Shown here: positions 1 to 64,000 of the stretch, in pieces | Position numbering within the stretch: the stretch's first letter is position 1 | How the letters are laid out: the number at the start of each line of letters is the position of its first letter | Source of the DNA: Xanthostigma xanthostigma | Lineage: Eukaryota; Arthropoda; Insecta; Raphidioptera; Raphidiidae | Direction of reading: 5' to 3' | DNA: 64,000 nucleotides | Assembly (NCBI GenBank): GCA_963575645.1 | Contig: OY754465.1 | Coordinates: 33,801,501 to 33,865,500, forward strand | The notes under the pieces: generated by a model | What the model was told of the DNA's origin: nothing | The model's input: the letters and a program-made list of their open reading frames with translations, nothing else | Database searches by the model: none | Made by a program: the position numbers and the translations under genes

Positions 1-1713
1 TTTTGTTTTTTTTCTTCAATTGCTCATATCTCGCGTTCTAATAATCCCACAGCAATCATTCTGGGGTCGTTGGACTCGTTAGGATTTACTCTTTAATTGA
101 ATGTCCATCAAGTAAAACTCTTCAATGTACTGGAAAAAAGTTATTAGCGTCCAAACTTTAAGTTCTTTGCCAAAAGTTCTTGCGCCCGGTTTTTCCGCGC
201 GCATCTCTTTCCAGTGCATCTGACACCCCCACCGACAGTTTACTATTTAAAGTAGACTCAATTTCCAGTATTTAAAAAAAAAATTCATCCCGATCGGTTG
301 ATCCCTGGCCCACCAATCCACGCTCGAAGTTGCGCTATTCATTTCATGCTATTTTGAAGCCTCTAATACTTGCACTTCGCGCTGCATTTCTCGCTTTTGT
401 AACTAATATAATGCAAATTAATTAAGACCAACGACATTTTAGTTAAATCTGTGCTAAGAACGCGCGGTTTACATTATTTTTTTACTTAAATTTATAACTC
501 AGATCAATAGTGGTGTGTGTGAGTCAGACGAACATGTAAATATTTTGAGCCGGAACGAGATTACCCCCCCCCCATTTTCGAGGATGCGGAACACGGTGGT
601 GATATTAAAATGTTTCTTTGAGGTGGCTCAGCCCCCTAAAACGGCCAAAAACCACCCCCGAACGGGGTTAAACGCGCATTTAGCATTACGTTATTCCCTT
701 TCCGAAAAAAATGTTTTTCCCTGTTTTTGAAAATGATAAGCACGGTGGAGTTGTTGAAAATTGCGTTCGACTTTCACCAACCCCTCCGCCGGCCAAATCT
801 CAGAATCCTCTGAAACGGGGAGATAAACCAATTTTGCTGGTGATATGAAAAAAAATTCACCAGTTTTGGGGATGTAAGGTGAAGGGGTTGGTGAAAATCG
901 ACGGAAATTTTCAACACCAACACCATGCTCAGCACCCTCAAAAACAGGGGAAAAACATTTTTTTCGGAAAGGGAATAACATAATGCGCGTTTTACCCTGT
1001 TTGAGGGTGGTTTTTGGCCGTTTTGGAGAGTTGCTCAACCCTAAACTGAAATTTTAATATCACTACCGTGTTTCGAATCCTTGAAAATGGGGGGGGAATC
1101 CCATTTCGGCTCAAAATATTTACATGTTCGTTATAAATTTAAGTAAAAAAATAATGTAAACCGCGCGTTCTTAGCACAGATTTAACTAAATTTTAGTTAA
1201 ATCTGTGTTAAGAACGCGCGGTTTACATTATTTTTTTACTTACTTAATTAAGACCAACGACATTTTAGTTACTAAAATGTCGTTGGTCTTAATTAATTTG
1301 CATTATATTAGTTACAAAAGCGAGAAATGCAGCGCGAAGTGCTAGTATTAGAGGCTTCAAAATAGCATGAAATGAATAGCGCAAATTCGAGCGTGGATTG
1401 GTGAGTCAGGGATCAACCGATCGGGATGAATTTTTTTTAAAATGCTGAAAATTGAGTCTACTTTACATAGTAAACTGTCGGTGGGGGTGTCAGATGCACT
1501 GGAAAGAGATGCGCGCGGAAAAACCGGGCGCAAGAACTTTTGGCAAAGAACTTAAACTTTGGACGCTAATACCTTTTTTCCAGTACATTGGAGAGTTTTA
1601 CTTGATAGACAATCAATTAAAGAGTAAATCCTAACGATTGCTGTGGGATTATTAGAACGCGAGATATGAGCAATTGAAGAAAAAAAACAAAATCCAAGAT
1701 GGCGGTGGACGGG
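1..1713. mobile_element. Large foldback (inverted-repeat) DNA element, left end cut by window
   Basis: Bases 1 to about 815 are the reverse complement of about 860 to 1690. For example the cytosine-rich stretch near 225-235 pairs with the guanine-rich stretch near 1479-1490, and the start of the window pairs with 1640-1690. The palindrome centre lies near 830-860. The right end is probably the GATGGCGGTGGACGG sequence at about 1700-1713; the matching left end is outside the window. The right arm is longer because extra short palindromes sit in it at about 1138-1290. No transposase is visible, so this is a non-autonomous foldback element. ORFs inside the arms are by-products of the palindrome. 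Confidence 0.8.
1138..1290. repeat. Two tandem perfect hairpins inside the foldback arm
   Basis: The segment from about 1138 reads into a centre near 1193 (ATTTTAGTTAAAT type) and then repeats itself in reverse complement up to about 1242. A second, shorter palindrome follows, centred near 1272, with arms built on CCAACGACATTTTAGT. The left foldback arm carries only single copies of these stretches (about 415-490). The simplest explanation is arm-local inverted duplication after the foldback formed, for example by template switching in replication. Confidence 0.7.
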
Positions 1714-2620
1714 GCAATTTTGAGAATGTGCAAATTCAGGGTTAAGGTCTCCATCGAAGACCCTTGCGAATGAGCAGCAAAAGAAAAAATGTATCTGAAA
1801 TTTTTGGGTCAATTCCTAAATGCACTGGGCTATTTTGTCCCCATGGTTTGTACAAATAATAAAATTAAAAGACATGGCTTATAAATGAGCTAACAGCTGT
1901 ACCAATCTAATAATTCATAGAAAGTGTTTCCAGAATGAAAAAGAATTAATGTACTACCACTGTTTAGTGTTACATCGCGTGACCACGCGATCGGGCACCG
2001 GCGCTTCCACCACCAAACTACGCCGCCTACACCACTAAGGCCAGTGGCCGGGTTTGTTGTACTTTTACCGATATAAGTAATACATTTAGCTTCACTAAAT
2101 TTATCATTGCACTCTGTGACTCTACAACAGGTCACTCGCTGTAAATAATGGAAATAAACGGTTGATTCATACTTTCGCTCTTTTAACTAACGATTTTAAA
2201 CAGCAAAAGGTCATTTAAAAGAGTCTAGTCTCTTCCCTCCCGCGTGTAGCTTAATTACACGCTCCCGACCGTATTTTTGATCTTCTAATAATTTTTTTCA
2301 CGTCAAATTAAAGCTAATGGTTCTCCTCTAGATTGCTAATGACCAAATTGATACTAGATAGTTTTGATCACCGCTATACCGAATAAGAACATCTGTTTTA
2401 TTATTATTTTTTTTCCTTATCGACTTTATTTAAATCTCGTAAGGTACACTTTATTAGAGATATTTTAATATCGTGGTTTTATCTGTCGTATTAATTAGAA
2501 AGATGTATTCAGTCTTCAATGAGAGAGAGAGAGTTCTCTTATTACTATTTTCAGAATAAATACCAATTCCCACCTAAGCAGCGCAGAGCGGCATCAACCT
2601 TTTTACATACGTATTCCCAC
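1714..2620. other. Unassigned sequence, no recognised gene
   Basis: The part at 1890-2150 is less AT-rich than its surroundings and keeps an open frame on the minus strand. On that strand it is preceded by TTATTTACAG, which resembles a splice acceptor (about 2144-2153). The translated product is not one I recognise, and no partner exon was found. The rest is AT-rich with a short GA run at 2519-2533. Confidence 0.3.
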
Positions 2621-2624
2621 TTAA

Positions 2625-3046
2625 GAGTATTCGTCCCTGCAAACACCCCCTGCACCCTTCATCTCAAATCTTTTCCCCTCGCCTTAAAACGGTTTGCGCT
2701 CTCCCGACGCTATTTTTAAAGCTAGAGGGTTCTGGTAAACGCCAAATGAAAGATAAAGAATCAGACTACAGATCCTTCAGGCGATTTTTTGAAAAACAGT
2801 TTCACCTACGTGTGAAATAATACGTTACTTATTATTTTTTTCAAAAGGTTGTAAGTTTTTTCAGGAATTTGTTTTCAAAAAATTCGCCTGAAGGATCTGT
2901 AGTCTGATTCTTTGTCCTTCATTTGGCGTTTACCAGAACCCTCTAGCTTTAATAACAGCGTCGGGAAAGCGCGAACCGTTTTTAGTAGGCAAGGGGAAAA
3001 GATTTGAGATGAAGGGTGCAGGGGGTATTTGTAGGGACGAATACTC
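2625..3046. mobile_element. Palindromic MITE with TTAA target duplication (copy 1)
   Basis: The ends are GAGTATTCGTCCCTGC on the left and its reverse complement on the right, and TTAA flanks both sides (2621-2624 and 3047-3050). Arms of about 170 bp (2625-2795 and 2880-3046) surround a short AT-rich centre. A second copy with the same structure lies at 17357-17777. TTAA duplications are known for piggyBac and Kolobok-type transposases; which of these mobilised it cannot be told, because there is no coding sequence. Confidence 0.85.
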
Positions 3047-3059
3047 TTAAGCAGCATTC

Positions 3060-3240
3060 AGCAGCCAAAGGCAGGAAGTAGCGCCAAGTGAATCACCAAA
3101 AATTCAGGCGATGTGATGTGATAATGTGCACGTCATGATATTAATTCTACATCATCATCATGCATCATCATCAGACTGCTTGTACTGTGATAGCTGTTAC
3201 ATGTCATGAACAGGAAAAAAATAGAAGAAAGAAGAAATAA
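3060..3240. repeat. Short imperfect ATC-rich microsatellite region
   Basis: An ATC-type simple repeat lies near 3151-3175, next to GTGATGTGATAATGTG sequence. No gene was seen here. Confidence 0.4.
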
Positions 3241-3445
3241 AAATATTGGGTCCATGATATATAGGATTAGAAGAAGAAACGTTTCAAACACTCTTTAGGC
3301 GACTCCAGCACAATGAACAAAAATTTAATAAATGTTATCGAATGTCGTCAGAAAAATTTAACCAGTTAGTAAATCTAATAGGTATATTTAATTTATCAAA
3401 TTTTTCTCGTCCATATGAATTTTCCGAAGTCAACTTATAGAATAG
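3241..3445 (+). pseudogene. PIF/Harbinger transposase fragment, frameshifted
   Basis: Two frames together give the start of a Harbinger-type transposase. One frame reads KYWVHDI from 3241. The frame from about 3274 reads EEETFQTLFRRL and then NEQKFNKCYRMSSEKFNQL, with a stop near 3438. The order (WVHDI, then FQTLFRRL, then YRMSSEKFNQL, leading to the helical region before the DDE core) is the N-terminal signature of PIF/Harbinger DDE transposases. A frameshift separates the two parts and the catalytic DDE region is missing, so it is a dead fragment. The assignment rests on remembered family motifs, not on a search. Confidence 0.6.
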
Positions 3446-4220
3446 CAAAAAAATGTCTGCTAGGTATATGTCGCGTTAAGCTGTGCCATGCTGAAACGCT
3501 TAAGTGAGAATCGTATCATTGAAAAACATGTGAACGATTCTAAAAAGTATTTTGCCCTGCCGCGCTGCTCGATATTGCTTAAGTGCGAATTGGCCTTAAA
3601 CATTGCTATATGACTATGGTATTCAGAATGAGAAGAAATTGGAAATGCTAATTGATTATTTTACGAAATCTGAAAATCAGATATGTGAATGGGCTCGAAA
3701 GTCACGAAAGGCGTTAAAAACAACAATTATAAATTCAGGAATAATTCACTCATTATATTTTATTCTAATAATAAAAAATGAAAAAACAACAAGAAATCTA
3801 GAACTAAAGGAAAAAGTTTAGTTTATTAACCTAATTTGCTACTATAAGTGGACGCCAGCGCATTAATAAATGATCAACGTACGACATTAAACAATTATTT
3901 ATACGTATTTTCGATAGAATTATAGACAAAAAGTAGAACAATAAATAAATCGATGTCACAGAAACATCTAATTAATTATTCAGTCACTGCGGTGCACAAC
4001 TGACACAAAGATGTACGAAATTTTTGATATTGATGATAAAAAGAAATGAATAGCTCATAGTAATAAGTAAAGACGAATTTTCTATTTAGGCTAAGTAGGT
4101 TATAGAACATAAGGTGGCACGTTTTAAGGGGCCCATAATTTTAGATGAAACTAAAATATAATTTGCACTGATTTTTCACTCGGCACTTGGTAGAACATGA
4201 TTAATAACATTATGTATATG
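3446..4220. other. AT-rich unassigned sequence
   Basis: The longest frame is 3603-3821 (72 codons). It has no domain I recognise, and its composition is typical of random AT-rich sequence. It could include further decayed transposon material following the Harbinger fragment. Confidence 0.3.
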
Positions 4221-4227
4221 CCTGTAC

Positions 4228-4264
4228 TCCTGAAGATGGACTGATTATCCGAAACGATTGTCGA
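4228..4264 (+). ncRNA. Hammerhead-like ribozyme motif (Penelope-type), candidate
   Basis: The sequence reads CTGAAGA (from 4230), a short hairpin (GGA/TCC) and then GAAAC at 4251-4255. This is the order of the hammerhead core CUGANGA, stem II, GAAA. Penelope-like retroelements are known to carry minimal hammerheads of this form. Similar motifs occur at 7201, 12041, 16945 (minus) and 37710. Stem I and stem III are not convincing here, so activity is not claimed. Confidence 0.35.
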
Positions 4265-4439
4265 GAGAGAGAACATTTTGTAGAATTTTCGAGTGTTTTT
4301 GTTATTTGAAACTAAAAAAGAAAAGAGCGCAGGTTGCCAAACTTCTAAATATTTTATTACTAAACTATAAAAGAAACTGCTCAATTGAACGATGTAAAAT
4401 TTATCTGAAACCATCCTGAAGATATTCCTTATTAAATAG

Positions 4440-4670
4440 AAAAAGAATTATCAAAATCAGCTCACAAATGCTGGCGATGTGAGTTAATATACATATATTA
4501 AAAAACTCAGTTAAAAACGACTAAAAAATGTATATGAAACCAATCCGTGAATATTCTAAACAAAATAGTGTCGAAATTTTCAAATCGGTTAACCCTGGAA
4601 AAGTTATGCCTGAACTAACATTAAGAAATAAATAAAATATATAAATCCATGTCGCGAGTTGATAACCTCT
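4440..4670 (+). repeat. LINE-like 3' tail, degenerate (copy 1)
   Basis: The stretch shares with 6290-6505 the order AATCGGTTA, GAAAAGTTATG, a poorly conserved part, GATAACCTC or GATAATCTC, and a T-rich end. In the second copy it finishes GAAGTCGGTTAAAAA. That ending is common in the 3' ends of insect RTE-type LINEs. No ORF belongs to it here. Confidence 0.45.
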
Positions 4671-4911
4671 TTTTTTTAACTAAAAATCATTTGAAGCGTT
4701 TTCTGCCGAATCGGACGCAGACAATTTTAACACAATTACTCGAAATTCATTTCTCATCTAGCCGAGATCTCAACAGTTTAAACTCGTTAACGAATTTAAT
4801 AAGAGAAATATTATTAATCTATAGTATTATTATAGTAGGTGTATATCTTGTTTTGTCGTAACGAGACGAGAAAAATATCAACAAATAAAAATTTTTTCGT
4901 AGCATATAGCA

Positions 4912-5305
4912 ACGCTACCCAAACTGTGGCTCGCGAGCTACATGCGGCTCTTCAAGAGCTTAATTGTGGCTCAACTATCAAAGTAAAAATATTTGTTTTT
5001 TTTTTTTTTAATTTATGAACATTGTAAAATACATTAGGCTCAGCGAAGACGATTCATTTGATTCAGTTCGGCATTCTTCGGTATGACCTGGTTCGACCTT
5101 CACAAATTAGGTAACATAGTATAAGAGCCTTTTATAGTAGGTTTTTATTTTTATTATTTGCATATTCAATGAAATTCAATGATATAGACTTATATAGTGG
5201 CAATGACTTAGCTGTCGACCCACCTAGAAAATAAAAAAAGACATATAACTGACTTTTTTATATTTTTATATCAAGAACTTTAAATGCGGCTCTTACTGCA
5301 AAAAA
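4912..5305. mobile_element. hAT-type MITE remnant
   Basis: The left end reads CCCAAACTGTGGCTCGCGAG followed by ATGCGGCTCTT. Near 5285 the words ATGCGGCTCTTACTG recur. Ends of the type 'CCAAACTGTGGCTCGCGAGC...GCGGCTCTT' are familiar from non-autonomous hAT elements. I could not find clear 8-bp target duplications, so the borders are approximate. Confidence 0.45.
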
Positions 5306-6285
5306 ACTGGACATAAGATCAAAATAACGCAATATTGACTGTTAAAATTGCATTTATTATGCTGACGTTCATTTTGCTCCCATGTTACAAAGAATTTTCT
5401 CTACTATTTGTAATGCATGCAAAGATTACAAGTTTCTCGCATAAGATAACAATTAAAATACCACTTATTGTTATCTTTAACGTTAATAATGACCGTTTGT
5501 GAACTGCTGATGCATAGGCTTGTACACACACATATAATACGAGATCAATAAAACGATGGCCGATGGACGTTCAAAGTTCTTTTCACGCAACATTTGCTTA
5601 CATTACCTCTTGTTAAAGGTGTCACGCTCAAATACACGCCGCGCACTCCGCACATGGAAAAATAACGTAACTCCAATAAAAACAATATCGATCTTGCGCT
5701 AGTAAAACTAAAGTTCATTAAATATACATAATCATCATATTATGTACGCAATACAAAACATTGTTTACCCTTATTTTCCATAAATGTACACTGCAACAAC
5801 AACAAACCGTGATATATTTTTTTCTCTTGTGACAGCTAACAAAGGAACTAGAGTTCGACCAAAGCTTTAGTTTCGGCCACATTCGGTAAAAAATTGTATC
5901 TTCGACTTTGATCAAAATTGGGCGAATGTTTTGTGGAAGCCGAATGTTTATTTTACAAAATGATTATGTGCGTATTATGTTATCAATATATATGCAAATG
6001 TTCAACAAAAAATATTTATAAAAAATAAAACACTAAAAAAATAATTGAGTCTTCTTTTTAAAAAAAACACTAAATGCATAAAATAATTAAGTTTTTAGGT
6101 CGGTGCCAATTTATGTACTATCTACTTCCATTAAACTGGCGCCGAACTCAAAACTTAATTAGTTTACGCTTTTTGATGACTTTTTTTAAAGGAGACCCAA
6201 TTTTTTTTACTGTTTAGTAGTTTTAAAGTTATTAAGCGCTTTTTTCATTAATATTTTAATGCTAAACTAGAAAAAAACTGCTAGC
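5306..6285. other. AT-rich unassigned sequence with one short inverted repeat
   Basis: No gene was recognised. A pair of about 30 bp arms around 6084-6112 and 6130-6160 (AATTAAGTTTTTAGGTCGG against CCGAACTCAAAACTTAATT) forms a hairpin, possibly a tiny MITE. Confidence 0.4.
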
Positions 6286-6289
6286 CGAT

Positions 6290-6508
6290 TTAAGAAAAAA
6301 TGTATGACCATCCTGAAGTTAAAAACGACTTGGTAGATACAATAAATTATATGGTTCCAATCCGTAAACATTCTGAACACAATAACAAAGTGGTGTCGAC
6401 ATTTTTCAAATCGGTTAGCACCTCGAAAAGTTATGGCTGAACAAACATAAATAAATCTATATACGTGATGAATCGATAATCTCATTCTTTTTTGAAGTCG
6501 GTTAAAAA
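6290..6508 (+). repeat. LINE-like 3' tail (copy 2)
   Basis: This is homologous to 4440-4670. It ends TTTTTTGAAGTCGGTTAAAAA-like at 6485-6508, an ending often seen at RTE-type LINE 3' ends in insects. No coding sequence remains. Confidence 0.5.
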
Positions 6509-7195
6509 AGCAAGAAATGAACAACCACTTTTCAACTTCCATATAATTCTATTTAATTTGTGATAAATAATAAGTATTTTCCCCCGCTTTTTTAGCATTA
6601 TACAACATCTCCAGTCAGACTTTAAATGAACATTACTAGATATTGGGGGATAAAGGAAGTAATTACCCCCCCCCCCAGAACTATAGTAATAAAAAATAAA
6701 ACTTAAAATATTACGAAATATCTAACTAAAGAATAAAATTTAGAAATACTTATTTAAAAAGAATTTGTAAAATTATTTTGTGAATTAATATTTTGCTTGA
6801 CACCTTCCTTCTTGAGTATTCTTGTGTGATATTAATTAGACTTAAAAAAATGTATTCATTTTTTTTGCTTTATCCCTTCCTAGAAAAAAAATATCTACAC
6901 CCTTGGTTACAACTAGTCGATATTATCGATATTATTAGTTTTTTTTAATCATTCAATCTAACAAATTTTGTCTTTTGGGATATTGAATTTCAATAGTAAT
7001 ATTAATAGCAAACGCATGATACGGTCACTGATGAAATAGCGCACCAATTTATGTAACTTACACAATATACCAATACAATAAACATTGACCCCGTGCTGAA
7101 ACTTAGCTTTGGCTATAACAAGATATCCGGGTTATTCCTGTGCAATGGTACAGTTCTAGGACAGTAGTACTAATAATAATTATTTATATCATAGT
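6509..7195. other. AT-rich unassigned sequence
   Basis: It contains a C-run near 6667-6676 and poly(A)/poly(T) runs. No gene, RNA or bounded repeat was recognised. Confidence 0.4.
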
Positions 7196-7200
7196 TGGTC

Positions 7201-7232
7201 CTGAGGATGTTAACAAACGTTGGCGAAACGTC
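7201..7232 (+). ncRNA. Hammerhead-like motif of Penelope-type element, candidate
   Basis: CTGAGGA at 7201-7207 is followed by a 6-bp hairpin, GTTAAC pairing (with two G-U pairs) to GTTGGC across loop AAAC. Then comes GAAAC at 7225-7229 and GTC at 7230-7232. This fits the core CUGANGA, stem II, GAAA, then a cleavage triplet of the NUH type. The flanking 'CAGTAGCGTAACTAGG' just downstream looks like the end of a further transposon. Confidence 0.45.
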
Positions 7233-7449
7233 GACTCAGTAGCGTAACTAGGAGTATGTGCGCCCCCCCGCAGATTCCTGAAAGCGCCCTGCTATTTTGC
7301 ACCTGCGCGAAAATATGACTGTTTACTGCGTTCATTTAAACACGAAGACAAGCTTTCAGCTGCCCGTACAGAACACCAACAATTTTAATTGACGTCAAAA
7401 AAATCTATTTCACGTCAAAAAGACATTTTTGAAGTCAAAAAAAAAAAAA

Positions 7450-8186
7450 TTGGTTGTCTGTAAAGTCGGTTTACGGACGATAGTTTTACGTGATAACGTA
7501 TTCCGTAATACATAACCTAAATTTATATAATAATTACAATAATTCGAATCTATGATATTGCATCTTTCGCTTCAAATTTAGGTAAATTTTATTAAGTAGA
7601 ATAATAAAACACTATAAAAAGTACACTATTATTATATAAAAAACAACTATGGCATGTATCTCTTTTGCGCATGCGCCGATTTTCCCCAAAAAATTTACAA
7701 AAATTTCTAGTAAAAATAGATAGAGTAAAAACCGTTTTAAAAACTATATTATTATTATATAAAACATCATTATAAGAGATATATTCTTTTACGCATGCGC
7801 CGATGTTCCCCAAAAACAATAGGCCACTTCATATTTGCATATCAAACATCCTCCCAAAATTTGGTTTCAATCCGCTTATCCTTGGTGTCGGAATGATAAG
7901 AAATGTCAAAAGTGACGTTTGCAACTGTCAAAGTATTATGTTCTAATAATAATTAGTTATTCCAATAGTTAACTTAGAAGGCGTTGCATTTCAGAAAATA
8001 CTAATGTCAAAAAATTGAATTAAACATTAGAAATGCAGCCGTTTTCATGTTAAGACAAGACATACGTTATTTTCTAATTTCCATGTACGGCAAACAAAGA
8101 CGACCGACCGCGTCGCGTCATGCATTAGAGTTTAGACAACATTGCATTTATACAGCTATTTTTCTATATAAATTTGTATAAAAAAA
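7450..8186 (-). mobile_element. Family A element, outer copy in left arm (interrupted)
   Basis: It begins with the family A end TTGGTTGTCTGTAAAGTCGG (reverse orientation). It includes the interior with two GCGCATGCGC-type sites (7666-7675 and, as ACGCATGCGC, 7791-7800), and runs into a second family A end at 8187. There is no coding capacity. The whole forms the left arm of the 7.45-11.2 kb palindrome and matches 9870-11203 in reverse complement. Confidence 0.75.
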
Positions 8187-8849
8187 TGGTTGTCTGTAAA
8201 GTCGGTTTACGGACGATAGTTTTACGTGATAACGTATTCCGTAATACATAACCTAAACCTCCCAAAATTTGGTTTCAATCCGCTTATCCTTGGTGTCGGA
8301 ATGATAAGAAATGTCAAAAGTGACGTTTGCAACTTACAAAGTATTATGTTCTAATAATAATTAGTTATTCCAATACTTAACTTAGAAGGCTTTGCATTTC
8401 ACAATATACTAATGTCAAAAAATTGAATTAAACATTAGAAATGCAGCTGTTTTCATGTTAAGACAAGACATACGTTTGCTTCTAATTTCCATGTACGGCA
8501 AACAAAGACAACCGACCGCGTCGCGCCATGCATTACACAACATTGCATTTATACAGCTATTTTTCTATATAAATTTGTATAAAATATTTTTCTATATAAA
8601 TTTGTATAAAAAAACTGTTTAGGCAAATTCTGTTATACGAAATCTATGTAAAATGTTCTCCTCTTTCGTTTAAGACTGGTTTCAAACCGATCTGATTTTA
8701 ATTGAGCGAGAAATTAGCAAAAAACGTTACGCGTTAGGAACGTTACGCGTTACGCGTTACGAACGTTACACTTTTTCGAACATGCAGCCGGTGTTTTATC
8801 AATTTATAAGATTGGTGATTCATCAATTTATAAGACGTTATCACGTCAA
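8187..8849 (-). mobile_element. Family A element, nested copy
   Basis: The copy runs from the end TGGTTGTCTGTAAAGTCGG (8187) to GACGTTATCACGTCAA (8849). It includes the variable AACGTTACGCGTTACG microsatellite near 8720-8770 and the doubled ATCAATTTATAAGA stretch near the second end. It is flanked on the left by A-run sequence. Its position inside another copy in the same orientation shows self-insertion. Confidence 0.8.
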
Positions 8850-9314
8850 TAAACGTTTATGTTCCGTGCAGCTGATACTGGTAATTATATTGCACTACAA
8901 TAACAATAATTAGTAGATTATATACTCGAGCTTCGTGCGTTTTTTTTGACTTTTTACAGAACAAGTGATAGACAATCGTCTATCACGAGTCTGAATGAAT
9001 GAAAAAATGATTTTTATGCTCGTTGAAGTCGTGTCTAACCTCTTCGAAAGTCATTTCGTATGTCTTTGATTAAGAAATGACTTTCGAAGAGGTCAAAAAT
9101 GGCTTCGGCGAGCATGAAAATTAATATTGTTAGTTAACGTTCAAATTTAAGTATGGGACTTTAATTTTTATTTCGGCACATATTAAATTATTTTTCATTT
9201 ATTATTGTAAATGTCAACTTGTAACAATAACATTGTGCAAGTGATATTAATATTTTATTATTGCTTGATTTTCTCGAAACACACGGCAGTCTTTTTTTCG
9301 AAAATTTATCATTT
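8850..9314. repeat. Central spacer of the family A palindrome, with a perfect 19-bp hairpin
   Basis: A stem of 19 perfect base pairs, CCTCTTCGAAAGTCATTTC at 9039-9057 against 9074-9092, encloses a 16-base loop. Weaker pairing continues outward (about 9020-9035 with 9100-9112). This sits near the symmetry centre of the surrounding palindrome. It resembles a pre-miRNA in shape, but its position argues for a palindrome centre. Confidence 0.7.
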
Positions 9315-11203
9315 TGACGTGATAACGTCTTATAAATTGATGAATCACCAATCTTATAAATTGATAAAACACCGGCTGCATGTTCGAAAAAGTGTAACGT
9401 TCGTAACGCGTAACGTTCCTAACGCGTAACGTTTTTTGCTAATTTCTCGCTCAATTTAAATCAGATCGGTTTGAAACCAGTCTTAAACGAAAGAGGAGAA
9501 CATTTTACATAGATTTCGTATAACAGAATTTGCATAAACAGTTTTTTTATACAAATTTATTTAGAAAAATAGCTGTATAAATGCAATGTTGTCTAATGCA
9601 TAACGCGACGCGGTCGGTCGTCTTTGTTTGCCGTACATGGAAATTAGAAAATAACGTATGTCTTGTCTTAACATGAAAACGGCTGCATTTCTAATGTTTA
9701 ATTCAATTTTTTGACATTAGTATTTTGTGAAATGCAACGCCTTCTAAGTTAACTATTGGAATAACTAATTATTATTAGAACATAATACTTTGACAGTTGC
9801 AAACGTCACTTTTGACATTTCTTATCATTCCGACACCAAGGATAAGCGGATTGAAACCAAATTTTGGGAGGATGTTTGATATGCAAATATGAAGTGGCCT
9901 ATTGTTTTTGGGGAACATCGGCGCATGCGTAAAAGAATATATCTCTTATAATGATGTTTTATATAATAATAATATAGTTTTTAAAACGGTTTTTACTCTA
10001 TCTATTTTTACTAGAAATTTTTGTAAATTTTTTGGGGAAAATCGGCGCATGCGCAAAAGAGATACATGCCATAGTTGTTTTTGACGTGATAACGTCTTAT
10101 AAATTGATGAATCACCAATATTATAAATTGATAAAACACCGACTGCATGTACGAAAAAGTGTAACGTAACGTTCCTAACGTTCCTAACGTTCCTAACGCG
10201 TAACGTTCCGCCTGACCCTGTGCGTGCTTTTTGCTAATTTCTCGCTCAATTTAAATCAGATCGGTTTGAAACCAGTCTTAAACGAAAGAGGAGAACATTT
10301 TACATAGATTTCGTATAACAGAATTTGCCTAAACAGTTTTTTATTCAAATTTATATAGAAAAATAGCTGTATAAATGCAATGTTGTCTAATGCATGGCGC
10401 GACGCGGTCGGTCGTCTTTGTTTGACGTACATGGAAATTAGAAGAGAACGTATGTCTTGTCTTAACATGAAAACGGCTGCATTTCTAATGTTTAATTCAA
10501 TTTTTTGACATTAGTATTTTCTGAAATGCAACGCCTTCTAAGTTAACTATTGGAATAACTAATTATTATTAGAACATAATAGTTTGACAGTATCAAACGT
10601 CACTTTTGACATTTCTTATCATTCCGACACCAAGGATAAGCGGATTGAAACCAAATTTTGGGAGGATGTTTGATATGCAAATATGAAGTGGCCTATTGTT
10701 TTTGGGGAACATCGGCGCATGCGTAAAAGAATATATCTCTTATAATGATGTTTTATATAATAATAATATAGTTTTTAAAACGGTTTTTACTCTATCTATT
10801 TTTACTAGAAATTTTTGTTAATTTTTTGGGGAAAATCAGCGCATGCGCAAAAGAGATACATGCCATAGTTGTTTTTTATATAATAATAGTGTACTTTTTA
10901 TAGTGTTTTATTATTCTACTTAATAAAATTTACCTAAATTTGAAGAGAAAGATGCAATATCATAGATTCGAATTATTATATAAATTTAGGTTATGTATTA
11001 CGGAATACGTTATCACGTAAAACTATCGTCCGTAAACCGACTTTACAGACAACCAATTTTTATATAATAATAGTGTACTTTTTATAGTGTTTTATTATTC
11101 TACTTAATAAAATTTACCTAAATTTGAAGCGAAAGATGCAATATCATAGATTCGAATTATTGTAATTATTATATAAATTTAGGTTATGTATTACGGAATA
11201 CGT
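9315..11203 (+). mobile_element. Family A element, outer copy in right arm, split by a nested copy
   Basis: It starts with TGACGTGATAACGTCTTATA and holds the interior seen in the left arm, including ATCGGCGCATGCG sites near 9918 and 10045. It is interrupted at 10082 and resumes at 11057 with TTATATAATAATAGTG, ending within GGAATACGTT at 11203. The join 'GTTGTTTT...TTATATAATAATAG' is continuous in uninterrupted copies, which shows that 10082-11056 was inserted later. Confidence 0.75.
10082..11056 (+). mobile_element. Family A element, longest uninterrupted copy (about 975 bp)
   Basis: Both ends are present: TGACGTGATAACGTC at 10082 and CTTTACAGACAACCA at 11056. Between them are the CACCGACTGCATG segment, the AACGTTCCTAACG repeat run, a conserved block that includes TTTAAGACTGG in reverse, and two GCGCATGCGC-type sites (10717 and 10842). 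The full-length element then ends with the ACGTTATCACGTAAAACTAT block. No ORF above about 70 codons is shared between copies, so the family is non-coding. Confidence 0.8.
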
Positions 11204-12040
11204 TCGTTTTTCGATATTATGTCACACAATTACTATTTTCTTTTTACGACTTTTCCGTTATTTTCTATATTTATAAGTGAAATCTTAGTTTAATAGCTAT
11301 GTTCGAGTGGAGATATTATGTAAAATTTAGATACGGTAATCGGCTATGATCTATTTACCTGGAATTATTGACGAAAACCATGAACAACCTCAACAAGATG
11401 ACAAGTATATAATATGCAAGTGTGTGAATTGAAAGCAAGTTGTAAGTCACACATGATCGAAAATTGATCTCTTCACGCTGTTTAATATTTTGTTTTCGTA
11501 TTTATTTTATAGTGTTATAGAAAACTAATTTCTTTCTATTTATATTGTTTTATAAATAGTAGAAATTCTAAAAATAATATTAAATCTCCAAATATGAAAA
11601 CGATAAACTTAATAAATTACAAAAGCATAATGTTGCTTATAAAATTAATTGTGAAAAGAACTATATAGACCAAGCTAAAAGAGCTCTCAAAACAAAAAAC
11701 AGAGAACACCAAAATAATCATAAATTAGCCCTGATAAACATAGTGTTATAACTAAACATAAATTCGAACACAACCACAAAATTAATTGAGATAATTTTAG
11801 ATAATGAATCACATTTCTTTAAAAATAATATTTCGGAAATGTTACATATAAAATCAAATAAAAATTCTTGAAATATTATGTAATATATTGTTTTTAAATT
11901 ATATCCATGACTACTTATTAAAAATTAATTATTTGTTATTATTTTTTCAATATTCCGATAATAAAAAAACTTTAGCGAATTTTATTAAAAATTAATTAGA
12001 AACTAATTATTAATTAATTTTTATATTTTTTAGGTCAGTT
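11204..12040. other. AT-rich unassigned sequence
   Basis: No gene was recognised. Runs of A and T dominate, and small frames are all below 60 codons. Confidence 0.4.
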
Positions 12041-12165
12041 CTGAAAAAGATCCAAATTCGGGCCGAAAGGTTAATGTATTGAATTTATATATTTTATATA
12101 TTTTTTGTTAATATATTTGTCTGAAAAATTGGTCGATAATTTTATTTATTGTATAAACTATAAAG
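12041..12165 (+). repeat. Penelope-type tail with hammerhead-like core
   Basis: CTGAAAAAGATCC is followed by AAATTC and GGGCCGAAAGG. The downstream block (AATTTATATATTTT, TTAATATATTTGTCTGAAAA, ATTGGTCGATAATTTTATT) also occurs at 16862-17065 and, in part, at 38990-39030 in reverse. The hairpin (GATCC/GGGCC) plus GAAA is a degraded version of the motif at 37710. Confidence 0.45.
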
Positions 12166-12253
12166 ATCCCATCTATATTGTTGGTGCAATCTCCCCTTTG
12201 GAACAAAAAACTACCCTTGTGGCGGATCCGTTTTCACTTTTTTTTCATTTATA

Positions 12254-12261
12254 TTCTAAAC
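12254..12261. other. Target site duplication TTCTAAAC (left)
   Basis: This 8-bp sequence is repeated at 12800-12807 and brackets the hAT MITE. Confidence 0.9.
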
Positions 12262-12799
12262 CAAAGGTTCCCAATCTTTTTTGTCTCGTAGACCACTTGC
12301 CATGTTTTTCGGTTTTGGGTAGACCCCCTGCTTATCTGATATTGATTTTTTGCAAATTCAGTAATTTCAAATGTATTTTTGACAACCGGTATAGTACTAC
12401 TCACTTTGAACGATTTAAATTTATAACGGTAGTGAAATGTAGTGTGAAATGTTGAGTTTTATACATTTATTAATTAGATTCAAATTAAACGAATCAAATT
12501 AAAATTTACTTTCTGTTACATAAAATAACTAAGCAAAAAATAAATGCTTTTAGTGTGAGGGATGAACCTGATGCTTTAATAATACATTTTCAACATTTGG
12601 TATCAATTTAGTTAGATTTCATCTTAATTCTCTTCGGTTAACGATGTTCCAGTTTGTTTCTTTTTTTGTTAGGAGATTCACTATCGTTGACCCCCATTTT
12701 CATTTCATAGACCCTCAATTTTTATTCCCGCTGACATGGACCCCTTGCAAGTTGTCGTCGACCCCTGGGGGTCAATATAGACCACTTTGGGAATCACTG
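12262..12799. mobile_element. hAT-type MITE, 538 bp, copy 1
   Basis: Terminal inverted repeats CAAAGGTTCCCAA and CAGTGATTCCCAAAG (read from the other end), together with a perfect 8-bp duplication TTCTAAAC, are diagnostic of hAT transposition. The related copy at 47447-47973 is in the opposite orientation and has a different 8-bp duplication. Both lack a transposase. The ORF visible inside (12105-12455) is accidental and crosses the element border. Confidence 0.92.
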
Positions 12800-12807
12800 T
12801 TCTAAAC

Positions 12808-13050
12808 CGTTACTTTCTGTTTGATATTTTTTAATTTTAGTAACTGCGTACGTATTCTTTTTAACGTAGTAATGATAGATTTGAATCATCTCTGTGTCGT
12901 AACAGTGAGAGAGAAATCAATAAAATTCAGTTTCACAATCGACAGAAAACTTATTCAATTTTGTATTTTTAGCACATTTCGCCTTCTAAATTTCGCCGCC
13001 TCTTCTGCATTCAAATCATGTCAATGTAATTTTATATAACATAGGTAATA
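12808..13050. other. Unassigned sequence between two transposons
   Basis: AT-rich; no gene was recognised. The last two bases, TA, are the duplicated target of the next element. Confidence 0.4.
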
Positions 13051-13848
13051 TACAGGGTGAGGCATATAAAGTGTTACAGAGCAATAGCACTCAAACTATT
13101 GATCATATCCAAAAATGTTTCAGACAAAAGTTTTAGTGTTCGAGAAGGCCGTCATACTGGACTACCCAATTTTTTATCGGGGGAGGCGCTGAAGTTACGT
13201 CAAGGTCAACTCCACTTTTTTAAACGAAACCATGTATTTTTTTTTCGATGACATTATTAACTATTTTAAGACGAATTCAGCAACTTACAACACAAGGTCA
13301 TTCAAATTATTTTATTTTTATCCAGAATAGTCACGTATAATCGTAGTCGAAAAATCGAAACATATCGGAATAATCCGCAGTAATAATAAAGGATCCACTA
13401 ACCTTGGTTTAGGTCTACCTACAGAAGATGTAAACACTTGTTTGAACGCTAATGTTTCTTATCGGCAGCAAGTACGCATTTTCTGTTAACGTATCACTTA
13501 GTTACGCATTACCTTCTAATGTGAATGCAAAAATGAACGATTTTCAAGAATCTTTTGATATGTTTATGGTGCTGGGGGAATGCCGTTAACGTTACAGAAT
13601 GATCTTGTGTTATAGGTTGCTGAATTCGTCTTAAAATCGCTAATAATGTCATCGAAAAAAAATAGATGGTTTCATTTAAAAAAGTGGAGTTGACCTTGAC
13701 GTAGCTTCAGCGCCTCCACCGATAAAAAAAATGGGTGGTCCAGTATGACGGCCTTCTCGAACACTAAAACTTTTGTCTGAAACATTTTTTGATATGATCA
13801 ATAGTTTGAGTGCTATTGCTCTGTAACACTTTATGTGCCTCACCTGTA
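13051..13848. mobile_element. Long-TIR element with TA duplication, 798 bp
   Basis: The left end TACAGGGTGAGGCATATAAA is matched by the reverse complement of the right end (TACAGGTGAGGCACATAAAG). TA occurs on both sides (13049-13050 and 13849-13850). The arms are about 230 bp long (13051-13290 and 13613-13848) and highly similar. The centre has no transposase. A TA duplication fits a Tc1/mariner-like mobiliser, but the long arms are unusual for that group. Confidence 0.8.
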
Positions 13849-13850
13849 TA

Positions 13851-14352
13851 CTAAAATATATCTCCATTCATTTAATATTAATTTGAAAAGTTTGTTGTAA
13901 TATTGTGTAGGTACTAAGCAGTATTTGTACACAAAATTGACAGCTGCATTAGCTTACTATTTACTAATTATAGCAACCTCCCGTTCCCGAGTTCTAATCT
14001 GAGAACTGTTAAAAGTATTAATAAAATTTTGAATTTATTAGGTCGGTGGTTTTAAAAAAATACAAGAAAGAGCAAAGAATCGTGTATAAGTAAAAATAAA
14101 TTCTAAAAAAAACTAAAAGTTTGCATACATATTTAAAGAAATGATGTAATAGTTTTTTATCGCATTGGATAATCTAAATTACTTAACATAGGGATGATTT
14201 ACAATTTACAAAATAAGGTTTAGGGCACAGTAAAGAAATTATTGTTCACCAGTTTATAATACAAATACAGTGTTAATCATGCGTAACACAAATCTGCGGT
14301 GAAAAGACAAAACCTCCTGTTTTGAATTATTCGTAATGTGTTTTTATCCGAA
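13851..14352. other. AT-rich unassigned sequence
   Basis: No gene or bounded repeat was recognised. Confidence 0.4.
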
Positions 14353-14354
14353 GC

Positions 14355-14474
14355 AGGACTTTTTGGTACGGCCGTTTTGGTACGGCCGTTTTGGTCCCGC
14401 CGTTTTGGTCCCGGCCGTTTTGGTACCGGCCGTTTTGGTACCGGCCGTTTTGGTCCCGGCCGTTTTGGTCCCTA
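14355..14474. repeat. GC-rich minisatellite, unit about 16 bp
   Basis: About eight units of GGCCGTTTTGGTMCC (M is A or C) follow each other, with a few one-base differences, in an otherwise AT-rich context. In the other strand the unit reads GGGACCAAAACGGCC. It lies about 530 bp upstream of the tetraspanin start codon. No ORF is meaningful here; the minus frame with repeated GTKTA is a by-product. Confidence 0.85.
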
Positions 14475-14599
14475 TTATTAGATTATGACAAATAAAATTA
14501 CCGACTAATTTTGCAGACAATATATTGAAATTATTAATAATAATAATAATATGAGCCGCAGTATTCATTGCACATTCTTTATTTAATTGCTAAATAAAA

Positions 14600-15003
14600 T
14601 ACAATAGTTTTGATACACCCATATAGCATCACTATTAAAATTATGTTTGCATTAGTGTGTTCAATTTGTTGTCATAGCAACGTGTGTTGTGCTCATTACT
14701 GACCAATTGTACATTTAATACGAGTTATGTATCGTCCAATCAGATACGAGTATTCTTATGTTAGTTTTTCAGAGCTTGAAAACTTTCTGTTGCGGTATTG
14801 TTCAATTATTTTTAGTGCGGGAAACTGCTCAAGGCAGAAAATCAAAGTGTGAAAATTTATTGCAGTTTAAATTTGAAAATGTTTCGTTTTATTGTTGCTT
14901 GATTTAAAAAAAAAATAAGGAATTTTAACTTACTAATTAGCAATTCTAAATTGTCTAATTGTTGTTTGTTGTTCTATAATAAAGTATTTTTTAATTTACA
15001 AAA
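14600..15003 (+). promoter_or_regulatory. Presumed tetraspanin promoter and 5' UTR
   Basis: This is the sequence upstream of the first coding exon. CCAAT occurs at 14736-14740 (GTCCAATCAG), and a possible initiator TCAGAGC lies near 14770. The start context AAAATGG is acceptable for insects. No TATA box at a convincing distance was seen. The transcription start cannot be placed from sequence alone. Confidence 0.35.
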
Positions 15004-15066
15004 ATGGAGTCCTGCGGAATGAATTTCATTAAATATCTTTTGTTTATTTTTAATTTAGTATTTGCG
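15004..15066 (+). CDS. Tetraspanin exon 1 (coding part)
   Basis: The 21 codons run from ATG to the donor GTAAGT at 15067 and encode MESCGMNFIKYLLFIFNLVF plus A. This is the short cytoplasmic N-terminus and the start of the first membrane helix. Cys4 is a likely palmitoylation site. Asn17 is the polar residue kept in the first helix of many tetraspanins. The ATG is in frame, has an A at -3 and a G at +4, and no upstream ATG in frame follows the last stop. The intron is phase 0. It joins exon 2 at 19058. Confidence 0.88.
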
Positions 15067-16861
15067 GTAAGTTTTCTGAATAAAAATATTAAAAACGTTA
15101 CATTTTACTTTCAAAAATATGCCTGATTATTACAATAAACTTTTTATTTATTATTGTTTCCAGCTCGAACCATTACCATTTCTTTTTAATTTTGAATTTT
15201 ATTAAAAGTATTTAAATACCTATAATAATTCATATGTAATTTTAATATAATAGCTTGTATAGACTTACTATAGAAATTTGATAATCTAAATTCTTTGAAA
15301 TGATTTAAGTCAGTTCTAATTTCTGAATGTGTAAACATTTTTTTTTTGACTTTAACTTTAAATAAATTTTTAATTTTTTGTACACATTTATTAATTCTGA
15401 GTAGGTAAACATTTTTAATTTAGGAAATTCAATAGTAAGTTATGCGTAAATTATTATTTTATGACATGGTGTGATATTATGGTAAAACGAGGACCAGCGA
15501 GTTTTAACAGTTACAAACGTCCTAAAATAATCATGATTGAAACATATATAGTATTTTTTGCACGTATCCCCTACAAAGTAGCTGATTTCACCTAATTTTT
15601 AAAATTTTTGCCCATTTAATTTTGAGTAAGATCACTTCTAATTGTCGGCTGCGTTCAATCCTCATGCGGTTATATAATGATTTTCTCTGGAAATAGTAGT
15701 ACGATTACGTTTATTTCACTTAACCCAACTTTACAGCACAAGTGTTAAGCGTGTCATTACACGATCCAGGTGTTAAACGCAGCTGTTTTATAGGAGCGTC
15801 TGCAAAAAAATTTTGTGGTTCAGCTGTTTTTGAGTTAACCCAAAAAAACCAAAATTACAAACAGACGTATACAAACAGCATACACAAAAATCTGTAAATG
15901 AAAAATTCAGTCTAACCGCCGAAATTTACAATTATTACTACCAAAGTTGAGATTTTATTTACATGTATTGATAATTTTTTTGATATTTATATAGAATCTG
16001 AATTTGACGGCTTATATCGACTTTAAAAAACAAACAAACATAATATGATTTTGATGTAGACATAATGGAATAATAATTTCGTTTGTTTATTTTTTCTTCT
16101 GTTTATAAAAGTAAGCATGAAAGCAAAGTTGTGTGACAAAACGAAATTAACTTTCAGCGATTAGAATGAACTGATTATATTACGTTCAGTTGACGCTTGA
16201 CCTTGACCTTCAAACACTTTGCATACCGCCTACATGCTGTGGTGGTAAATTTTTATACGTTAGTTTCCTGTTGCCCCGTTATGCTGTAGAACAAAGAAAC
16301 AGCGACGTTAATAGCTTTTACAGCTGCACATATGAGTAGAAAATAAAAATTGCCATACAATTGTCTTCTCTTATTTCATTGGCCAAATAGTCTGGGTTTT
16401 AGGGGCGACTTCAGCATAGATGAAGTGTTTAAATAGGTATCCATTCACTTTGTTGAGAAATGTAATAGTTTTTGTCCTATACATTATGTTATATTTTTAA
16501 TAACTTTTTAGCACTTTTATTTTGTACGAGTCTAAATGATTTGAAAAAATAAATAATGAGTAGGTAATAATGAACATTTTAAATGCTGGTTTATAATACA
16601 ATCAAAACGCTAATGACCTCAGCTGTTGAGCGTCTATAATCTACTACATATTTAAAATATAGTCAAAATTCAATAACAAAACGTTCTATAACGAGACTCT
16701 CTGAAGCTACTGATGGAATATTTCGAGTGAAAATTGTCGAGCTAATCGATTATTAAAATATCTCGATAGGCTGTTCAAAATAATTCGAATGATTTTTATA
16801 CCTACAAGTCACGATTTATAATAGTCTCCAGTAATAAATTAATATAAATAAAATAAATAGA

Positions 16862-17065
16862 ACCAACTTTTCAGACAAATATATTAACAAAAAATATATA
16901 AATTCAATACATTAACGGTTCGGTCCGGATTTGGATCTTCTTCAGAACTGATGTAAAAATATAAAAATTAATTAATATTTAGTTTCTAATTAGTTAATGT
17001 ATTGAATTTATATATTTTTTGTTAATATATTTGTCTGAAAAATTGGTCGATAATTTTATTTATTG
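16862..17065. repeat. Penelope-type tail in inverted arrangement, with hammerhead-like core on minus
   Basis: The left part (16862-16960, minus) and the right part (about 16990-17065, plus) are inverted copies of the same block, TTAATATATTTGTCTGAAAA then ATTGGTCGATAATTTTATT. On the minus strand CTGAAGA from 16945 is followed by the hairpin GATCC/GGACC and a mutated GAACC. The same block follows the motif at 12041. Inverted pLTR copies are a known arrangement of Penelope-like elements. Confidence 0.5.
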
Positions 17066-17356
17066 AAGAGTTCTAATCAGGCGTTAATCAAAGATTTGAA
17101 TAAATTAATATATTACACTTTTTCTTTACTCTTTAAAACACTGCATTTAATTGTCTCAATCGGATTGCAATTCACAGTATTGAATATAATTACTTAGTCC
17201 TTTACCTGCCTCAGTTCTATGAAGCACTGCATGCAGGTGACTCTCTCAAGTTTCATAATCGAAAACTAGAGCTAAACCCATTCGTTATAATATAATTATA
17301 TCGAATGCCTAGACAGATCAAATGAATTGTGTTTTCACCCGCATTATAGTACTTAA

Positions 17357-17777
17357 GAGTATTCGTCACTGCAAACACCCCCTGCACCCTTCATCTCAAA
17401 TCTTTTCCCCTCACCTAAAAACGGTTCGCGCTCTCCCGACGCTATTTTTAAAGCTAGAGGGTTCTGGTAAACGCCAAATGAAAGACAAAGAATCAGACTA
17501 CAGATCCTTCAGGCGAATTTTTTGAAAAACAGTTTCGCCTACGTGTGAAATATTACGTAACTTAGTATTTTTTTCAAAAGGTTGTAAGTTTTTTCAGGAA
17601 TTTTTTTTCCAAAAAATTCGCCTGAAGGATCTGTAGTCTGATTCTTTGTCTTTCATTTGGCGTTTACCAGAACCCTCTAGCTTTAAAAATAGCGTCGGGA
17701 GAGCGCAAACCGTTTTTAGGCGAGGGGAAAAGATTTGAGATGAAGGGTGCAGGGGGTATTTGCAGGGACGAATACTC
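17357..17777. mobile_element. Palindromic MITE with TTAA target duplication (copy 2)
   Basis: It has the same ends (GAGTATTCGTC) and length (421 bp) as 2625-3046, and is flanked by TTAA at 17353-17356 and 17778-17781. The arms are 17357-17527 and about 17610-17777. It sits in tetraspanin intron 1. The two copies differ by scattered substitutions and small indels. Confidence 0.87.
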
Positions 17778-18489
17778 TTAAACACTCGAGATAATATAAA
17801 TGCATTGCACAGTATTGAGCACGTTTACTTACACTTTTTTCTACGTCTGTTCAACGAAGCTCCGTATGCAGTTGACTCTCTCAGAACTGACAATTGAAAT
17901 CGAGAGCAAAATTCATTCGATAATTGAAACATTGATTCAATCACGCATTTGCACATCATGCAAAGGAATCATTTCGAATGATTCACTCGAATATAAAAAT
18001 CATTCGTATAACAATCAATCGATTATCAAAATCATTCGATTATTCCCAACGCTATCCTTTAACGAAAGAAGTTGCCAGTCCCTTGAGTATCGTTAGAGAG
18101 AATTTTGACTGTAATACGAACTCACTTTAGTTTTCAGATAAGTATGTTGCCATTCACGGTCACAGCGCTTTCGGATTCGAGCTTACTGAGTTATCAGTAC
18201 CCCAAACTCAACTAGTACGAATCTGAAAGTTTGGGATTCTAATCTCGACAGTGACATTTAATATTTTTCTTATAAAAGTCTTGTAGTGTTACGTGAGTTC
18301 TAGCCTGAGCACCCAGAGCCTCAGGCTAGTTATAATAATAATAATTTCCTTTATTCCATATTGCTAGTTACAGCGTAGATAGCGTCAATAGAATTTAAAA
18401 TATCAATAAAACATTAAATATTAAAATATTAAATAAATTTTAAAATCTATATACTAAAATTCTTAAAACCTATATTATAAAATTCATCT

Positions 18490-18835
18490 AAGTTAATAGA
18501 CTGCATAACTCATTAAAATCTTTTTCATTTTTTGTTCTATTTTCACTACGTCTAGTTTTATTATTTCTGAGGGAATTACATTACATATTTGTACAATACT
18601 ATTATATGGACACTCTTTTATTACTGAAAGATTACTCTTTCTGAGATCTAGCATTTCCCTACCTCTAGTATTGTGCCCATGTACTAGATTTCTTTTACTA
18701 AAGTAATAGTTGTTTTTTTTTTTAAATAGTATGCAGTTGATAACGTAGGTGCTACACAAAGTTAAAATATTTAATTTCTTAAAAAGAGGTCTACAAGAGT
18801 GCGTAGAATGGTAAATTGTACTAACCTTAAATACA
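18490..18835 (-). pseudogene. LINE (Jockey-like) ORF2 C-terminal fragment
   Basis: On the minus strand the frame contains CRPLFKKLNILTL, an aromatic and basic stretch, then HNTRGREMLDLRKSNL and later a VIPSEI motif. This matches the usual end of Jockey-group LINE polyproteins: (L)FKxLxILTL, then H(N)TR, then hydrophobic and basic blocks near the stop. The 88-codon frame starts at an internal Met at 18759 and ends near 18493; related frame continues upstream to about 18835. The 3' flank at 18340-18480 contains repeated ATT triplets that may be its tail. It is 5'-truncated and lies antisense in the tetraspanin intron. Confidence 0.6.
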
Positions 18836-19057
18836 TGATCATCTTACTACAATTCAATACATTCCTGAGACCCTTCTGAGACCTTCTCTCAACGTTAATA
18901 TTTTATGGGAACAAAACTAATTTCGGAAATATAGTTTTCAGAAAATTGTGATTTGATAATTGAATTATGTAAAAGCTGATTATAATTATAAACTAATATT
19001 CATCCAGGTTTTACTAAAATTTCTTGTTTAATAATTCTTTTGTCTTATTATGAACAG

Positions 19058-19246
19058 CTTTCGGGCGTCGGCATCATAGTCGCCGGCGCCCTGGTGCTAG
19101 CAGATGTCAGCCAGCACAGTCATTTCATGGACAGTGGAATCTTGGCGCCCTCGATCGTGCTCATTGTGGCCGGTTCGATTGTCTTCATCATTGCATTTTT
19201 GGGCTGTTTCGGAGCTTACCGAGAATCTCGCTCTATGCTAATGGCC
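19058..19246 (+). CDS. Tetraspanin exon 2
   Basis: The exon has 63 codons between acceptor AACAG and donor GTAAGT, both phase 0. It gives the rest of helix 1, the small extracellular loop (residues about 37-50), and helix 2 ending in the family motif FLGCFGAY (residues 68-75). Cys71 in that motif is a common palmitoylation site. Base composition is clearly more GC-rich than the surrounding intron, and codon use is non-random. Reading past the donor would hit an intronic frame with no similarity, so the donor is placed at 19247. Confidence 0.93.
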
Positions 19247-19249
19247 GTA

Positions 19250-20980
19250 AGTATTATCGCTAACTTATACGCTGAAATCTTACATATGGTCCATGGGCAG
19301 GGTAGGACAGCTTGTCCCGCGTGGGTAAAGTGTGAAAATGCTTTTGCTTATTTCATACTAACTCTTTTTATTTCCCGCCATTGAACTCTCATAACGCTTC
19401 TTCTCCCTGAAGAAACACGTCCTCACATGCGGGCTTATACTCTTTCCTATACAAACAGTTATTGTTATAATATTATAGCTATATTCTCGGAGAAGAATAG
19501 TATGAATAGAACGTCTATCTTTGTTCAAGCAATAACTACAGGTGTGTTTGATATCGTGTTTGTAAGAAGTGTTGGCACTTGGCGCTTTTGACACTATTGC
19601 TTTTGTTATACAAAAGTGTAACAATGGATTATATACGTAACGTAGGATCACTTTTCAATGTAACTTTCACTGAGTTACACTACACTAATATACCAAGCAC
19701 ATCTTATATCTGTTGGTCGGGAAGAGTATTTTCACAAACATTAATGAGAAAGATGGTAACGGGAACTCGGACCAGTAGATTAAATTAACTGAGTAATTTA
19801 ATCCAATTGTACAAAATCCCGTTACCTTTTTCATATGGTTATGATGGACATGACAACCAATTATATGAAATTGTAACTCACTTTTGATTGTCTGACAATC
19901 AACGATTTCCCCCGAAAAGGTATTAATACAAATTATTGAAATTTCTTACGTGAATCTAGTCACATAGTGCATGGCGTATTACTCAAATATCAATTCTCAT
20001 CCCTAGAACAAGCTGTGAGTCACTTTCGATTCCGAGTCATTCAAATTTTGTTATTTGTTCCTGAGAAGCTACAAACAATAAACTCCTAAAACAAATGAGT
20101 GATCTACATAGAAAAAGACCGCTTTTCAAGCTAAATTCTAATCAAAATAAATAGAAAAACGTTGTTTCGAAGTGAAAACTGTACAAAAAACGATGTTAAA
20201 TAATGTAAACACAATTTAAGAAAAATATCGTTTCATTTGATCAATTATTTTTCAAGTAGGATCGATTTAAAATTCTACAATGCTTCTCATATAAAGAAAT
20301 ATGTACGTTCACAAACTAAGAGCATTTTCAAATCAAATTTTTTGACAATCCTTTCAGCAATCCAGCATACATACGTCTTTTCCACGACACGTTAATTGTT
20401 CAACATTTTGCCGAATCATTCTAGCAGAAATTTGAAGGGGGCTCTGGCAAAGCTGTTCACATGTCAAAAACGGTTGATATTTTTCAATTATAGTAATTCA
20501 GTTTATTTTATAGCGTGACACTCGATTTTTCTTCATAACTTTTTACTATGAAACTTCACTTAAAACATTACAAAAAAGTTTAGATCTAATACAACGATAT
20601 GCGAGAGTTAGTATATATTTCAAAAGTAATTTATAACATTACAAGCATAATTTTAAGTTTACTTCGAACTGAATGCATGTTTGTTAGAAATCAACAACAT
20701 TAGCGCTATCTAAAAAAATTAAGGGTGTTAAAGTAATTTATTTTCTTTTTTAAATCGTGTGGTGTGGGAAGTAATCTTTACATAGTGAAGAAGGTTTTTA
20801 ACATTTTTAATAGGTGTCTACACTTTTTCTCCCTTCACACTTTCGTTTCCAACCCACCCCACCAAAAACAAGCTACTATTGAATATGTGAAAGTGACGAA
20901 TGATACATGATAAATATGGAGCTCCATAATGATAAAGCAAAAATATTTTGTAAAACTTTATTGAGAAACAGATATTATAT
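19250..20980. other. Intronic AT-rich sequence
   Basis: No gene, RNA or bounded element was recognised. Small frames at 19358-19651 (minus) and 19579-19788 (plus) have no family features. Confidence 0.4.
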
Positions 20981-20984
20981 TGTA

Positions 20985-21292
20985 TATTTGGTGCATGAAG
21001 TCTGTAACCAGAAGACCTAGCTTCCTCTGCTTGATGTGTTTTGAGACGGACCGTTTTATGGCGCACGCGAGACGGCGCTGTTATCACTATCTGGGAAAAC
21101 TTTGGTTCTTTCCGCCTATTTTTGCCATAGTTACCAAAGTTGTTTAACTTCACAGACACTACACACATGTAAGCCATAAACGTGTGTGCGTTACCCAGTA
21201 GCTAACGCCATATCGGTTCATGCGACAGATAAAGGTCCACCGCTACGCTCGAGCTAGGTCTCCTGGTTACAGACTTTGTGATTTGGTGTAGA
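20985..21292. mobile_element. Short TIR element remnant
   Basis: AAGTCTGTAACCAGAAGACC at about 20998-21017 is the inverse of GGTCTCCTGGTTACAGACTT at about 21259-21278, and TTGGTG words occur on both outer sides. The inner part is GC-richer than the intron. It is probably a roughly 300 bp MITE; target duplications were not resolved. Confidence 0.5.
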
Positions 21293-23700
21293 CGGCGAAC
21301 TTAAAAAACGACAGATGACAACAGTCGTCGGGTAATCGAACGGCAAATTAATTTAAATTTCCTATTTATAGCTGCACAATGGAATCGTCTCACGTATCAA
21401 AATTCGATAACTTTGAATAGTGCATATTATGCCTCATGAATAAACAAATATTAATAAAACTAACTTTTCCGTTCTTGTATCCCTCCTGTTAATTACAAAC
21501 AAGAATTAAACAAACGCTGAGCATATTATGACATATAAGGCAGTTACACTTCTTTACCTATAGAATGAAATGTAGGTATATAGGCTGTGTGCACGAAGCC
21601 TACTAGCGCCGCTAGTGAGTAATAGAGATTTATTCAACTCACTTTTTATGGAAATCTTCTATGGTGATAAGTCAGAAACTTTAGTTGACCATGGTGTGTC
21701 AAAAAAAAAAAAACGTAATAAGGAAAACTGATGTTAATTTTATACACTTAGATTAAATTCATATTGTAAACTATTATATAAATAGCATAACATAAAAGGT
21801 ACATGAGAATTATTTACTTATCAATTATGACATACAATATATAAATAATTAATTTGTTTACACTGACAGCGTAACGTCAAATTATGGCGTCAATGGTCTT
21901 TATTTTACTTAAATCGCCGTCAGCACAACAGCCTGCAACACAATAAGCATTTCCAGATCGCTTAGTTTTGCTCATGTTTTCTTTGTAATTGAAAAACTTC
22001 ATAAAACTATAAATATTTTCACTTTTAATAAACATAGCTCATTGACATACGGAAAATTTGGGCTTGAAGTTTCCCCTAGTGCTCACCACAAACGCTCGCA
22101 TCGAAAAATTTGTAACTCCGCCTCCTTGCACATAGCCCATAAACTATCGTTATTAATTGCTTCTAATTTGACAGATCAGTGAGCGAACACAAAAGATCTA
22201 GTCAACCAAGCGCAGGTTGAATGTTGTCTACGTCATTTTTGTAGCAGCAAAACTCTATGTTTAAATTCCATTGAAAACTAACCACTTGGGATTTTTTTTT
22301 ATTATATTATAGAAAAACTTCCAAAAAATTCTCAAAAGAATATTTCAGAATCTATTTTTTGTAACGCAGCAAAAAAGAAGTGGAATGACCCTATTATAAC
22401 AAAATAACTGTTCTTATTTATGTGTGAATTAACCATATTGTATGAAAGTGAATGACTTTATTGTAATAAATTCTGATATTTCATATATTTTTTTGTAATT
22501 ATGCAGTTGTAGTCGTTGCATGCAATTACGTCTATACTAATGTACTAATGATGGAAATATTCCTTCAATAACAGCACGCTACCATGCTGATATTGTGGAC
22601 ACTTTTATCGATTGTAGAAAGATAACGAATACTCATTATCTAGGTATTAGGTATACAGTTAAATCTAGCTTAAGTTTGCTATTATTTTGTTAAGACACAC
22701 CCATTGTTCCAATGCTATATAAGAAATTTTTTTAATTTCAAATAATGTCACCGTCAGAACTCTAACTTAAATCTACCACTATCGTGGCTGCTAAGCTAGC
22801 ATTTTCTCTACAGTGACACATTTAAGCATCAACTTTATCATACTTAAAATATACTGCTATACACCTCATTTTAGGTAACTCTGCATAACCTTGTTCCTCA
22901 TGTGAGAGCTAGTTATAACTGTATAATATTAAGTCTTACGAAGTATGGACATTGGACATTTGATACTTAGTAATATGTTTGTTGGTGCAGTTCTGAACCG
23001 ATTCCATTAACGGGTTTGTTGGTACTACGAAACTTCTCAAACTGTTAGTACAGCGTGTTTTTTTTAATAAATTCTCGGACTCTTCGAACTGTTTCAGGTC
23101 TAAACATAGTAGGGTTATCTCTGCTAGTAGTCTCATTTTATTGTTAGATAACCAAATTCTAATAATTCCGAAATGTTGTCTAGATTCTAGGACTTGTCCA
23201 ACAAATTCATCAAACTTTACACCGAGTTTTAGCCCGAAAAATTGTTTGAAACAATTATTTATTTATCAATATTAGTGAAATTAAAATAATGTAGGTACAT
23301 ATATACTAAATAATAAAGAATAACAAAGAAATGCCATATAAATGCATAGGTGTATATTATGACTGAGTTTTTTTAGTCATATTTTGGTCACAGTGAATCG
23401 ATAAAGTGTGGCGTAGTACTAATATTTACAGACAACAAAAACGCCAGTATATAATATAATTAAGCTTCTCATTTATTATTTATACCTACGCATTTTTATT
23501 AAATCAATATTCTAGTTCATAATAATACTTAATTATTATCTATGTGTGATCATATAAAATACGATATACATGACTCATAATCAGGGATGTAGTCAAACGA
23601 GGGTGCAACAACAAGTTGTCCTGAAACTTAAAAAGATGAATTCAAGTTTTTAATTTTATCGTTTTGTCAAGTATGAGGCAATATTACTTAGATATAATAA
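21293..23700. other. Intronic AT-rich sequence
   Basis: No gene, RNA or bounded element was recognised. Confidence 0.4.
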
Positions 23701-23841
23701 AACTCGGGTCGCAGTATAGAACCCTGCCGACAAAATTAATAAAATGTATGTAAAAACCTTTTATAAACAAGCTTTTATCAAAATGTATGAAGATGAAGAA
23801 AATAACAAACATTCAAATAAAATCATTTTACCATCGTTAAC

Positions 23842-23849
23842 CTCTGACC
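23842..23849. other. Target site duplication CTCTGACC (left)
   Basis: It is repeated exactly at 25014-25021, next to the opposite end of the hAT element. Confidence 0.95.
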
Positions 23850-25013
23850 TAGGGATTGCAATTCGGTCCGGCGGATCCGATAATCCGGCGGATCCGGCGT
23901 GTTTTTGGACCTACCGGATCCGGTGGTTCGGCGCCGGATCCGGTAAAGCAAAAAATACGCGAAAAACTGTACTGTATGCAGCGAATCTGATGTAAAATTT
24001 ACAGGCCACGAGTGGTCAATAATGAAAAATTTGATCACCAGTTTGCAACCATTCAAACTAGCTGTCGAGACATTATGCAGAAGAGAATCGACCCTTCTTA
24101 TTGCTGACACTGTTCTTAAATTTATTATAGATAAGTTGGGTCAACAAAATACTGTTTTAAGTAACGATCTATCTGACGCACTACGTGTAAAAATAAAAGA
24201 ACGTCGCACAATAGTGACTGGCATATTAACTTACTTACATAATCCAAAAAAATATGAGGAATATTTGAGGCAAGCTGACGATACATTTTTTATGCCTATA
24301 AAAATATCATGCGACAGGAAATGAAAAAAATAATAAGCCGATTCTTAAGTGATGAAAATGTGACAGAAACAGCAGACGAAAATATAGATTCCGATTCTGA
24401 TTCCTCGTCATTATTGCCAATAGAAAAAAACATTACATTAAAAGAGGAACTGGAAAATCAAATCCTGCAAGAAAAAAAAGATTATAGGAGTAAAGTTAAA
24501 GCTAAAAAAGAAACAGATTATGAGAAAATACTTAAAAAAGAAATGACTGCGTATGAAGTAGAAGGAGTAAAAGGAAAACATTTATCGCTGATCTACAGTT
24601 ACTTAATGGCGATTAGGCCAACCAGTGTTGAGGCAGAAAGGGCCTTTTCTGCTGCAGGTTATATTTGTAGTGCCATCAGAAGCAGATTAGGGGATAGTAC
24701 AATCAACACTATATGTTTTCTTAGATCTTTTTTTCAGACACAGAAATAATATTCACTTGCATTTTGCATTGCAAAAAATAAATGCTTCTTTTTTTTTGTT
24801 TGTTAGAGAATGACTGAAGTTGATTTTATAAGTACAAATTTAAAAGACTGTTATGTTAAGTCTGTGTAGATTATTAATAAGTTAAGTTTAATAGTATTAT
24901 TACTTAAGTAAGTACTTTCAAATATCTACAGCAATGAGTGAGACTGATTACTTTATTATTTAGAATAGTTTCATAATTTCATTTAGTACAAATAGTACAA
25001 ATTGCAATCCCTA
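23850..25013 (+). mobile_element. hAT transposon, internally deleted, 1164 bp
   Basis: The terminal inverted repeats TAGGGATTGCAATTCGG and TAGGGATTGCAATTTGT (right end, read inward) are flanked by a perfect 8-bp duplication CTCTGACC. Next to the left end, 23866-23945 has several CGGATCCG or CCGGATCCGG words, a CpG-rich subterminal repeat of the kind hAT transposases bind. The interior encodes only the C-terminal half of a transposase, so the BED zinc finger and first catalytic Asp are lost. It lies in tetraspanin intron 2 in the gene's orientation. Confidence 0.93.
24007..24749 (+). pseudogene. hAT transposase C-terminal region, frameshifted
   Basis: The frame GHEWSIMKNLITSLQPFK (from about 24003) begins the region after the second catalytic Asp in hAT enzymes, helical with the EPF-like 'LQPFK' motif. 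It ends at 24324. A second frame (24309-24749) continues with MKKIISRFLSDEN, an acidic serine-rich linker, a lysine-rich helix, then the dimerisation motif TSVEAERAFSAAG and IRSRLGDSTINT. The change of frame near 24305-24320 breaks the protein. The stop at 24749 is at the expected place after the dimerisation domain. No N-terminal part is present. It is a relic and not a host gene. Confidence 0.85.
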
Positions 25014-25021
25014 CTCTGACC

Positions 25022-25265
25022 TAAAAGCTTTTCGCGAGAAGTTTAAACTATGATTTTTTTATGAACGTATCTTTTTTATGGCATATTTTTTAGGTTAGAT
25101 CTACAATAATAAAATGATTTAATTTGATTGGTTGTTATTTTCTTCGCCTTTGTACATTTTAATAAATGCTTATTTTGAAAAGATTTTTTACTTATATTTT
25201 ATTATTTCTTATCTATTCTGTAAACACATAGCATGAGTGTATTATCGTTAGAACCGTCTGCCAAC
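25022..25265. other. AT-rich sequence of the disrupted repeat
   Basis: No gene; this continues the sequence left of the hAT insertion. Confidence 0.3.
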
Positions 25266-25770
25266 CACGATAAGAGACTTAATCAATTTAAACTAAATTT
25301 GGTCCACATGTTGGGATCACCGCACGAAGCCTATTTAAAATGGGCCCAACCGGACCCTGTTAAAGGAGGTATTTAGGAGTTCAAAAAAAATTTTGTGGCC
25401 CAAAAATACTGAAAAAATTCTCGGAATCGTTTCAGATTTAAAATTTAACCCTTTAGTAATCACTAAAATGTGCTGCTAAAGTTTTAAATAAATCGGCCCG
25501 ACAGAACCGGACTTACAAATTGTATGAAAACACAAGTTTACTGATATAGATTTACATACTGAAGGGTGTATATAACCAATTGGTACAGATGTTGAATTGA
25601 TATGAAGTATTGAAATTAAGTAAAACAATGTTGTTTTAAGGGATGTATTAAGGGGTATTTTTTTTATTTTGTCCAAAAACAAAGTTAAGTTCATACAATA
25701 GAGCCACATTGCCTATAAAAGCAAATACACTATATTGTCGGCTGAGTTTGGCACTGCGACCCGGAGTTTT
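25266..25770. repeat. Dispersed repeat, copy 1 (second copy at 32409-32910)
   Basis: The two copies share blocks such as AAATTTGGTCCACA, GCACGAAGCCTATTTAAAAT, GGGCCC and the ending GCACTGCGACCCG. Both lie in tetraspanin introns in the same orientation. No coding potential was seen. Confidence 0.75.
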
Positions 25771-26868
25771 TATAAGTGTCATCGATACAACATAAATGTG
25801 CAAAATTTCAAAGTAATAGATCAAGTTCAAAATCCACTTGTAAGATTTGACCCAAACTGACTGACTGACAAATATGTGAAGTTGAATAAAAGCTTGTAAA
25901 ATCTAGGGTATTAGCTAATAAATGTCCTGAGATATTTAAATATATCATTATGTGAACTTCAATTTCTTATTGGACAAAATAACAATTAATATATCTTTTA
26001 AAATGTTTACAGTTTTTTTTTCAAATTAATATTCCGCAAGCTTTCTAGTATATTTTTAAGGGTTGTATTTAGAAGTAAAATATATTTTTTTTGGTCCAAA
26101 AACATCCAAAAAGTTTCCAGAAATGTTTCAAAATCTAAACTAAACTAGGATAATGTCTTTAGTGCAATTAAATTTTCATTTTGTACAAAAGAAATATATG
26201 ATTAACAAATACATTATTTTGTCGGCAGGGTTAGGCCCTGTGATAAGTGTTAATTTAGGTTTACACCCCTGATTATAATAAATAATGTAAATGGTTAGGT
26301 ACATTGTTAATGTCGATTATTTTTTTATATAACACGTCAATAATTTCTTGGAACTAAAAGTAAATAATGTGTAATAAAAGTGAAAATACTTTTAAAAACG
26401 AAATTATTTCGTTCATCATTTATTTATCGTAATTAAAAAATAATTACAGTTAAGAATTCACGACATTCAATAAGACTTCCGCCTAAAAAAGTTATTTGTG
26501 CAGAGCCGTGCTGTAACGCTCGTATTATGAACGTTACTGCACTTGTCTAATTTAAGAAATAAAAATCTAGGTTCATTTGTAAACTCATTATTATATTGAA
26601 TAATAAAGAAAAAAAAACTTATTTCTTACAATAAAAAAACTTTATCAAAAATGCAATTTAAGATTTTAACTTCGACTGCTTATTTTTTAAGACTGCCTGC
26701 TAACTACTAATAATAAAAAAAAAAAAGAATGCATGCCTCCGCAGCGGAATTCGTGACCTTTAAAAGGTCACACAAAATAAAATTGTAACATCAGGGATGT
26801 TACAGTGCCAAGAGGTTACTTCCACTTTGCAATACAGTTACTTGACCGATCATTATATAAAAAAAAAA
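25771..26868. other. Intronic AT-rich sequence with faint repeat similarity
   Basis: About 26030-26250 shows the same order of words as the dispersed repeat (TTTTAAGGGTTGTATTTAG, GGTCCAAAAACATCC, TTTTGTCGGCAGGGTT), so it is a more diverged relative. The rest holds nothing recognised. Confidence 0.4.
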
Positions 26869-27418
26869 TTGGTTGTCTGTAAAGTCGGTTTACGGACGAT
26901 AGTTTTACGTGATAACGTATTCCGTAATACATAACCTAAATTTATATAATAATTATAATAATTCGAATCTATGATATTGCATCTTTCGCTTCAAATTTAG
27001 GTTAATTTTATTTAAGTATTAAAATTACTCACCACCTATAATATAATTGTTTTTTTTAACTTTCTTTCTTTCGTATTTATTTTAAGTCTCAAAGATTAAC
27101 TGTCATAATATTTGAAAACAATTGTTTCACTGTTTATATAAAATTCCAAAACCTACTTACAATATTTAAGTATTTTCATACGTCAAAAAATTGATTTTTA
27201 TAATAATAAAATTTGTATGAAAACGATTTTTTCGAGAGATGAGACCTAGCTAAAACGATTTTTTGCCCCCCAAAATCCCTTTTCAGTAAATTTCATCCAA
27301 ATCGTTAGGGCCGTTTTCGAGAAAAGCACGCACAGGGTCAGGCGGAACGTTAGGAACATTACACTTTTTCGTGCATGCAGCCGGTGTTTTATCAATTTAT
27401 AAGACGTTATCACGTCAA
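26869..27418 (-). mobile_element. Family A element, 550 bp variant
   Basis: It runs from TTGGTTGTCTGTAAAGTCGG to ACGTTATCACGTCAA with A-runs on both outer sides (AAAAAAAAA left, AAAAG right). The interior differs from the 975-bp class. It keeps the GATATTGCATCTTTCGC block, then has an unrelated AT-rich middle (27030-27320), then the GCACGCACAGGGTCAGGCGG and GCATGCAGCCGG block. The same middle also occurs at 49830-50060 and 51380-51620. Confidence 0.8.
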
Positions 27419-27419
27419 A

Positions 27420-28970
27420 AAGTTGGATGTATTTTTTAAAATCAATATTTATTACATATTAGCTTTTGTCGCAATATCGCTTGTTAGTTGTTTGAATGTC
27501 AATTTTTGCCTCAAATTCGTAGGCTTTAATGTCGATTTTGACAAAGATTCTGTCTTTCTTTATTTCACTGAGTCACTCCAACAGAAATTGAGAGGGGAGG
27601 CATTTAAAATGTTTTGACATCAAAATTAACTTTCTTAATTTAGGATTAATTTATAGACTATGCAATAATTCATTAATGCCTTGGATTGATAAAATGCATT
27701 CTAAATAATAGATTATTTTTACCAAAACCAAGTTTAAGTTCACATAAGTAATATAATTACAACACGTATATTATTGTAACGGCAGGTTTTGGCTCTACAA
27801 TCCTAGATGTTTGCATAAATTTAATTAATCAACAAAGTTTGACGTCAAATAGTGCCAGGGAAAATTGCCTATGACAGACACCGAAGTGATTCGAAGTGGT
27901 TCGTGTTTAGCAAGGAGCACTAAAAATACATAGCAACAGCGTTTTGTTCCTGTAACTTTTACAAGTTATATTTACAATCAGCCTGTATACAAGCTTTCCG
28001 AACAACCTGTAAACGAACTTCCCTATGGATATTATACTACTATAGCACGTAACCTATGTCTGTGCGACCCCGAATAAAGGTTATAAAGTGTAAGAAATAT
28101 TTTACCGCCTATAGTAGCCAACGGTCAGTTTTCCGGGTTCAATGTCTTCTTGAATATCTATATTATTCACAGTTTAACATATTATTATACTGAAACGTAC
28201 ACCTTTAATATTAAGTGTGATCAATAAGTCACGCGATCCTTGTTCATAAATTGACATTCACTTATCAATATTAGAAAAACAGCTGTCATAGCAGTGTTCT
28301 ATTTGAATAGGTCAACGTTCTGTGGAAATGACTCTGCGATTTGATTTTTTATTATACATCATGAAATATTACGACATTTTTTCTTAAATCCATCAAGAGC
28401 TGGGTTATTTGAACCCAGTACTAAATTTTATTCAATTTATTATTTTTTATAAACGATTCTGTGACTATAATAGTACCTATACGTTTAAAAAAAATTAAAT
28501 TACGCACTGGTCACCCAAATTGGGCAATGGGCAGAAAATCTTCTCTAAAGTAAACCACATTATATAAAAGTGTATAATTATAAATAAATTTCAGAAAATG
28601 TGTCACCGTATAATTCATGCATTAATTTGGTCATGAAAGAATTAATTGCTAAAAAGAATCGTTGTAATAGTCCACGATGTTATCTACTTATCATGTTATA
28701 TTTCTATTACAATTATGTGAAATTTTATAGTCATTTACGATCTAAAATTATGATAAACGCAACGTTAATGATGTATCTTTACATTGAAATATCAACAACC
28801 TTTTACTGCAAAGTTACATACTAGTCGTGTTATACAAGGATTCTTCAAAAGTCCCTAGAACTTTAATTAAGCAGTGAAAATAAAAAGAAAACGTCTTTTT
28901 GCAACATTTACATGCATTAACATGTAAACAACACATGCATTGATGGGTTTACAGCTTTTTTTATATGGGT
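27420..28970. other. Intronic AT-rich sequence
   Basis: No gene was recognised. The 27375-27617 frame begins inside the family A end and is not supported as a gene. Confidence 0.4.
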
Positions 28971-28979
28971 AGTGTACAG

Positions 28980-30240
28980 TGGTGCCCGCCCGAACTTTCG
29001 GTTTCTGCCTAGTTTCAGAAAAAAAACTGTTTCGGCTTAGTTTCGGGTTCGGCTGCCACTCGGTCGAAACAGAAACAGGTTTTGCACTGAAATCAGACAT
29101 GTTCTTGTTGTATTTGGTAGGTACGTACTTATTAATTTTAATTTTATTGTAGTTCGTTAACAAGCGTACCATGCAAAATGACCAAAGTTTAGAAAAAATA
29201 ATTTTGTGCTTAAGATGAAAGAATGTTTTTTTTTTTTGTTTTGTGTACCTACCTAAACATATTTAGTAGGTAATTTTTTTTTTACTAAAAATAAATTTTG
29301 TTTTGTAGCTTTTATTTTATTTCATAATATTAAAAAAAAGTATATTGACGTGATAACGTCTTATAAATTGATGAATCACCAATCTTATAAATTGATAAAA
29401 CACCGGCTGCATGCACGAAAAAGTGTAACGTTCCTAAATCCTAACGTTCGTAACGCGTAACGCGTAACGTTCCGCCTGACCCTGTGCGTGCTTTTTGCTA
29501 ATTTCTCGCTCAATTTAAATCAGATCGGTTTGAAACCAGTCTTAAACGAAAGAGGAGAACATTTTACATAGATTTCGTATAACAGAATTTGCCTAAACAG
29601 TTTTTTTATACAAATTTATATAGAAAAATAGCTGTATAAATGCAATGTTGTCTAATGCATGGCGCGACGCGGTCGGTCGTCTTTGTTTGCCGTACATGGA
29701 AATTAGAAGATAACGTATGTCTTGTGTTAACATGAAAACGGCTGCATTTCTAATGTTTAATTCAATTTTTTGACATTAGTATTTTGTGAAATGCAACGCC
29801 TTCTAAGTTAAGTATTGGAATAACTAATTATTATTAGAACATAATACTTTGACAGTTGCAAACGTCACTTTTGACATTTCTTATCATTCCGACACCAAGG
29901 ATAAGCGGATTGAAAACAAATTTTGGGAGGTTTAGGTTATGTATTACGGAATACGTTATCACGTAAAACTATCGTCCATAAACCGACTTTACAGACAACC
30001 AATTTTTTTTTGTGCTTTTTGAAATAAGGGAGCTAATAATATGATAAGTTAATGACTAGTTAAAATATCAGAGGCTGAATGATTAATATGTGATTTATTT
30101 AAAAATATAAAATATACCTACAGACTTAATTATGTTAATGTTTACTTTATTTTTCCCACGAAAACATGAACTTTTGGTTTTGATTTCGGCCTAAACTGAG
30201 ACTAAAGATGAAATTCGGTTTCGGTTTCGATCGGACACTA
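28980..30240. mobile_element. hAT-type MITE carrying a nested family A insertion
   Basis: The ends TGGTGCCCGCCCGAAC and TAGTGTCCGATCGAAAC (read inward) are bracketed by the 8-bp duplication GTGTACAG (28972-28979 and 30241-30248). Subterminal stretches rich in TTTCGG and CGAAAC occur on both sides. Family A (29345-30002) is inserted in the middle and accounts for half of its length. Confidence 0.85.
29345..30002 (+). mobile_element. Family A element, 658 bp copy nested in a hAT MITE
   Basis: It begins TTGACGTGATAACGTC and ends TTTACAGACAACCAA, followed by a T-run. It lacks the interior with GCGCATGCGC sites. It is nearly the same as the nested copy at 8187-8849 in reverse, including the GGGTCAGGCGG-type block and the short AACG repeat run. 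Confidence 0.85.
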
Positions 30241-30250
30241 GTGTACAGAT

Positions 30251-30711
30251 TAGAGATGCCACTAATATTCGGCTACTGTTCGGTATTCGATCTATTCGGC
30301 TACTTTTTTTAATAGGTATTCGGTATTCGGCCGAAAGTTACGTACTATTCGGCCGAATATCAAGTCATGAATAAAACGCACATATTACTCAAAAATAGGC
30401 GATATTTTATTAAATTGTACCATTTTGTAAAGCATTTGGTGAACAACCAGTAATATTTTTAGTAATTAGGACTATAACTGACAGAATTTGATCTGAATGG
30501 ACAAATAATGCGTGTCATGACACAATCTACTTGCAAATGAAACAAAGACGCCCGCGGCGTTGCAAACGCACGCACCGTAATAAAACAAGTCGTAACCTGT
30601 CATCCGCAAAATGTACACATATTTCGTTGAACATTCGGCGCTTTGGTCGAGTTAAAGAAGCCGAATATTCGGTATTCGTATTCGGCAAAATCACTCTTCG
30701 TGGCATCACTA
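30251..30711. mobile_element. hAT-type MITE with TTCGGTATTCGG subterminal repeats, copy 1
   Basis: The ends TAGAGATGCCACTAATATTC and TAGTGATGCCACGAAG (right end, read inward) match those of 61741-62226. Many ATTCGGC and TATTCGG words cluster at both ends. The flanks GTACAGAT and GTATACAT agree at six of eight bases, consistent with an old 8-bp duplication. The two overlapping frames inside (30527-30740) are accidental. Confidence 0.82.
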
Positions 30712-31476
30712 GTATACATACAGAAATTTACAAAAATTGAAAATTCGCTCGAAGATCTTTAAAAATGTACATTTACAAACTAAGTTACGATTTTATTTAT
30801 TTGTATTCATTCAACTAGCTTGTGTATAATCTATCAAAGAAACAACTTTCGCAGTGTGTGGACGTTGCATATACATAAAGAATTTGTGAAGTAAAACTTC
30901 TTTAGCGATATATCTGTCTGTAATTTTCTCTAGCATTTAAGGTGAACTGACTCAATGGCGGGGAAATATAAGACAAACATAAATGTCGATATAAAACACT
31001 TTTGAGGATTTTAAAAAAACTTCAACAAAGATTTTTTTGTATCGATTTGTTGACTCAATCAGATTACTTATAATACATGTCTTATATAGACTGTATAACA
31101 GGATTGATAACATAGAAGAAACATTTTAATAAAAATCGTTAAGGATTAATTATTGTTTTACCCACTTGTCATACGTAAAAATCATGCTAATTATTTTAAT
31201 TTAGTTAGTCATGTGTATTCTATTATTGTCATGCTACTAATTTATTTTACACTTTTTCCTTGTTGTACTCATTAATTTTCTATGTTCTCAATTATGTGAT
31301 ATAGCATGTATAAAAGATTTTTAGTCTTAATTTTAACATAGATGACTGTCAAGAGAATCTGAAGGTGTTTACATTAGATTTTTTTTAACTTGTCTAAATA
31401 ATGTGGTTAGGTACAGATTTTTGTAAAGAAGACCCGTATCTTCCACCATATTCTTAAAATTGTTATTTGTTGACAG
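30712..31476. other. End of intron 2, AT-rich
   Basis: No element was recognised. The branch and acceptor region TTATTTGTTGACAG precedes exon 3. Confidence 0.4.
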
Positions 31477-31650
31477 TTCGCCGGATTGTTGCTGGTGATC
31501 TTCATAATAGAACTAGCTGTCGGTATCGCAGCGGCTTGCTTCAAGAGTGATTTCCAAGACGGAATGAAGAAATCTATGTCTGAATCTTTGAAGAATTACA
31601 ACAAAGAAGGCACCGGTGACAAGGAAGCATGGGACAACATGCAAAAAATG
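31477..31650 (+). CDS. Tetraspanin exon 3
   Basis: The exon has 58 codons, acceptor TTGACAG and donor GTAATT, phase 0 on both sides. It contains helix 3 (FAGLLLVIFIIELAVGIAAA, residues 85-104) with the family glutamate at position 96. It also has the first part of the large extracellular loop, a charged amphipathic region ending DNMQKM before the CCG motif. Its donor is the weakest of the four (GTAATT). Confidence 0.93.
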
Positions 31651-32358
31651 GTAATTTATAAGATTATTATGTATATAAAATTTGTTATCACGATACTGAT
31701 GTTATTTGATATTTCAGTAAGATTGAAAACTGGAAAAAATATTCCCCTCTGAGAGGAACCAATGTACTTTCCCGACAACTAACTAGGAGCCGAATAGTTC
31801 TGGACTCTTTTGAGAAGTCACTCAGTTCATTCAAAACTTTCGGTTATCATGACACAGTGGGTCTCGTTACTGTTAGAATATACTTTCCAAACGTCACTTT
31901 ACTGACAGAAGTTCTAAACACAGTTCTGAATTAGTGAATTGAATCACTATTAGTGCATATTTTTACAGCATATAATGTTTTGTCGTGAATAGCAAAATTT
32001 TGAATACCATTTCAAATGACACGATTTCCAGAAAGTATCGAACAGTTTAACGATGCGATGTCACGAACTGTCTACTTTGTCACTAGTGTTTATTGACCTT
32101 TTACAGCAAAAGTGGATTTTTTTTTAATGAAATAATACTCAAGGTTTTTGCGTGACGAAAAAATTGCTTAATGCCTTTGATATAACTTTCATAAATACGC
32201 AATGAAATGACCTCTACTTATTATTAGTGTATTTGCCATAAGGCACTTACACTATTGGCGTCGGTGGGATGGCGGGACCTAGGGGTCGGACCAAATTTTC
32301 TCGACGTTTCATACCCTTCTAAACACTTTGGCACCATTTTTGGAAAAGTATGTTTATA

Positions 32359-32402
32359 TATGTATATATATATATATTTATATATATATATATATATATA
32401 TG
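32359..32402. repeat. TA microsatellite
   Basis: A run of TA/TATA units with a few G interruptions, in tetraspanin intron 3, directly before the dispersed repeat. Confidence 0.85.
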
Positions 32403-32408
32403 TGTTAG

Positions 32409-32910
32409 CACGATAACTCTCGACAGACTTAATCGATTTAAACCAAATTTGGTCCACACGTTGGAATCCATCACCGCACGAAGCCTATTTAAAATGGGCC
32501 CAATCGGGCCATGTTAAGGGTGGTATTTAGGGGTTAAAAAAAGTTTTAGGGCCCAAAAATACCGAAAAAATTATCGGAATCATTTCAAATTTGAAATTTA
32601 ACCCTTTAGTAATTATTAAAATGTACTGCTAAAATTTTAATAAAATCGGTCCGACAGGACCGGACTTACAAATTTTATGAAAACACATATAGATTTACAT
32701 ACTGAAGGGTATATATAATTTGGTACAGATGTTGAATTGATATGTAGTATTGAAATTAATTAAAAAATGTTGTTTTAAGGGGTGTATTAAGGGGTAATTT
32801 TTTTTTATTTTGTTCAAAATCAAAGTTAAGTTTATACAATAGGAGCCACACTGCCTATTAAAGCAAATACACTATATTGTCGGCAGGGTTTCGCACTGCG
32901 ACCCGAGTTT
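32409..32910. repeat. Dispersed repeat, copy 2
   Basis: Homologous to 25266-25770 over its whole length. It ends TGTCGGCAGGGTTTCGCACT then GCGACCCGAG, matching also the inverted end at 23703. It starts next to the TA microsatellite, which may be where it inserted or where it grew. Confidence 0.75.
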
Positions 32911-33146
32911 TTTTTTATTTGGAACGTGTGCAAAACAATCCTCATAGATATTTGACACCGACTACGTAAATGTCCTTTTAGTGTAGAAGCAGAGCACTCA
33001 ACAAAGCAAGATTGACGTCAACGGAGATTACTTACGAGCACTTGACATTTAGCACAGCAACTTTAATTTTCTCAGATTTTAGAGTTTTGTTCAAATTGAC
33101 GTTTTATTCAATCTAACGACATTATAAAAAAGCTATTTTAATTCAG

Positions 33147-33392
33147 ATGATGTGCTGCGGTACAGAAGGGCCATTTGATTGGATTACTGACGGTCCATCA
33201 CGCCAACTACCACACTCCTGCTGTCATGCCCTAAAAGATGGCGACGAACCCCCAACCGAAGCACAGTGTCGGCAGGCGGTTGCTTCAGACGCTTACGTTT
33301 ATCAAGTCGGCTGCTTTGACAAATTGCAAATGAAAGTGAAAAGTGCTGCAAATGTGTTAATCGGTGTTGGAATTGGTATTGCTTTTATTGAG
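33147..33392 (+). CDS. Tetraspanin exon 4
   Basis: The exon has 82 codons, acceptor ATTCAG and donor GTATGT, phase 0. It carries the hallmark of the family: MMCCGTEG (Cys145, Cys146, Gly147), then PHSCC (Cys167, Cys168), Cys183 and the GC motif at Cys198. That is six cysteines able to form three disulfides in the large extracellular loop. Helix 4 begins near residue 212 (VLIGVGIGIAFIE) and continues in the last exon. No N-glycosylation sequon was seen in the loop. Confidence 0.96.
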
Positions 33393-33819
33393 GTATGTCA
33401 TTCGTCTTCTATAAAATTTGCTTTAATAACATAACTTGCAAGTTAAAAAATCGAGTACGGAATTGAAAATGGCAATAGAACGGTAACGTAAATGCTTAAT
33501 ACAATTTTATTTATTGGCCAACATATATATGGAAACAAAAGCTATACAGACAATGTTTTTCTGTTTGGTTGTGAATATTTTTTAAATTATTCTTTCATGC
33601 TATTTTTTCTAATTTCTTAAGCCTTCTGTGACCTAAATCGTAAGTTCCACTCGATCTTTTTTTAATAGTTTAGTAACGTAACGAGTCCGAGTTTAAAATG
33701 AATTGAATGCAATCGACATTAACTCAACGACACACAAATCTTTCCTAGGGTTTGTCCAGCAGATACAAAACAGCACTGCTAAACGATTGGTTTGCTTATT
33801 TTTTGTTTTTATTTTTCAG
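33393..33819 (+). other. Tetraspanin intron 4 (427 bp)
   Basis: Donor GTATGT, acceptor with a long T tract (TTTTTGTTTTTATTTTTCAG). No repeat was recognised. Confidence 0.85.
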
Positions 33820-33882
33820 GTTATAGGAATAGTATTGGCTTGCTGGTTGGCATCAGCAATCAAGAAGGAAGAAGAAAAATGA
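33820..33882 (+). CDS. Tetraspanin exon 5 with stop codon
   Basis: The exon encodes VIGIVLACWLASAIKKEEEK and the stop TGA at 33880. This is the end of helix 4 and a short charged cytoplasmic tail. Joined exons give 244 residues, within the usual 200-300 of the family, with four helices, small and large loops and all hallmark residues (Asn17, Glu96, CCG, six loop cysteines). The closest general type is the CD63-like or Tsp group of insects; I do not assign a specific orthologue. Such proteins organise membrane microdomains and endosomal traffic. Confidence 0.92.
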   Translation, partial: VIGIVLACWLASAIKKEEEK

Positions 33883-34185
33883 GAAAGATAGTTATATATG
33901 TTCACAGTTGAAATGTTAAGACTTTTGTTAATGATTTTAAAAATTGTAATGTTTTTTATTGTACATTAGTACTTAAGGAAACTGGCAGAATATTTTTAGT
34001 TGTTTTTATCCATCATTGACAAATATTTTTAAAATATCTTGGATCAATAACAATTTTTAAATTAGGTACAAAACATGAATATTTTTACAAACTACATAAT
34101 TATAATATGTTTTAAAATTAGGTACGTATGTGTTTTATTAAATAATTATTAATAATATAATAAACACTCCATAAACGTTATGTAT
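33883..34185 (+). terminator. Tetraspanin 3' UTR with poly(A) signal
   Basis: AT-rich sequence after the stop, with AATAAA at 34159-34164 and a GT-rich stretch (GTTATGTATAGAGGTTGTGC) shortly after. That order is expected for cleavage near 34180. The true end needs transcript data. Confidence 0.6.
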
Positions 34186-34189
34186 AGAG

Positions 34190-37100
34190 GTTGTGCAGAT
34201 TACATTTACTTTTAGAGGCGCGGTATTGGCATCAGCCAGTTAGGCTTAGTCTACTAGCAACTTGCCCATGCGAAACTGTTTACAAATTGGCATTTACCAA
34301 TAAAAACAGTTCACATTATCATTGGTTGCAAAGCTGGTGCATAAAAGTGCAAATGTTCGATGCCCTGAATGAAATGAAAGATAATGCTAAATGTGATCTG
34401 CTATATCGGCAAGATGGCCCAAACAACAGAATTGAAAATATTAAACTTGGAAAGCTCTAACTTTCAAACTTGTTATGTCAATACGTCTCAAATAAACATA
34501 CAAAATCTAGTCAAGGTTGAATAATTAATTATTATTGGTAAACTGTAAAAAATCATCATTTTGTCAATAATACCTTGACTTCGCACACTTGCTGCACCGA
34601 AACTATTCAGTTTTGAAAGAAAAAATGTATAAAACATATTTTGTAAAAAATTTTATTCTATTTCATTTTCATGAAAACATTTCTTGTCTATGAGGCACCC
34701 GAAGTGAGATATTTCAAGGAAACTATTGTTTTGCAGCATATTTCTAATATACGTGTAATGACCCCGGCGTTTGCGATTATATTTCACTTTTTTTTTCAAT
34801 TCATTCAGGGCATAGAAAACTACAAATTTACAAACTTTCAAAACTACCGCACTTATTGGAATCGGAATCTACGTATCGACTACAGGTTCTAGTTTGAGAG
34901 CTGGTAGAAATATCAGTTGGATTTTCAATTTATCATAAAAAATATAATACGCCCAAATAACCCTGGCTATTTAAGATTTAAATCTTAGTTGGATAAGATT
35001 TTAGCAGAATAATCTAAATTAACCAATCTCGTTATCGATTTTATGAGCTTTAAATATAAATGTATTATTGGAACTAGTAATGTAACACTTATCATAAAAA
35101 TCCTAAATGTTGAAATTTTATCGCTGGAAACCATTACTTATTTAATCGTCTATCATAATTTAAAAAAAAATTAAAATTTAACAAACTTGTACATATTTAT
35201 TATGAATAATACGTTTAAAAACAAAATATGTAAAAAAAAGAAAATGTGTTCATGCTTAATTTTTTTCCATGATATACTAACTACATTTTTTAAACAGTAT
35301 AATATAGTAGTCCTTCTCAATAAGCGATTCGCGGGTCTGCAAAGATATTTGTGTTGGACCGCCACACTATGTATTCTTTTATTTTCAAATTTACCATTTT
35401 CCAAAGAGAGCCTAGGTATTTTTTGCCACGCCCATATAGCGTGATGTGATCAAAACCGGCATATGTTAAATCATTTTTAAAAGACGAGAATTCTCAAAAG
35501 AGTGTAGGAGAGAGGGAGGTTGTCTTCTTCCTTAAATTGTTAGATAAATAGCCCCCGGGTTTTTCAAATAATTGTAAAATATAATACAAATGACCCTATG
35601 GAAAATTGAACTGCGAAGGCGTGGTATATATTACGCTAGGAAAGTATCTTTTGACACGCGACCTTTGCGCCCTCTCGTGTTTTTTTTTTTAATTTTAGTT
35701 AAGGATTATTTATTGAATAAAATGGGAAAAAAGCTATCAAATTGGAGGTGCTATGTTGTTTATTATAAAAATACACTAACTAAAATCCAGAATTGCAATT
35801 CCACCGTTTTCCTGGATTTTCTTATGAATTAGAGAGGAAAAACATGGATTGCAGCAGTACGTCGTCAAGTGTAGTTAAATTTTATTTTACGTCTGTAATC
35901 ATTGTTAAATAGATCGAAAATATCAACATTGTTATTTTGCTAACAAAAATAAGATTTAAATAAATTTTGAAATAAAAAATGTTTATCATTTATGTAGCTT
36001 TTTAACTGACATTGCGAGTAAATATTTTTTATAATTAAGAATAAAGCTGGTTTCCATTGGTTTGCAGGTTTTGACTAAATCAGATTTTAAAAAATCAAAC
36101 ACTAAATGGCGCAAAAGTCGCATGTCATAGATACTTTCCTAGTGTATAGTAAGTATTTGTGTTTAGTTTTAAATATTAGTTATTTGACTCAAAGTGTTTT
36201 TTGCATATCCCCTAAAAATAGCTGTTTTTCATTCCTGTATAGCGGTTGTAAAATGACTAGTTGTCTAAAGTTGCGTAAGAAACGTGGTCGTGGTACCGTT
36301 TCCACAGTAAATCATAAAATGACGTGTGCAGCCTTATGCAACAACAATGTCTACTATCAAAAAATAAACTTTACTCAAAAGTGGACTGTAAAAAATTTTG
36401 AAAATGTAGAAAAAAACCCGCTATTTTATAGGAGGTTCGTGTTAAAAAAATAGTATGTGTCTCGAACGTTATGATCTTATCACTCGTATGACTGTTGAAA
36501 CTCATATAATATCATTCACGTTCTAGATACGTAAACTACTATTATTATTGATGTGATGTTTTTAGAATGTGTATAGATACAAACCAATGCATAAGTATGA
36601 AATGCATGAACTATTATTTATACATAATAATTGCTGTTTTTTCCAAGATTTAGGTATAATAATAATTAATCACTTATACACTGCAGAACGTACCAGTTCG
36701 ACACCGCTCAGAAAAATATTGTTTAAGATTATCTATCTTAAAAAATATCCATTTGTTAACCTTATAAAGACACAAATATTTTATGCTCACCCCCTTATAA
36801 AATAACTGCTTTACGCCCGTTTATATTATAACAGTCGTAAAATGATGCATTTCACACAAGTGCTGTTAAGTCGCTATTGTGTTTTTTCAACACTAGCTGA
36901 AATTTGTAACTCTACTTCACAAAACCATCATCCATTTTTAAGCCGCTTGAAGGTGTGGACAGTCAGTCGGGCTATGCCGATCGGCGTGTCGAATGGAAAT
37001 CGATTTTTGTCGGTCTTAATCGAAAAAAATCGTGGCGAAGATGATGCAATGGAAACGCCTTGTCCATCATACATTTTTGAGGCTTCATGAGAATGTACGT

Positions 37101-37389
37101 AGTATTTTCAACAAAAATAATTAATAATTTATTGCTTGTCTACTGGTAGTAGAGATTGCGATCTGTTTTATTAAATAAATACAGCTGCACACAATCGAAA
37201 ATGTGCTTAAAAATTGGACCGATCGTGTAGGCTACTGCATGTCCAGCCGAGGCAGCCATTTGAATGAAATTATTTTCCATTATTAACCGGAAGGATTGTA
37301 CTTTCAAATAAAAAAAGAAATTTGAGAAAATATTCAGTAGTTTTTTTTTATAGCATTTTCAAAAAAAAAAAGTTATTTGGCGGACCCAT
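34190..37389. other. Intergenic sequence downstream of tetraspanin
   Basis: No gene was recognised over about 3.2 kb. A weak inverted similarity links 34340-34400 and 34780-34830 (GCCCTGAATGAA in both arms). Frames such as 35590-35832, 36106-36453 and 36842-37090 lack any family motif and have AT-driven composition. They are probably chance or decayed transposon frames. Confidence 0.4.
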
Positions 37390-37480
37390 TATATGGTTGA
37401 GATTATAGTAGCTTAAGGATGAAATAAAAGAAGTACTTTCTGTATATTTTTTCTATTTTCTAACGTTTCGGAAAAGGTTT

Positions 37481-37669
37481 TTGACGTGATAACGTCTTAT
37501 AAATTGATGAATCACGTCAATATAAAAAGATGAAACACCGGCTGCATGCACGAAAAAGTGGAACGTTCCTACCGTTCCGCCTGCGTGCGTGATTATTAAA
37601 TATGATATTCGAGCGGAATACGTTATCACGTAAAACTATCGTTCGTAAACCGACTTTACAGACAACCAA
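37481..37669 (+). mobile_element. Family A, short class (about 190 bp), copy 1
   Basis: The two ends TTGACGTGATAACGTC and TTTACAGACAACCAA are joined by only the GCATGCACGAAAAAGTG segment, a GTTCCGCCTG block and ATTATTAAATATGATATTCG. It lacks all long interior parts, like a MITE form. Confidence 0.87.
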
Positions 37670-37709
37670 TTTTTTTTTGCCATCTTCAATTTTTGACACC
37701 TAATTTTCT

Positions 37710-37742
37710 CTGAAGATGGCAAAAAACCTTTGCCGAAACGTT
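37710..37742 (+). ncRNA. Hammerhead-like motif, best candidate of the window
   Basis: CTGAAGA at 37710-37716 is followed by the hairpin GGCAAA/TTTGCC (6 perfect pairs, loop AAACC), then GAAAC at 37735-37739 and GTT. This matches the core order CUGANGA, stem II, GAAA, NUH. The stem is perfect, better than at the other four places. Penelope-like elements carry such minimal hammerheads. It sits at the centre of the family A palindrome, which may mean that the element inserted next to a Penelope tail. Confidence 0.5.
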
Positions 37743-37758
37743 AGAAAATAGAAAAAAA

Positions 37759-37951
37759 TTGGTTGTCTGTAAAGTCGGTTTACGGACGATAGTTTTACGT
37801 GATAACGTATTCCGCTCGAATATCATATTTAATTATCACGCACAGGGTCAGGCGGAACGTTACGCACGTTACACTTTTTCGTGCATGCAGCCGGTGTTCC
37901 ATCTTTTTATATTGACGTGATTCATCAATTTATAAGACGTTATCACGTCAA
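37759..37951 (-). mobile_element. Family A, short class, copy 2 (inverted)
   Basis: Inverse of 37481-37669 with small differences, for example GCACGCACAGGGTCAGGCGG here against a shortened form in copy 1, so the copies have diverged or been corrected unequally. Confidence 0.87.
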
Positions 37952-37985
37952 AATATACAGAAAGTACTTCTATCTCAACCATATA

Positions 37986-39437
37986 TATAATTGATAGTGC
38001 CGATTCCTGCCGTGCGGTAACGTCGATTGCGGATTAATACATTTGTGAATACATTTAAGATAATTGATATAAATATATTATATTAATATAAGCAAAATAT
38101 AAGTAGGTATATGTTCTATAATTTCTGAATTAGGTATTACCTATAGCAAACTTTACGTAACTTTTAATAGATCTGTGGTGTCTTATTTGCTACTGGTCTG
38201 TCTCTTTTACTAGATACATATTATGTTTTATGTATCATGTTAAAATTTTAAATATTTGAATGTGCTGAGTTTTCCCAAGATTGTAATATTATATATCTTG
38301 TCTGAGAGTGTTTGACATGTTTTGTGAATACCTTAACTGACTAAATAATAATATTATTTTAAATATATTACAGTGTAACAGACAAGAACAACCAAAAAAG
38401 TTGCTAATAAATCTATATAAAAAACTGCTTAGCCCGTTATAATATACCAAATCCATGTAAAAATTCTCTCTCTTTCGTTTAAGAAAGCCGATCTGATTTT
38501 AATCAAACAAACTATAAGAAAAAAAATGCATTAAAATTCAAAAATCGAGCGACGTTAGACATTACTGCAAAGAATAAAAGGTCTTCAAAATCGGTTGAAC
38601 CGCTTAAGTCTGAACGACTGATGCAAAAAAAATATATGAAATAAATAATAAAAACCAAGCTTAATTTTTAACTGAGTTCACTTATAAACTGAAAAGCCGG
38701 CCCTAAATAATTCGCTAAATATGCAACAGCGATTCTTGAACTAATTTGAAAACGCATCTACATCTACAAAATTATTGGAGATCCAGCTCCTGAAAATTTT
38801 TCCACTTAAAAATTTTATTTATTTTAACCTTCCTAGCTCTTTGGGTTATCTGAGCCTAACTTCGATAATCAAATCATATTGCACATACCGCTAAACTAGC
38901 GGTATTTGCTTTATTATCGCTTTGTGCGTCAGAGCTGACTTTCGTTCATATAAGAAGTTATATCTAAAATCTTTGATTAACGTCTGAATAGAACTCTTCA
39001 AATAAATAACCAATTTTTCTCAGACCAATAAAAATTTTATTCATTTGAAAAGTTATATCTAAGTTAATTTCACACGAAATCCATTCAAATTGAAGCTTTT
39101 TGAAAAGAGGAGATTCTGATCTATAAAACAGAACCATTTTTAAATCAATTCGAGTTCATAAATGCTATTAAAATTGTAATTGAAAATTACAAACAACAGT
39201 TGTCGGTTGGTCTGTACGTATTGACGGATGTACGTTACGACTCTACAGATCGCAATTTTGGTCGGATTGCCTTGGGTTATATTTTATTCACTTTGTTTAG
39301 TATCAGACCAGAACCTTATTTAAATTCACATAAATGTGTTCAGTAGTTAAATTTTTATAAACAGTTTTATTTTATTATTTTTGACAGCTAATAGTTAAAA
39401 TAAAAAACCTTAAAAAAACAAAAAAATACCGATTACT
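37986..39437. other. Unassigned sequence with a decayed family A interior and Penelope-type block
   Basis: About 38400-38580 resembles the family A interior (CTATATAAAAAACTGCTTAG, TCTTTCGTTTAAGA, CCGATCTGATTTTAAT) without ends. About 38970-39050 has ATCTTTGATTAACGTCTGAA, the reverse of words at 17070-17100 and 58080-58115 near Penelope-type tails. No gene was recognised. Confidence 0.45.
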
Positions 39438-39664
39438 ATTATTTTTTTTTTTTTTTTTTATTTTTTTTTAATAAATTTTATTAAAGAAAATTCATATTTA
39501 CATAAGTAATACAATTGTTATATGTATATACCTACTGTTGATACATTTTTTCGTGTATGTTAACAGTTACTGATTGTTTTTTTTTTCCCTAAAGATTGAC
39601 ATTTTGCTAATAACTTTTGTTTATAGGAAAAAATTGAAAAAAAAACCTATATCACTTTTAGTTC
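39438..39664 (-). repeat. LINE 3' UTR and poly(A) tail (read on minus)
   Basis: On the minus strand the sequence after the LINE stop codon runs into AT-rich sequence with AATAAA-type words and ends in a long A run (plus-strand T run 39441-39470). This marks the 3' end of the interrupted LINE. Confidence 0.65.
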
Positions 39665-39739
39665 CTAAGGTTGTGCGTACAGCATATGTTTGATTCTCCT
39701 GTGTCTTAGATTTACATTTTTATCGTAGTCAATATTAAA
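39665..39739 (-). pseudogene. LINE ORF2 last 24 codons and stop, separated by insertion
   Basis: Read on minus from 39739 the codons give FNIDYDKNVNLRHRRIKHML and end with a TAG at 39665-39667. The N..RHRR.K pattern is the usual end of Jockey-type polyproteins. The frame continues exactly from 43077 if the element 39743-43076 and one TAA copy are removed. It is therefore the missing tail of the RT frame at 43077-43916. Confidence 0.85.
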
Positions 39740-39742
39740 TAA
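39740..39742. other. Target duplication TAA (left)
   Basis: It is repeated at 43077-43079. A 3-bp TWA duplication is the known pattern of PIF/Harbinger insertion. Confidence 0.75.
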
Positions 39743-40539
39743 TAGTCCAAGAACGATCTTCGTGAAATACCTAAAATCTCAAACGGCTAAAAATTTCAGT
39801 GATCGTTCTTGGGGTTACAAGAAACTATTCTGACTATGAAAAAGTGTGCTCCGATTTGCAGTTAGGGTAGAAACCGCCCCTTTAAATTTTGTTTTCTAAT
39901 TATCTCACAAACTATAAGATATATGAAAAAAGGTTTCGACAAACAATTGTAGATTTTTATATTTGCTATAAAAAAGTACTCCACCCTCTTACCCCTATCT
40001 ACAATAGTTTACCCGTAAACCGCCCCTAAATGTGAAAAAAATGGAAATCATTTGTTTTTTCGGCAGATTCGGGTTTTTTGTGACGTTTTAAGAAGAAAAT
40101 AGTCTTTGCGTTTTCTTCGAAAAATGAACATTATAGAAATTACAAAAAAAACGATACCCCTTTGCACGATACTGTAGTGAGAGAGATAGCGCGATTGTCG
40201 GAGCTTGTCCCACTATATCATCGTCAGCTGTCAAAATTAAAAACAATAATTATTAAAATCAACATTAATTACTAACCATAGCAATTAATATAAGTTAGGG
40301 GGTATGGTACTCCGTTTTACTATTTAAACCGTAAAGTATTTTTACAAAATATTATATAAAAATATTTAACACTTTCAATTTCAGAATTTTTTTTTGAAAA
40401 TATTTTTTAACTTAAAATATCCTGAAGAAAAATAATAAAATTATGCCCTTACATTATATTTTTTATCACAAGATCATAAAAATAATCTTATTTTTTCAAG
40501 AGAAGAATCCTAAATAATTATAATTACTGATGTCGCAAC

Positions 40540-41654
40540 CAGAGCTGGGCAGTAGTTAACTACAAAAGTAGTTAACTACGTAGTTAACTACTTTTATTGG
40601 AAAAGTAGTTGTACTCTAACTACTTTTCTCTACGTAGTAGTTGTACTCTATTATTTTGAATATTTATACAGTAATCACAAAAAGTAGTTAAAAATGTAGT
40701 TAACTACTTAGTTCTAACTACTTTAGGTAATCTAACTACTTTCTTGTAATCTAACTACTTTTTTGTAATCTAACTACTTTTTTGTAATCTAACAACTTTT
40801 TTGTAATCTAATTACTTTTTTGTAATCTAACTACCTATTTTGAATTTTAACTACTTTTAAAATAAATAAATAATGATTTAATCATGGGTAAAATTGGACA
40901 AAATGTACTTATACAAATTTAATAACAACACAACATTTCGGCCACGATATCTACCCTTTTCAAATGAATTTAAATAAAAAATTCTGCAAAAAATAGTAAT
41001 CATTGAAGAAAATAAAACTAACAGTAAATTATAAAACAACTAACAGACTAGAATGTCAAAAAGAAATTTTAAAATATACAAAACTTGGTGACAATTGACA
41101 GTAATATACCTAGCTATATATTTTTTCTACGTTGTTAATTATTGTTTTTTATCTTAATGTTATTTTTGTTTTCTCCTCTGATTCTTAATTTTTAATGTTG
41201 TTTTTTGTATAAAATTTTTGATTTATATTCATCTTGGCCAAAACGTCGTGTTGTTATTAAATATAAGTATATTTTGTCTGTTAATTTGGTAATTTTTTAT
41301 TATTTAAAATAATTTTCATTTTGCAAATCTGTATCAATAGTTTTTTAACGAATTTTTATTTGTAATTTTATAAGTATCTTAAACAAAATACACTTTATAC
41401 CTATTCTTAACGTTGAATCTTTTTTATTTTGTTTATGTTGGGATATATTATGTACAGATTGTACGACATGAATACAGAGATTTATATTATTATTATTATA
41501 GTAGTTAAAATTTTAACTACTAACTACCAGTAGTTAGTAGTTTAACTACTTTTAAAAACGAGTAGTTTAACTACCAAGTAGTTTAACTACTTTTTTGCTT
41601 AAGTAGTTAGTAGTTATACTCAACTACTCTTTTCAAGTAGTTTGCCCAGCTCTG
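40540..41654. mobile_element. hAT-type MITE with GTAATCTAACTAC tandem repeats, nested
   Basis: The ends CAGAGCTGGGCA and TGCCCAGCTCTG are perfectly inverted and flanked by GTCGCAAC on both sides (40532-40539 and 41655-41662). Both flanks of the element are rich in TAGTTAACTAC words. Near 40725-40850 a run of about six TTTTGTAATCTAACTACTT units occurs. No transposase is present. Confidence 0.93.
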
Positions 41655-41662
41655 GTCGCAAC

Positions 41663-42649
41663 ATAATTATTATTTTTCGTTTTTCGTATTTTTTCCTATG
41701 TATACCTACATATGCATTTAATTTTATGTCAGGATATAATAATATTGTATTTTGCTTGTCAGTACCTATCTACCTACATAAAAAAATCCACTCAAAAAAT
41801 TTTTCTGAAATTGAATTTGTTAAATATTTTTATATATTTTTTTACATTCGAATTTTTATTATTTATTGTTAAAAATTTATAGTCAACATAAACTTGTTAC
41901 CATGTTTTTTGTCTTAATGTTGATTTTCATAATTATTGTTTTTAATTTTCTGTATGTACTTGAAAAACTCTAAATCTATAGATTTAGACATTTTTAAGTA
42001 CACACTTGAAAAACTCTAAGTCTATAGACGTCTATAGATTTAGACTTTTTCAAGTACATGCAGAAATTAAAAATAATAAATTATTATGAAAATCAACATT
42101 AATTACTAACCATAGCAATTAAAATAAGACAAAAAACATGGTAACAAGTTTATGTTGATTATAAATTTTTAACAATAAATAAAAAATACTAAAAATTCGA
42201 ATGTTAGTATTCATAACATAATATAGGTACCTATTATATGCACAATTTTTGAAAATAATTTTAAAATCAATAATTATCATATTAAAAATTATCAAACACA
42301 TGGAATCATTCAATAAAACACTCTTATTGAAATTAAAAAAAAAATATACTTTTTGGGCAAGATGTTTTGATTATTATTGAAACGTGTCTTTTTTGCGTGG
42401 CATTTCTGTGACTTCATAGGCCATTTCAAAAATTTTGTTTAAAAAACCATAGAAACACGCCACGTAAACAACGGTACAAATAAATTTCTAAAATAAATGT
42501 AAAAATATACCTAATTCAAATTTTTTGAATTTTCAAGTTTGATTTTAAATTATAGTTATGGTAACGTTTATTTTAAGTTTGTTTTACATTTTAAAATCAT
42601 GGATACGATTTCTTTATAATAATTCACGACAATTAGATTACACTATTGT
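41663..42649. repeat. Foldback centre with smaller inverted and direct repeats
   Basis: 41879-41945 is inverted at 42110-42190 (GTCAACATAAACTTGTTACC). Between them AACTCTAAATCTATAGATTT and a similar inverted stretch form a smaller palindrome near 41954-42060. AAATCAACATTAATTACTAA (40258-) is directly repeated at about 42089. No gene. Confidence 0.7.
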
Positions 42650-43076
42650 GCAAAGGGGGTAATATCCGTTTTTTGGTAATTTCTAAAATAATCGTTTTTC
42701 AAAGAAAATACCAAGAGTAATTTCTTCTCAAAATGTCACAAAAAACCCGAATCAGCTGAGAAAAATAATGATTTTCAATTTTTTTACCTTTAGGGGCGAT
42801 TTATGGGTAAACTATTGCAGATAGGGGTAAGAGGGCGGAGCACTTTTTCGTAGCAAATATAAAAATCTACAATTTTTTGTCGAAACCTTTTTTCATATAT
42901 CTCATAGTTTGTGAGATAATTAGAAAACAAAATTTAAAGGGGCGGTTTCTACCCTAACTGCAAATCGGAGCACACTTTTTCATAGTCAGAATAGTTTCCT
43001 GTAACCCTAAGAACGATCACTGAAATTTTTAGCCGTTTGAGATTTTAGGTATTTCACGAAGATCGTTCTTGGACTA

Positions 43077-43916
43077 TAAGAGTGTGTTCTGTTTGGAACC
43101 CAACCTGTGAAAGTAACTACAGACAATTTTGAATATTTGCTCTTTTATGTAGCTGATTTGAAGGGTGTCGTGGATGGTTTCAATATATGTATACTTTCTG
43201 AATTTGCCTATTACTCTAAGAAATTTATTTTGTAGAATTTGTAATTTTCTGTAGTTAGTTTCACTCGTTGAATTCCAAACAGGACACGCGTACGTAATAA
43301 TGGGCCTCACCATAGTTTTATATATAAGTAATTTATTTTGTTGACTAGTTAGTGAGTTTTTATTTATAATCGGATATAATTTAATTAATGCCGCTGTGGC
43401 TTTTTGAACTATATTATTTATATGTCTAGTGAAAGTTAGTTTGGAGTCCAGAGTGAGGCCCAGATATTTAATTGAATCCGACCAATTTATATATTTATTT
43501 TCTAATATTATTTGACTCTCATGTCGTGGTCTTCTTTTTGTAAATAGGATTGCTTCAGTTTTTGTACTATTTATTTTAATTTTCCATTTGTTAAAATGTT
43601 TTTGTATTTTGACAGCAGCGGTTTGCAATCTATTAGTTATAGTGTTAGTCCGATATGAAGTGCTGTATAAGGCTGTGTCATCCGCAAAAAGACACAGTTC
43701 GACATGAGGGGTTCTTGGTATATCATTAATAAATATACTGAATAAGGTTGGTGATAATACCGACCCCTGAGGAACGCCTGCATTTATTCCTTGATCATTA
43801 GATTTGAATGACTTATACGAGATATAAAATTTTCTATTAGTAAGGTACGATTTTATTATTTTTATTAAGTAAGTATTACTATTATTGTAAATGTAGTGTA
43901 TTACGTAGAATAACTG
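43077..43916 (-). pseudogene. Jockey-like LINE reverse transcriptase, 5'-truncated, interrupted at its C-terminus
   Basis: The minus frame is open from 43916 to the insertion junction. It contains the RT core INAGVPQGSVLSPTLFSIFI (palm motif) and LCLFADDTALYST with the FADD catalytic pair at 43677-43688. Then come a thumb-like region, KYLGLTLDSKLTF, ITYACPVWNSTS and QILQNKFLRVIGKF, all typical of Jockey-group ORF2. The first methionine of the 184-codon frame (43628) is internal and not a start. The endonuclease domain and the first RT blocks are absent. The apparent stop at 43074 is made by the junction with the foldback; the true tail is at 39665-39739. Confidence 0.9.
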
Positions 43917-43954
43917 CTACACTTCTATACCACAAAAACAACGAGAGCTGCGAT

Positions 43955-44035
43955 ATTGGTATGGCCGAGCGGTTAAAAGCGTTAGTCCAGTAATAGCAAG
44001 GTGCCGAGTTCGATTCCCGCTGACGCAAGTAATAT
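43955..44035 (+). ncRNA. tRNA-like sequence (SINE head or tRNA pseudogene)
   Basis: Box A TGGCCGAGCGG (43962-43972) and box B AGTTCGATTCC (44007-44017) are spaced as in a type II tRNA, and a T-run of eight or more follows at about 44036. The anticodon stem and acceptor stem do not pair properly, so it is not a working tRNA. It is best read as a tRNA-derived SINE head (Leu/Ser type) or a degenerate pseudogene. Confidence 0.55.
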
Positions 44036-44282
44036 TGTTTTTTTTTCTATTACATTTTATTTTTAATTTTTTCTCTAATTTTTTAATTGTTTTTTTTTTA
44101 ATCTATTATCTCAATTTTTTTTCATTATAATATGTACAGCGGAAAACTTGCGGGATGTGCACCTTTGGTTTTGCCAACTATTTTTAATTTAAGTATTTAG
44201 TCGCGTCAATGAAAACACGCAATACTTCGAACTTCGCAAGAACAGCTTCGATTTTAATGGTTTTATTTTTAATTTAGTTTTT

Positions 44283-44450
44283 TTATATTATTGAAAATCA
44301 GAAACAATATCTATGATATTTATGTAAAAAAAATGTAAAAAATACGTATCTATTTATAAGATTTGAATGAATACCTATCGTATGAAAACATTTTTATTAC
44401 ATAAATAGCATACCTAGATATTGTTTCTGATTTTCAATAATATAAAAAAC
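44283..44450. repeat. Hairpin palindrome flanking ATTGAAAATCAG
   Basis: The word TATTATTGAAAATCAGAAAC at 44287 is inverted at about 44422-44446, with similar arms around a centre near 44360. A related palindrome (ATTCATTCAAAACTTG) is found at 46965-47045. Confidence 0.7.
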
Positions 44451-44453
44451 CAG

Positions 44454-44555
44454 TGAAAGTATATGCCCAAGTAATTCAAGAATTACAAGGCGCGAAATTT
44501 TACATCATATACCCCGGTGTTTTGTTTGAAAATCGGTGTATATTTATCGTTCAGC
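44454..44555 (+). repeat. Coding-like module KPVxVYAQVIQELQGAKFYI, copy 1
   Basis: The plus frame reads VYAQVIQELQGAKFYIIYPG then VLFENRCIF, and the same frame exists in copies at 47225, 48920 and 52540. The copy here breaks off at the satellite start. This may be the end of an old transposon protein; no family was recognised. Confidence 0.5.
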
Positions 44556-44559
44556 CCGG

Positions 44560-46083
44560 AATAAAATTAGTCCGCCTTCTTTAAAAGTCCGCCATATCGA
44601 ATTTAGAGTGACGTCACTTTATTTTTCAAATTATTTTCAGCAAGCCCTTTCATTTGATACCCATATTGTAGGAAAGAATAATAAAATTAGTCCGCCATCT
44701 TTAGAAGTCCGCCATATTGGATTTAGAGTAAAGTCACTTTATTTTTCGAGTTATTTACAGCAAGCCCTTTAATTTGATACCCATATTGTAGGAAAGCATA
44801 ATAAACTTAGTCCGCCATCTTTAGAAGTCCGCCATATTGGATTTAGAGTGACGTCACTTTATTTTTCTAGTTATTTTCAGCAAGCCCTTTCATTTGATAC
44901 CCATATTGTAGGAAATCATAAAAAACTTAGTCCGCCATCTTTAGAAGTCCGCCATCTTTAGAAGTCCGCCATATTGGTTTTAGAGTGACATCACTTTATT
45001 TTTCGAGTTATTCACAGCAAGCCTTTTCATTTGGTACCCATATTGTAGGAAAGCATAATAAAATTAGTCCGCCATCTTAAGAAGTCCGCCATATTAGATT
45101 TAGAGTGACTAGAGTGACGTCACGTTATTTTTCGAGTTATTTTCAGCAATCTCTTTCATTTGATACCCATATTGTAGGAAAGCATAAAAAACTTAGTCCG
45201 CCATCTTTAGAAGTTCGCCATATTGGTTTTAGAGTGACGTCACTTTATTTTTCGAGTTATTCTCAGCAATCCCTTTCATTTGATACCCATATTGTAGGAA
45301 AGCATAATAAAATTAGTCCGCCATCTTTAGAAGTCCGCCATATTGGTTTTAGAGTGACGTCACTTTATTTTTCGAGTTATTCACAGCAAGCCCTTTCATT
45401 TGATACCCATATTGTAGGAAAGCATAATAAAATTAGTCCGCCATCTTTAGAAGTCCGCCATATTGGATTTAGAGTGACATCACTTTATTTTTCGAGTTAT
45501 TTTCAGCAATCTCTTTCATTTGATACCCATATTGTAGGAAAGCATAAAAAACTTAGTCCGCCATCTTTAGAAGTCCGCCATATTGGTTTTAGAGTGACGT
45601 CACTTTATTTTTCGAGTTATTTTCAGCAAGCCCTTTCATTTGATACCCATATTGTAGGAAATCATAAAAAACTTAGTCCGTCATCTTTGGAAGTCCGCCA
45701 TATTGGTTTTAGAGTGACGTCACTTTATTTTTCGAGTTATTCACAGCAAGCCCTTTCATTTGATACCCATATTGTAGGAAAGCATAATAAAATTAGTCCG
45801 CCATCTTTAGACGTCCTCTATATTGTATTTAGAGTGACGTCACTTTCTTTTTCGAGTTATTTTCAGCAAGCCCTTTCATTTGATACCCATATTGTAGGAA
45901 AGCATAATAAACTTAGTCCGCCATCTTTAGAAGTCCGCCATATTGGTTTTAGAGTGACGTCACTTTATTTTTCGAGTTATTTTCAGCAATATCTTTCATT
46001 TGATACCCATATTGTAGGAAAGCATAATAAAACTATTCCGCCATCTTTAGAAGTCCGCCATATTGGATTTAGAGTGACGTCAC
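44560..46083. repeat. Satellite array 1, 120-bp unit, about 13 copies
   Basis: Each 120-bp unit contains CCGCCATCTTTAGAAGTCCG, CCATATTGG, TTTAGAGTGACGTCACTTTA and CCCTTTCATTTGATACCCAT. The period of exactly 120 keeps one frame open, which explains the 328-codon frame at 45105-46091. The first unit is degenerate, and one unit (about 44929-45066) has a local duplication of the CCGCCATCTTTAG part. Every unit carries the palindrome TGACGTCA or a one-base variant. The array ends in a shared tail (46084-46190). Confidence 0.93.
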
Positions 46084-46290
46084 ACAGCTAACCATGCATT
46101 GTCATCCAAACTAAACGTGTATACAAATTTTCATCTCAATCGGTTGAAGATATCTGCTTCAAAATTACCGAAGGCATTCTAGTCGCTCACTTAGTAATTC
46201 AGTCGCTCACTTATTAATTTAGTCGCTCACTTATTATTTTAATATCTCAAGTTATTAAAACAGTATCTCATCATCAGTCACCAAGTTTTT
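46084..46290. repeat. Tail of satellite array 1
   Basis: CACAGCTAACCATGCATTGT is followed by a stretch found also after array 2 (59327-59430 and 59468-59580). Then AGTCGCTCACTTAGTAA or ATTAATT occurs three times in tandem. Confidence 0.75.
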
Positions 46291-46309
46291 TTTTTATTCA
46301 ACCGTTTTA

Positions 46310-46830
46310 TAATTCCCCTATTATTATTATATAAAACAACATTATAAGAGATAATATATTCTTTTACGCATGCGCCGATGTTCCCCAAAAACAATAGGCC
46401 ACTTCATATTTGCATATCAAACATCCTCCCAAAATTTGGTTTCAATCCGCTCATCCGTGGTGTCGGAATGGTAAGAAATGTCAAAAATGACGTTTAAATC
46501 TGTCAAAGTATTATGTTCTAATAATTAGTTATTCAAATTGTTAACTCAGAAGGCGTTGCATTTCACAAATATTCGAAACGGCATCCGTTTTTGAACAAAT
46601 GCTACCTTTTTATTTCATTATTGTAATTTAATAATATTATCGACCAATTTTATTTTAATCGGCCGACGTTACGAGCTAAGTTACGCGGAGACGAATCGAA
46701 CAAAAAAAAGTTTTTTAAAATCGGTTAAGGCGTTTGGGCTGTACGCGTGACACAAAAAACGTGACACACAGATTCACAGATTCACAGACAAAGCGAGTAC
46801 ATATAGGCGCTTTAGCTTAGGCTATTCGCG
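46310..46830 (-). repeat. Family A interior relative
   Basis: ACGCATGCGCCGATGTTCCC, ACAATAGGCCACTTCATATT and CCTCCCAAAATTTGG match the left part of the palindrome at 7450. The rest (AATCGGTTAAGGCGTTTGGG) matches 54560-54690. The ends are missing. Confidence 0.65.
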
Positions 46831-47224
46831 CCTAAAAACTAAATTAAAAAAAAAAAAAAAACATTAAAATCGAAGCTGTTTTTGCGAAGTTCGAAGTACT
46901 GCCTGTTTTCATTGACGCGACTAAATAAAAATATGAATTGATTGTCGAAGAAAAAAAAATGTTTTCATACGATATTCATTCAAAACTTGTAAAAAATATG
47001 TATTTATAAGTTTTGAATGAATATCGTATGAAAACATTTTTTTTTTACATAAATAGCAAAGATATTGTTTGAGCGGTTAGGGATAGTCAAGATTTTGAAA
47101 AAATCGATTTCTTTTTTTTGCATTTTCTTGTAGTCTGATGTTTCGAAAATATTCCCTGAAAATTTCAAGTAAATTGAATAAGTAGTTTCCGAGATGATTA
47201 TTAAAAATTAAAAAAGAAATAAAA

Positions 47225-47360
47225 CCAGTGAGAGTATATACGCAAGTAATTCAAGAATTACAAGACGCGAAATTTTACATAATATACCCCGGCGTTATGT
47301 TTGAAAATTGGTGTACCTATATTTTTAACGACACTTTGAGCTTAATAATCTAATTTATTT
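47225..47360 (+). repeat. Coding-like module, copy 2
   Basis: The frame continues as VYTQVIQELQDAKFYIIYPG, then VMFENWC, with FNDTLSLII near the end. It shares an AT-rich 3' flank (GAAAATATTGAAACACAGAA) with the copies at 48920 and 52540. Confidence 0.5.
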
Positions 47361-47438
47361 AATTTAATCTTAAAAAAAATAACAGCTGAAAATATTGAAA
47401 CACAGAAAAGAAAAAATCATTTTAATAATTTGTTAATA

Positions 47439-47446
47439 ATTTAGAT
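47439..47446. other. Target site duplication ATTTAGAT (left)
   Basis: It is repeated at 47974-47981 and brackets the hAT MITE. Confidence 0.92.
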
Positions 47447-47973
47447 CAGTGATTCTCAAAGTGGTCTATATCGACCCCCAGGGGTCGACGACAACTTTCA
47501 AGGGGTCCATGTCAGCGGGAAAAAAATTGGGGGTCCATGAAATGAAAATGGGGATCAACGATAGTGAGTCTCCTAAAAAAAAAGAAACAAACTGGACATC
47601 GTTAACCGAAGAGATTTAAGATTAAATCTAACTGAATTGATGCCAAATGTTGAAAATTTATTATTAAAGCATCGGGTTCATTCCTCACACTAAAAGCATT
47701 TATTTTTTGCTTAGTTATTTTATGTAACAGGAAGTAAATTTTAATTTGGTTCGTTTAATTTGAATCTAATTAATAAATGTATAAAACTAAACATTTCACA
47801 CTACATTTCACTACCGTTAAATCGTTCAAAGTGAGTAGCACTATACCGGTTGACAAAAATACATTTGAAATTAATTAATTTGCAAAAAATCAATATCAGA
47901 TAAGCAGAGGGTCTACCCAAAACCGAAAAACATGGCAAGTGGTCTACGAGACAAAAAAGTTTGGGAACCTTTG
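47447..47973. mobile_element. hAT-type MITE, 527 bp, copy 2
   Basis: The ends CAGTGATTCTCAAAGTGG and CAAAGGTTCCCAAAC (right end read inward), with the perfect duplication ATTTAGAT. It is the reverse-orientation partner of 12262-12799. Comparison of the two shows an intact non-autonomous family with no ORF. Confidence 0.93.
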
Positions 47974-48137
47974 ATTTAGATTTATCAAAATCGAAGCTCT
48001 TTTTGCGAAGTTCGAAGTGAAAGGCTTCATTGACGCGACTAATTATAATTTTGAATAATATAAACTGAAATTTGTTCGCAAAACCAAAAGTGCACATCCC
48101 GCAAATATTCCATTATATAATAAAAATTGAAAAAAAA

Positions 48138-48836
48138 TTGGTTGTCTGTAAAGTCGGTTTACGGACGATAGTTTTACGTGATAACGTATTCCGTAAACCT
48201 CCCAAAATTTGGTTTCAATCCGCTTATCCTTGGTGTCGGAATGATAAGAAATGTCAAAAGTGACGTTTGCAACTTACAAAGTATTATGTTCTAATAATAA
48301 TTAGTTATTCCAATAGTTAACTTAGAAGGCTTTGTTTTCACAAAATACTAATGTCAAAAAATAAACATTAGAAATGCAAGGTTTTCATGTTAAGATAAGA
48401 CATACGTTATTTTCTAATTTCCATGTACGGCAAACAAAGACGACCGACCGCGTCGCGCGCGCGCCATGCAATAGACAACAATGCATTTATACAGCTATTT
48501 TTCTATATAAATTTGTATAAAATATTTTTCTATATAAATTTGTATAAAAAAACTGTTTAGGCAAATTCTGTTATACGAAATCTATGTAAAATGTTCTCCT
48601 CTTTCGTTTAAGACTGGTTTCAAACCGATCTGATTTAAATTGAGCGAGAAATTAGCAAAAAGCACGCACAGGGTCAGGCGGAACGTTACGCGTTATGCGT
48701 TATGCGTTATGCGTTACGCGTTACGAACGTTAGGAACGTTAGGAACGTTACGTTACACTTTTTCGTACATGCAGCCGGTGTTTTATCAATTTATAATATT
48801 GGTGATTCATCAATTTATAAGACGTTATCACGTCAA
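48138..48836 (-). mobile_element. Family A element, about 700 bp copy
   Basis: Both ends are present, TTGGTTGTCTGTAAAGTCGG at 48138 and ACGTTATCACGTCAA at 48836, with A-runs on both sides. The variable run of GTTACGCGTTATGCG words at 48680-48750 is longer than in the other copies. It lies right after the composite foldback. Confidence 0.85.
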
Positions 48837-48919
48837 AAAGAAAATAACAATTGAATAAATATTTTAAAAAATTGAAAATAAATTACAAAAATTAATAATT
48901 AAAAATTAAAAAAGAAATA

Positions 48920-49070
48920 AAACCAGTGCGAGTATATGCGCAAGTAATTAAAAAAATACAAGGCGCGATATTTTACATAATATACCTACCCCTGCGTTAT
49001 GTTTGAAAATTGGTATATATTTTTAACGGCACTTTGAGCTTAATAATAGGTATAATATAATTTAATTAAT
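48920..49070 (+). repeat. Coding-like module, copy 3 (decayed)
   Basis: VYAQVIKKIQGAIFYIIY, then a frameshift. The 3' flank is shared with the other copies. Confidence 0.45.
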
Positions 49071-49120
49071 ATCAGTTGAAAATATTGAAAGAAAAAATCA
49101 TTTTAATAATTTATAAATAA

Positions 49121-50944
49121 CTAGCGGCCCTGTACGTGCTTCGCTACGTATAAAGTGAAATAATAAAAAAATTTAATTGGAACATCTATCTATCTATCTA
49201 TTTTATTAATTGCTAGCTATTTTAAAATATACATGTGCGTATATGTGTGTATGGAAATATATATGACTGCATACGTCAATAAAAAAATAGCGTAAAGTAT
49301 TCGTGGATAACTGGTCTTTAAGACACTTGCTCTATTTCGAGCACTCGGGCTGCGCCGTCGTGCTCGAAAGAAAATAGCGTAAAGTATTCGTGGATAACTG
49401 GTCTTTAAAACACTTGCTCTATTTCGAGCACTCCGGCTGCGCCGTCGTGCTCGAAAAAAAATAGCGTAAAGTATTCGTAGATAACTGGTCTTTAAAACAC
49501 TTGCTCTATTTCGAAGGTTCACTCCGGCTGCGCCGTCGTGCTCGAAAAAAAATAGCGTAAAGTATTCGTGGATAACTGATCTTTAAAACACTTGCTCTAT
49601 TTCGAAGGTTCACTCCGGCTGCGCCGTCGTGCTCGAAAAAAAAAAGCGTAAAGTATTCGTGGATAACTGGTCTTTAAAACACTTGCTCTATTTCGAGGGT
49701 TCACTCCGGCTGCGCCGTCGTGCTCGAAAAAAAAAAGCGTAAAGTATTCGTGGATAACTGGTCTTTAAAACACTTGCCGGTACTTGTAAAACTGATTCGC
49801 CGTCATCTTGATCTATGATATTGCATCTTTCGCTTCAAATTTAGGTTAAAAATTTATTTATTAAATTTATTTATTAAAATTACTCACCTATAATAATAAT
49901 TGTTTTTAACTTTCTTTCAAATACGTATTTATTTTAAGTCTCACTTGGATAGTAATTAAAGATTAACTGTCATAATATTTTGAAAACAATTGTTTCATTG
50001 TTTGTATAAAATTCCAAAACCTACTTACAATATTTAAGTATTTACATACGTCAAAAAATTGATTTTTAAAAAATGCCACTTTTGTTGCAATTTTATAACT
50101 CAAGAACGGACTCACCTATCCAAACCAAATTTTTAGACTTTGTTCGGACTATTTAGTAGATGGTTTATGTGAAGTTTTCACAAAATCGGTCGAGCGGTTC
50201 TTCATTTATCACATTTTTTATATATCTTGGCATTGATTTTTATAGATATTTGTTACAAAAAATGTAATAAATGAAGAACCACTCGATCGATTTTGTGCAA
50301 ACTTCACATAAACCATCTACTAAATAGTCCGAACAAAGCCTAAAAATTTGGTTTGGATAGGTGAGCCCGTTCTTGAGTTATAAAATTACAACGAAAAGTG
50401 GCATCTATATGTATAAAAATCAAAAAGCCACTTTTCGTTGTAATTTTATAACTCAAGAACGGGCTCACCTATCCAAACAAAATTTTTAGGCTTTGTTCAG
50501 ACTATTTAGTAGATGGTTTATGTGAAGTTTGCACAAAATCGGTTGAGCGGTTCTTCATTTATCACATTTTTTGTAACAAATATCTATAAAAATCAATGCC
50601 ACTTTTCGTTGTAATTTTATAACTCAATAACGGGCCTACCTATTCAAACCAAATTTTTAGGCTTTGTTCGGACTATTTAGTAGATGGTTTATGTGAAGTT
50701 TGCACAAAATCGGTCGAGCGGTTCTTCATTTATCACATTTTTTATATATCTTGGCATTGATTTTTATAGATATTTGTTACAAAAAATGAGATAAGTGAAG
50801 AACCGCTCGACCGATTTTGTGCAAACTTCACATAAACCATCTACTAAATAGTCCGAACAAAGCCTTAAAATTTGGTTTGGATAGGTGAGCCCGTTCTTGA
50901 GTTATAAAATTACAACGAAAAGTGGCATTGATTTTTATATACCT
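49121..50944. repeat. Tandem duplication unit 1 (1824 bp)
   Basis: The unit begins CTAGCGGCCCTGTACGTGCT and repeats from 50945. It holds a CTAT microsatellite (49183-49203), six copies of an about 90-bp subrepeat (49286-49780) and family A-like interior (49800-50060). It also has alternating forward and inverted copies of a block around CCATCTACTAAATAGTCCGA. Confidence 0.9.
49286..49780. repeat. Subrepeat array, unit about 86-92 bp, six copies
   Basis: Each unit starts TAGCGTAAAGTATTCG and contains AACTGGTCTTTAAAACACTT and GGCTGCGCCGTCGTGCTCGA. The length differs by a short insertion AAGGTTCA. The minus-strand frame (49217-49522) is a by-product of this period. Confidence 0.9.
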
Positions 50945-52499
50945 ACTAGCGGCCCTGTACGTGCTTCGCAACGTATAAAGTGAAATAATAAAAAAATTTC
51001 ATTGGAACATCTATCTATCTATCTATTTTATTAATTGCTAGCTATTTTAAAATATACATGTGCGTATATGTGTGTATGGAAATATATATGACTGCATACG
51101 TCAATAAAAAAATAGCGTAAAGTATTCGTGGATAACTGGTCTTTAAAACACTTGCTCTATTTCGAAGGTTCACTCCGGCTGCGCCGTCGTGCTCGAAAAA
51201 AAATAGCGTAAAGTATTCGTAGATAACTGGTCTTTAAAACACTTGCTCTGTTTCGAGGGTTTACTCCGGCGGCGCCGTCGTGCTCAAAAAAAAATAGCGT
51301 AAAGTATTCGTGGATAACTGGTCTTTAAAACACTTGCCGGTACTTGTAAAACTGATTCGCCGTCATCTTGATCTATGATATTGCATCTTTCGCTTCAAAT
51401 TTAGGTTAAAAATTTATTTATTAAATTTATTTATTAAAATTACTCACCTATAATAATAATTGTTTTTAACTTTCTTACAAATACGTATTTATTTTAAGTC
51501 TCACTTGGATAGTAATTAAAGATTAACTGTCATAATATTTTGAAAACAATTGTTTCATTGTTTGTATAAAATTCCAAAACCTACTTACAATATTGAAGCA
51601 TTTACATACGTCAAAAAATTGATTTTTAAAAATTGCCACTTTCGTTGTAATTTTATAACTCAAGAACGGACTCACCTATCCAAACCAAATTTTTAGGCTT
51701 TGTTCGGACTATTTAGTAGATGGTTTATGTGAAGTTTGCACAAAATCGGTCGAGCGGTTCTTCATTTATCACATTTTTTATATATCTTGGCATTGATTTT
51801 TATAGATATTTGTTACAAAAAATGTGATAAATGAAGAACCGCTCGATCGATTTTGTGCAAACTTCACATAAACCATCTACTAAATAGTCCGAACAAAGCC
51901 TAAAAATTTGGTTTGGATAGATGAGCCCGTTCTTGAGTTATAAAATTACAACGAAAAGTGGCATCTATATGTATAAAAATCAAAATGCCACTTTTCGTTG
52001 TAATTTTATATTTCAAGAACGGGCTCACCTATCCAAACTAAATTTTTAGGCTTTTTTCGGACTATTTAGTAGATGGTTTGTGTGAAGTTTGCACAAAATC
52101 GGTTGAGCGGTTCTTCATTTATCACATTTTTTGTAACAAATATCTATAAAAATCAATGCCACTTTTCGTTGTAATTTTATAACTCAAGAACGGGCTCACC
52201 TATCCAAACCAAATTTTTAGGCTTTGTTCGGACTATTCAGTAGATGGTTTATGTGAAGTTTGCACAAAATCGGTCGAGCGGTTCTTCATTTATCACATTT
52301 TTTATATATCTTGGCATTGATTTTTATAGATATTTGTTACAAAAAATGAGATAAATGAAGAACCGCTCGACCGATTTTGTGCAAACTTCACATAAACCAT
52401 CTACTAAATAATCCGAACAAAGCCTCAAAATTTGGTTTGGATAGATGAGCCCGTTCTTGAGTTATAAAATTACAACGAAAAGTGGCATTGATTTTTATA
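50945..52499. repeat. Tandem duplication unit 2 (about 1555 bp)
   Basis: Same order as unit 1, but only three copies of the 90-bp subrepeat (51111-51340). This explains the 269-bp difference. It ends in a GATATA microsatellite at 52497-52530. Units 1 and 2 are very similar, so the duplication is recent. Confidence 0.9.
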
Positions 52500-52530
52500 T
52501 ATATAGATATAGATATAGATATAGATATAG
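52497..52530. repeat. GATATA microsatellite
   Basis: About five GATATA units at the right end of the tandem duplication; this produces the SISIS/RYRYR frames on the two strands. Confidence 0.85.
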
Positions 52531-52539
52531 GTTCATAAA

Positions 52540-52740
52540 TATACCAGTGGGAGTATATGCCAAAGTAATTCAAGAATTACAAGGCGCGAAATTTTACATC
52601 ATATACCCCGGTGTTTTGTTTGAAAATCGGTGTATATTTAACGACACTTGGAGCTTAATAATGTTACTTAATTTACTTAATCTGAGAAAAAAATAACAGT
52701 TGAAAATATTGAAACACAGAAAGGAAACAATAATTTTAAT
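52540..52740 (+). repeat. Coding-like module, copy 4 (best preserved)
   Basis: The frame VYAKVIQELQGAKFYIIYPG, VLFENRCIFNDTWSLIMLLN continues to RKK and a stop at 52694. The sequence has no match I recognise. This copy directly follows the microsatellite, as if the segment has been captured with different neighbours. Confidence 0.5.
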
Positions 52741-52839
52741 AATTTCCTGGTTCTCTATGTACCTAATATGTTATTATGTCATGCAAAAATTAAACAAAGA
52801 ACTACCTAACTAACATCTTCAGAACAAAAGAACAACTGA

Positions 52840-54250
52840 TTTTTTTTCAAAATATTTCTGAAATTATGAGTTTATAAAAAAAAATTCATAACTTTCTTGT
52901 AAAAATAGATAGAAAAAAAACCGTTATGAAAAGTACCCAATTATTATTATATAAAAACAACCTTATAGCATATATGCACCGAATTTCGCTCAAAGAATTT
53001 TTTACAAAACTTTCTTTAAAATAGAATAATAAAACATTATAAAAAGTACACCAATATTATATAAAAAACAACTATGACATGTATCTCTTTTGCGCATGCG
53101 CCGATTTTTCCCAAAAATTTACAAAACTCTTGTAAAAATAGATCGAATAAAAAACCGTTATGAAAAGTATACCATTCTTATATACAAACAACTTTATAAC
53201 TTATACCTCTTCTGCGCATGCGCCGACTTTCCCTCAAAAAACATTTTACAAAACTTTCTTGTAAAGTAGAATAATAAACCATTATTAAAAGTACACCACT
53301 ATTATATAAAAAAAAAAAACAACGACGGCATATATACATTTTGCGCATGCGCCAATTTTCTCTAAAAAAAATTTACAAAGCTCGCAAAAATAGATAGTAT
53401 AATAAACCGTTATGAAATATACACCATTATTATATAAAAACAACTTTATAGCATATATCTCTTCTGCGCATGCACCGACTTTCCCTCAAAAAAAAAAACA
53501 TTTTACCTACAAAACTTTCTTGTAAACTGGAATAATAAAACATTATAAAAAGTACACCATTATTATTTAAAAAACAACTATGACATGTATCTCTTTTGCG
53601 CATGCGCCGATTTTTCCCAAAAAATTTACAAAACTCTTGTACAAATAGATCGAATAATAAACCGTTATGAAAAGTATACCATTGTTATATACAAACAACT
53701 TTATAACTTATACCTCTTCTGCGCATGCGCCGACTTTCCCTCAAAAAAAAACATTTTTCAAAACTTTCTTGTAAAATAGAATAAAAAACCATTATTAAAA
53801 GTACACCACTATTATATAAAAAAAAAACAACGACGGCATATATCTCTTTTGCGCATGCGCCGATTTTCCCCAAAAAATTTACAAAAATTTCTAGTAAAAA
53901 TAGAATAATAAACCGTTTAAAAACTATATTATTATTATATAAAACAACATTAAAAGAGATATATTCTTTTACGCATGCGGCGATGTTCCCCAAAAACAAT
54001 AGGCCACTTCATATTTGCATATCAAGCATCCTCCCAAAATTTGGTTTCAATCCGCTTATCCTTTGTGTCGGAATGATAAGAAATGTCAAAAGTGACGTTT
54101 GCATCTGTCAAAGTATTATGTTCTAATAATAATTAGTTATTCAAATTGTTAACTCAGAAGGCGTTGCATTTCACAAATATTTGAAATGACATCCGTTTTT
54201 TAACAAATGCAATCTTTTGATTTTAATAAACAAAATTATCGACCAATTTT
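52840..54250 (-). repeat. Expanded array with GCGCATGCGC palindromes
   Basis: Eight units carry a GCGCATGCGC-type site near 53092, 53214, 53343, 53466 (one base off), 53598, 53721, 53851 and 53971 (two bases off). Spacing alternates about 122 and 130 bp, and two slightly different unit types alternate (CTATGACATGTATCTCTTTT against ACTTTATAACTTATACCTCT). The period is thus a 250-255 bp dimer. In other family A copies only two such units exist. The flank from 53995 matches the family A interior (AATAGGCCACTTCATATTTG). Confidence 0.85.
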
Positions 54251-54705
54251 ATTTTAAGACAGAACATACGCAATTTTTAAATTGCCATATTAAACCGTGC
54301 AACAGAGAGAGATAACCGAAAGGTGTTTGCCATCGGTTATATCAAATTGAATTTATTTCTATATAAATCTTTATAAAAAAAACCGTTTGGGCAAATTCTG
54401 TTGTACGAAATTTATTTAAATTTTCTTCTCTTTCGTTTAAGACAGGTTTCGAACCGATCTGATTTAAATTGAGTGAGTTATAAGCAAAAAACTTCGTTTT
54501 TTTCTTTATTGCACCCCTCTGATGTTAAAATTCAAAAATCGGGCGACATAGGATCTATGTTACCCGGAGACGAATCGAACAAAAAAAAGTTTTTTAAAAT
54601 CGGTTAAGGCATTTGAGCTGTACAATCCACAAAAAAGTGACATACAGATTTACAGACAGAGCGAATACATAGGCGCTTGAGCTCACACTATATATTTAAT
54701 AATTT
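54251..54705 (-). repeat. Family A interior relative
   Basis: It matches 46560-46830: GGAGACGAATCGAACAAAAA, AATCGGTTAAGGC, and ACAGATTTACAGACAGAGCG. It also holds TTTCTTCTCTTTCGTTTAAG, as in the 8640-8690 block. No end motif is present. Confidence 0.6.
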
Positions 54706-54709
54706 ACTA

Positions 54710-55265
54710 TATGAATCATTATCTATCTACTCAATGTGCGGTGAGTGAAGGCAACAAAGAGTATCGAAAATATATCTGCGTCTCTTTCTTCGATGTTATT
54801 CCCTGATTTCTCCGATGATAGGATTGGTTGATGTACTTGCATTCAACCTGAATAAAGTATCTCTGTTTCAAAAACTTTATCTTTTTCTATGACGTTAACA
54901 TGGGCGTACCCAGCTTTTGGCCCAGGACGGGGCAAATTTCTTAAGTCGGGTTCCCCGTGCTTGTTTTGCCCTCCTGGATACGCCAGTGCTTACGGCTTAA
55001 AAAAAGACAGAAGTATATGTTTGCACCCTAATGGTTCGATTGCGATTTTATTCCCATGCTCATGTTAACATCATGGAAAAAGACAAAGTTTTTGAAGCAG
55101 ATACTTTATTCCCTTTATTCAGATTGAATGCAAGTACATCAACCAATCCTATGATCAGAAAAATCAGGGAATTACATCGAAGAAAGAGACGTAGATATAT
55201 TTTCGGTACGCTTTGTTGAATTAACTCACCGCACATTGTGTAGATAGAGAATGATTCGTATAGTA
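54710..55265. repeat. Inverted repeat with a small TIR remnant at its centre
   Basis: 54720-54900 is inverted at 55055-55250 (TTCTTCGATGT, ATAGGATTGGTTGATGTACT, AACTTTATCTTTTTC). At the centre, GGGCGTACCCAGC (54903) and GGATACGCCAGTG (about 54977) are inverted ends of an about 90-bp remnant of a hAT-like transposon. Confidence 0.7.
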
Positions 55266-55525
55266 AATTAATAGATATATGGATAAAACCAATAAGAAAA
55301 CGAATTTTTCATAGATGAAAACTCCCTAGATCGATTTTTTGCTCCCCGAAACCCATTTTCAGTAAAATTAATTCGAATCGTTAGGTTTTCGAGAAATAAA
55401 TCGATCAAGTGTAAGTCCTTTGTTTGTGAATATTTCGGACTTGAAGAGGGTAAAGCCGGAGGTTACCTCAAAAGTCAATTAATAATAATCAGTGAATCAC
55501 GCAGAAACGCGTGTCTGGTTCTTAG
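55266..55525. other. Unassigned sequence
   Basis: It includes ATCGATTTTTTGCTCCCC and related words resembling 27250-27330. No gene was recognised. Confidence 0.35.
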
Positions 55526-55886
55526 TCCAATCAATGCACAGAAAAAGCGGCCAAACCTGACAATTCCACCAAACAGCATCGATTAGCACCAAAGTTTGGC
55601 TGTAGGTTCTACTTATCTTCAAAGTTGTCAATGTGCCGAGGCTTGATTTTACCCTGGGGATGGACGCCACCCCTTCTCGAGGATGACATTTTTTTATTAA
55701 AAATAAGTATGGGAATGTATAGATTGACTAATTCTAAGCAGCTTTTGTTCTATAAAGTTTTTACTTAAAGTCAATACTTTTTGACTTATTCGAGAGTGGA
55801 AACGTCAATTTTTCAACAAAAAAAAAACTACGTTTTCAAACGGTTTTGCATGAATAACTCTGAAAATAAGTATTTTATGAAAAAAA

Positions 55887-56080
55887 TGGTTGTCTGTAAA
55901 GTCGGTTTACGGACGATAGTTTTACGTGATAACGTATGCCGCTCAAATATCATATTTAATAATACATTACTGCGCTCTCGCTTGCACGCACAGGGTCAGG
56001 CGGAACGTTACGGCGGAACGTTACACTTTTTCGTGCGTGCAGCTGGTGTCTCATCAATTTATAAGACGTTATCACGTCAA
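55887..56080 (-). mobile_element. Family A, short class, copy 3
   Basis: It starts TGGTTGTCTGTAAAGTCGG and ends ACGTTATCACGTCAA, with A-runs either side. It has a duplicated GGCGGAACGTTAC. Frame MVVCKVGLRTIVLRDNV begins with its end sequence and is repeated wherever the element occurs. Confidence 0.87.
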
Positions 56081-56089
56081 AAAAAGTTC

Positions 56090-56993
56090 GTTGTAAAAAT
56101 GTAGCTTATAAAAAAAACAAAAAAAAATACTGGGTTAAAATATCACTAGACCCAATACTAACGGAGCAATAGCTCATTAAAGGTTGGTTTTTCTTCGTCA
56201 AACGTCAAATCGAAAGTTTCAAGGTGATATATTCAAAAAAATTTGAAAAGAAGTTTGACCCTGCAGGCCATCCCTGTAACTTCCCGCTATTTTCGAGTTC
56301 AAAACGCTCAAAAATATATAAAATATAGCAAGAAGTTTATTTTTTAGCTCTTCGAAATCAAAAAAGAACACTTTGTTACGAAATTTTCGTTCACGATATC
56401 TCGTGAACAAATGAACCGATTTTGATGCGATTTGCGGCAGTCGACGCAATTTTTTAACCTAAAAAAGTAATTTAATACAAAAAAATCGATTTGATAAGAA
56501 TTTTACGAGTAATTTTAAAAAATTACTTTTTTCCTAATTTTTCGTTCACGTTATCTCATGAACAAATGAACCAATTTTGATATGGTTTGCGGCGATCGAC
56601 GCAGTTTTTTTAGCCTAAGAAAGTAATTTATTACAAAAAAATCAATCTGATAACAATTTTAAGAGTCATTTTAAAAAAACACTTTTTTACGATTTTTTCG
56701 TTCACGGTTTCTCGTGAACAAATGAACCGATTTTGATGCGGTTTGCGGAAATCGACGCAGTTTGTTAAGAAGAAGAGCTGATTAGTTTTTGGAATTAATC
56801 GGTTTAGTAGTTTAGAAAATTTTTTACAAAAACAAATTTTTAAAAATTTTTGAAACTTGTTTTTTTAAGATTTCTCAAAATTTTTTGGGCCGAATCGTTT
56901 CAAATTTTCAGGAAGTCTAAGTTCACCAAGATCACGTCAGATGCCGCAAACCGCGTTTCAGTCGGACACTCCGTTCAAAAGATATAAAAGGTT

Positions 56994-57037
<44 letters not shown>

Positions 57038-57195
57038 TACAGCCCTACGGACATCATCGCCAAAATAGTTTTAATAGCTTCCTAGGACCTCAAAACGTTG
57101 AGATCTGGCGAAAACTCGATTTTCGAAAATCGGGGTGAAACCAATAACTTCCCGATTTTTGAAAAAAAAAACTTTTTTTTTTTAAAGCGGGAAGT
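56090..57195. repeat. Repeat region with three tandem about 156-bp units and CA microsatellite
   Basis: TTTTTCGTTCACG followed by ATGAACCGATTTTGATGCGG occurs at about 56386, 56541 and 56698. The region ends with a CA run (57007-57031), then ACGGACATCATCGCCAAAAT and a closing CGGGAAGTTAAAAA at 57186. The last words look like the 3' end of an insect LINE-like or other transposon, but no coding was seen. Confidence 0.6.
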
Positions 57196-57960
57196 TAAAA
57201 AACAATGCATTTTTCGGGGAAAACTCATAGAAGTTTTTCATAACTCGCTTAATTTTGATACTAGGAACTTCCATAAAAAATAAAGGTTTTGTGAAGCACT
57301 TCAAAAATAGGGACCAATTTTGTTTTTGTTTTATAACTCGCTTAATTTTGATACTAGGAACTTCCATAAAAAATTAAGGTTTTGTAAAGCACTTCAAAAA
57401 AACAAAATTGGTCCCTATTTTTTTGGCGGCAAAAAAATGTAAAAATCACCCCCTAATTACCACCCCAATTGAAAATGATCGCTACCACTTTACAATTTAC
57501 TTTATTTTTGTACTTGTAATATGCCCTATAAGTTTGACCGGTTTAAAGTGCTTAGTTTTTGGAAAAAATTGAGCTTGAAAAATGAAGTGAAGAGAGTTTC
57601 TTTGCAAGTTTGCAAAAAATTGCCTTTCTTTAAAAATAACTGAAAAACTATGAAAGACACGAAACATTTTGAAGAGTTTTAAAATTGTAGGTTTTTTCTA
57701 AAAATTTTGTTTTTTTTTCTTTTTCTGTACGTTAAAAATTGTATAAGATATGGCCGTTTCAAGTTTGTATATGTTCGCAAATAGTAACGTTTTCCAGCTC
57801 TTTCAATTCAAACCTTTTAATAAAATAAGAGCTTAAAAAATGAGTTTACATCATCTCTTGAAAAAACCTACAAAATGTTTTTTTGTTGAACTTAATAGCT
57901 CAAAAACTAAGCGAGTTATGGTAAAAATACCCAATCACAAATTTTTACTGTTATCAAAAA
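57196..57960. repeat. Short direct duplication and unassigned sequence
   Basis: TAACTCGCTTAATTTTGATA is repeated at 57240 and 57332 with GGAACTTCCATAAAAAAT. The rest (57430-57960) has no recognised feature. Confidence 0.5.
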
Positions 57961-57964
57961 TTTT

Positions 57965-58047
57965 GATCTTCTTCATCAGTGTTGTAATATACGTGTTTTG
58001 ATTCAAAACACATATTATATTACAATACAACACTGATGAAGAAGATT
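57965..58047. repeat. Hairpin with about 35-bp arms
   Basis: ATCTTCTTCATCAGTGTTGT to GTTTTGA pairs with its inverse ending at about 58047 with few mismatches. The next words (58080-58115) match a block next to the Penelope-type tail at 17070. Confidence 0.7.
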
Positions 58048-58250
58048 CCTGTTGTAATATATATGTTCAATATTTATTGAAGAGTTCTAATCAGACGTTA
58101 ATCAAAGATTTGAGTAATATATATGTGTTTCCACTCTCGAATAAGTCGAAAAGTATTGACATTCAGTAAAAACTTTATAGAACAAAAGCTGCTTAGAATT
58201 AGTCAATCTATCCATTCCCATACTTAGGTACTTATTTTTAATAAAAAAAA

Positions 58251-58432
58251 TTGGTTGTCTGTAAAGTCGGTTTACGGACGATAGTTTTACGTGATAACGT
58301 ATTCCGCTCGAATATCATATTTAATAATGCATTAATGCGCTCTCGCTTGCACGCACAGGGTCAGGCGGAACGTTACACTATTTCGTGCGTGCAGCTGGTG
58401 TTTCATCAATTTATAAGACGTTATCACGTCAA
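58251..58432 (-). mobile_element. Family A, short class, copy 4
   Basis: It runs from TTGGTTGTCTGTAAAGTCGG to ACGTTATCACGTCAA and is followed within two bases by the first satellite unit of array 2. It is a near match of 55887-56080 in the same orientation, although the flanks of the two are inverted relative to each other. Confidence 0.88.
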
Positions 58433-59327
58433 AAACTTAGTCCGCCATCTTTAGAAGTCCGCCATATTGGATTTAGAGTGACGTCACTTTATATTTCGAG
58501 CTATTCTCAGTAAGCCCTTTCATTTGATACCCATATTGTAGGAAAGCATAATAAAATTAGTCCGCCATCTTTAGAAGTCCGCCATATTGGATTTAGAGTG
58601 ACGTCACTTTATTTTTCGAGTTATTCTCAGCAAGCCCTTTCATTTGATATCCATATTGTAGGAAAGCATAATAAAATTAGTCCGCCATCTTTAGAAGTCC
58701 GCCATATTGGATTTAGAGTGACGTCACTTTATTTTTCGAGTTATTTTCAGCAAGCCCTTTCATTTAATACCCATATTGTAGGAAAGCTTAAAAAACTTAG
58801 TCCGCCATCTTTAGAAGTCCGCCATATTGGTTTTAGACTGACGTCACTTTATTTTTCGAGTTATTCTCAGCAAGTCCTTTCATTTGATACCCATATTGTA
58901 GGAAAGCATAATAAAATTAGTCCGCCGTCTTTAGAAGTCCGCCATATTGGATTGAGAGTGACGTCATTTTATTTTTCGAGTTATTCTCAGCAAGCCCTCT
59001 CATTTGATACCCATATTGTAGGAAAACATAATAAAATTAGTCCGCCATCTTTAGAAGTCCGCCATATTGGATTTAGAGTGACGTCACTTTATTTTTCGAG
59101 TTAATCTCAGCAAGCCCTTTCATTTGATACCCATATTGTAGGAAAGCATAATAAAATTAGTCCACCATCTTTAGAAGTCCGCCATATTGGATTTAGAGTG
59201 AAGTCACTTTATTTTTCGAGTTATTTTCAGCAAGCCCTTTCATTTGATACTCATATTGTAGGAAAGCATAATAAAATTAGTCCGCCATCTTTAGAAGTCC
59301 GCCATATTGGATTTAGAGTGACGTCAC
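58433..59327. repeat. Satellite array 2, 120-bp unit, eight copies
   Basis: Same unit as array 1, with one TGACGTCA per unit (some variants). It begins directly at the end of the family A copy. The 168-codon frame (58598-59104) results from the period of 120. It is followed by the tail shared with array 1. Confidence 0.94.
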
Positions 59328-59585
59328 ACAGCTAACCATGCATTGTCATTCAAACTAAACGTGTATACAAATTTTCATCTCAATCGGTTGATGATATCTG
59401 CTTCAAAATTACCGAAGGCATTTCCGCCATCTTTAGAAGTCCGCCATATTGGATTTAGAGTGACGTCACACAGCTAACCATGCATTGTCATTCAAACTAA
59501 ACGTGTATACAAATTTTCATCTCAATCGGTTGATGATATCTGCTTCAAAATTACCGAAGACATTCTAGTCGCTCACTTAGTAACG
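59328..59585. repeat. Tail of array 2, duplicated
   Basis: ACACAGCTAACCATGCATTG to ATCTGCTTCAAAATTACCGA appears twice (59328-59420 and 59467-59560), separated by one incomplete satellite unit. It ends AGTCGCTCACTTAGTAA, as in array 1. Confidence 0.8.
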
Positions 59586-59999
59586 TTATAGTTTAAGCTC
59601 CCATGACACAAAAAGTTACCCCAAAGAACACCTCAAAATTATAAAGTGAAAATGGCTGAAAAACATGTCAGAAACATGTTACGCCCGCCAGACAAGTAAA
59701 AATTTGTTAATTGTTATTTTTTATGAATTTTTGAAATTTAAAAAAAAAACATGATTTTACTTTCCAAAACACCTGCTTGAAATTTATACAATTTGTAGTA
59801 AATAATGTACCATTTTTGAAAAAATTGGTCTGGCTGACAATTTTTGTTAATTAATGTGCCAGACTTAATTTGTTATAAATTATTTTTTTTATGAAAATAC
59901 ATTTCATAACACCTCCTTGATTTTTTTTTTTAAATAAAGTTTAAGATCTCTTCTATCTAATACAACTGGTCTGGCTGACAATTTTTGTTAATTAATACC

Positions 60000-61010
60000 T
60001 CTAATATGCTTTTTAGTCCAGTCGGTGGAGGCAATTTTAGACCAAAAGCTCCAGAAATTCGCAAACAGACTCAATTTTTTTTTATAAGTAGTTTAAAGTG
60101 TACTGATTGAAATAAAAAAAAGTTCATTCGTCTATCGATTTCCCAAAGTCAAAAAAAATTTTGAAAAAAATTTTTATTTTCAAAATTCTTGAATATTTTG
60201 AGCTGGGATAAAGATAGAGATAAATAAAAAATACTGTATTGTAAAGGACGTTTTTTTCTATAAAAAAGATATCTTGTACTTTTTTCGTCAGAGCTATAGT
60301 TTACCTGGAAAAAATTCGGAAAGTTAGTAAGTCATCTTGCGCCGGCAAACATGCAATTAAAATCACTTTGCAGAAGCAAGAATCATTAAATTTTACTAAA
60401 ATGTTTATAACATTATTTGTCTATAAATGCATATTCTAAATATTCCAAATAAAAAATTGAAAAAAAAACAAAATTTTCAAAAAAAAATCAAAATTTGCAA
60501 AAAAAAAAATTCAAAATTTGCAAAAAATTTTCGGAAAATAATTTTTTTTTGTTTTTGGCGTCGGAACTATTTTTTTAGGTTTTTTGGACAATTCTAAAGA
60601 AAAAAGGTCTCTTATGATTTTCCTATAAAATGGACCGTTTTTGAGATATTGCATTTGGAAAGTTCGAAAAAATGCGTTTTTCGTACTAAAAATCGCTGCA
60701 ATATGACGGTGTTTTGTCAAAAATCACTATCACTACATCTGTATATTATAAGCGTTAGACTGGCAAAAATTCGAAAATGACTCGAGCGATTTTAATACTT
60801 TTTTTTTGTTTTGTTCGCCTGAATACAGGGGTGGTTTATTAAAAAAAATTCCAAAGGAACAGCCGAAAAATGGAAAAATTCAAAATTTTTTTGTATATGT
60901 TCATGATAGTCCCAATAATATTTTTGTGGAAAGAAAAACTGCAATATAAACTCAGAATATGGTGGAGCTACTATTGTCACTGCTGAGCGGAGCACAGCCC
61001 CGTGAAGCGA
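60000..61010. other. Foldback interior, AT-rich, unassigned
   Basis: No gene and no bounded repeat was recognised; A-runs and T-runs predominate. Confidence 0.4.
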
Positions 61011-61019
61011 AAAAAAAAA

Positions 61020-61690
61020 ATAGTCGCGGCGCTTTAAAATTAAGTCTGACAGTAAAAAACAATATTTTGATAAAAAATGTATTAAAGTATATAAAAGGGA
61101 TCTAGCGTATTAATTTAGAATAAAAAAAAAAAATTTTCTAGTTAGCAACGATTATACCATATTTTTTCATTAAAAAATGTGGTCGCAGCACTTAAAAAAT
61201 GAAGTCTGTCATAGTAAAAAACATTTTTTCGCTGACAGACCAATTTTTATGCGGAAAATAGATGTCAAACCTTCTTTCAGAAAAAAATTAAGGGGGTGTT
61301 TTGACGCGCCCGTTGTAAAAGCTTATTTAAAAAAAAAAAAAAACAGTCGCGGCGCTTTAAAATTAAGTCTGTCATAGTAAAAAACAATATTTTGATAAAA
61401 AATGTATTAAAGTATATAAAAGGGATCTACCGTATTTATTTAGAGTAAAAAAAAATTTTGTTTTCTAGTTAGCAATGATTATACCATATTTTTTCATTAA
61501 AAAATGTGGTCGCAGCACTTAAAAAATAAAGTCTGTCATAGTAAAAAACATTTTTTCGCTGACAGACCAATTTTTATGCGGAAAATAGATGTCAAACCTT
61601 CTTTCATAAAAAAATTAAGGGGGTGTTTTGACACGGCCCTTGGAAAAGCTGATTTGTTTATAAAAAAACGCTGTCACGGCGCTTAAAAAT
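61020..61690. repeat. Two direct repeats of about 325 bp
   Basis: AGTCGCGGCGCTTTAAAATT, AAAGTATATAAAAGGGATCT, ATGTGGTCGCAGCACTTAAA, GACAGACCAATTTTTATGCG and AGGGGGTGTTTTGAC occur in each. The two copies produce the pair of frames at 61177-61377 and 61504-61686. The GTCTGTCATAGTAAAAAAC part resembles the GTCTGGC words of the foldback arms. Confidence 0.85.
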
Positions 61691-61740
61691 TGAATCTGAC
61701 ATGGTAAAAAACATTTTTTTAATGACAGGCATATTTTTAT

Positions 61741-62226
61741 TAGAGATGCGACGAATATTCGGCTACTATTCGGTATTCGGCCTATTCGGCTACTTTTTTT
61801 AATATTCGGTATTCGGCCGAATGTTGTGTACTATTCGGCCGAATACCGCATATCAAATCATGGGGAAAAACGCACATATTACTCAAAAATATGCGATTTT
61901 TTTCTTAAATAGTATTATTTTGTAAAGCTTTTAGTGACCAAACAGTGATATTTTTAGTAATAAGGACTATTAATAACACAATTTGATGTAACATTAAACA
62001 ATGAACAAATAATGCGTGACACGGTCTAGTTGCGCAAATGAAACAAATACGCCCGCAGCGTTGCTACCGCACGCTTCGTAATAGGACAAGTTGTAACCTG
62101 TCACCCGCGAAATGTACAAATAATTAGCCGAACATTCGGCCGCCGAATATTCGGAGCTTCGGCCGAGAACATGGCCGAATATTCGGTATTCGGTATTCGG
62201 CAAAATCACTATTCGTGGCATCACTA
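61741..62226. mobile_element. hAT-type MITE with TTCGGTATTCGG subterminal repeats, copy 2
   Basis: The ends TAGAGATGCGACGAATATTC and TAGTGATGCCACGAATAG (read inward) are flanked by the perfect 8-bp duplication ATTTTTAT (61733-61740 and 62227-62234). It is similar to 30251-30711. Clusters of TATTCGGC lie on both sides. It has inserted in the foldback next to the direct repeats. Confidence 0.93.
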
Positions 62227-62757
62227 ATTTTTATGCATAGAGGACATCTTAAACTTCAGTTGTTTTTTTTTTTTTACGAGGTGTTCCTAAATGCCTGTGA
62301 TTGGTCTTGATGCATTGTTGCTGTGCATTCAAAATAAAGTCTGGCACATTAATTAACAAAAATTGTCAGCCAGACCAGTTGTATTAGATAGAAGAGATCT
62401 TAAACTTTATTTAAAAAAAAATTCAAGGAGGTGTTATGAAATGTATTTTCATAAAAAAAAATAGTTTATAACAAATGAAGTCTGGCTAGCTTATTAACAA
62501 AAATTGTCAGCCAGACCAATTTTTTCAAAAATGGTACATTATTTACTACAAATTGTATAAATTTCAAGCAGGTGTTTTGGAAAGTAAAATCATGTTTTTT
62601 TTTTAAATTTCAAAAATTCATAAAAAATAACAATTAACAAATTTTTACTTGTCTGGCGGGCGTAACATGTTTCTGACATGTTTTTCAGCCATTTTCACTT
62701 TATAATTTTGAGGTGTTCTTTGGGGTAACTTTTTGTGTCATGGGAGCTTAAACTATT

Positions 62758-62839
62758 AGGAACGTTACACTTTTTCGTGCATGCGGCCAGTTTTTTATTT
62801 TGACGTGATTCATCAATTTATAAGACGTTATCACGTCAA
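62758..62839 (-). repeat. Family A terminal fragment
   Basis: Only the end with GAACGTTACACTTTTTCGTG, GCATGCGGCC and GACGTTATCACGTCAA is present, directly after the foldback. The short class in other places has the rest to the left, so this copy was cut by the foldback or by duplication. Confidence 0.75.
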
Positions 62840-62990
62840 AAAATTTCATCCTCGAAAAGGGGTGGCGTCCACCCCCAGGGTAAAAGCAACCCTCGGCACA
62901 TTTTTGAAGTAGAGGGTAAGTAGAACCTACAGCCTAGTTGGTGATAATCGGTGCTAGAGACGAAAACGTGCATTGACTGGGCAACTGGGC

Positions 62991-63691
62991 TATCTGAATA
63001 GTGAATATTGTCATATTGTGTAAACGGCTGTAAGTATATCTGTCATCTATGATTCAAGCGGCTGTATTAGTGTATTATTGCGTGGCTGTAAAGTTGTAAA
63101 CTACTCATATGAGCATGTACTTTAGCATACAATATTGTTAAAATTGTATTATAGATATACTTTACATAAATTGTCATGACTCATGTTTACTCTCAAATTA
63201 TTCCAAAATATAGTGATAATAAATCTTAAATTCGATATTAAATTAATATACCGCAGACAACAACCGCTATCGTACAGTTATCTTTCTCCTTATTTATTTT
63301 TTACTTATTGAAAAAGTGCATAAGATGTGAAGTGGCTAAAATTGACGTATAACCTAAATTGCGGTTAAAAATAAATTAAAACACTAATTAATTAGCACAT
63401 TGTTATTTAAAAAGGAAGATTGGTTGACAACAGTTCAAATTTGCATTTATTTATCTTTCCTGATGAGTTGATGATTGTTGCCAAGGCCATTTAAGAAAAA
63501 AGCTTAACCAATGTAAGAATAGCTGTTTTAAATATTTAAAACATTTTTTTTATTTACTATTTACATCATAATTTGATCGTAGACTATCTAATATCGATAA
63601 ATAAATATTAAATATCTTTATATTACAAAGCAAATTTATCATGTGCTAAATCTAACCTAACTTTTTAATTATTTATAAAATAACGACTGAA
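62991..63691 (+). promoter_or_regulatory. Presumed CIAO1 promoter and 5' UTR
   Basis: It is free of recognised transposons, unlike the preceding 8 kb. AT-rich; no TATA box or well-placed initiator could be pinned. The start codon context is CTGAAATGG. Confidence 0.35.
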
Positions 63692-64000
63692 ATGGCAAAA
63701 TTAGAATTATTACAAACTTTAACGGGACATTTGGGAAGGGTTTGGAATGTCAGTTGGCATCCTAAAGGTACGGCTTTGGCATCTTGTGGAGAAGACAAAA
63801 CAATAAGAATTTGGGCAAAAGATAGCGCAAAATGGATAAATAAAACAATACTTGCCGACGGTCATCAGCGAACTATTCGTTCAGTTTCGTGGTCTCCTTG
63901 CGGTAACTATTTAGCATCGGCTAGTTTTGATGCAACAACCGCTATTTGGGATAACAAATCGGGAGAATTTGAGTGTAATGCTACACTTGAGGGTCACGAT
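63692..64000 (+). CDS. Ciao1: CIAO1, cytosolic iron-sulfur assembly WD40 protein, first 103 codons
   Basis: The frame starts at ATG 63692 and is open to the window end. It contains [14 protein letters not shown] to GEDKTIRIW (first WD40 blade, residues about 11-41), then [16 protein letters not shown] to FDATTAIWD (second blade, about 57-87), and [11 protein letters not shown] starting the third. This matches CIAO1, the seven-bladed propeller that docks client apoproteins to the cytosolic iron-sulfur targeting complex with CIAO2B (MIP18) and MMS19. CIAO1 family proteins are about 335-340 residues, so two thirds lie beyond the window. No intron interrupts the part seen. The start is preferred because upstream frames have stops and the N-terminus fits the family length. 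Confidence 0.93.

What the first reader, a model, noticed from the sequence alone, without database searches (positions are those of the whole stretch)
7450..11203. Family A: self-nesting, non-coding repeat that builds palindromes
Seen in sequence: at least nine copies or large pieces (7450, 8187, 9315, 10082, 26869, 29345, 37481, 37759, 48138, 55887, 58251, plus a fragment at 62758). The ends are asymmetric: one starts TGACGTGATAACGTC (a hairpin with a 4-base loop), and the other ends ACAGACAACCA with an internal ACGTTATCACGT. Sizes cluster near 190, 550, 660-700 and 975 bp, and copies sit beside A or T runs. Copies insert inside other copies in the same orientation, and they often form arms of palindromes. 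Inference: this is one active or recently active non-autonomous family with Helitron-like or unusual TIR features; no known superfamily fits perfectly by eye.
Basis: partly seen in the sequence, partly recalled or inferred. Interest (0 to 1): 0.75.

Follow-up and report, generated by a model that had tools for sequence, protein, structure and literature searches.

The report
High-copy non-coding rolling-circle transposon family
The repeat is a gene-less rolling-circle transposon of the Helentron (HINE/Helitron2) type, present in tens of thousands of copies, that inserts into runs of T; its nesting in one orientation follows from that target choice, and nested copies appear to go on to spread as new compound elements.

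Summary
The window holds 12 pieces, 9 of them complete copies, of one family with fixed ends; the genome (623 Mb) holds 25,953 copies of its 3' end (29-mer, up to 3 mismatches; reversed control 0). Read in its own orientation a copy is TTT|TGACGTGATAACGTC ... ACGTTATCACGT-37 nt with a stem-loop ending CCA-(A)|TTTT. That is the published anatomy of HINEs (non-autonomous Helentrons, Helitron2): a 12-bp palindromic repeat 2 nt from the 5' end, its partner 37 nt from the 3' end, a hairpin beyond it, a T-run target. Size classes share about 35 bp (5') and about 50 bp (3'); interiors differ, and the 970-bp class carries a piece of another repeat. Empty sites confirm the ends. T-run targeting fixes insertion orientation, which explains same-orientation nesting. 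The palindrome arms are separate insertions. Two composites in the window, 7451-8848 and 58252-62838, are single insertion units by empty-site test; one composite junction recurs 646 times. Helentron genes exist in the genome, but no flank that I could fetch shows these ends, so the autonomous partner is not identified. New family of a known kind, with informative composites.

The parts
7451..8186 (-). HINE copy 1, 3' part only (970-bp class; 5' part absent); 3' end at 7451
8187..8848 (-). HINE copy 2, complete, 662 bp, joined to copy 1 at its T7 tract
7451..8848 (-). Composite insertion unit 5'(copy 2)-3'(copy 2)-rest of copy 1-3'(copy 1), 1398 bp; 5 bridging paralogous empty sites
9315..11204 (+). 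HINE copy 3 (pieces 9315-10081 and 11056-11204; last 45 bp missing) interrupted by copy 4
10082..11055 (+). HINE copy 4, complete, 974 bp, nested in a T6 tract of copy 3, same orientation; empty site shown by other copies
26870..27417 (-). complete HINE copy, 548 bp
29346..30001 (+). complete HINE copy, 656 bp; single T at 5' flank
37482..37668 (+). complete HINE copy, 187 bp, in arm 1 of a host inverted repeat
37760..37950 (-). complete HINE copy, 191 bp, in arm 2 of the same host inverted repeat
48139..48835 (-). complete HINE copy, 697 bp
55887..56079 (-). complete HINE copy, 193 bp
58252..58431 (-). complete HINE copy, 180 bp; 3' module of the composite below
58252..62838 (-). Composite insertion unit, 4587 bp: 5' end at 62838, an element with inverted arms, a 120-bp satellite array, inner 5' end at 58431, 3' end at 58252; empty site at 55575-55803
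58433..59327 (.). 120-bp tandem array carried inside the composite
52876..54690 (-). copy of the repeat (unique part plus ~123-bp tandem array) of which a segment is carried in the 970-bp HINE class

Best explanation
It is a non-autonomous Helentron (HINE; Helitron2-type) family moved in trans by a Rep/helicase. SHOWN: fixed asymmetric ends; a 12-bp palindromic subterminal repeat at both ends; a 3' hairpin sequence; T-run target; no target duplication other than possible Ts; no long reading frame; variable interiors, one of which is a piece of another repeat; empty sites; two window composites that inserted as units. INFERRED: a Helentron Rep-helicase nicks at the 5' end, peels off a single strand 5' to 3', normally stops at the 3' hairpin, and inserts the strand into a T-run, so that orientation follows the T-run. 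When a copy sits inside another copy in the same orientation (the long classes carry a T7 tract), replication can start at an outer 5' end and stop at the inner 3' end, or start at the inner 5' end and run past the inner 3' end to the outer one. Either way a composite with a new interior is made and can spread. The confidence given is for the class of element; for the composite mechanism see the first rival.
For: Ends: of 48 copies, 5' palindrome exact in 48, 3' palindrome exact in 46 and then always 37 nt from CCA, hairpin sequence exact in 45. T-runs on the element's own strand: at least 3 T at the 5' side in 45 of 48 and at the 3' side in 48 of 48, against 6.5% background for TTT. Published HINE/Helitron2 anatomy and T-rich or TTTT targets. 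Empty sites for single copies (L032, L025, L026, L070, window 10082-11055). Interiors unrelated between classes while both ends match. Positions 131-824 of the 970-bp class are 81% identical to an independent repeat. Composite empty sites: 5 of 26 rows bridge the joint for 7451-8848, 42 of 42 listed rows for 58252-62838 (40 of 336 candidates were scored), 17 of 44 for L019 (70-83% identity). Satellite/T5/5'-end junction: 646 copies, control 0. Insertions into one T tract of the element: 115 exact 5' junctions, control 0. Helentron-type genes are in the genome; Helentron C ends in a 12-nt palindrome, an inverted repeat and a T-run laid out alike.
Against: No autonomous element with these ends was found: families A, B, C and D were only partly fetched and none shows them. 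The 3' hairpin is not unusually stable (z -1.09; 31 of 200 shuffles fold as well). Filled sites carry about 3 to 7 extra T (my count), so a short T duplication cannot be told from Ts that belong to the element. The composites could also arise by recombination between the direct repeats of nested copies. 30 of the anchor loci were picked by an exact 3'-end match, so 3' conservation is partly selection.
Confidence: 0.9

Rival explanations
1. Composites arose after insertion: homologous recombination between the direct-repeat ends of nested copies deleted one copy's 5' or 3' part, with no read-through replication.
For: Nested copies are direct repeats; deletion between the two 5' modules (or the two 3' modules) gives exactly the structures at 7451-8848 and 58252-62838. 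A nest with the same 3' junction and with the expected outer sequence before its 5' junction lies at C2:34875474/34876141 (its DNA was not read).
Against: The satellite composite junction recurs 646 times, and the two loci examined have different outer flanks, so that composite appears to move as a unit, however it first arose. For 7451-8848 both models stand.
Confidence: 0.4
2. A MITE or other TIR DNA transposon family.
For: Short, non-coding, very high copy number, A/T-run flanks.
Against: The two termini are not inverted complements; the shared 12-mer is 2 nt from one end and 37 nt from the other; no non-T target duplication seen.
Confidence: 0.03
3. A SINE or other retroposed element with an oligo-T/A tail.
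For: The 3' T-run is longer than the 5' one in 41 of 48 copies.
Against: No tRNA in 7300-11400, no Rfam match in the window, defined hairpin ends, interiors change while both ends stay.
Confidence: 0.03
4. A canonical Helitron (Helitron1) derivative; such genes give the best Rep matches in this genome.
For: The 30 top PF14214 loci all carry the Helitron-type motif RGLPHCH.
Against: No 5'-TC / CTRR-3' ends, no A|T target, and a 5' palindrome that Helitron1 lacks.
Confidence: 0.04

Closest known systems
HINE-Mo-1 to -7 of the mite Metaseiulus occidentalis (Thomas et al. 2014, PMC4067079; abstract and parts 1-2 of 3 of the Results seen)
   Same: Palindromic 12-15 bp subTIRs 2-4 nt from the 5' end and 38-60 bp from the 3' end, 3' palindrome, T-rich target with at least two T at each side, no target modification, T number varies between copies.
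   Different: Letters of the ends; 3' subTIR at 37-38 nt, the short edge of their range; here no autonomous partner with the same ends was found; composites with a recurring inner junction.
Helitron2 non-autonomous elements such as Helitron-1N1_CRe (Bao and Jurka 2013, PMC3627910; passages seen)
   Same: Asymmetric terminal inverted repeats, hairpins at both ends, T at the 5' end, insertion after TTTT without target duplication.
   Different: 3' repeat 37 nt from the end rather than about 20-30; different sequence.
Cg_HINE elements of the Pacific oyster (Vojvoda Zeljko et al. 2020, PMC7492417; passages seen)
   Same: Shared end modules around satellite-like central repeats, units of which also occur elsewhere; oligo-T target; autonomous partner not matched there either.
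   Different: Here the satellite composite contains a second, inner 5' end, and some size classes lack a central array.
DINE-1/INE-1 of Drosophila (as described in PMC4067079)
   Same: Very high-copy HINE-type repeat with subTIRs and a 3' stem-loop.
   Different: DINE-1 subTIRs are not palindromic, and it has an added IR and core.

Membership tests
HINE (non-autonomous Helentron / Helitron2) | Palindromic subTIR of 11-15 bp, 2-4 nt from the 5' end | tested here: met
   ACGTGATAACGT at 2 nt, 48 of 48 copies
HINE (non-autonomous Helentron / Helitron2) | Matching subTIR about 38-60 bp from the 3' end | tested here: met
   37 nt to CCA in 46 of 46 copies with an exact 3' subTIR, 38 to CCAA: the short edge of the range
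HINE (non-autonomous Helentron / Helitron2) | Palindrome or stem-loop between 3' subTIR and terminus | tested here: met
   GTCCGTAAA-CCGAC-TTTACAGAC, 8 pairs around one C.A mismatch; predicted by DNA folding but not more stable than shuffles
HINE (non-autonomous Helentron / Helitron2) | Inserts in TT / T-rich target | tested here: met
   T-runs of 3 or more in 45 of 48 (5') and 48 of 48 (3')
HINE (non-autonomous Helentron / Helitron2) | No target site duplication | tested here: inconclusive
   Empty sites show only extra Ts; 3 of 48 copies have a single T at the 5' side, which argues against a T duplication
HINE (non-autonomous Helentron / Helitron2) | No coding capacity | tested here: met
   Longest ATG-started frame 79 aa among the 48 copies
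HINE (non-autonomous Helentron / Helitron2) | Ends shared with an autonomous Rep/Hel/endonuclease Helentron | tested here: inconclusive
   Helentrons A-D present, but no shared ends in the fetched flanks, which do not reach both ends of each family
Canonical Helitron (Helitron1) | 5'-TC, CTRR-3', insertion between A and T, no 5' hairpin | tested here: not met
TIR transposon / MITE | Complementary terminal inverted repeats at both termini plus target duplication | tested here: not met
SINE | tRNA/5S/7SL-derived promoter | tested here: not met
   ARAGORN on 7300-11400: 0; Rfam gathering scan of the whole window: 0; that Rfam holds 5S and 7SL models is recalled

The most novel reading that the evidence does not exclude
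Nesting is the family's route to new elements: because long copies carry their own T-run target, copies nest head-to-tail in one orientation, and one-way replication from any 5' end to any 3' end converts nests into new compound elements that carry satellites and other transposons. The satellite composite (646 junctions) and the unit at 7451-8848 would be natural records of 'first terminator' stopping and of terminator read-through in Helentrons, made by a Rep that need not share the family's interior.
Probability: 0.4. Interest if true: 0.5.

Novelty: new member of a known kind. Interest (0 to 1): 0.37.

Why it matters
It puts an unclassified family of about 26,000 3' ends (about one per 24 kb) into a defined superfamily and gives exact ends, which lets annotators separate it from MITEs. 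The nested composites give a countable record of how rolling-circle transposons acquire new interiors and disperse satellite DNA, a process that is otherwise hard to see.

Tried and rejected
Autonomous partner: searched by Pfam PF14214, by the C-terminal part of a Helentron (56 of 268 candidates scored) and by its Rep-helicase part (51 of 192 scored). Flanks of families A-D were checked. A: no such 5' end within 2.8 kb upstream of the C1 copy nor in the upstream pieces of two other copies, one of which (A3) shares no upstream sequence with the other two; a 245-bp HINE downstream is an insertion absent from two other copies. B: none in about 3 kb up and 4 kb down. C: ends in a different hairpin; its 5' end was not found in 2.2 kb. 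D: no hairpin at the point where two copies part.

Rejected: inverted duplication as source of the palindrome (the first comparison, mixed regions and counted gaps: copy 1-copy 4 96.3%, copy 1-others 95.9-99.0%); SINE; canonical Helitron. Led nowhere: exact 3'-end scans of viral contigs and genome contigs (0 and 0); paper search for the end sequences (6 papers, judged unrelated from titles and abstract starts only); a search for Helentron coding pieces in the other loci gave, besides family A's own gene and the Helitron loci (not printed), one short match each in L072, L081 and L082.
Full report
WHAT IS THERE. The window is G000:C2:33801501-33865500 of a 623-Mb genome in 28 contigs. It holds ten exact 3' ends and eleven exact 5' ends of one repeat. 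Genome-wide the 49-bp 3' end has 17,617 exact copies (8,760 + 8,857) and the reversed control none. The terminal 29-mer with up to three mismatches has 25,953, again with control none. From the window and loci L001-L083 I collected 48 distinct complete copies (52 before removing doubles). Two biases apply. Thirty loci (L009-L038) are the first 30 listed of the 17,617 exact matches, all from the start of one contig, and eight (L001-L008) are top hits to the copy at 7450. Copies whose 5' end differs by more than 3 of 22 bases were not paired (L006; L018 probably).

ANATOMY. In the element's own direction: T-run, TGACGTGATAACGTC, an interior, ACGTTATCACGT, 37 nt that include GTCCGTAAA-CCGAC-TTTACAGAC and end in CCA, then A in 44 of 48, then a T-run. 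The 5' 12-mer ACGT-GATA-ACGT is exact in 48 of 48, its 3' partner in 46 of 48, the hairpin sequence in 45 of 48. The predicted hairpin is not exceptional against shuffles (z -1.09). The longest ATG-started frame is 79 aa. Lengths fall into 170-250 (18), 412-413 (2), 548-594 (10), 653-697 (8) and 939-1027 bp (10). Between the class representatives compared, about the first 35 bp (plus a related stretch to about 90 bp) and the last 48-55 bp are shared, with short further matches. Exceptions are the 653-697 and 939-1027 classes, which share most of their length. Within the 939-1027 class mean pairwise identity is 98.6% and within 653-697 97.6%, gaps excluded, so activity was recent; part of the long class was chosen for similarity. 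The 548-594 class mixes unlike interiors (minimum identity 54%).

TARGET AND ENDS. At least three T precede the 5' end in 45 of 48 and follow the 3' end in 48 of 48; the background for TTT is 6.5%. The run is T, not A, on the element's own strand, so orientation is set by the tract. Paralogous empty sites exist for single copies: L032 (two local paralogs, 90-92%), L025 (86%), L026 (82%), the 245-bp copy in L070 (82-88%), and the nested copy 10082-11055 against many other copies (98%). Counted by eye, filled sites carry about 3-7 extra T (and 7 and 4 for the pair at 37482/37760). This leaves open whether the Ts belong to the element or are a T duplication. Three of 48 copies (L027, window 29346, window 8187) have one T at the 5' side and long T-runs at the 3' side, which favours Ts belonging to the 3' end.

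WHAT IT IS. Thomas et al. 2014 (PMC4067079; abstract and Results parts 1-2 of 3 seen) describe HINEs with palindromic 12-15 bp subTIRs 2-4 nt from the 5' end and 38-60 bp from the 3' end, a 3' palindrome, T-rich target, no target modification and varying T number. Bao and Jurka 2013 (PMC3627910; passages) describe Helitron2 likewise, with 5' T, hairpins at both ends and insertion after TTTT. The family meets these features, except that the absence of a target duplication is inconclusive and the partner is unknown. It does not show those of canonical Helitrons, TIR elements or SINEs. The 3' subTIR distance (37 nt to CCA, 38 to CCAA) is at the short edge of the HINE range and beyond the Helitron2 range of about 20-30.

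AUTONOMOUS PARTNER. Of 89 PF14214 matches the 30 fetched as loci are canonical Helitrons with RGLPHCH. Helentron-type genes exist. Family A at C1:60108002 has RGSPHVH in a 2,405-aa frame with DUF6570, Helitron_like_N, PIF1, an Exo_endo_phos_2 match below its cut-off (20.9 against 27.4 bits) and a C-terminal UCH domain. Families B, C and D are 33-46% alike to A. None of the flanks fetched shows the HINE ends as own ends, but they do not reach both ends of each family. Helentron C's 3' end, where three copies part, has a GTAC-GATT-GTAC palindrome 39 nt from the end (my count), the inverted repeat GTGCGAGTC/GACTCGCAC (not folded) and a T-run: the same layout, other letters. This is modest support, as a 4-4-4 palindrome starts at about 1% of positions by chance (664 of 64,000). 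The partner is unidentified. The oyster HINE study reports the same gap (PMC7492417 passages).

INTERIORS ARE ACQUIRED. Positions 131-824 of the 970-bp class are 81% identical to L072:1963-1277 and to window 54492-53774. Those two loci share a longer stretch with each other (84% over 1,139 columns) that runs past the HINE segment on both sides and into a ~123-bp tandem array. No HINE end was found there (for L072; for the window). The simplest reading is capture of a piece of that repeat by the HINE; the direction is inferred from the other repeat extending past both breakpoints.

NESTING AND COMPOSITES. The element contains the tract CCTAAACAG-T(6-8)-ATACAAATTTAT in 17 of 48 copies. The 5' junction of an insertion into this tract occurs 115 times exactly in the genome, control 0. 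Two larger units were then found. First, 8848 to 7451 (1,398 bp): copy 2 followed by the 3' part of copy 1 only. Its joined outer flanks match uninterrupted sites at 5 places on C5, C7, C10 (two) and C12 (5 of 26 rows bridge the joint, 81-85% identity). Second, 62838 to 58252 (4,587 bp): a 5' module, a ~3.2-kb element with 303-nt inverted arms (59588-62756), a 120-bp satellite array, an inner 5' end and a 3' end. Its joined flanks match across the joint in 42 of 42 listed rows (40 of 336 candidates scored) and at window 55575-55803 (84%). L019 (C1) carries the same plan without the 3.2-kb element, in 790 bp with other flanks. Of the 44 rows of its search, 17 bridge the joint by at least 20 bases each side, at 70-83% identity, weaker than the other two. 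The satellite/T5/5'-end junction occurs 646 times (up to two mismatches), control 0. I infer that this compound element is itself a dispersed subfamily; only two of the 646 were looked at with flanks, so repeated hits on one satellite site are not excluded. Rolling-circle stopping at the first 3' end, or reading past one, would make these units; recombination between direct repeats of nested copies could also make them.

PALINDROMES. Over the same region, gaps excluded, arm copies 1 and 4 are 98.5% identical; copy 1 is 97.9-100% and copy 4 96.6-98.5% identical to nine copies elsewhere, so the arms are separate insertions and copy 1's nearest relatives lie elsewhere (six of the nine were fetched as top hits to copy 1). 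The inverted repeat at 37.4-38.0 kb is host sequence with one HINE in each arm. In the window 4 of 11 neighbouring pairs are inverted (my count), no excess.

NOVELTY. A new family of a known kind. The paper search for its end sequences gave six papers, apparently unrelated by title and abstract start; the searches on Helentron, HINE and Helitron2 were seen as listings apart from the three papers named. Repbase was not available. Possible new content: the measured composites and the tract-set orientation of nesting.

Noticed in passing
L069:2799 to L070:13 (C1:60105800-60113014): Family A Helentron carries a C-terminal UCH (ubiquitin hydrolase) domain after a weak endonuclease match, in a 2,405-aa open frame.
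   Followed up: partly
L071 (C2:39306541-39310740) and L070: Helentrons B and A have long tandem arrays beyond their genes: 253 bp x 15.5 at B, repeats spaced about 265 bp at A.
   Followed up: partly
window 59588-62756: A ~3.2-kb element with 303-nt inverted arms (98% complementary) lies inside the HINE composite.
   Followed up: partly
window 44560-46083: Another array of the same 120-bp satellite has no HINE end found beside it.
   Followed up: no
window 11204: Outer copy 3 stops inside its 3' palindrome (ACGTT|), losing the last 45 bp; cause unknown.
   Followed up: no
C10:11.9-13.7 Mb: A dense field of decayed Helentron A-like gene pieces, many with recurring match boundaries, suggesting local duplication.
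   Followed up: no
window 49281-52303: A 91-bp array, a 13-bp repeat and a 171-bp pair recur about 1,560 bp further on, as if that stretch were duplicated.
   Followed up: no
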